28,810 nucleotides of DNA from a virus: positions 1-28,810 of the IMG/VR virus record IMGVR_UViG_3300035698_022442. One strand, given 5' to 3'. The notes under the pieces are model-generated. The model was not told where the DNA came from. It was given only the letters and a program-made list of their open reading frames with translations, and did not search any database. This document shows positions 1 to 28,810 of the stretch, piece by piece. The first letter of the stretch is position 1. The number at the start of each line of letters is the position of its first letter. A program made the translations under genes and the position numbers.

Positions 1-10
1 ATCAATAAGG

Positions 11-226
11 ATGGTAGGACAGATACAGATATCGAATATACTGAGTGAACATTATCCCAAATACTTGTCATATCAGCAAGTAATGGAATTGACTGAAACA
101 TCTAAGACCAGTGTATTAAGGTGTCTTAAGCAGCTTGCAAAAAGAGATGAGATCGAATTGAAGATAATATGGGGAAAGAAATTAAGATCGGGATGGAAAA
201 CATTATACCGATTCAAAGGAGGATAA
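11..226 (+). CDS. small winged helix-turn-helix protein
   Basis: 71 aa. The pattern fits a compact winged helix: an N-terminal helix (ISNILSEHYPKYLS), a helix-turn-helix at about residues 20-45 (YQQVMELTETSKTSVLRCLKQLA), then a charged beta-wing ending in LYRFKGG. It probably binds DNA as a transcription regulator, but no specific family can be named. The ATG at 11 follows AAGG directly, so the ribosome binding site is poor and the real control region may lie left of the window. The stop is one base before the next gene's ATG, so it is probably cotranscribed with the two genes that follow. Confidence 0.6.
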   Translation: MVGQIQISNILSEHYPKYLSYQQVMELTETSKTSVLRCLKQLAKRDEIELKIIWGKKLRSGWKTLYRFKGG

Positions 227-227
227 A

Positions 228-926
228 ATGAAGAAAGAAAAAGTCGAATTGAATGAAAAAGAAATAACACCACCTGGAGATGTAGCAGCTGCAGCTGAGG
301 ATGAAGAAAATAAAGAAGGTATATTTACAATGCATGAAGCAGAGAAAAAAGAGAAGGATGAGGAAATAGCAGCTTTAAGGAAAAGCTTAGAAGAAGAGAA
401 AGGCAAAACAAGATATTTACCTGAACCTATTCCATTGCCACCAGAACAAAAGAAACTACCAAAAGGAATACAAGAGTCAGATATCAAGACAACAGTGACC
501 AATATGTCTACAGTTATTAAAGAAAAATTGCTGCAGCTTCACGACCTGGCCACAATGGAAGTATTACTTGAGTCATCTGTAAGAATGAAGAAACGGTTAG
601 AATCGATAAAAAAGATGTCATCGGCAGAACATATCAAGATCCGGGGCATGTGGAAAACATTTGCACCACAGATGCATATATCCAATTTGCAAGGTAGAAA
701 GATCAATAATGATGAATACGAGATCGCTTTCGGTGTCTATATCACAGATGATAAAGGAAATAAGCAGATGTTCATACATTCAGCTGAAGTCAAGATGCAT
801 GATGGATCAACTATTCAACGGGCATTATCAGCAGAATACCGAATTGGATATGAGATAAAGGAACAGATCAAATCAGGAAAGCCAATTACAAGAGAAGTAG
901 TTAGGATTGATAAAATACAAGAGTGA
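228..926 (+). CDS. hypothetical protein, charged N-terminus
   Basis: 232 aa, not recognised. Residues 1-75 are very rich in Glu and Lys and likely disordered or coiled coil. A proline-rich link (LPEPIPLPPEQKKLP) leads to a folded C-terminal half (about 85-232) with helices and then beta-rich segments (YEIAFGVYITDDKGNKQMF). The start is well supported by GGAGG at 219-223, five bases before the ATG. It overlaps the possible GTG start of the next gene by a few bases. Its place before the late promoter suggests an accessory or DNA-related role rather than a virion role, but this is inference only. Confidence 0.6.
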   Translation: MKKEKVELNEKEITPPGDVAAAAEDEENKEGIFTMHEAEKKEKDEEIAALRKSLEEEKGKTRYLPEPIPLPPEQKKLPKGIQESDIKTTVTNMSTVIKEKLLQLHDLATMEVLLESSVRMKKRLESIKKMSSAEHIKIRGMWKTFAPQMHISNLQGRKINNDEYEIAFGVYITDDKGNKQMFIHSAEVKMHDGSTIQRALSAEYRIGYEIKEQIKSGKPITREVVRIDKIQE

Positions 927-937
927 GGGTAGAAACA

Positions 938-1429
938 ATGAAACGAACATTTGTATGGGACGGAGAGAAGATTAAGGAAACAGTTGAGCAGGTTGAGAAT
1001 AAGCTGTCAACGAAAGATATATTGAATGGATTGGATCATGTCAGAAGTGAAATCTATAAGATGGAAAACCAGGAAATTCAATTGAAGCAACAAATAGCGG
1101 CAAATAAGAATAGTATTGGCCAGGCCAAAGAGTTTGAAAAGGATCTTCGAGCATTTGAGGAAAAATGCGAGAAACTACAAAAAGAGAAGATTCTTTATAT
1201 CATTGAGACAATACATAAAACTTGTCTTGAGAAGGCCACAAAGTCAGCTGCTAAAGCAATAGAAGATTCACCTGAGGCATATACTGAGAGTGCAAAGAAA
1301 AACTTGCCTTTCTTGGATTATCAGAAGCTTCTTGCAACAGATAAGAAGATGGCTGAGAAGATATGCAATCGGATGATTAGAACACATCTATATGAAAAAC
1401 CAATTTTTGATAACCCTTTCAAGGGTTAA
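938..1429 (+). CDS. hypothetical coiled-coil protein
   Basis: 163 aa when started at the ATG at 938, which has GAGGG about eight bases upstream. A GTG at 923 overlapping the previous stop is the alternative and adds five residues. The protein is nearly all helical: residues 15-95 have heptad-like Leu/Ile spacing and high Glu/Lys. The C-terminal part (about 100-163) is also helical and ends in PFKG. There are no catalytic motifs. The last codons lie inside a terminator stem-loop, so this is the last gene of its transcript. Function unknown. Confidence 0.6.
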   Translation: MKRTFVWDGEKIKETVEQVENKLSTKDILNGLDHVRSEIYKMENQEIQLKQQIAANKNSIGQAKEFEKDLRAFEEKCEKLQKEKILYIIETIHKTCLEKATKSAAKAIEDSPEAYTESAKKNLPFLDYQKLLATDKKMAEKICNRMIRTHLYEKPIFDNPFKG

Positions 1430-1501
1430 TTTTTTATTTGGGAATGGTAGCAAGGTCGCTACACGAGGATTTGATATATCCTCAGTATCAAAAGTCTTCA
1501 T
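1388..1501 (-). CDS. possible 37-aa microprotein antisense to tRNA-like element
   Basis: On the minus strand AAGGAGGTGAAACC sits just before an ATG at 1501. This is the strongest Shine-Dalgarno match in the window. It opens a 37-aa frame starting MKTFDTEDISNPRV and ending WFFI. The frame runs antisense through the tRNA-like element into the end of the plus-strand gene. All surrounding genes point the other way, so this may be chance: the same bases form the CACCTCC loop of the plus-strand RNA. No known domain. Confidence 0.2.
   Translation of the reverse strand: MKTFDTEDISNPRVATLLPFPNKKLTLERVIKNWFFI
1411..1438 (+). terminator. stem-loop plus U-run terminator
   Basis: TAACCCT pairs with AGGGTTA around a TTCA loop (1411-1428), followed by ATTTTTTATTT. 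The 7-bp stem overlaps the stop codon of the preceding gene. It separates the first three genes from the late promoter region. Confidence 0.7.
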
Positions 1502-1560
1502 TGGTTTCACCTCCTTAATGTTGTAATCGATGCACATCGGTTCGATTCCGGTCATTCTCG
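1440..1560 (+). tRNA. tRNA-like element, degenerate or intron-bearing
   Basis: The 5' heptamer GGGAATG (1440-1446) pairs with CATTCTC (1553-1559; one G-U), followed by G1560 at the discriminator position. Immediately inside is a textbook T arm: ATCGG / loop TTCGATT / CCGGT (1536-1552). A short D-like hairpin GTAGC/GCTAC (1447-1462) and a hairpin GAGGAT/ATCCTC with loop TTGATAT (1465-1483; anticodon position would read GAT) are also present. Against a normal tRNA, positions 8-9 are not available, 3-4 bases separate the D and anticodon stems, and about 52 bases lie between the anticodon-like arm and the T arm. That insert folds as CATTGGT/ATCGATG (1499-1532). It may be a tRNA with a non-canonical intron, a decayed tRNA, or a tRNA-like regulatory RNA. 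CCA is not encoded. Confidence 0.45.
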
Positions 1561-1569
1561 TTAAATTTA

Positions 1570-1586
1570 AGTGGTATTTAAATATA
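1570..1586 (+). promoter_or_regulatory. archaeal late promoter for the head module
   Basis: AGTGGTATTTAAATATA, a BRE/TATA-like box. The same 17 bases occur at 6215 and, with one change, at 18095. The TATA-like core begins at 1576, and the in-frame ATG at 1608 lies 32 bases downstream of it, where archaeal transcription is expected to start. Confidence 0.8.
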
Positions 1587-1607
1587 GAATAACATATGGA
1601 TAATAAA

Positions 1608-3125
1608 ATGGCTTTCATGAGATCTATTATACAAAATATTGGACAACTTTCTAAACAAGTTCTTCCAGGATCACCTCTAACAAACGATGAGGTAGGCTAC
1701 ACAAATACAACTTATTCTACTCAACAGGATCCAAATGATCGTGAAGCGATATATCCTAATTGGTTCTTCTCTGCTAGATTAGGTCAACCAAGACAGGTAG
1801 ATACTCGGAAATTACGAAACTTAGCTCAATCTCCATGGGCACAGATGGTTATCACAACTTTTAAGAAACAAATCACGACTATACCATGGGAAATTCTTCC
1901 TGAAGATGAGGATGATGCAACAGATCGAACCGTTGATATCAAAATTGTTACAGATTTCTTTTTAAATATGAATGTGAACAAGCAAACAGTTAATGATGTT
2001 AATTCTGAGCTTATTACTGATATTGCTGAGATTGATGCAGGCTGCCTGAATTATATTTATACAGTTGATTCATATGTGATTGGTGATATACCGGTTTACA
2101 ATGCATGGGGTCAGGTTGTAAGTTTTGAAACTGGTCTCGTATTGAAAGAATTAGGTCAAAGACAACTTAGAGGAGTTAAGGCTGTTGATGGCTCAACCAT
2201 GCTAAAACAGGTTGATATTCATAAAAATCTATTAAGTTTTTGGCAATACTCATTCAAACATCCACGACAGAATCCTACACGGTTTGAAGTTGATGAAATT
2301 GAATATGTTATTCTTAACCCAAGGTCATATGATGTTTATGGTTTTTCTCCAATGCAGTCAATACAGCAGGTTTTAGAATTGTTAGTTCAGGGAACTCGAT
2401 ATAATAAAGATCTTTATTTGAATAATGCAATTCCGGATATATTGATAAGTTTACCAAAATTACCAAAAGAACAACTTAGAATTCTAAAAAGGACATGGAA
2501 CAACCAATATAAGGGTAAACCTCATCAAGTAGGATTTATTAATTGGGCCTTTGATAATATTCATAAGCTTGCAAGCAATAACCGGGATTTAGAATGGCTT
2601 AACGGCCAGAAATGGTATTTCAAGATTGTATTTGGTTCTTTCGGTGTTAGTCCTGAAGAAGCTGGATTTTTTGAAGATTCAAACAAGGCCACAACTGAGG
2701 GCCAAGAACGTGTGACAGTAAGAAATGCATTAAAGCCATATATGCAGAGATTAGAACAAGTGCACACAAGAAAATCTATTTCTGAGATTTTGGGCAGAGC
2801 TGATCACGGATTAGTATTCAGATTTTTCCCAAAAGATCATGCCTTAGAGAAAATTGAATTTGAACAGGATATGCAAGAGCTGGATCATAATACATTAACG
2901 ATTAATGAGTATAGAAAAAAGAAGGGCCGTGATGTGGTTGAATGGGGAGATAAGCCCCAGGAAAAACCTTCTATGTTTGGTAGTTTTGGTGATCAAGATA
3001 AAGGTGAAGCTCAGTCAAATCCAAAAGATAATAATAATGATGATGATAAGAATAAAATGTTCAAAAAGAATTTCGAGGCATATATAAATGACAGCAAATA
3101 CATCACCGACGGCAACACAGCTTAA
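1608..3125 (+). CDS. phage portal protein
   Basis: 505 aa. This is the dodecameric portal that forms the DNA gate at the capsid vertex. Portal-family features include the N-terminal LAQSPWAQMVITTF region, the stem/wing segment DVYGFSPMQSIQQVLELLV, and KIVFGSFGVSPEEAGF followed by TTEGQERVT. The C-terminus is acidic and Asn/Asp-rich and likely disordered. The start was placed at the ATG at 1608 rather than 1596, because 1608 coincides with the transcription start predicted from the promoter; the same spacing is seen at the protease gene. The message would then be leaderless. It is followed by overlapping small structural genes and heads the late operon. Confidence 0.9.
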   Translation: MAFMRSIIQNIGQLSKQVLPGSPLTNDEVGYTNTTYSTQQDPNDREAIYPNWFFSARLGQPRQVDTRKLRNLAQSPWAQMVITTFKKQITTIPWEILPEDEDDATDRTVDIKIVTDFFLNMNVNKQTVNDVNSELITDIAEIDAGCLNYIYTVDSYVIGDIPVYNAWGQVVSFETGLVLKELGQRQLRGVKAVDGSTMLKQVDIHKNLLSFWQYSFKHPRQNPTRFEVDEIEYVILNPRSYDVYGFSPMQSIQQVLELLVQGTRYNKDLYLNNAIPDILISLPKLPKEQLRILKRTWNNQYKGKPHQVGFINWAFDNIHKLASNNRDLEWLNGQKWYFKIVFGSFGVSPEEAGFFEDSNKATTEGQERVTVRNALKPYMQRLEQVHTRKSISEILGRADHGLVFRFFPKDHALEKIEFEQDMQELDHNTLTINEYRKKKGRDVVEWGDKPQEKPSMFGSFGDQDKGEAQSNPKDNNNDDDKNKMFKKNFEAYINDSKYITDGNTA

Positions 3126-3345
3126 CGGGGTAAAACAAGATACTGTTCATTGGCCAGCTGCTGCTCATAGAGTAATTAATGTAGATAGTGATGGGGATGA
3201 AACAGTAAATCTTAATTTAGCAGATTCAAAAAAGATAGAGCAAACAGCACTATTAGAAGAAATAGTATGTGAGCTAAAGAAAATAAATAAACAATTAGAA
3301 ATAATGACTGATGATACAGTCAAGGAGGATGATGTAAAATGTTAA
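3088..3345 (+). CDS. small hypothetical protein overlapping portal
   Basis: 85 aa, starting 38 bases inside the portal gene with GAGG about nine bases upstream. The N-terminal half contains a short strand-rich stretch (HRVINVDSDGDETVNLNLAD) and the C-terminal half is a helix (IEQTALLEEIVCELKKINKQLEIM). It may be a small virion or neck-associated protein because of its position. The family is not recognised. Confidence 0.6.
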   Translation: MTANTSPTATQLNGVKQDTVHWPAAAHRVINVDSDGDETVNLNLADSKKIEQTALLEEIVCELKKINKQLEIMTDDTVKEDDVKC

Positions 3346-3911
3346 TAAATGATGGAGAAGGAAAAGGAACTTCTGCAGGAGTAACAGATGAAAATATGCT
3401 TAGAACAGAATCAGTCACACAAACAGTAGAACACCATATAAATCAAGAGCATGGACAAGCTTATAGTATACCATTTTCGCAGTCACCAACTGCAGCAGAT
3501 GATTGTATTTTTTACTTGAAAAATGATTCTGATGATGATATGACTATTGAAGGGATAACTATTGGAGCTACTGACCCAGGAGCAAATGATTCAGTATATT
3601 TCAAACTTGGAGATGTTGGGACAAGAAGTGGAGCAACAGCATTGACTCCTATAAATCTTAATACTGGAAGTGGAAATTCAGCAACAGGAACCTTTGAAAA
3701 AGGTGCCGATCTTACTGCAGGAACAATAGATGGTGGAACCGAATTTGAAAGAATAATCTTAGCAGCATCAGCAGCGACAGATTTAATATCAAAACCATTT
3801 AATTTTTCACAAGATATAATTATTAAAGAAAATGGAACATTTTCGATCTATATAGGTGGAAGTGCAGCTGGAACCTATTACATAACTGTACACCTTAATT
3901 ATCACAATTAA
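3339..3911 (+). CDS. predicted virion structural protein (beta-rich)
   Basis: 190 aa, almost all beta strand, rich in Gly, Thr and Asp, with repeated strand-turn units (MTIEGITIGATDPGAND; TFSIYIGGSAAGTYYITVHLNY) typical of a jelly-roll or Ig-like virion protein. There is no signal peptide. GGAGGATGAT precedes the ATG. It overlaps the previous gene by seven bases and the next gene starts directly at its stop codon. Head decoration or an accessory capsid role is inferred from position only. Confidence 0.6.
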   Translation: MLINDGEGKGTSAGVTDENMLRTESVTQTVEHHINQEHGQAYSIPFSQSPTAADDCIFYLKNDSDDDMTIEGITIGATDPGANDSVYFKLGDVGTRSGATALTPINLNTGSGNSATGTFEKGADLTAGTIDGGTEFERIILAASAATDLISKPFNFSQDIIIKENGTFSIYIGGSAAGTYYITVHLNYHN

Positions 3912-5012
3912 ATGATAAACAACAATATAACAGATAAAACAACAGGACATTCAGCGGAAGTTGATAGTTCTGAGGATGAAAAGAAAGCTGTAGTTGTTGC
4001 TACAAGACCATTGAAAATATTTGATAATAAATTGGCTTTCTTTTTAAATGATACTTATGGAATTGATATGAATGTTAATGGTGTATTTGGTGGGACACAA
4101 GTTGATATTCATGATGGTACTGATAATGGGTATTGGACTGCTGCAGATGTTGTAGGTGGCGGTAAAACAACTTTTAATAGCACAGACCAAAATCATACAA
4201 CTGGTGGAGCAAAAAGTATCAAATCTGATAACTCTCCTGTGGGTGACATCTTTGAAATTGATAAAGGTAGCAACCAGGATTTATCAAGTTATGTTGCAGT
4301 TACTATGTGGATTTATGTTGATAAGGATTGGAAAGATGGTGACCAAGTTGATTTTTATGCTTGGTTAAGTACTGGAACACCGGCACAAATTGGGACTAAA
4401 GTTGATTTAAGTGATTATTTTATGTATGATAATTATGATACTTGGCATAAAATAACGATACCATTAGTTGATATGGGGTTAACAGGATTAACTATTGATA
4501 CATTTAGGGTTGAGCAAGAAGCAGCAGAAGGAAAAGCTCCAAAATATTATTTAGATGATATACGAATAGAAGAAACCGGTGATCCTGTTATATTCACGTT
4601 AGAGCCAGATAAAGGTACTTGGTTAAGAGTAAAAAGTTTTCAAATTGTTGTGGCTAATGTTTATGATAGCACATTAGTTGCTGCATCGATGCCAAATCTT
4701 CCTTATGATACTTTGCTTGGTACAGCATTAACATCGGGAATTAACTATAAAAGAATAGAAGATGGGGTAACTGTTAGTGCAGCAACAATTAATAAATTTG
4801 TAGATTTTATGGTATTAAGTAATGCAACAATTACTGGTAGTGGTGGAGATGGAACTAATACTTGGATAGCTGTAAATATCCAATTTAATGAAGAAGTAAT
4901 ACTTAAACCGGAAAATGCTGATAAGATGACGCTTACAATCAATGATGATTTATCAGGATTATTATATTTACGAGTTGGTGTTGGGAGTAAAGTAGAAGAT
5001 AGAGAATTATAA
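3912..5012 (+). CDS. predicted structural protein with CBM-like beta-sandwich
   Basis: 366 aa. The middle (about residues 60-230) reads like a carbohydrate-binding-module/galactose-binding jelly roll: an early segment GGAKSIKSDNSP, LSSYVAVTMWIYVDKDW, TWHKITIPLVDM, and the closing strand KYYLDDIRIEE, which is a hallmark of these folds. The C-terminal third is a second beta domain. No signal peptide, so it is probably assembled on the virion rather than secreted. It may help the capsid bind host surface glycans. The ATG follows the upstream stop with no spacer and no Shine-Dalgarno sequence. Confidence 0.6.
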   Translation: MINNNITDKTTGHSAEVDSSEDEKKAVVVATRPLKIFDNKLAFFLNDTYGIDMNVNGVFGGTQVDIHDGTDNGYWTAADVVGGGKTTFNSTDQNHTTGGAKSIKSDNSPVGDIFEIDKGSNQDLSSYVAVTMWIYVDKDWKDGDQVDFYAWLSTGTPAQIGTKVDLSDYFMYDNYDTWHKITIPLVDMGLTGLTIDTFRVEQEAAEGKAPKYYLDDIRIEETGDPVIFTLEPDKGTWLRVKSFQIVVANVYDSTLVAASMPNLPYDTLLGTALTSGINYKRIEDGVTVSAATINKFVDFMVLSNATITGSGGDGTNTWIAVNIQFNEEVILKPENADKMTLTINDDLSGLLYLRVGVGSKVEDREL

Positions 5013-5013
5013 A

Positions 5014-6213
5014 ATGCTACCACTAGATTTTAATATATTTCAGAAAAAATTGAATGAGGATCAAATAGTTAATCATTACCCTACAGTTCATTGTATCACA
5101 GATATTGATCGATTTATATTTATCATGAAGAGTAAGGAGAAATGGGATTATTATACTATTGTTATGTATGATACAATACGAGAATTTGCAGGAGAAGAAG
5201 ATATAAATCAAGCATTTGATATGTTCATAACAAATTATTGTGCAAATACACTTCCTGTTAAGCCTGTTGAAAGAGATGTTATAATTGCAGACATTGATGA
5301 TATCACTAAAGGTCATGGTCAGAATAGTCAGTCTTGTAAGGATGCATTAGGTGTCAAACAAAGTCCTAAAAAGTTCCGACATTCTTTTTCTACCCCCACA
5401 ACAATGCCCGGATTTAATAAGGATTCGACAATTGATGCCGGAGAAGATGTAATCGATGAGGCCAAGGACTATTCTGATTTTTTGCTTAAGTTTTTTAATT
5501 TGATGGAAAAACGGGTATTGTCTGCCGTTAATGAAATCGAGATTGACAAGATGATTATAAATAATCAAATAAAAATTGACAAGTCTTTTATAAATAAAAC
5601 ATTTGGTGAATTTTTGAGAAATCTATTCAATTCAGTGAATACAGTTGCATTTGCAACAGTAGTAAGGCGATATATCAAGGCTGACCTTATTGCCGGGCTT
5701 GTATCGGCTGAAGCAGAATTAGGTGTTGATATTGGATTTACAGAAGCATATAAAGACCATTTGAATGTGTTGGCTTCACAACAAATTGATGGATATATGA
5801 TTAATGGTAAGAAATGGCCTGGGATTAAAGGAGTTACTAAGGAAATCCAGGCAGATGTAATAAAGACTGTTCAAGAAGGAATCAATCAGAAGATTGGTAT
5901 CGACGGTATAAAGAAAAATATATCAGACAGGTTTGAAGTTTTCTCTGATTGGAGGTCTGAAATGATTTCTAGGACTGAGACAAATAGAATTCTAAATGAA
6001 GGGAAGATTCTTGGGTATAAAGAATCCGGGATTCCCGGTAAAAAAGTATGGGACACAGCAATTGATAATCGAACATCACCGATTTGTCTTAGATTAAATG
6101 ATCAATTAAGAGAGCTTGATGAAGATTTTATTGATCCTGAAACACGAAAAGCCTTTGGAAGCCCTCCTGCCCATCCTAATTGTCGTTCTGTAGTGCGATT
6201 TATAGCCAAATGA
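5014..6213 (+). CDS. minor head protein, SPP1 gp7 / Mu F-like
   Basis: 399 aa. The C-terminal domain (about residues 290-399) carries the phage head morphogenesis pattern: SRTETNRILNEGK, KVWDTAIDNRTSPICLRLNDQ and the terminal PPAHPNCRSVVRF box. The N-terminal 140 residues are a separate, unrecognised domain. Members of this family sit inside the procapsid near the portal, and here it lies between portal and protease as usual. The ATG follows the previous stop after one base with no ribosome binding site. The next promoter begins directly behind its stop. Confidence 0.8.
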   Translation: MLPLDFNIFQKKLNEDQIVNHYPTVHCITDIDRFIFIMKSKEKWDYYTIVMYDTIREFAGEEDINQAFDMFITNYCANTLPVKPVERDVIIADIDDITKGHGQNSQSCKDALGVKQSPKKFRHSFSTPTTMPGFNKDSTIDAGEDVIDEAKDYSDFLLKFFNLMEKRVLSAVNEIEIDKMIINNQIKIDKSFINKTFGEFLRNLFNSVNTVAFATVVRRYIKADLIAGLVSAEAELGVDIGFTEAYKDHLNVLASQQIDGYMINGKKWPGIKGVTKEIQADVIKTVQEGINQKIGIDGIKKNISDRFEVFSDWRSEMISRTETNRILNEGKILGYKESGIPGKKVWDTAIDNRTSPICLRLNDQLRELDEDFIDPETRKAFGSPPAHPNCRSVVRFIAK

Positions 6214-6214
6214 G

Positions 6215-6231
6215 AGTGGTATTTAAATATA
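6215..6231 (+). promoter_or_regulatory. archaeal late promoter for the protease-capsid genes
   Basis: AGTGGTATTTAAATATA, identical to the promoter at 1570. The core starts at 6221 and the ATG of the protease gene is at 6253, again 32 bases on, so the message is predicted to be leaderless. Confidence 0.8.
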
Positions 6232-6252
6232 AAAACACTTAAGGTATATTTT

Positions 6253-7149
6253 ATGGACACGAATAAAAGTACACATGATTCATATCGCACTGAATTATTC
6301 ATGCCGATTATGAAAGCAGCTGATGGAAAATATATTGCCGTTCTTTCTGATGATTCCGTTGATAGAGATGAAGAAAAGTTATCTAAGGGTTGTATAGAAA
6401 AACTTGGATATGATGATCGATATTTAGCTGCTTTATGTAATCATGATAATGATGTGTTTATGCAAGTAGCTGAATGGACAAACAGAGGAGTACAGGAAAT
6501 AGATGGCTATACAGCATTAATTGCAGAACCTAGATTTTATAAGTCAAATCCAAATGCAAAGATAATTCAAGGCATGTTGGATGAAGGAGCTAAATTTGGA
6601 GTTTCTATTGGGGCGATTGTAAAGTCTTATGACGATATAGATGATATGCGTGTATTTACAGAATTAGAACTATTAGAAGCATCTTTCGTTGCAATTCCAA
6701 GCAATAGGCATGGAAGAGCATTGGCGGTTGCTAAATCGTTTAATAATAAAAAGCAAAGTGAGGTAAGCACAATGGATAAAGAATTTACAAAAAAAGATCT
6801 TGATGCTGCTATCGATAAAAAAGTTGAATCAATGAAAAACAACTTTGATAAAGAGCTAGCATTAAAAGATACAGAAATTGCAAAACTTAAGGATGATCTT
6901 AAGAAAGCAGAAGATGAAGCTGAAGATAAAGCTGAAGAAGCAAAGACTGAGACTGATGCAGCAAAAGATGAAGCCGCAACAGAAGCAGATAAGAAGCTTA
7001 AGGCAGTAGAAGCTGAACTCGTAAAAGTGAAGAATGCAATCTTGGAAAAGGCACAGTTTGCCAAAGATGGCGGGCACGACAAAACAACACCAGAAGCAGC
7101 AGATGAAGCATTCAAAAAAGGTAAGCTCCCAATTATGCAGGGGATATGA
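6253..7149 (+). CDS. prohead serine protease fused to capsid scaffold
   Basis: 298 aa. Residues 1-162 match the HK97-type prohead protease (peptidase U35): the likely catalytic His64 in LCNHDND, Ser118 in FGVSIGA, and a third acidic residue around Glu142 in ELLEASFVAIPSN. Residues 174-285 are a long, highly charged coiled coil (DKELALKDTEIAKLKDDLK) typical of scaffolding or delta domains. The protease matures the shell after assembly. The start lies at the predicted transcription start and has no Shine-Dalgarno sequence. The scaffold part has its own internal start at 6772. Confidence 0.9.
   Translation: MDTNKSTHDSYRTELFMPIMKAADGKYIAVLSDDSVDRDEEKLSKGCIEKLGYDDRYLAALCNHDNDVFMQVAEWTNRGVQEIDGYTALIAEPRFYKSNPNAKIIQGMLDEGAKFGVSIGAIVKSYDDIDDMRVFTELELLEASFVAIPSNRHGRALAVAKSFNNKKQSEVSTMDKEFTKKDLDAAIDKKVESMKNNFDKELALKDTEIAKLKDDLKKAEDEAEDKAEEAKTETDAAKDEAATEADKKLKAVEAELVKVKNAILEKAQFAKDGGHDKTTPEAADEAFKKGKLPIMQGI
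6772..7149 (+). CDS. nested in-frame scaffold protein
   Basis: Within the protease gene an in-frame ATG (Met174) at 6772 is preceded by GAGGT (6760-6764) with a 7-base gap, a good archaeal ribosome binding site. It would release the coiled-coil scaffold alone, 125 aa. The arrangement matches the lambda C/Nu3 principle, where protease-scaffold and free scaffold share a reading frame. That the internal start is used is inference, but the site stands out because the long form has no Shine-Dalgarno sequence. Confidence 0.6.
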   Translation: MDKEFTKKDLDAAIDKKVESMKNNFDKELALKDTEIAKLKDDLKKAEDEAEDKAEEAKTETDAAKDEAATEADKKLKAVEAELVKVKNAILEKAQFAKDGGHDKTTPEAADEAFKKGKLPIMQGI

Positions 7150-7158
7150 GGTACGAAA

Positions 7159-8217
7159 ATGGAAGCAATATTCAAAGGATATGAAGATGGATTCAGCATC
7201 GATAAGTGCAAAACACGATTCGACGCTGGAGCTATAGATAAAGATAATTTTGGCGGTTATTCAAAAGAATACTATAACCCAATGAAAAAGGTCAATAGGA
7301 TGATTGAAATTGCTAAGAACTCTTATAATACACAGAAAGCATCAATAGATTCCCAAACAGGTGGAGCAGGAACTACAGGAACTGCATTAGTCCCAGTATA
7401 TCCAGATCCAAACATTGTGAATCGAACAATACGACAAACACCGTTGAGAAATATAACTCCACGAAGAGCCGTAAAAGGTTTAACGTATGATTATATACCA
7501 CTCACAGCAAAGGGCGGTGCATTTTGGGCAGCTGAAAATGGAGCCTTAAATGAAGTCACAGATACATATGACAGAGTCTCAGTGGCTATTAAGTTCCTTT
7601 ATGCAAAGGGATTGATATCAGGCCCGGCTATTGCAGGTATGCGAGGATTTATCGATCCTACACAACTTGATCTAGGCGTAAAGACTGATAGCATATATGA
7701 AGCTGAAGAAGATGCATTAATCAATGGAGATGCAACGACAACTCCTCTTGAACCAAGTGGAATGATTAAATCGATTTCGACCAATACGACAAATTTGTCT
7801 GCTGGCAATCCAACACTACCTGGAATAAGAGCAGAGATTGCAACAACATTCAATGCTAAAGGATTTCCAACAATTGCAATAACAGATGCAACGACTCATA
7901 ACTATGTTAAAGGTTTATTGTTAGATATTCAAAGACAGGTTACAAATCCTTCAGAGGGTATACTTGGTTTTGGTATTCCAGATGCATTTGAGTTTGATCA
8001 GTTGATGTTTATAAAGGATATCTTTATGCCAACAGCAGCCTCATCAAAAAGAATTTTATTTCTAGATATGAGATATATATTCTTCGGAGTCTTACAAGAC
8101 TTGACATATGAGGAGAAGTACACCGACCAGGATGGCTTTGTTTATCTACTGAAGGAATATCTGACAGTCGTCAACACATTCGAAGCCGCATCTTCACAGA
8201 TGTATGGTATAGCATAG
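7159..8217 (+). CDS. major capsid protein, HK97 fold
   Basis: 352 aa. Its position directly after the protease-scaffold, its size, and the segments LVPVYPDPNIVNRTIRQTPLR, YDYIPLTAKGGAFWAAENGA and the P-domain-like IAITDATTHNYVKGLLLDIQ fit HK97-type shell proteins. Residues 1-60 are helical and charged and may be an N-arm or a cleaved delta region. The start is set by GAGGT at 7148-7152, six bases before the ATG, overlapping the upstream stop. It is followed by two small paralogous genes. Confidence 0.85.
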   Translation: MEAIFKGYEDGFSIDKCKTRFDAGAIDKDNFGGYSKEYYNPMKKVNRMIEIAKNSYNTQKASIDSQTGGAGTTGTALVPVYPDPNIVNRTIRQTPLRNITPRRAVKGLTYDYIPLTAKGGAFWAAENGALNEVTDTYDRVSVAIKFLYAKGLISGPAIAGMRGFIDPTQLDLGVKTDSIYEAEEDALINGDATTTPLEPSGMIKSISTNTTNLSAGNPTLPGIRAEIATTFNAKGFPTIAITDATTHNYVKGLLLDIQRQVTNPSEGILGFGIPDAFEFDQLMFIKDIFMPTAASSKRILFLDMRYIFFGVLQDLTYEEKYTDQDGFVYLLKEYLTVVNTFEAASSQMYGIA

Positions 8218-8232
8218 AGAGGTAATGGAAAA

Positions 8233-8514
8233 ATGGTAGCCATAGTCGAAACATTTCGGAAAATCGCAGTTGTTGGTGACTTAAAAATCATCACAATACA
8301 AACTACTGCTGCAGCTGATACAAGCCATACAATTGACCTTAACTCAGATGCAACCAATGGTAAGGGTGTTGTTATGACCGAAATCTTGAACTCATATCTT
8401 CAAGATGATGCAGGAACAAATATTGATGATTTAGCATTTGTCCCAGCAACAGGTATTTTAACAATGCCGACAATAAGCACTGGAATCCATAATATAACGA
8501 TAATCGGGTACTAA
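8233..8514 (+). CDS. small beta-rich protein A, likely capsid decoration
   Basis: 93 aa, beta-rich (KIITIQTTAAADTSHTIDL; TISTGIHNITIIGY). AGGTAAT lies just after the capsid gene's stop and seven bases before the ATG. It is a tandem paralogue of the next gene: about 65 of 93 residues are identical by eye. The position behind the major capsid protein and the small size suggest a capsid decoration or cement protein, by analogy with other tailed viruses. No specific family is recognised. Confidence 0.65.
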   Translation: MVAIVETFRKIAVVGDLKIITIQTTAAADTSHTIDLNSDATNGKGVVMTEILNSYLQDDAGTNIDDLAFVPATGILTMPTISTGIHNITIIGY

Positions 8515-8515
8515 A

Positions 8516-8797
8516 ATGACTGCAGCACCTGAGACATTTCGGAAATTTGGATTTACGGGAGACCTGAAATTTATATCAATACAAACAACCGCAGCAGCGG
8601 CATCAACAGACACAATTGATTTGTTAACTGATGCAACTGACGGTAAAGGTGTTGTTATGACTCAAGTCTTAAATACTTATTTGCAGGACGATGCAGGAAC
8701 AAATGTTGCAGATTTGGAATTTGATCCAGCAACGGGTATTATAACCTTGCCGACAATAAGCACTGGAATCCATAATATCTTAGTAACAGGATATTAA
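8516..8797 (+). CDS. small beta-rich protein B, paralogue of A
   Basis: 93 aa, the second copy of the tandem pair. It shares ETFRK, IQTTAAA, GKGVVMT, YLQDDAGTN and PTISTGIHNI with the first copy and differs mainly in residues 2-14. It starts one base after the previous stop with no clear ribosome binding site, so translation is probably coupled. An oligo-T terminator follows. The pair may form hetero-oligomers or decorate two kinds of site on the shell. Confidence 0.65.
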   Translation: MTAAPETFRKFGFTGDLKFISIQTTAAAASTDTIDLLTDATDGKGVVMTQVLNTYLQDDAGTNVADLEFDPATGIITLPTISTGIHNILVTGY

Positions 8798-8798
8798 A

Positions 8799-8816
8799 TT
8801 TTTTTATTTTTTTATT
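8799..8816 (+). terminator. oligo-T archaeal terminator
   Basis: Two T7 runs separated by A, directly behind the stop of the second 93-aa gene. No stem-loop is needed for archaeal termination. Readthrough into the next gene would carry the structured RNA at 8825. Confidence 0.6.
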
Positions 8817-8824
8817 ACAACTGT

Positions 8825-8893
8825 ATCATATCGCCTGGGACGATATGGTGAAAGCACTCTGTAAAATACAGAGGGGCAATGACTCCCAGGGAG
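8825..8893 (+). ncRNA. structured 5' leader with loop-to-leader pseudoknot
   Basis: Hairpin P1 ATCATATCG/CGATATGGT (8825-8849; one G-U) has a 7-base loop CCTGGGA (8834-8840). All seven loop bases are complementary to TCCCAGG at 8884-8890. Between them lie a second hairpin CTCTGTA/TACAGAG with an AAA loop (8857-8873) and unpaired GAAAGC and GGGCAATGAC. The 3' pseudoknot strand overlaps the ribosome binding region (GGGAG 8889-8893) of the gene starting at 8902. A competing hairpin CTCC-CAG-GGAG (8883-8893) would mask that site. The layout resembles preQ1-II or fluoride riboswitches in outline, but the sequence matches neither. Confidence 0.6.
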
Positions 8894-8901
8894 AAAGAAA
8901 A

Positions 8902-9966
8902 ATGGGATTAGGATTTAGAACAATACCAACAGGAGGTGTAGCAGCACCACCTTATACAAATGGGCCGTATCAATTCAGTGAAGATATTACATTTGCAAAT
9001 GCTTCAATGGGTAGCGGTGGAGAAGGAGCATCATGGTATGTTGACGGTACAAATGGAGCATCAACGAATGATGCCAAAAGTTGGTCAACAGCTATAGATA
9101 CAATTCAAGGTGCAATTGATCTGGCAGGAGCTGGAGATACAGTATATGTTACATCACAATTGATTACTGATTTTACAGGAGATCCTACAAGTTATGCTGA
9201 AAATGTGACAATTACAGCAGGATTGAATAATTTATCAATCATTGGTGTAAGCCGAGGGAGAACCCAAGGTGGATTGCCCCAACTTAAAGTTGGAAGCACA
9301 ACCACACAGGCACTTTTAACCGTTAATGCAGCAGGATGTTTGATCTTAAACATGGGTTTAAATGGAATAGGTGCAACAGGTGGTGGAATACTTCTTGATG
9401 ATGATAATTCAACAACAACAGCTTTCGGAACAACTATAGCAAGTTGCCATTTCAAAAACTGTGTAGGTACAACAGCTACTAATGCAGCAACTGGTGGAGC
9501 AATTCAATGGTCAACTGAAGGTAACGCATGGCAAGTTCTTATTTCTGGAAACAGATTTTATAAAAATGTTGGAGATATAGTTTTGCTTGGGACATCAAAT
9601 TCAGTTCCTCAAGATGTTGTTATTGAAAATAATGATTTCAGTGGGCCTGCAGCAAATACAGATTGTAATCTATATTTGAAAGGTGGTTCTGGAATGAATG
9701 GTGTTGTTATTAAAAACAATACATTTTCAGCAATTCCAGCAATTGGTTCAGCAACAAATCATCAGTGTCTTGCATTAACAGGATGTGTAGGTATTATGGC
9801 TGGAAATTTGTTTGCAGCTACAACCGCTGAAGGTGAAACAGAAAGAACTTTCGGTGCTGCAGGGGATGAATTAGTTCCAGTAACGGTATTTATGGCTGCA
9901 AATTATGGAGAGTTTGGAACTGGTGTAGGTGCAGGTTTAATATCTGGAGAAATATTCAGAACGTAA
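8902..9966 (+). CDS. parallel beta-helix surface protein
   Basis: 354 aa. After an N-terminal region comes WYVDGTNGASTNDAKSW followed by TIQGAIDLAGAGDTVYV, the entry signature of pectin-lyase-fold, DUF1565-type right-handed beta-helices. Short beta rungs such as NVTITAGLNNLSIIG, VLISGNRFYKN, VVIENNDFSG and GVVIKNNTFS follow. There is no signal peptide. It is likely a capsid-bound or tail spike protein, possibly glycan binding. The ATG at 8902 is chosen over an in-frame ATG at 8845 because it follows GGGAG by eight bases; 8845 lies inside the leader RNA. Confidence 0.7.
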   Translation: MGLGFRTIPTGGVAAPPYTNGPYQFSEDITFANASMGSGGEGASWYVDGTNGASTNDAKSWSTAIDTIQGAIDLAGAGDTVYVTSQLITDFTGDPTSYAENVTITAGLNNLSIIGVSRGRTQGGLPQLKVGSTTTQALLTVNAAGCLILNMGLNGIGATGGGILLDDDNSTTTAFGTTIASCHFKNCVGTTATNAATGGAIQWSTEGNAWQVLISGNRFYKNVGDIVLLGTSNSVPQDVVIENNDFSGPAANTDCNLYLKGGSGMNGVVIKNNTFSAIPAIGSATNHQCLALTGCVGIMAGNLFAATTAEGETERTFGAAGDELVPVTVFMAANYGEFGTGVGAGLISGEIFRT

Positions 9967-9970
9967 ATAA

Positions 9971-9987
9971 TTTTTTATTTTTTCATT
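9971..9987 (+). terminator. oligo-T archaeal terminator
   Basis: T6, A, T6 shortly after the beta-helix stop codon. It is followed by another structured leader, as at 8799. Confidence 0.55.
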
Positions 9988-9990
9988 ATT

Positions 9991-10017
9991 TATCTGAAAC
10001 CCTTGACGGAACAGATA
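9991..10017 (+). promoter_or_regulatory. leader hairpin upstream of 10043 gene
   Basis: TATCTG (9991-9996) pairs with CAGATA (10012-10017) around a 15-base loop (AAACCCTTGACGGAA). It lies between the oligo-T stretch and the ribosome binding site GAGG. It may stabilise the 5' end of a message or regulate it. Weak evidence. Confidence 0.35.
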
Positions 10018-10042
10018 TAAAAAAAGCGAGGAATGATTAAAA

Positions 10043-10543
10043 ATGGTAGATAATTTTTTGAAATGGGAACAGTATGGAGTTGCTCATTCAAATAGAAATT
10101 TATTGGCAAATCAAGAATGGCCAAGGTATCAATCTCAAGAATTAGCAGTTACATTTGATGGTGGAACAACAAATGGAATTGGGGATGAAAGTGGATCAAG
10201 CAATCCTTATACTATGTTTACGGTAACGGGTATCATCGAAATTTCTATAATTGCAGTGGTTACAACTGATCTTGTAGGAGCTGCTACATTAGAATGTGGA
10301 ACAACTACAACAACAGCTGGCTTGATAGCACAAGTAGCAAATACAACAACTATGGATGCTCCACAAATTTGGCACGATGCAACTGTTAATGCAACTATTG
10401 AATTGTCAAGTGTTATCACTAGAAAGATCATAAGTGAAGACATTAAACTTTTGATAACTACAGCGGATATTACAGCCGGTGTGATTAAGTTTATTGTTCG
10501 ATGGGCACCAATATCAGCTGATGGAAATTTAGTGGTGGTATAA
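10043..10543 (+). CDS. predicted virion structural protein (beta-rich)
   Basis: 166 aa. The N-terminus WEQYGVAHSNRNLLANQEW is amphipathic; the rest is a beta-sandwich-like run of Thr/Ile/Val strands (EISIIAVVTTDLVGAATLECGTT; VIKFIVRWAPIS). There is no signal peptide. GAGG lies 10-13 bases upstream. It sits in the surface-protein island. Not recognised. Confidence 0.55.
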   Translation: MVDNFLKWEQYGVAHSNRNLLANQEWPRYQSQELAVTFDGGTTNGIGDESGSSNPYTMFTVTGIIEISIIAVVTTDLVGAATLECGTTTTTAGLIAQVANTTTMDAPQIWHDATVNATIELSSVITRKIISEDIKLLITTADITAGVIKFIVRWAPISADGNLVVV

Positions 10544-10545
10544 TT

Positions 10546-10839
10546 ATGAAAAAGCTGATTGAACATGACGGAAATGGATCTATAACAATTGATACTCGAT
10601 TGGCTATAGGGACTTTTATAATTTTGTTATTAACGGCGATAATTGCAATTGTGTCTTCATCAGTAAATGTTCGAGCAAATATTGATGAAAATACTAATCA
10701 TTTAACAGATATAAAAGAATGTACTGATGATATTACAGAAGATATAAATAATCATGAAAAAAGATTAGTTGCTATTGAAACACATTATGATCATATAAGT
10801 GGTTCTTTAGAAAGGATTGAATTAAAAATCAACGGGTGA
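10546..10839 (+). CDS. membrane-anchored coiled-coil protein (XhlA-like architecture)
   Basis: 97 aa. One strong transmembrane helix at about residues 18-40 (LAIGTFIILLLTAIIAIVSSS), then a helical tail with heptads (IDENTNHLTDIKECTDDITEDINNHEKRLVAIE). This one-TM plus coiled-coil layout resembles phage XhlA-type membrane proteins, though with the TM segment first, so the resemblance is only architectural. It may anchor virion or lysis components at the membrane. It starts two bases after the previous stop. Confidence 0.5.
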   Translation: MKKLIEHDGNGSITIDTRLAIGTFIILLLTAIIAIVSSSVNVRANIDENTNHLTDIKECTDDITEDINNHEKRLVAIETHYDHISGSLERIELKING

Positions 10840-10844
10840 ATCAA

Positions 10845-11183
10845 ATGGAATTCAAAAACATAACAAAAAAAGTAATCAATATAAAAGTAGATGGTGAATG
10901 GAAAGCTGTTGAACCAAACAAAACTATTATACTTCCAGTATATGTTGGAGTAAGACAAGAAGGTTTTATAGGATTAGAGAAACTAGAAGAACCTGAAGAA
11001 CCTGAGAAAGAACTTGAAATCATTGAACAACCTGAAATGCTTGAAGAAGAAGAGTTAGAAAAACTCACAAAGGATGGTTTGAATGATTATGCCGCTAAAA
11101 TTGGATTAGAGGAAGTCAAGTCATCAATGAAAAAATCTGATATGATTGAAGCTATTCTTGAATACCAAAATGAAGATGAATAA
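10845..11183 (+). CDS. protein with C-terminal HeH/SAP-like helix domain
   Basis: 112 aa. Residues 1-45 are beta (KVINIKVDGEWKAVEPNKTIILP). A Glu/Pro-rich linker (EEPEEPEKELEIIEQPEM) joins a C-terminal helix-extended-helix: LTKDGLNDYAAKIGL ... SSMKKSDMIEAILEY, the pattern of HeH/SAP domains common at phage protein termini. The start at 10845 follows GGGTGA; a GTG at 10836 is the alternative. It overlaps the next gene by a few codons. Confidence 0.6.
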   Translation: MEFKNITKKVINIKVDGEWKAVEPNKTIILPVYVGVRQEGFIGLEKLEEPEEPEKELEIIEQPEMLEEEELEKLTKDGLNDYAAKIGLEEVKSSMKKSDMIEAILEYQNEDE

Positions 11184-14142
11184 ACTTTTTTCAATCTTTG
11201 TATTTTTTATTTTACTTAGTGTAGCGGTTATTGCCTGGACTCCTCCAAGCGATGCTAATTTTAGAAACTATTATAATCTTTATAATGTTAAGAATGCAAA
11301 TGGTACAAATGCAACATTTATTAATTTTTATGGAACATTATTTGGAAATTTTACACCAAGTGGAGATGTAGATATGAATGGGTATTCAATATTTAATGTT
11401 ACAGATGTTAATGCAACAAATGCAAACATAACAAATATTGATGTTACAAATATTGATGTTACAAATATTGATGCTATAAGTATTGATGCTACAGATGTTA
11501 ATGCAACAAATGCAAACATAACAAATATTGATGCTACAGAAATAGATACAACAAATTTAAGTGCAACAAATATTAGTGCAATAAATATAAGTGCTACAAA
11601 TATAGATACAACAAATTTAAGTGCGACAAATATAAGTGCTGATAATATTACTGGAACCGAAATATATCAAAATGGAAATGTTGTTTTAGATAGTTCAGAT
11701 GAAGCTGATTTAAATGTTAATAGTTCAAATTATTGGGCCGGAGTATCTTCTTTCAGTCCATCACATTTTTATAATGCTATAAATGTTCTTACTTTTAATG
11801 TTACATGGGCTAGTACCGTTTGGTGTGCATTAACAGGGTGCACAATGTCTGGAAATATAGCAATGGGTTCTAATGATATTACAGGAGCAGATACAATAAC
11901 AGCAACAGGATTAGGGACATTTGATAGTCTTACAACAGGTATTGCAGCAACAGAGTTATACCAAATGAATCAAGCAGTAAGAACAAGTGATGATGTAGAA
12001 TTTGCTAATATAACTCAAAGTGGAAATCGTGTGCTTGATACAACTGATGAAGCAGATTTAAATGTTAATAGTTCAACTTGGTGGGCTGGAGTGTCTTCTT
12101 TCAATCCAACACATTTTTCAGATATTATAAATGTTCTTACTTTTAACACAACATGGGCCAATACTATTTGGTGCACATTAACTGGATGTACAATGATAGG
12201 AGATATAGCAATGGGCACAAATGATATCACAGGAGCCGGAGCTATATCAGCAACTGGAACAGGAACCTTTGGAAATCTTACAACAGGTATTGCAGAAACA
12301 GAATTATATCAGATGAATCAAGCAGTAAGAATGAGTGATGCGGTACTTTTTGCCAATGCAACAGCACAAAATATTATTAGAAATGGAACAGTTGTTGATA
12401 TCAGATCATTTGGTGCAGAATCAAATGATGGAGTATCAGATCAAGCAGCACTTCAAGCAGCTATAAATTCTCAAACAGAAAATTATAGTGTATATATTCC
12501 TCCTGGAGTATGGGATGTTGATGATGTAACAACAATTGCGAATACAAAAATAAATATATTAATTTTTGGAGAAGGAGAAGCATCTGTTATAAGACTTATG
12601 GATAATTCAGATACTGATATATTTGTAGTAGATGGAAATGGAGATGGAACCCGAGATGGTATTTTCTTTAAAGATTTTGTTATTGATGGTAACAAAGCAA
12701 ATCAAGGTGCAAATGGAGAAGGTATATATTTAGATGCCTATGTTGATTGGGTAATTATTGATAACTTACATATCTATGATACATTTGAAGAAGCTATAAG
12801 AGCAAATAGTCCACGAGATCTTCTTATAATTAATAATATTATTGAAGATGCAGGTGATGATACACTTGAATTATATAAGCCTAGAAGATTTCAAGTTCTT
12901 GGCAATAGAATTTATAGATCAAATAAGCATGGTATTTTTGCTGATACAAATGATGATTGGGCTATTCAAGATGGAGTTGTTGCAAATAATTTTGTAACAG
13001 GTGTAATTTCTGATGAGAAAAGTGGAATACATATAGGCGGTGGTCAGGTAGCTACTCGCATAGTTGTTTCTGGAAATATAGTTACTGATGCTACAAATAC
13101 TCCAATTGGTATAAATGGAATATTTGTTAATGCTGATTTTTCTTCTATTACTGGTAATCAAATATATGATGCTACAGGTGCTGGAATTGAAGTTAAAGGA
13201 GAGCATATAAGTATTACAGGAAACACAATTCATAAAAATATTAAAGCTCAAGGTACAAGTTCTGGAATTTCTGTGAATAGCGCACAACATTTAACTATTA
13301 GCGGTAATGAAATTTATAATACAACCCTTAATGGAATTAAACTTGACGGTACACTACATGAATATGTGACAATAACAGGCAATACAATAGGAAATAGCAA
13401 AGGAGCAGGTGTAAAAATAACAGCTGATGGTGGAGAAACAGCAAGATTTATTCGTGTTGAAGGTAACACAATATATGATGATAATACAACTCACTTTCAA
13501 TTATATGGTGTACAATGCTCAGGAGTTGGAACTTTAGAAAATATTGTAATATCAGATAATAACATGTATAATACCGGTTCAAATGTTACAGGATGTCCTG
13601 TTGGATCAACATACACTTATTCCAATCTTGTTCTTAATAATAGTATATGTATTGGTGGAAAATGTATTAATCAATGGTCTGAAGTAAATGGAACTGGTTC
13701 AAGCAATATAACAGATGTAACAGGTACAGCACCAATAGCAAGTAGTGCTGGAGGAACACCTGATATAAGTTTAATAGCATGTGGTAATACAGAAATATAT
13801 AAATATAATACAACAAGCAGTGCTTGGGAATGTAGAGCAGATGAAAGTAGTGGTGGCGGTGGAACAGCTTATGATCAAAGTTTAAATACAACTGATGCTG
13901 TTGTATTTTTAACTGTAGATACAGGTCAAGGAGCAAATGAGCTTTATGATATGGATCAGAATGTATTGGAAGCTTCAGATGTTACATTTGATAATATAAC
14001 AGTCGATGATATTGAGATGGGTACATATTTAACCACACCTATCCCATGGATTCAAAACTTTAACAGCTCACATTTTACATGTATGGATTCAAATGGATCC
14101 ATGCTTATATGTATGGGATGCGGATTGCCAAGGTGCACTTAA
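11170..14142 (+). CDS. giant exported beta-helix tailspike-like adhesin
   Basis: 990 aa. Order of parts: Sec-type signal peptide (about 1-22, FSIFVFFILLSVAVIA); pentapeptide-like stretch (about 75-160) with units such as TNIDV, TNLSA and TNISA; two tandem 116-aa repeats (nt 11671-12366, 86/116 identical by eye); a pectate-lyase-3-type entry (FGAESNDGVSDQAALQAAI ... YIPPGVWDV); about 12 PbH1-like beta-helix rungs (VVSGNIVTDATNTP, ISITGNTIHKN); and a C-terminal LNTTDAVVF repeat ending in Cys-rich MLICMGCGLPRCT. N-x-S/T sequons are frequent, fitting archaeal N-glycosylation. A signal peptide is odd for a tail protein, so it may be displayed on the cell. Start 11170; 11176 is also possible. Confidence 0.75.
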   Translation: MKMNKLFSIFVFFILLSVAVIAWTPPSDANFRNYYNLYNVKNANGTNATFINFYGTLFGNFTPSGDVDMNGYSIFNVTDVNATNANITNIDVTNIDVTNIDAISIDATDVNATNANITNIDATEIDTTNLSATNISAINISATNIDTTNLSATNISADNITGTEIYQNGNVVLDSSDEADLNVNSSNYWAGVSSFSPSHFYNAINVLTFNVTWASTVWCALTGCTMSGNIAMGSNDITGADTITATGLGTFDSLTTGIAATELYQMNQAVRTSDDVEFANITQSGNRVLDTTDEADLNVNSSTWWAGVSSFNPTHFSDIINVLTFNTTWANTIWCTLTGCTMIGDIAMGTNDITGAGAISATGTGTFGNLTTGIAETELYQMNQAVRMSDAVLFANATAQNIIRNGTVVDIRSFGAESNDGVSDQAALQAAINSQTENYSVYIPPGVWDVDDVTTIANTKINILIFGEGEASVIRLMDNSDTDIFVVDGNGDGTRDGIFFKDFVIDGNKANQGANGEGIYLDAYVDWVIIDNLHIYDTFEEAIRANSPRDLLIINNIIEDAGDDTLELYKPRRFQVLGNRIYRSNKHGIFADTNDDWAIQDGVVANNFVTGVISDEKSGIHIGGGQVATRIVVSGNIVTDATNTPIGINGIFVNADFSSITGNQIYDATGAGIEVKGEHISITGNTIHKNIKAQGTSSGISVNSAQHLTISGNEIYNTTLNGIKLDGTLHEYVTITGNTIGNSKGAGVKITADGGETARFIRVEGNTIYDDNTTHFQLYGVQCSGVGTLENIVISDNNMYNTGSNVTGCPVGSTYTYSNLVLNNSICIGGKCINQWSEVNGTGSSNITDVTGTAPIASSAGGTPDISLIACGNTEIYKYNTTSSAWECRADESSGGGGTAYDQSLNTTDAVVFLTVDTGQGANELYDMDQNVLEASDVTFDNITVDDIEMGTYLTTPIPWIQNFNSSHFTCMDSNGSMLICMGCGLPRCT
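11400..11533 (+). repeat. 44-bp perfect direct repeat within pentapeptide-coding region
   Basis: Positions 11400-11443 and 11490-11533 are identical (44 bases, 90-bp period), with 15-bp units such as ACAAATATTGATGTT between them. Unequal exchange here would change the adhesin length in frame by 30 residues. Confidence 0.8.
11671..12366 (+). repeat. tandem duplication, 2 x 348 bp, in the adhesin gene
   Basis: Two units (11671-12018 and 12019-12366) encode 116-residue modules that both contain EADLNVNSS, WAGVSSF, LTGCTM and TELYQMNQAVR. I count 86 of 116 identical residues. Each unit has two Cys in WC-x-LTGC, which could form a disulfide. Confidence 0.8.
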
Positions 14143-14909
14143 TGGCAAAACTTGAAGTAAAAGATGGAGTATACGGGGCAGCCATTGTAATATTAATAAC
14201 TATAATGGGTATTCAACTTTTAAATGTAGATGGATGGTATTATTGTGAAATTGAAAACACAATGAAAGAGTGCTCAGAGCTTAGATCATATGGAATTCCA
14301 GATGCAAAATGTATTGGAATAGATGGAGTAAATGATATCTGTACTTCAGGAGGAACTCGAGCACCATGGAAACCCCTTGATAATTATATTAATATAACCC
14401 CTGATAAAGAAGTTGTCGTTGAATCATTGCAGGAATGTCATATTGAATATTATGATAAATCAGTTGCTGTTTATGAAACATGCAATCAATCTGTATATAA
14501 TTATAAAGATTGTATAGAAACTCATAAAAATGGAACATGCATAAATTGGTCAACTTATGATATTGAATATCCTTGTTATAATAGAACAGAAATTCAGGAA
14601 AAGAATTGGACAATATGTGAACCAATTGGATTTAATATCATATTTGGAGGAAAAAAAGAATATAACATCACAGGAGATTGTTGTGGATATTTTAATGAAA
14701 CCCAGCAAATTATGTGCAAAGAAAAAATCAATGGTATTTGCAATCCTAAATGCCAACAATCTTCACTTGATCCAGATGAGTATGATGAATATTGTATGAT
14801 TTATCAAATTAATGAAAAAGATATAACTCCTAGCATGGTTGGTGAATATGACTATGTTAAAAATAATCAGATTAAATTATCAGATATAACGATGGAAAAG
14901 ATTAAATGA
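14142..14909 (+). CDS. Cys-rich single-pass membrane glycoprotein
   Basis: 255 aa. A transmembrane or uncleaved signal helix lies at about residues 9-27 (GAAIVILITIMGIQLL). The remainder is an ectodomain with 16 cysteines, including an adjacent CC pair, and about eight N-x-S/T sequons (NQS, NGT, NWS, NRT, NWT, NIT, NET). It is expected to be a disulfide-bonded, glycosylated protein outside the cell. The start at 14142 is set by AGGTG six bases upstream; the ATG overlaps the adhesin stop (TAATG). It is coupled with the adhesin and the LamG gene. Family not recognised. Confidence 0.65.
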   Translation: MAKLEVKDGVYGAAIVILITIMGIQLLNVDGWYYCEIENTMKECSELRSYGIPDAKCIGIDGVNDICTSGGTRAPWKPLDNYINITPDKEVVVESLQECHIEYYDKSVAVYETCNQSVYNYKDCIETHKNGTCINWSTYDIEYPCYNRTEIQEKNWTICEPIGFNIIFGGKKEYNITGDCCGYFNETQQIMCKEKINGICNPKCQQSSLDPDEYDEYCMIYQINEKDITPSMVGEYDYVKNNQIKLSDITMEKIK

Positions 14910-16096
14910 ATAAAGCAATTATAATTTTAGTATTTTGTATATTGGTTATCTCTAGTTATACATATGCTGATGCTATTCAAGATAATCTTATATCATGGTA
15001 TTCATTTGATACTGATTATAGCGATAGTAGTTCAAATAGTGCTGATGCTATATCAGGAGGTACAGGTCAGGTTTTTACTGGTAATACTTGTAAAGTAAGT
15101 ACATGTTTAAGTTTATTAGATACAGATGCGAATTCATATGTAAATTTAAGTGCTTTAGTGCCATATCTTGTAGGAAATACTTCTGGTTCTGTAGTTTTTT
15201 GGATGTACCAAAATGAAACTATAGCTCAACAATGTCTTTATAGTTTTGGTGAAGATGATGCTAATTATCTTAATATTAATACTAGAGCAATATCATTAAA
15301 TTCATTACGTGGATATGGAAAAGATGTTGGAGGAGCTTTGATAAGTGATTCAGACACTGATGAAATGCTACCTATTCAAACATGGTATTTTGTAGCGATA
15401 ACACATCACGATAATTTATTGCAAATATATGTAGATGGAGATTTGGTAGAAAATTCTAGTAATTATTGGGCAGATGATTGGACTGTTGATACTGTTGAAT
15501 TTGGGCGATATTTTTATTCTATTGCTGATCCAAATTTTTTAGGATTAATAGATGAATTAGAATTTTATGATGATGCTTTACATCCAACAAATGTTACATA
15601 TCTTTATAATAGTGGAAATGGTTTATCTTATTCAGATGTGTATGGTACAGTTACAAATATGTCTATAACCAATACAACATATAATATGACAAGTGATGGA
15701 GGTTGCACAGCTTGGGGAACTAATACATCTGAAAATTGTAATACAACAGATGGAACTCCAACTTTAACATTTAATACAAATCTTGTAGCTGATTGTAGTA
15801 TTAGAGCTAGTACATCAGATTCAGAAAGTTTTCCAGAATATAATGCGACTATAGCTTGCGGAACAACAGGCGGAAAAAGTCATATATGCACAGTTTATGA
15901 TGCTGATAAATTAGATTTTGGTCAAAATTATTTATATGCTTCATGCACAGGCAATGTAAATTCGACCAGTTCTCCCCTTTATATAAATATGACAGCAGGC
16001 GGTGGAGGCGGTACAGGTTTAGTAAGCTGTATTCAAACAGTTGGATTAGGATGTGGGGCAATTATAACAAATGATTGTGCTTCGATAATAACATAG
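14906..16096 (+). CDS. exported LamG/concanavalin A-like lectin-fold protein
   Basis: 396 aa. A cleavable signal peptide (MNKAIIILVFCILVISSYTYA) is followed by a LamG-type jelly roll at about 25-230: NLISWYSFDTDYSDSS, GSVVFWMYQNE, WYFVAITHHDNLLQIYVDGDLVE and FLGLIDELEFYDDALHPTNVTYLYNSGNG, the usual LamG ending. The C-terminal 160 residues are Thr- and Cys-rich with several sequons. It probably binds glycans or surface layers. The start overlaps the previous stop (ATGA). It is the third exported product in a row in this island. Confidence 0.75.
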   Translation: MNKAIIILVFCILVISSYTYADAIQDNLISWYSFDTDYSDSSSNSADAISGGTGQVFTGNTCKVSTCLSLLDTDANSYVNLSALVPYLVGNTSGSVVFWMYQNETIAQQCLYSFGEDDANYLNINTRAISLNSLRGYGKDVGGALISDSDTDEMLPIQTWYFVAITHHDNLLQIYVDGDLVENSSNYWADDWTVDTVEFGRYFYSIADPNFLGLIDELEFYDDALHPTNVTYLYNSGNGLSYSDVYGTVTNMSITNTTYNMTSDGGCTAWGTNTSENCNTTDGTPTLTFNTNLVADCSIRASTSDSESFPEYNATIACGTTGGKSHICTVYDADKLDFGQNYLYASCTGNVNSTSSPLYINMTAGGGGGTGLVSCIQTVGLGCGAIITNDCASIIT

Positions 16097-16105
16097 GAGA
16101 ATAAA

Positions 16106-17272
16106 ATGACAGTATACACCCCAAGACACGAGGACATCACAGGAGCAAGCCTTACAGGCGCTTCAAGCGATTTAAATAGAACATATAGTTTAGTCAATGA
16201 TAACTCAATTCTTGCTCAGATGCAGCTTATGTTGGCTGAAAATGCCCTTCAGAACAGTGTCAACTTCTCATTTGATGCTACCAATGGAATAATCACATTT
16301 TTAGGGGCAGTCTTTGATGATCAAAATATATCCATTGATTATTTGACAACAGAAGATACCCCAGCTTTAGGGAGTTATTATTGTACGACTCTACAGATAA
16401 CTAGGGCTGCAGGTATAGGACTTGAAATATTTACAGAGAATCTTGGGACAGGAGATAATTCAGAGACAAGTTTTGATTTGAAACATGGGAATGTTATTGC
16501 CGATTCATATACTGTCAAATACGCTGCAGCAGATAGCAATGCCTTTAATAGTATGATTGAGGCTACACATTACACACTTTTGAAAGATCAAGGTCTTATC
16601 GAATTAACATCTGCAGGAAAGACATTATTAAGTACAGATGTATTGTATATTGATTATGTTTATTCTCCAAGGCAATCAGATACAGTTCTCGCCTCATATC
16701 TTCCAGCTGCAACAAGAGAAGTTGAAAAGATCACGGGTAATTATTGGGGAGCTGTTAAATCATCTGTTCAATATTTTGATGGGTATGATTCAGGATATCC
16801 ACAAACAGATAAACCATATGGAACTCAGATTGAATCATATCCCGAATTCACACTTAAATATAAGAGTGTTCAAACAATCACATCGATCTTATTCTTGGAT
16901 CGTGAAGGAGAAACAGATACAACTTTAGAAACGACACAGTATAGAATATTAACAGATGATACTTATCAAGATTCAAGGTTATTAATTAATACATCTATTC
17001 CAAATGGAAAAGCCAATATCCAAACGACATTTACTCATGGATATACAACTGTTCCAGAGTTAGCACAAGAACTAGCTTCTTATGTTGCAGGGCTTATGGC
17101 TCTTGTAAATATTTCTGGAGGTTCCTATAAAGATGTCAGCACTTACACCCTTGGAAGAAAGACTTTTTCTATTGGCCAGGTTTATGTTAATATAAGAGAA
17201 TCGATTGATCAGATGAAAGGAAGGATTGATCAACTAACTACAAAACTTGGAGGAAATTTTGATTGTGTTTAA
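16106..17272 (+). CDS. head-tail connector, gp6-like with beta insert
   Basis: 388 aa. The C-terminal part (about 190-388) is helical with a beta hairpin. It contains VPELAQELASYVAGLMALV and a trailing helix, the pattern of adaptor proteins (HK97 gp6/SPP1 gp15). The N-terminal part includes a beta domain of the type SFDLKHGNVIADSYTVKY ... IELTSAGKTLLSTDVLYIDY, also hinted at in the tail terminator gene. It docks onto the portal. GGAG precedes the ATG. Position before head closure and neck genes supports the call. Confidence 0.6.
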   Translation: MTVYTPRHEDITGASLTGASSDLNRTYSLVNDNSILAQMQLMLAENALQNSVNFSFDATNGIITFLGAVFDDQNISIDYLTTEDTPALGSYYCTTLQITRAAGIGLEIFTENLGTGDNSETSFDLKHGNVIADSYTVKYAAADSNAFNSMIEATHYTLLKDQGLIELTSAGKTLLSTDVLYIDYVYSPRQSDTVLASYLPAATREVEKITGNYWGAVKSSVQYFDGYDSGYPQTDKPYGTQIESYPEFTLKYKSVQTITSILFLDREGETDTTLETTQYRILTDDTYQDSRLLINTSIPNGKANIQTTFTHGYTTVPELAQELASYVAGLMALVNISGGSYKDVSTYTLGRKTFSIGQVYVNIRESIDQMKGRIDQLTTKLGGNFDCV

Positions 17273-17274
17273 AA

Positions 17275-17667
17275 ATGCCAACTGAAAGATCTACAGGAAG
17301 TCGGGCCGAATCATTTCGAGTCAGTATGGATAATTACCTAAATGAGTTTGGTACTACTGTGACTGTAAGGAAGACAACAGAAATCAAAGATTCCATGAAT
17401 AGAGTTACCGCTACATCAACAGCAACCTCATCAGCAATGGCTGATATCCAATGGATAACTAAAAGAGATTTACAGCATTTAAATGTTGGAGATGTGAAAA
17501 TCGGGGATGGACAGATATTTTTTGAATATGATCAAGACATTGATATTCATGATGAATTAGAATTTAATAACAAAAGATATAGGATTGTGCAACAAGTTGA
17601 AGGAGAAGTCGTTGGAGGAGATGTGGTTTACACAGGCTACATCATACGAGCCAATGTTCAGTCTTAA
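17275..17667 (+). CDS. head closure (stopper) protein
   Basis: 130 aa. The N-terminal helix is followed by a small beta-barrel (TTVTVRKTTEIKDSMNRVTAT; DELEFNNKRYRIVQQVEGEVVGG), matching head-tail joining proteins (SPP1 gp16/HK97 gp7-like), which seal the filled capsid. The ATG lies two bases after the connector stop; GGAGG is about 20 bases away, too far to act directly, so translation is probably by coupling. Confidence 0.65.
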   Translation: MPTERSTGSRAESFRVSMDNYLNEFGTTVTVRKTTEIKDSMNRVTATSTATSSAMADIQWITKRDLQHLNVGDVKIGDGQIFFEYDQDIDIHDELEFNNKRYRIVQQVEGEVVGGDVVYTGYIIRANVQS

Positions 17668-18106
17668 AGTTGACATCCGAGGTTTAGAGAAAGCCCGAAA
17701 AGAAGCAAAGAAAATAGGGATGCGTGTTCTACAAAAATCAATGCTTAAAATGGAAGAACTAGCTATTGCTAAAGCCCCATTTGACCGTGGTGAGATAAGA
17801 GAAAATATAACATTGTTTCCAGAGTTTCTAGATGATCTATATATATTAACTTCAGCAGCACCTCATTCTGCTGCTATAGAAGAAGGGACACGACCATTCT
17901 ATGCACCTATAGCACCCTTAACTGCCTGGGCAAATAGGAAATTTGGTGATCCAAGTATTGGGTATGCTGTACGAGCCAAGATTGCAAAGTATGGAATAAC
18001 AGCTCAACCATTCATGCGTCCAGCCTTTTGGGAAGTTGAGACATATTGGAAAGGGTATTATATGAAAGAAGAGTTAGAAAAAGCAAGGAATTTAAGTAGT
18101 ATTTAA
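17654..18106 (+). CDS. neck/tail completion protein, HK97 gp10-like
   Basis: 150 aa. An amphipathic N-terminal helix (GLEKARKEAKKIGMRVLQKSMLKMEELAIAKAPFDRG) is followed by SAAPHSAAIEEGTRPFYAP and AQPFMRPAFWEVE. These are hallmark segments of the HK97-gp10-like family. Start at 17654, overlapping the previous gene by 14 bases; no ribosome binding site is evident. Its stop codon lies inside the promoter at 18095. Confidence 0.8.
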   Translation: MFSLKVDIRGLEKARKEAKKIGMRVLQKSMLKMEELAIAKAPFDRGEIRENITLFPEFLDDLYILTSAAPHSAAIEEGTRPFYAPIAPLTAWANRKFGDPSIGYAVRAKIAKYGITAQPFMRPAFWEVETYWKGYYMKEELEKARNLSSI

Positions 18107-18111
18107 ATATA
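18095..18111 (+). promoter_or_regulatory. archaeal late promoter for tail genes
   Basis: AGTAGTATTTAAATATA, one base different from the promoters at 1570 and 6215, overlapping the end of the upstream CDS. By the same 32-base spacing transcription should begin near 18133, just before the hairpin at 18135, leaving a leader of about 45 bases. Confidence 0.75.
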
Positions 18112-18134
18112 AAGACTGTTTAAATATGGTAGTG

Positions 18135-18150
18135 AGTCCCAAGAGGGACT
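18135..18150 (+). promoter_or_regulatory. 5'-terminal mRNA hairpin of the tail transcript
   Basis: AGTCCC-AAGA-GGGACT, 6 bp with a four-base loop, placed within about two bases of the predicted transcript start. The octamer CCAAGAGG occurs in it and again at 18163-18170, where GAGG is the ribosome binding site for the ATG at 18178. It may protect the 5' end or compete for ribosomes. Confidence 0.5.
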
Positions 18151-18177
18151 ATAAAAGATAATCCAAGAGGATAAATA

Positions 18178-18888
18178 ATGGTAGAATTTTATATAGACCC
18201 CGAAGATATATTGTCAGATTTTCTTAGAGTATATTTAATAGACCCTAAAGCACGAGCTGAAGCAACTGAAACTCAAACTTTTACACCGGCATTAGGTGCT
18301 ACTGTAATTACATTGGCAGCTCCAACAACTGGAAGTGTATCTTGTATTACAGGAGTTACAATTGATGCTGTTTCAACTAATGCACAGAAATGGGAGAATT
18401 ATTATTGGGATTATCAAAATAGAAAAATAACTTTTTACTCAGCATTTGCTGGCACTGAATCAGTAGTTGTCACATATAAATATGGAACAACCAATTGGAT
18501 ATATTCAGATAAGCCAGATGATGAATTAGCTAATACCCAATTTCCAAGAATATCAATCTTTAATGTGTCAAACCCTGGTCGAAGGTTAGGACAATTTGGG
18601 GCACCAGTTGAAGGATCCCCAATTCTCCAAATTGATATTTGGTCAAAAGATGGATATGTTGCAACTATAAATTCAAGAAAATATTCAAATAATTATTTAA
18701 CTCGGTATATAGGAAATAGAATCACACGAGCTTTTGAGAAAAATGAATCAGATTTATTTCCAGTATTATATAATTATAGACCTATAAGTGGGCCAAGAGC
18801 AGCCCCTTATAGTATTGAGTTTCAAGCCTTCCATAGTATTGTGGAAGTCAATGTTAAAGGATTAAAAATAGGACGAATCGAGGTATAA
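18178..18888 (+). CDS. tail terminator-like protein with beta insert
   Basis: 236 aa. The N-terminus (PEDILSDFLRVYLIDPKAR) and C-terminal half (FPRISIFNVS; ILQIDIWSKDGYVA; a helix; YSIEFQAFHSIVEVNVK) resemble tail terminator/completion proteins (lambda gpU type). A roughly 80-residue beta-domain insert (about 35-115) separates them. It caps the tail tube and joins it to the neck. GAGG lies seven bases before the ATG. It is the first gene after the third late promoter. Confidence 0.6.
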   Translation: MVEFYIDPEDILSDFLRVYLIDPKARAEATETQTFTPALGATVITLAAPTTGSVSCITGVTIDAVSTNAQKWENYYWDYQNRKITFYSAFAGTESVVVTYKYGTTNWIYSDKPDDELANTQFPRISIFNVSNPGRRLGQFGAPVEGSPILQIDIWSKDGYVATINSRKYSNNYLTRYIGNRITRAFEKNESDLFPVLYNYRPISGPRAAPYSIEFQAFHSIVEVNVKGLKIGRIEV

Positions 18889-18890
18889 AA

Positions 18891-19853
18891 ATGGCCACTG
18901 ATGAAGGTATAATAGGAATAAGAGAACGATTTATTGAAGCTAAAGAAACTGTTTATGGAACAGGTGTTGCATTGACATCAGCGAATATCCCAGGAAATGA
19001 CGTTATTGTCACAGAGAAATGGACACAAGGATTCCAGGAAACTTTAAATAGCGGTAGCGATAGCAGGACAGTTGCTGCAAAAGTAGCCGGCCCTTTATCA
19101 TTGCCATATGGCTTATCTTACTATCCAAGTAATTGGCGCAGATTGAAATATGTTTTTGATATTGATTCAGAAACAGGATCAGATCCATACACACATACAT
19201 TATCAGTTGGAAATACATTATTTTCATATACAGCAGAACATGCTTTTAGGCATGGAACAGCCCCGATAATACTTAAGACAACTGGAAATGTTGTATTGAA
19301 AACTACAATAAATTTTCAGAAATCCGATGGAGAAGGTAATGATGGATTTATTCAAGTGGTTCAAGATTGCGTTGCACAGAATTTCACGACTCCATCTATT
19401 CAAGGAGGTTCATTTTCTGTATCAGGAGATCCATTTCAATATAGGCATATGTTATGGACATTGGCAAATAATGCAGTAGTTGAAGTTAATAATGGTTCAA
19501 TATTATTTGATCAAGGGATAAATCTTGCTGATTCAAGATATGCAAATAGTTCATTGGCTAGGACAATTGGAAGCCCTGTGCCCACAATATTTAGGATATC
19601 TGGTAGGTTCAATGTGAATCTTATGGACACAACTTATATTGATTTATGGGAATTAGCTGCTGTCTTGTCAGGAACTAATACGCTTGCATTTGAACAATCA
19701 GGAAGTAATAAAATCACATTTACTTTTACAGGAATGTATGTTGAACCTATTCCTACTGGGGAAACAAATATAGAAGGGATTGATTCAGCAGATTTTGTAT
19801 TCACAGCAACAGGGGTTGTTCCTGTTGTGATTGATAGCATAGTAAATTGGTGA
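18891..19853 (+). CDS. major tail (tube) protein
   Basis: 320 aa. It starts with RERFIEAKETVYGTG, as many tail tube proteins do. It continues as two beta-sandwich repeats (LKTTGNVVLKTTINFQKSDGEG; VPTIFRISGRFNVNLMD) and ends in SADFVFTATGVVPVVIDS. Its size and place between tail terminator and chaperone genes fit the tube subunit. GAGGT lies six bases before the ATG, inside the end of the upstream gene. Confidence 0.8.
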   Translation: MATDEGIIGIRERFIEAKETVYGTGVALTSANIPGNDVIVTEKWTQGFQETLNSGSDSRTVAAKVAGPLSLPYGLSYYPSNWRRLKYVFDIDSETGSDPYTHTLSVGNTLFSYTAEHAFRHGTAPIILKTTGNVVLKTTINFQKSDGEGNDGFIQVVQDCVAQNFTTPSIQGGSFSVSGDPFQYRHMLWTLANNAVVEVNNGSILFDQGINLADSRYANSSLARTIGSPVPTIFRISGRFNVNLMDTTYIDLWELAAVLSGTNTLAFEQSGSNKITFTFTGMYVEPIPTGETNIEGIDSADFVFTATGVVPVVIDSIVNW

Positions 19854-19857
19854 TAAA

Positions 19858-20247
19858 ATGAAAAAAGAAGACTTTTTTATGAAGGAAAATGACACTGTAA
19901 ATTTAGATATTTTTGGCGAAATATTTAAATATAAAAAAGTAACAGCTGGCGATGAATTAAATTGGATCGATGATTACACTGAACGCTATACAGAAGTGAA
20001 TAAAGAAGGAAAAGAAGTCAAAAAGGCTAGACAAAATCTGAAAAATCTTATCAGATGTAAATTGAGAAATATTGTACAATTGCCATTTGATCAGGCTACC
20101 CTGACTAAAATATCTGGTCTTGAAAAATTTTATAAAGATTATTCAAGTGAAGAAAAAGATAGATTATTTGGATTACTTCAACCATCTGTAATGGATGAAT
20201 TGATTAAAAAAATTGATGCTAGCCGAAAAAATAAAAAAAAAAATTAA
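19858..20247 (+). CDS. tail assembly chaperone G
   Basis: 129 aa. It lies between the tail tube and tape measure genes, where siphoviruses encode the chaperone that coats the tape measure. The body has beta then helical parts (LDIFGEIFKYKKVTAGDELNWIDDYTERY ... LQPSVMDELIKKID) and ends in a Lys-rich tail encoded by an A11 run. GGTGAT precedes the ATG and overlaps the previous stop. A -1 slip in the A-run would fuse it to the following frame. Confidence 0.75.
   Translation: MKKEDFFMKENDTVNLDIFGEIFKYKKVTAGDELNWIDDYTERYTEVNKEGKEVKKARQNLKNLIRCKLRNIVQLPFDQATLTKISGLEKFYKDYSSEEKDRLFGLLQPSVMDELIKKIDASRKNKKKN
20233..20243 (+). promoter_or_regulatory. -1 ribosomal frameshift slippery site
   Basis: Eleven consecutive A, four codons before the G stop (TAA 20245-20247). 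It contains A_AAA_AAA in zero-frame register (20235-20241), a canonical slippery heptamer. The -1 frame is blocked upstream by TAA at 20232 but open from there to 20489. Confidence 0.75.
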
Positions 20248-20489
20248 TATTCAAGATTGCCAAGATAAGAAATGAAGATGATAAGATTTCAATGTCTGAA
20301 GGCGATGAATTAATGCTTGAGATGGAAAGAGCATATCAAAAAGGAATTAGCCCATATCAATTTAGAAAATCTGATATATCAGATATCAGGTTTATCATAG
20401 ATTATAACGATATCAAACGAAAAATGCAACAGCAAAAAAAGCACGATAGGAGAGTTCAAGCAGCGATGGAGGCTATAAAAACATGGTAG
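20241..20489 (+). CDS. tail assembly chaperone T extension (G-T frameshift product)
   Basis: 82 residues in the -1 frame relative to gene G. They start with LIFKIAKIRNEDDKIS after the slip and continue with MSEGDELMLEMERAYQKGISPYQFRKSDISDIRFI. The ATG at 20292 lacks a ribosome binding site, and the frame is open back to the A-run, so synthesis as a roughly 210-aa G-T fusion is the better reading. The T part is helical and normally links the chaperone to the tail tube subunit. Its end overlaps the tape measure start. Confidence 0.7.
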   Translation, partial: KLIFKIAKIRNEDDKISMSEGDELMLEMERAYQKGISPYQFRKSDISDIRFIIDYNDIKRKMQQQKKHDRRVQAAMEAIKTW

Positions 20490-21265
20490 ATGCCGGTGAA
20501 TTAATAATACGAGGAGCACTTACAGTTGATGATATTGAATCAGGTCTTGATAGAGTCACCGATCAAATTGAAGATATGGAAACACAAACAAAACAATTAA
20601 ACGCAACTACACGAGAAACCAAAAATTTAGTAGGTTCAACAACCAAATTCTTTATTGGATTAGGTATTGCTGGAACTGCTGCAATCACTGCTCTTGCTGT
20701 TAAATCTCCCGCTCTAGCTGGAACTATGGCAAAGATATCAGTACAGACATTAAAATTATCAAATATAATTGGACGAGAATTAAGACCTATATTTGAAACT
20801 ATTGCTAATGATTTAATCCCATCAATCGGACAAGCTTTTAGTAATAATGAAGTTTTTATTTCAAATGTAGTTGACACAATAGTTGAATTGGTGGAAGCTG
20901 TTGGTTCTTTGATAACACTTGATTGGGAAGGATTAATTGAACATTTGGATAAAGTTGCATTAGTTGGTGGAGGAATTGCAGTGGGTGGTGCTATTGGTGG
21001 ATTACCTGGAGCAGCGGCAGGTGGTGCTATTGGTCTTCTTGCATCTTCATCATTATTTGATGAAAAAGCATTTGAAAAACAAAAAGAAGGATTTGAATCA
21101 GGCACTGCAGGTGGATTTCTTAAAGGAGTTGGAGCGAGTACAGCTGTTGGAGCACAAGTTTTAAGTGAAGTTCAAAAAGAATTTTTAAAATTTTTACTAT
21201 CATTTTTAGGAAATGCTGAGGATAAAAAAGTTAAGATGGCATCACCTAATGGAGTTGGTGGATAA
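20483..21265 (+). CDS. tape measure protein (short)
   Basis: 260 aa. An N-terminal coiled coil (DIESGLDRVTDQIEDMETQTKQLNATTRE) is followed by a hydrophobic helix (FFIGLGIAGTAAITALAV), a helical region and a Gly/Ala-rich membrane-like segment (VGGGIAVGGAIGGLPGAAAGGAIGLLA). This layout and the position after the chaperones identify the tape measure. It is far shorter than usual. At the commonly used 0.15 nm per residue the tail would be only about 40 nm. GGAGG lies ten bases upstream of the ATG. Confidence 0.75.
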   Translation: MVDAGELIIRGALTVDDIESGLDRVTDQIEDMETQTKQLNATTRETKNLVGSTTKFFIGLGIAGTAAITALAVKSPALAGTMAKISVQTLKLSNIIGRELRPIFETIANDLIPSIGQAFSNNEVFISNVVDTIVELVEAVGSLITLDWEGLIEHLDKVALVGGGIAVGGAIGGLPGAAAGGAIGLLASSSLFDEKAFEKQKEGFESGTAGGFLKGVGASTAVGAQVLSEVQKEFLKFLLSFLGNAEDKKVKMASPNGVGG

Positions 21266-22050
21266 TGGCAGCAATAAAAATAGATGATTATGAAAATACT
21301 GGAGATTCATTTACATTTCCATACAATCCTAATACAGTTGAAATGATAACAACTCCATTTGTGGATCAAAGAAGATTGCCATATGCATTTACATATCTTG
21401 GATTTTCCCCGTCAATGAAATCAAATATCAGTATAGTTTTAAATGGGCATTTTAATAGTTCATCAAAAAATTCTAATTATAGAAGCCTTGTAAAGAAAGT
21501 CAATGATCCTATATTGCTCCGCTTATTTTTTGAAACAGATTATGATAAATTTTATCTATGCACCGGGATGGCAGTTCAAAAAGTGCCTACTGGAAGTCGT
21601 CCACTTCATGTTGATTATGTTGCATCATTTTTTTCACCATTTGGATTATTATTTGATGCAATACAAAAAAGTGGACTTGCAGGTTCAGCAGTTGAAAATG
21701 AAGGAAATACAACTACTCCTATTGAAAAAATAACAGGTACTGTTACAAATGGCGTTGCAGTGACTATTCAAGACAAAGATGGAAATGGATTTACTTTTAC
21801 ACCATCAGCGACAGGTACAATGACTTATAATATAATAAAACTAATGGATGTAGCTAATTCTGCATTTTTTGTTGAATATGGATATGTAACTGTAGGATCA
21901 GCTGTTCAAACTACACGAAACGCCACAACATCAGGAGATTTATATTTATCATTAGAACCTGGTGATGATTTAAATGATATTTTTGCAGCTGGAACAATAA
22001 CAGGAATAACCCCTACATTTTTTTTAAGGGATGGATGGACATCTGATTAA
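21265..22050 (+). CDS. distal tail protein (Dit-like)
   Basis: 261 aa. The N-terminal beta domain (FPYNPNTVEMITTPFVDQRRLPYAF), NPxLxRLFFETD-like helix region and HVDYVASFFSPFGLLFD resemble Dit/phage tail family proteins, which form the hub ring at the tail tip. A C-terminal galectin-like beta domain follows (ITGTVTNGVAVTIQDKDGNG). It follows the tape measure with a one-base overlap (TAATG), the standard place for Dit. Confidence 0.65.
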   Translation: MAAIKIDDYENTGDSFTFPYNPNTVEMITTPFVDQRRLPYAFTYLGFSPSMKSNISIVLNGHFNSSSKNSNYRSLVKKVNDPILLRLFFETDYDKFYLCTGMAVQKVPTGSRPLHVDYVASFFSPFGLLFDAIQKSGLAGSAVENEGNTTTPIEKITGTVTNGVAVTIQDKDGNGFTFTPSATGTMTYNIIKLMDVANSAFFVEYGYVTVGSAVQTTRNATTSGDLYLSLEPGDDLNDIFAAGTITGITPTFFLRDGWTSD

Positions 22051-22051
22051 A

Positions 22052-24124
22052 ATGACCGGAAGATATGTTATCAATATTGGAGCTGCATCTGCAAAACAAT
22101 GGGTTTCTTTTTCATATGAATTTATTCTTAATGGATTAACTATAGCACAAATTACATTGGATGGTGTAACAGGCGGCTATGCTGCTGAATTTGATGTTGG
22201 AAAAGAAATGCTGATATATAAAGGGGGTACTCTAAAATTTCAAGGAGAAGTAGTGTCTCAACAAAGCTTAAGTGGTGGAGGAATTATATTAGTTGCTGTC
22301 ACCGAAACAGATTTAATGGATGCTAAATCTCCAATGACAGGGAGTGCCCTGACAAGAGCTTGGTCTGCAACATCTGATTTAACAATATTAAATACGCTTG
22401 TCACGAGTGTTGCAGGATGGACAACTGATCTACCGGCAGCAACAGCTGTAGATGTTGATTTTAGAACTTCAGCAACGGAATCAGTGTGGAATGCCGTAAT
22501 CAGATTAATGTCTTTGACAAGGAAAGATATTTTTATTCATAGAGATACTAAAGAATTATTTGTATTTGATGAATTAACAGTACATGATAGTTTTTCATTT
22601 ATAGAAGGGAAAAATGCATTAAATATTACCAGAACAAAAATAAGATCTAAAGCAGCTTCAGTTCTTGTATATGGAAAAGGAGATGGGGATTTTCAAATTA
22701 TTGGAACTCATGGCAGCGGTAATCCAGTTGAAGTAGTTATTGATAAAAATATTATCACAGTTGGTGACGCTGATAAAAAGGCTGAAATTGAATATGATAG
22801 ATTAAATCCACAACAAAAAATCTATAAATTATCTCCAACAATAGCTATTGATAATTTAATAATTGGTAATGGTGGAAATATAGCAAGTAATTCTGCAAAT
22901 ATTGATGAAAATGTTGATATTGTAAAAATGAAAACTACTGTAGATGGCAGTGGAGTTGAAACTTTAGACTTAGAAGTTACTAATCCAGACTATAGAGTGG
23001 CATCAAAAAATAGTGCACAGATAAGTGCAAAGCAAGAAGCATCATATAATCAAAGCCAATCAGCAATGCAAGGAGCTGGAAATTTGTCTCAATGGGAAGG
23101 TATGATTAATGGAAGTAGTTCTGCAGGTTTAAGATTTGTATTTAATATCGGAGATGAATTTGAAGATCAAACAGGTACATTAAGAATAAATTCAATAACT
23201 GTTGATTATGATATTGATGAATATAGGCGTGGTGTTGGTACTGCAACAGAATCAAATAAAGATCCAGATATTGAAAGTTCAACTAACTCTGGCCAAGATA
23301 ATGAAAGTGCAGAAGTTGATGAAGATACAACTTTTAATAATTCAATTACTTTTGCTGATTCTTGGACTAATTATAAATCTTGGACTAATATTCTAGAGCA
23401 TGGAGAAGCAATAATATTTCATGTGCATTTGTGGGTTGTTGATTGGAATAATCCAACATCAGTAACTTCTGCATATACTAGGATTAAACATGTTGATGAA
23501 ACAGATTATTATCCAAGTTCAACAGGGCTTAGATTATTAAGAGGACTTACACAAGAAAATACAGCAAGTGATAGTCATAATCATGATTATGGTGATTATG
23601 ATGATGTTCAATGGGGATCCGGTGTTGATGAGGATAGAACTACAGATAGTGATTCACATAGTCATGCCGCATATACACAATTAAATGGTAATGCAACAAT
23701 ATATATTCCAATTGATCCATATTTACAAGATTTCGATGTAGAACTTGATCACACTGGTAGCGGAAATGGAACAGCAGGGGTATTTTTTGCATATTATGTT
23801 GTTAGCCAACATTATCATGGGGCGGGAACTTACAGAACAGATTATCATAAACATGATGTAGCTGTTGGTGATGATGTTTCTGATGCTGGGTCAATAAATG
23901 CAACAAGTGTATCTTTATATTTAGAATTCTGGAATGGATCTAGCTGGGTAAATAAAAATACAATTGCAAGCACAGGAAAAACTATAGATACAGGTGTTGA
24001 TATTTCAGATAGTGGAACTTATCCTGATGCGAAAGGATTTTGGAGAGTTCGTATATTAACTAACAATACAAGTCCTGATTTAATTCAAGGAATTGTAAAT
24101 GTCAAACATAATTTAGATAATTAA
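22052..24124 (+). CDS. tail hub/receptor-binding protein with HxH motifs
   Basis: 690 aa. Residues 1-330 resemble the tail-associated hub (gp27-like): FEGEV-like FQGEVVSQQSLSGGG, the domain ESVWNAVIRLMSLTRKDIFIHRDTKELFVFD, then NITRTKIRSKAASVLVYGKG. The C-terminal half is beta-rich. It has four H-x-H motifs (nt 23576, 23657, 23810, 23846) in Asp/Ser/Tyr-rich surroundings, like metal-binding trimeric fibre tips such as T4 gp37. It likely contacts the receptor. The ATG at 22052 lies one base after the Dit stop, without a ribosome binding site. Confidence 0.65.
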   Translation: MTGRYVINIGAASAKQWVSFSYEFILNGLTIAQITLDGVTGGYAAEFDVGKEMLIYKGGTLKFQGEVVSQQSLSGGGIILVAVTETDLMDAKSPMTGSALTRAWSATSDLTILNTLVTSVAGWTTDLPAATAVDVDFRTSATESVWNAVIRLMSLTRKDIFIHRDTKELFVFDELTVHDSFSFIEGKNALNITRTKIRSKAASVLVYGKGDGDFQIIGTHGSGNPVEVVIDKNIITVGDADKKAEIEYDRLNPQQKIYKLSPTIAIDNLIIGNGGNIASNSANIDENVDIVKMKTTVDGSGVETLDLEVTNPDYRVASKNSAQISAKQEASYNQSQSAMQGAGNLSQWEGMINGSSSAGLRFVFNIGDEFEDQTGTLRINSITVDYDIDEYRRGVGTATESNKDPDIESSTNSGQDNESAEVDEDTTFNNSITFADSWTNYKSWTNILEHGEAIIFHVHLWVVDWNNPTSVTSAYTRIKHVDETDYYPSSTGLRLLRGLTQENTASDSHNHDYGDYDDVQWGSGVDEDRTTDSDSHSHAAYTQLNGNATIYIPIDPYLQDFDVELDHTGSGNGTAGVFFAYYVVSQHYHGAGTYRTDYHKHDVAVGDDVSDAGSINATSVSLYLEFWNGSSWVNKNTIASTGKTIDTGVDISDSGTYPDAKGFWRVRILTNNTSPDLIQGIVNVKHNLDN

Positions 24125-24125
24125 A

Positions 24126-24311
24126 ATGGTAAAAACACGAAAACAACGAATGGATGAATTTATAGAAAAAAGAGAAGGTATTTTAAATGCTAGAATGAGA
24201 TTAATAGCTAAAGGAGAAAAATATATATTAATGAATCAGGAAAAAATGGATGAAATAGAATATAGAAAAACACATCCTTATCCAGAAGTAAAAAATAAAC
24301 GGGAGATATAA
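24126..24311 (+). CDS. small basic hypothetical protein
   Basis: 61 aa, helical and strongly charged (KTRKQRMDEFIEKREGILNARMRLIAKGEKY). It starts one base after the hub stop, with no ribosome binding site. It may be a tail accessory or chaperone; not recognised. Confidence 0.5.
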   Translation: MVKTRKQRMDEFIEKREGILNARMRLIAKGEKYILMNQEKMDEIEYRKTHPYPEVKNKREI

Positions 24312-24313
24312 AA

Positions 24314-24637
24314 ATGATGGAATACATTGAAAAAAATCAAGCTAAGGCATTTAAAGTAGATATAATTGATATAGAAACTCCATTTAGAATAGATGAAGAA
24401 AATATAATTATATCTGAGTCAAGAGATGTTTATTTTTCTAGAGATGAATTTATTAAAGCAATTCAAAATATTAATAATAAACTTAATTTTCATAAATATG
24501 AAATAGGGGAAGAAAATATAAATATAATCAAAGATAAAATTGATAAATTAGAAAAAAAGAAAAAACTTTTTGAAGATTTTTCTAATAAATACCTGGTAAA
24601 TAATCAGGTAGGAACAGGTGATCAAAGTGGAAAGTAA
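24314..24637 (+). CDS. hypothetical late protein
   Basis: 107 aa. The N-terminal beta part (AFKVDIIDIETPFRIDEENIIISESRDVYFS) and the C-terminal helices (NIIKDKIDKLEKKKKLFEDFSNKY) are clear. GGGAG lies upstream of two adjacent Met codons (24314, 24317). It overlaps the holin-like gene by 11 bases. Function unknown. Confidence 0.5.
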   Translation: MMEYIEKNQAKAFKVDIIDIETPFRIDEENIIISESRDVYFSRDEFIKAIQNINNKLNFHKYEIGEENINIIKDKIDKLEKKKKLFEDFSNKYLVNNQVGTGDQSGK

Positions 24638-24830
24638 AACGCTTAAATTAAATAAAGAAGATATGATGAAGGTATTGAAAGGAGCAGGTATTGCTGCAGG
24701 CGGTGCTGTCTTGACATACGCAACAGAAATGATTCCCATGATTGAATGGGGAGAATACAAACCGATGATTGTTGCATTAGGAGCTGTCTTAGTCAACTTC
24801 GGCTGGAAATTACTTAAGGGAAAGAAATAA
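24627..24830 (+). CDS. holin-like small membrane protein
   Basis: 67 aa with a GTG start, chosen because AGGTGAT lies four bases upstream. It has two hydrophobic segments (about 17-34, VLKGAGIAAGGAVLTYATEMI; about 46-60, MIVALGAVLVNFGWKLL) and a C-terminal KGKK. This is the size and topology of small phage holins, and it is the last gene of the late block. No endolysin is recognised nearby, so the lysis role is inferred. Confidence 0.5.
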   Translation: MESKTLKLNKEDMMKVLKGAGIAAGGAVLTYATEMIPMIEWGEYKPMIVALGAVLVNFGWKLLKGKK

Positions 24831-24852
24831 TTTTCCCCTTTATTTTTTTATT
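24818..24852 (+). terminator. late operon terminator
   Basis: GGGAAA (24818-24823) pairs with TTTCCC (24832-24837), followed by CTTTATTTTTTTATT. It ends the plus-strand late block at the junction of the convergent operons and overlaps the 3' end of the minus-strand gene. Confidence 0.7.
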
Positions 24853-25040
24853 AATTCTACTATTGGAATTCCCATATCTTCAAGCATTCGCCTATATGTG
24901 AACTTCACATCTGGTGTTTGAATGCCCCGGGCTGTTTTTATAAGGTCGAAAGCATCTGATTCTTTATTATAATTATATCCTTTTTCATATTCTACATCTC
25001 GGTCATAAGTTTCCTGTTCTTCAGTATAATCATTTTCCAT
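24840..25040 (-). CDS. small acidic hypothetical protein
   Basis: 66 aa from the ATG at 25040, which has GAGGTGT about seven bases upstream; longer in-frame starts lie inside the preceding microprotein. Acidic and tyrosine-rich N-terminus (MENDYTEEQETYDRDVEYEKGYNYN), then a helical C-terminus (FTYRRMLEDMGIPIVELIKK). It is the last gene of the minus operon and is coupled to the 26-aa zinc ribbon (TAAAATG). Function unknown. Confidence 0.55.
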   Translation of the reverse strand: MENDYTEEQETYDRDVEYEKGYNYNKESDAFDLIKTARGIQTPDVKFTYRRMLEDMGIPIVELIKK

Positions 25041-25041
25041 T

Positions 25042-25122
25042 TTATTCACACCTCGTACAACTATTTTCATGGTCATAATCATTTAAAATTTTTCCACAAA
25101 AACAACAATATTTTTCAGTCAT
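25042..25122 (-). CDS. 26-aa zinc-ribbon microprotein
   Basis: The frame starting MTEKYCCFCGK and ending SCTRCE has two C-x2-C knuckles (CFC G and CTRC) spaced for one zinc ion. AGGTGAT (25134-25128) lies five bases before the ATG, a perfect archaeal site, which argues it is translated. Its stop overlaps the start region of the next gene. It is a paralogue of the 36-aa ribbon at 25547: same leader and same YCCxCG start. Confidence 0.6.
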   Translation of the reverse strand: MTEKYCCFCGKILNDYDHENSCTRCE

Positions 25123-25127
25123 TGTGT

Positions 25128-25143
25128 ATCACCTAAGTTATAT
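25128..25143 (-). repeat. leader repeat copy 1
   Basis: ATATAACTTAGGTGAT on the minus strand, identical over 16 bases to 25663-25678. Both copies end in the ribosome binding site of a zinc-ribbon microprotein. This copy overlaps the end of the PCNA-like gene. Confidence 0.75.
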
Positions 25144-25545
25144 TAATTCAGCATCATGCCATTTATCTATATCACCGTCATCTTTAAATCTAGGTGCTAA
25201 TATGAAACCGTTATTGTTATCTTCTATAGCAAGGGGCATTCCTTTACCGACACTAATTGTTACACTATCAGAGCAATCATCTTCTATCAATATCTTTAGA
25301 ATAAGTTTTAAATATTCTTTTGAATATCTGCATGATTGATATTTTGATTTATCAAGAGTTGGAACTTTCTGCATAGTTGTTTCAAAAATATTAAATATCT
25401 CATTGTTTGTTTTTATTTTTGGGACATACATTACTACATTTGAAGCATCCATTCCACCTTGAAAATTCTCTGGAGAAATCTTTTCTCCTGGTACTTGATT
25501 TTCTTTGAAAATCTTCTTCATATTATTTATTGTTTTTGTATTCAT
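25138..25545 (-). CDS. PCNA-like sliding clamp, single-domain
   Basis: 135 aa. The C-terminal part reads like the end of PCNA: YSKEYLKLILKIL, then CSDSVTISVGKGMPLAIED and GFILAPRFKDD, matching the conserved SxEYLxxxxKA...LSDxVxI...PLKI...LAPR pattern. Upstream, GGMDASNVVMYVPKI resembles the MDPSxVAM loop. A normal archaeal PCNA has about 245 aa in two domains; this has roughly one. It could be a half-clamp ring subunit or an inhibitor of the host clamp. The ATG at 25545 follows AGGTG by eight bases; an in-frame ATG at 25629 would run through the zinc-ribbon gene. No C-terminal PIP binding data can be inferred. Confidence 0.6.
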   Translation of the reverse strand: MNTKTINNMKKIFKENQVPGEKISPENFQGGMDASNVVMYVPKIKTNNEIFNIFETTMQKVPTLDKSKYQSCRYSKEYLKLILKILIEDDCSDSVTISVGKGMPLAIEDNNNGFILAPRFKDDGDIDKWHDAELI

Positions 25546-25546
25546 T

Positions 25547-25657
25547 TTAGCAGCACCTAATACATAAACCGCCTCTATTACCAAGACTTGGATATTGTCC
25601 ACATTTACAACAATATTTAACTTTTTCATCAGTTCCTATTTGGTTTGTTTGGTTCAT
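25547..25657 (-). CDS. 36-aa zinc-ribbon microprotein
   Basis: The frame starts MNQTNQIGTDEK and has KYCCKCGQYPSLGN followed by CIRCC, two C-x2-C knuckles. AGGTGAT lies five bases before the ATG, which is the first start codon after the minus-strand promoter. The stop is one base before the PCNA-like ATG (TAAAATG), so the two are coupled. It may be a small DNA- or protein-binding regulator. Confidence 0.6.
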   Translation of the reverse strand: MNQTNQIGTDEKVKYCCKCGQYPSLGNRGGLCIRCC

Positions 25658-25662
25658 TTCTT

Positions 25663-25678
25663 ATCACCTAAGTTATAT
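25663..25678 (-). repeat. leader repeat copy 2
   Basis: Second copy of ATATAACTTAGGTGAT; here it partly overlaps the inverted repeat at 25670-25692. Confidence 0.75.
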
Positions 25679-25692
25679 ATAATATATAACTT
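25670..25692. promoter_or_regulatory. perfect inverted repeat, likely operator
   Basis: Arms AAGTTATATAT and ATATATAACTT (11 bp each) flank one central A. The site lies between the minus-strand TATA box (25694-25701) and the predicted transcript start near 25670, so a dimeric repressor bound here would block initiation. AT-rich composition raises the chance rate, but an 11-bp perfect arm at this spot is notable. Confidence 0.6.
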
Positions 25693-25693
25693 A

Positions 25694-25701
25694 TATATAA
25701 A
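25694..25701 (-). promoter_or_regulatory. archaeal promoter for the PCNA-like/zinc-ribbon genes
   Basis: TTTATATA on the minus strand, preceded by a purine-rich BRE-like GGGAAAGA. Transcription is expected about 27 bases on, near 25670, giving a short leader with AGGTGAT before the ATG at 25657. Confidence 0.55.
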
Positions 25702-25712
25702 TCTTTCCCTAA

Positions 25713-25726
25713 TCCTTTATAAAGGA
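25713..25726. repeat. 14-bp perfect palindrome
   Basis: TCCTTTATAAAGGA, six bases beyond the GIY-YIG stop codon and upstream of the promoter. It may be a second regulator site or a transcript-end hairpin; no T-run follows on the minus strand. Confidence 0.5.
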
Positions 25727-25731
25727 AAGCC

Positions 25732-26130
25732 TTATACAAGCTGATTTATAGATATACGGCAGTTGATTATCCCATTATATGACCTAGAATCAAGCAAAGC
25801 ATTCCTATCAAACTGTTCTTTTGTCTCATAATAATTCATCCAGGCTTTGGAAGTACAACACATTAATATGGTTCGGGTGAAGTTTTCTTTACTATATAGT
25901 CTGATGTCCTCTAGAAGCTCCATACAGCTCCCGTAATAGGACTTCCAATCAGATTCAATAATCCTATGCCTGAATTTTTTCTTGCCTTTAAGGGGCTTTA
26001 ATTTGCGTTTGAACCAAAATTTTTTCTGTCCTATATAGAACCGCCCATTGGCTTTGTTTTCAATACGGTAAATAAAGCCAACAAATTTACTTATATCCTT
26101 GGGTGCCCCTTGCCATTCAGTCTCGGTCAC
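25732..26130 (-). CDS. GIY-YIG family endonuclease
   Basis: 132 aa. The N-terminal catalytic motif is GFIYRIENKANGRFYIG (about 18-34) and continues QKKFW. A basic stretch (KRKLKPLKGKKKFRHR) and ESDWKSYYGS follow, as in phage-encoded GIY-YIG proteins related to T4 Seg-type enzymes. It probably nicks or cuts DNA, as a freestanding homing enzyme or in DNA processing. GTG start at 26130 with GAGGT six bases upstream; it overlaps the ligase end by 14 bases. Confidence 0.8.
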   Translation of the reverse strand: MTETEWQGAPKDISKFVGFIYRIENKANGRFYIGQKKFWFKRKLKPLKGKKKFRHRIIESDWKSYYGSCMELLEDIRLYSKENFTRTILMCCTSKAWMNYYETKEQFDRNALLDSRSYNGIINCRISINQLV

Positions 26131-27091
26131 TTCTGAACCTCACAAATACTGGATGCCGTGGGACATCTTTGGCTCCAATCATCATTCCTTTGTACTCAAT
26201 CATTTTACCTACATATGAATCTCTATTTTTCCAGACTTCTTCTTTTTCTTCATCTGTCATAGCAAGAGATACTTTAAGTGGGTACCAATTCCAATTAACT
26301 TTAAATGCTGAAGCTTTTTCAATCAACACTCGATCCCCTTTCTTCTTTGATGTCACAGATCTCCCAAGTTCATTGATTGTTTTCTCAGCATTAGGATCAA
26401 CTTCTGTAGCCTGTATAACTTTCATTATTCTAGCATCAAAGGTTTTGTAGGGTTTGACCTTAAGCATATATTCTTCCTTTAATGTAGATCTCCCGAATTT
26501 ATATGGGGATCCTGGATCCCTTAAAATCAATCCTTCATATCCATCCTTCAATGCTGTTTCAAACATAGCTTCAACATCTTGTGCTGAATTAACTGTTTTT
26601 TGAACCACAGGCACATAACTTGAAGCATATGAAACATTTTTAATTATCTCTGATTTATTTATAAATGTTTCAGGATTTAATATAGCTTCATCATAATGTG
26701 TCTCGAAGCAATGAAATTTTATGTCAGCAATCAAGCTATTGATTTCAATAATTGCATTTGGGCCATATTCTTTTTGCAATTTCACAAATGTTTTTCCATC
26801 ATTGAAATCTTTTGTCATGACTGCCCTGGTGATCTCTTGAAAAGTTCTGCCATGAGCATATAATTCACCATCAAAAATTCGATTCATACTTTCTGCATGA
26901 TCCAAGATATATTTAAATTTCTCTTGCAGCTGTTTATTCTGAATCGGCTTTAATGCCCGTGACACCATTCCAAGTTTTGGATGAAATACTACTCGAATTC
27001 CATCAAGCTTATAGCTCGCCATCTTTGGATATTTAATGTTGTTCAGATCTACTTCTTGATTGCATGCCAGCATAGGTGAAAATTGTTTCAT
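26117..27091 (-). CDS. ATP-dependent DNA ligase
   Basis: 324 aa, close to the size of minimal viral ligases. Nucleotidyltransferase motifs in order: I YKLDGIR (K28 the adenylated lysine), III FDGELY (73-78), IV EGLILR (186-191) and V LKVKPY (210-215). The C-terminal OB domain covers about 245-324 (VGKMIEYKGMMI ... HPVFVRFRSDRD). It seals nicks using ATP during virus replication or repair. AGGTGG precedes the ATG. No N-terminal DNA-binding domain is present, so it may need a partner. It sits in the same operon as the PCNA-like protein. Confidence 0.92.
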   Translation of the reverse strand: MKQFSPMLACNQEVDLNNIKYPKMASYKLDGIRVVFHPKLGMVSRALKPIQNKQLQEKFKYILDHAESMNRIFDGELYAHGRTFQEITRAVMTKDFNDGKTFVKLQKEYGPNAIIEINSLIADIKFHCFETHYDEAILNPETFINKSEIIKNVSYASSYVPVVQKTVNSAQDVEAMFETALKDGYEGLILRDPGSPYKFGRSTLKEEYMLKVKPYKTFDARIMKVIQATEVDPNAEKTINELGRSVTSKKKGDRVLIEKASAFKVNWNWYPLKVSLAMTDEEKEEVWKNRDSYVGKMIEYKGMMIGAKDVPRHPVFVRFRSDRD

Positions 27092-27259
27092 TTATTCCAC
27101 CTTTTTAATTAATTTCGCTTCATATTCTTCAAAATAACTAAATGTTTTTTCGAGCTTTTGTCTGTTATTAGCATCTGCACGATACCAGGCGGTGGATAAA
27201 GCCTTAACAAAACTTCCACCATATTTTTCCATTAAATCAATTGCTTCCATCGTTACCAT
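27092..27259 (-). CDS. small helical hypothetical protein
   Basis: 55 aa (MVTMEAIDLMEKYGGSFVKAL ... FSYFEEYEAKLIKKVE), all helical. Start at 27259 with GAGGT eight bases upstream; a GTG at 27274 is the alternative. It overlaps the upstream gene by 23 bases and abuts the ligase. Similar small helical phage proteins of unknown function are common. Confidence 0.5.
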   Translation of the reverse strand: MVTMEAIDLMEKYGGSFVKALSTAWYRADANNRQKLEKTFSYFEEYEAKLIKKVE

Positions 27260-27557
27260 TTTTCCATACCTCACTTTTTATATATTCATTTCGTACTCGA
27301 CTATAATATTGCTTAAATCTGCTTCTGTTAATACCAAGTTCTTTGGCAATTCTACCTGCCAAACAATCAATACTGTTAACATCGCACCCAAATTTATAAT
27401 CGATTGTCCGATATTTTCCAGGGAACATCTCTTTGATTATTTTATTTGCTCCCTTAAAATCAACCAAGGAATTATATCCTCTAATCAATTTCATACATGT
27501 TTTATCCACATGATAATATTCTTTAATTTGATCTAAGTATGGGCGTGATTCTTTCAT
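27237..27557 (-). CDS. putative helix-turn-helix protein
   Basis: 106 aa. The C-terminal part CLAGRIAKELGINRSRFKQYYSRVRNEY fits a helix-turn-helix with recognition helix around NRSRFKQYY. The N-terminal half is helical (YLDQIKEYYHVDKTCMKLIRGYN). It may act as a transcription regulator. Start at 27557, overlapping the zinc-ribbon stop as ATGA, so translation is coupled. Confidence 0.55.
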   Translation of the reverse strand: MKESRPYLDQIKEYYHVDKTCMKLIRGYNSLVDFKGANKIIKEMFPGKYRTIDYKFGCDVNSIDCLAGRIAKELGINRSRFKQYYSRVRNEYIKSEVWKNGNDGSN

Positions 27558-27649
27558 TGGTAATGCCACATGCATTGCCCACAATAAAGAACACCATTGT
27601 CTTCAATAAGTGTTCCTGTACATTCCGGGCATGTTTTAGGTTCATCCAC
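27554..27649 (-). CDS. 31-aa zinc-ribbon microprotein
   Basis: The frame MDEPKTCPECTGTLIEDNG followed by VLYCGQCMWHYQ is a classic small zinc ribbon (CPEC ... CGQC). GTG start at 27649 with AGGTG six bases upstream. It overlaps the previous ribbon by eight bases and the next gene by four (ATGA). It may be a subunit or regulator of the HTH protein encoded after it. Confidence 0.6.
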   Translation of the reverse strand: MDEPKTCPECTGTLIEDNGVLYCGQCMWHYQ

Positions 27650-27803
27650 AGTCACCACCTCTATCTGGTTCTGGATAAACTGTTTGATTCTTTCCTAATT
27701 TTAAGCATCTTGGGTTTTGGCAAACATAAATCCAATATCTATGTTCATCCCCAAACATCAATTCATTACAACTTGGACATTTTGTATCTATGTCAATACC
27801 CAT
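27642..27803 (-). CDS. 53-aa zinc-ribbon protein
   Basis: MGIDIDTKCPSCNELMFG, then YVCQNPRCLKLGKNQTVYP: a C-x2-C and C-x4-C zinc site, with a further Cys near the end. GGGTG lies about eight bases before the ATG at 27803. It overlaps both neighbours, as do nearly all genes here. Confidence 0.6.
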   Translation of the reverse strand: MGIDIDTKCPSCNELMFGDEHRYWIYVCQNPRCLKLGKNQTVYPEPDRGGDCG

Positions 27804-27895
27804 TTTACAAGCACCCAGGCATAAAATTTCATTAATAGCATTAAAAATATTGCGAATCCCACAAGATACAATGACACTTTTGTCGTTTCTTTCAT
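27788..27895 (-). CDS. 35-aa single-pass membrane microprotein
   Basis: MKETTKVSLYLVGFAIFLML then LMKFYAWVLVKWVLT: a hydrophobic core of about 24 residues. GAGGTAA overlaps the upstream stop and lies just before the ATG at 27895. It may be a small membrane effector; no family is recognised. Confidence 0.5.
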   Translation of the reverse strand: MKETTKVSLYLVGFAIFLMLLMKFYAWVLVKWVLT

Positions 27896-27897
27896 GA

Positions 27898-28278
27898 TTA
27901 CCTCTTCACATTAAAGGTCAGCCACACAGTCAGATTTTTGTAATCTTGCTTCATTTCATCAATCTGAGCATGAAGATCTTGTATCTCTATCTCTAATTCA
28001 GCTGCATAATTTTCATGTGTATAGAAAAAATTACCATCATTAGCTATGATACTTCCCATACTTTGTTTGCTGCAACTGCTGCCTGTTCCTGTGTTTATTG
28101 GTACATAATTAATCAGGTTTACTATTGCATCTTTTGCATCACCATCCATGCAGTTCTCTATGCAATAATTATTGATCTTGCATATTCGGCATGGGTCATG
28201 GTTATATGTAGCCATTGCTGTTGGCACCATTAATATTGTCACCAATATCAATGATATAATTACTTGTGTTTTGTTCAT
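27898..28278 (-). CDS. exported Cys-rich coiled-coil protein
   Basis: 126 aa from the ATG at 28278, which has AGGTGA five bases upstream. Signal peptide at about 1-23 (VIISLILVTILMVPTAMA). A Cys-rich segment follows (CRICKINNYCIENC), then a single further Cys, and a C-terminal helix with heptads (LEIEIQDLHAQIDEMKQDYKNLTVWL). It is predicted to be outside the cytoplasm and disulfide bonded. It is unusual among otherwise cytoplasmic early genes. Confidence 0.55.
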   Translation of the reverse strand: MNKTQVIISLILVTILMVPTAMATYNHDPCRICKINNYCIENCMDGDAKDAIVNLINYVPINTGTGSSCSKQSMGSIIANDGNFFYTHENYAAELEIEIQDLHAQIDEMKQDYKNLTVWLTFNVKR

Positions 28279-28283
28279 TGTTT

Positions 28284-28364
28284 TCACCTGTGTATTATAA
28301 AATTTTTCTTATATAGTTGATCAATATATTCTGGTGTCCCAAAAAATTCATAAGCATTATTCAT
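28284..28364 (-). CDS. 26-aa microprotein
   Basis: MNNAYEFFGTPEYIDQLYKK then NFIIHR. The ATG overlaps the previous stop as ATGA and the end provides the ribosome binding site (AGGTGA) of the next gene. Conserved coupling suggests translation, but it could be only a translational relay. Confidence 0.4.
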   Translation of the reverse strand: MNNAYEFFGTPEYIDQLYKKNFIIHR

Positions 28365-28510
28365 TTTTCACAAACTGCATTTCCATTATCAATCATTGTA
28401 ACTTTATATCCTTTCGATTGTATGCTAGATATTATTTCATGGAAATCTGTATAATCCATGCTATTGATAATGGTTACTTTAACTCCATACTTTTTGTTTT
28501 CTTCAATCAT
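28361..28510 (-). CDS. 49-aa hypothetical protein
   Basis: MIEENKKYGVKVTIINSMD, then a helix and YKVTMIDNGNAVCEK: a beta-alpha-beta pattern. The ATG at 28510 overlaps the end of the preceding gene by eight bases, with no Shine-Dalgarno sequence. Not recognised. Confidence 0.45.
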   Translation of the reverse strand: MIEENKKYGVKVTIINSMDYTDFHEIISSIQSKGYKVTMIDNGNAVCEK

Positions 28511-28810
28511 TTTTCACAAAAGGTTCCAGCTCATTCCTGAGCTTTGTTAAATCTAAATCATCAATAGTGAGCTTATTTTCAACAGCTTCTTCATAGGTAC
28601 AATATTTCGCTGTCTTCCCAGCCCGGCCATAAACCTTATTCTTAATTAAAAATACTGCCCCGGACTGACCACCAAAATATCCAACACTGATTTGAGCTTG
28701 AATCTGACTCTCCAATTTATAAGATGCTGCCGGCTTCACCTTGAACTCCCGGCCCAATAATTTAATCGAATCAGGCTTTTGAAGCTCATTTGATATGATA
28801 TTATTTATAA
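28503..28810 (-). CDS. hypothetical protein, 5' end outside window
   Basis: The frame is open from the window edge to the stop at 28503, so the N-terminus is missing. About 101 residues are visible, with ELQKPDSIKLLGREFKVKP, SQIQAQISVGYFGGQSGAVF and a helical C-terminus (LDLTKLRNELEPFVKND). It contains beta strands and then an acidic helix. Function not recognised. Confidence 0.55.
   Translation of the reverse strand, partial: INNIISNELQKPDSIKLLGREFKVKPAASYKLESQIQAQISVGYFGGQSGAVFLIKNKVYGRAGKTAKYCTYEEAVENKLTIDDLDLTKLRNELEPFVKND

Follow-up and report, generated by a model that had tools for sequence, protein, structure and literature searches.

A conserved pseudoknotted leader adjoining the Shine-Dalgarno sequence of a viral spike-type gene

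In a 28,810-base virus record (the window, that is, the whole stretch of DNA analysed), a short untranslated region precedes a gene for a predicted surface protein, and the question raised by this locus is whether the region acts as a structured RNA and, if so, on what. A first-pass annotation had described it as a riboswitch-like pseudoknot with a competing hairpin masking the ribosome binding site, and every strand of that description is found in the sequence where it was placed. Relatives were examined for covariation and for conserved loop complementarity. Both are present, and they support the existence, at the Shine-Dalgarno sequence (SD), of a cis-regulatory leader with a conserved pseudoknot. 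The switch attributed to this leader and the nature of its regulator call for a different reading, which is developed below.

Architecture and covariation of the leader

Aligned sequences show the leader (8820-8904; this and the features described next are on the + strand) to be an H-type pseudoknot; the hairpin carried by its long loop is dispensable. It opens with a conserved 5' flank, ACUGU (8820-8824; alignment and RNAalifold), which is mostly unpaired, a U8824-G8850 pair being possible according to RNAalifold. The first stem, P1 or S1, brings together the 5' strand ATCATATCG (8825-8833) and the 3' strand CGATATGGT (8841-8849) through nine pairs, one of them G-U. Its AUCA/UGGU base is almost invariant among leaders and is replaced by CUCU/AGGG in L151. 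The loop closed by this stem, CCTGGGA (8834-8840), is fully complementary to TCCCAGG downstream (8884-8890). The resulting pseudoknot helix, S2, pairs CUGGGA (8835-8840) with UCCCAG (8884-8889), the latter extendable to G8890; it measures 6-7 bp, less in reduced forms, and its duplex alone is worth -8.6 kcal/mol in the window. The first loop base (8834) is the proposed 1-nt loop L1 according to a comparison of loops across relatives: it is A or G and unpaired in most 8-nt loops, and it can pair with G8890 when the loop has 7 nt. The long loop is A-rich, starts with a conserved GAAA (8850-8853 in the alignment), usually ends with AAAC or similar and usually bears the inserted hairpin P2 (8854-8877). 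P2 consists of two basal GC/GC pairs (8854-8855 with 8876-8877), an A/GG internal loop and an upper stem pairing CTCTGTA (8857-8863) with TACAGAG (8867-8873). The SD, GGAG (8890-8893), comes directly after S2, and the start codon ATG occupies 8902-8904.

To collect relatives, viral contigs were scanned for the downstream protein or its N-terminal tag, for the capsid protein and for leader patterns. The capsid gene, used as an anchor, led to 37 relatives, and 30 leaders were assembled, that of the window included, each located before a spike-type gene. Covariation was computed on 22 aligned leaders, over 25 pairs and against 500 shuffles. Standard pairs fill 91.8% of the base-pair cells versus 76.8% after shuffling (reached by 0/500 shuffles), changes on both sides affect 18 of the 25 pairs versus 12.5 (1/500), and the covariation score is 0.527 versus 0.247 (0/500), all these column-based figures understating the pseudoknot because MAFFT shifts the 7-nt loops by one column relative to the 8-nt loops. 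When the 3' partners are slid by 1-3 columns, pairing falls to 35-46%.

The signal extends to P1, to the inserted hairpin and to the loop-leader helix S2, all three of which covary. In P1, 93.9% of the cells are paired and four pairs change on both sides; in P2 all nine pairs do so, the two basal ones included (GC/GC, AC/GU, CG/CG). P2 is absent in four relatives (L061, L151, L219 and L221), all of which retain S1 and S2. The helix S2 is supported not only by covariation but by re-dealing its 3' strands among the loops, which gives 84.5 +/- 4.5 versus 116 observed (0/5000). About 15 sequence versions of it were recovered: CUGGGA/UCCCAG, CUGGGA/UCUCAG, CUGAGA/UCUCAG, CUUGAGG/CCUCAAG, UCAAGGA/UCCUUGA, GCGAGU/ACUCGU, CUGAGC/GCUCAG, CCAGGGA/UCCUUGG, CCAGGAA/UUCCUGG, CUCAGAG/CUCUGAG, UUUGAGG/CCUCAAA, CUAUGA/UCAUAG, UCAGAG/CUCUGG, UCGAG/CUCGG and CUUGG/CCAAG. 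On a capsid-protein tree, tips with the window's version are scattered, some of them close to where the main group begins, and S2 is changed at about 12 tips; some forks of this tree are poorly supported, so that the number of independent changes is approximate.

Chance complementarity, or a repeat conserved at the DNA level, could produce such an outline in a single genome, and the nested fold of the window taken by itself is indeed only mildly unusual (z -2.23, 5/200 shuffles being equally stable). The compensatory changes found across the 30 leaders nevertheless refute this explanation, which retains practically no probability. It is the comparative data from relatives, and not the fold of one sequence, that place the structure beyond chance, and the leader is almost certainly a real, structured cis-acting RNA.

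The spike-type gene and its genomic setting

Upstream of the leader, the window encodes a portal protein, a Mu-F-like head protein, a prohead protease and an HK97-type major capsid protein (7159-8217, +). The capsid gene matches Phage_capsid (2.9e-05) and SU10_MCP (5.6e-04) in Pfam, both just below the curated cut-offs, and its PHROG matches are head proteins. It is followed by two tandem copies of a 93-aa decoration-like gene (8233-8797, +; copies at 8233-8514 and 8516-8797), a direct repeat with 74% DNA identity. Relatives contain one or two copies, and searches of Pfam and PHROG with this gene gave no match. A T-rich tract (8799-8816, +) then precedes the leader, as it does in nearly all relatives; devoid of a strong hairpin, it is probably an archaeal-type terminator, a function suggested by sequence. 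The slot of the leader is flanked by the decoration-like genes on one side and, on the other, by a gene whose product has a conserved N-terminal tag.

This gene (8902-9966, +) has no match in Pfam or PHROG. A start at ATG 8845, as in the open reading frame initially listed, was rejected, the matching ATG of L001 running into a stop before the gene, and a start at 8902 is preferred from this comparison. The product begins with a tag of about 30 aa, GFRTxPxGGxAAPPYTNGPYxFSE (8902-9010 in the window, and in relatives), after which comes a beta-helix domain. In an AlphaFold model based on an alignment of 17 sequences (pLDDT 74, pTM 0.79), successive strands run from residue 44 to residue 332, the first 40 residues being of low confidence. 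Foldseek matched this model best to right-handed beta-helix enzymes; phage tailspikes appeared lower in the list. The earlier reading of a beta-helix surface gene is sound as judged from this model, a role in receptor binding being putative. Leader and tag are retained among relatives whose C-terminal parts differ completely, being of beta-helix, 'LEEYF' or other types. One tag combined with unrelated C-terminal domains is the pattern expected if the tag anchors the protein in the virion and the distal domains are exchangeable.

Further along the window, a 998-aa protein (11146-14142) has a signal-peptide-like start, a Beta_helix domain (Pfam 2e-16), 15-nt repeats in 14 registered copies with an NITNIDxT-like product, and many N-x-S/T motifs; it is followed by a LamG-type protein (14906-16096). 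On the opposite strand, a small open reading frame (25732-26130, -) matches both phrog_447 (6e-33, annotated as NAD synthetase) and homing-endonuclease PHROGs, discordant annotations that probably correspond to a GIY-YIG-like homing endonuclease.

The distribution of the leader was followed at the level of whole records. Among 20 records searched in full, the 15 positive ones contain exactly one copy each, with no second leader in the same genome. The leader is absent in the relatives L053, L056, L059, L062 and L063. A reduced leader-like element (E 0.02) precedes a gene without the usual tag in L221. The leader is also present in L011, whose very divergent capsid protein groups with those of L003 and L009; this placement points to a leader of great age or to one that was transferred, perhaps as a leader-spike module. 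Outside this virus group, viral matches to the leader pattern fail the covariance model, and pattern matches in three GTDB genomes (Lentimicrobiaceae, Halalkalibacter, Kosakonia) are not recognised by it; no capsid relative was found in GTDB with the capsid profile or among INPHARED phages, and the 20-nt leader matches in INPHARED are due to chance. As for the host, the T-rich tracts without strong hairpins and the ERCC4 nuclease found, together with family B polymerases, in sister contigs hint at an archaeon, possibly; PCNA_N gave no match and Hjc a 13.4-bit match, below threshold.

Probable action at translation initiation

The end of S2 is located 0 nt from the SD in 30/30 leaders, the first loop base being taken as L1, and 7-nt CC-loops allow S2 to gain one more pair, with the first G of GGAG. 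The distance from the start of the SD to the ATG, measured in 26 leaders, is 10-14 nt. These two spacings tie the RNA to initiation, and an action of the leader at this step of translation is likely. Single-molecule work has established that a pseudoknot separated from the SD by 1 nt sterically represses 30S binding and that a spacing of 4 nt relieves this effect (PMC9410914), a bacterial precedent to be applied here to a virus whose host is possibly archaeal. On the basis of this precedent and of the fixed 0-nt spacing, the folded knot is favoured by analogy, with somewhat better than even confidence, as the repressed (OFF or brake) state. In the Tte preQ1-I riboswitch, whose SD is GGGAG, the aptamer holds only the 5' G (PMC10907184); the leader has identical letters at this place and an identical overlap.

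The first-pass annotation had proposed the opposite polarity, in which the start site is free when the knot forms and the 3' strand of S2, once opened, folds onto the SD (CUCC/GGAG) and blocks it. The letters of this hairpin, CTCC-CAG-GGAG, are present at 8883-8893. Since the 3' strands of S2 are complementary to the SD in most sequence versions, the open state could indeed mask it, and the mean unpaired fraction of the SD rises from 0.61 in the nested ensemble to 0.91 when these strands are withheld (27 leaders). The hairpin is weak, however: its energy is -0.6 kcal/mol in the window and 0 in L149, L001 and L061, where it is missing; in other relatives it ranges from -0.2 to -3.1, mostly no better than shuffles at 5%. 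It does not qualify as a conserved OFF state, the SD of the window being already 93% unpaired in the nested ensemble. Furthermore, with no spacing from the SD, S2 would be an obstacle to the 30S subunit in its own right (PMC9410914). The polarity was probably reversed in that proposal, and the switch in this form is unlikely.

The explanation preferred here, to which about an even chance is given, is a translational operator that limits spike synthesis and is probably tuned by a viral or host protein; polarity, repression and regulator are all putative. It is supported by the survival of S2 when P2 is lost and by the single-copy location of the leader before the spike gene. The leader would serve as a cis-acting translational control RNA made of S1 (9 bp), a 1-nt loop, S2 (6-7 bp) and the long A-rich loop. 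The folded knot would hinder the 30S subunit at GGAG, and initiation on the spike gene would depend on the ease with which the knot opens. As a basal effect, less spike would be made than products of the capsid genes immediately upstream. Tuning would come from a trans-acting factor that grips the conserved bases, namely the ACUGU flank, the AUCA/UGGU base of S1, GAAA and AAAC. The case for such tuning, evenly balanced, is suggested by the conservation of unpaired bases, and a viral or host protein would be a likelier factor than a metabolite because the sole target is a virion gene. Because leader and tag are kept when the C-terminal domain is exchanged, the control would concern the dosage of the spike and not the substrate of one enzyme. 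It would not be essential, since several close relatives have the same kind of gene without leader.

Two other explanations dispense with part of this scheme or narrow it. A constitutive element without any regulator, which would set a fixed initiation rate or protect a processed 5' end from 5'-to-3' exonucleases, is possible but somewhat doubtful. The T-rich tract before the leader, the single copy per record and the free variation of the S1 and S2 sequences, provided that pairing holds, are all consistent with it, whereas the strong conservation of the unpaired ACUGU and GAAA is not, and the exact 0-nt spacing exceeds the needs of stability. The protein-factor branch of the preferred operator can also be narrowed to an autogenous one, in which translation is repressed by a virion protein, be it the spike or another one, that binds the knot in the manner of T4 gp32. 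This version is tentative and rather improbable, though more plausible than a metabolite riboswitch: leader and tag travel together while the remaining protein changes, and T4 gene 32 offers a precedent (PMC3014915), but the tag is predicted to be disordered, Pfam and PHROG searches gave no RNA-binding domain, and the leader-like element of L221 lacks the usual tag downstream. A broader scenario, equally speculative, combines a new RNA family governing spike dosage in tailed viruses, possibly archaeal, in which a virion or other viral protein would sense its own level via an SD-fused pseudoknot, with a different pseudoknot of the same role in the corresponding slot of sister viruses.

Known pseudoknots and a second candidate RNA

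At gathering thresholds, Rfam 15 returned no match in the window. With E up to 10, the best overlapping match was freshwater-2, at 15.1 bits versus a gathering threshold of 49.9, and preQ1-II (RF01054) was not among the matches. The leaders of relatives had no Rfam match either, and HDV-like and pistol ribozymes had no covariance-model match over the leader. The earlier statement that no known class could be recognised is borne out by these searches, and the likeness to preQ1-II is confirmed at the level of the outline, an H-type topology with a hairpin in the long loop. In preQ1-II, such a stem-loop is also found in an H-type pseudoknot upstream of the start codon (PMC10907184); the leader differs by an SD located outside the helix and by a stem-loop that is dispensable in four relatives. 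Like the leader, the direct-occlusion riboswitches preQ1-I (Tte) and SAM-II have an H-type pseudoknot that reaches the SD or ends inside it, the overlap or abutment that characterises this group being found at 0 nt in all 30 leaders. Their sequence and sizes are nevertheless different, and the leader has neither a metabolic target nor an Rfam match.

A metabolite riboswitch of an undescribed class is very improbable. The preQ1-II-like outline and the conservation of unpaired bases speak for it; against it, the leader occurs only before a virion gene and never before a metabolic gene, no Rfam relative emerges even at E up to 10, and the base of P1 is replaceable (L151). The exchange of C-terminal domains, one of them a beta-helix, behind a conserved tag also speaks against metabolite control. 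The term riboswitch, in its metabolite sense, has received no positive support.

In rpsO, a cellular ribosomal protein gene, a pseudoknot in the translational operator controls initiation. This E. coli operator, that of the S15 gene, is mentioned in a 2010 review (PMC3014915). Its sequence is unrelated to that of the leader. The same review describes the T4 gene 32 pseudoknot as possibly the sole viral example. The autoregulatory pseudoknot of T4 gene 32 is the nearest viral precedent: in T4, T2 and RB69, as here, a viral pseudoknot lies in the leader of a phage gene and is followed by an unstructured initiation region. The two differ in their product, gp32 being an ssDNA-binding protein and the present one a spike, and in position, the T4 knot preceding its start codon by 67 nt (PMC3014915) and the leader's knot lying 0 nt from the SD. 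The standby pseudoknot of tisB is needed for correct translation initiation (PMC7708055). Unlike the leader, it acts positively and lies close to the 5' end of the mRNA, a long way upstream of a ribosome binding site that is sequestered; its sequence also differs. In the open-licence literature, searches for pseudoknot leaders of archaeal viruses or of phage structural genes brought up nothing closer.

The leader thus represents a genuine and apparently uncatalogued viral RNA family, a kind of device that is known but rare in viruses. If true, its autoregulation would be a second viral pseudoknot case beside T4 gene 32. The geometric rule by which S2 ends where the SD begins gives a testable prediction on the amount of spike made, and the persistence of leader and N-terminal anchor, while the distal domain swaps, would mark a module for surface-domain exchange.

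In sister viruses, the same slot is occupied by another candidate pseudoknot, represented by three sequences only (L052:6385-6467, L065:2533-2615 and L163:1414-1504). Rfam gave no match to this candidate for L163 and L153, the latter being the contig of L052, and most matches of the class-2 leader pattern were unrelated. The candidate combines a loop complementary to a downstream strand (UAUGU/ACAUG, UAGGU/ACUUG and UGCGU/ACGCG) with a second hairpin carrying a UACA loop, after which GGAG follows.
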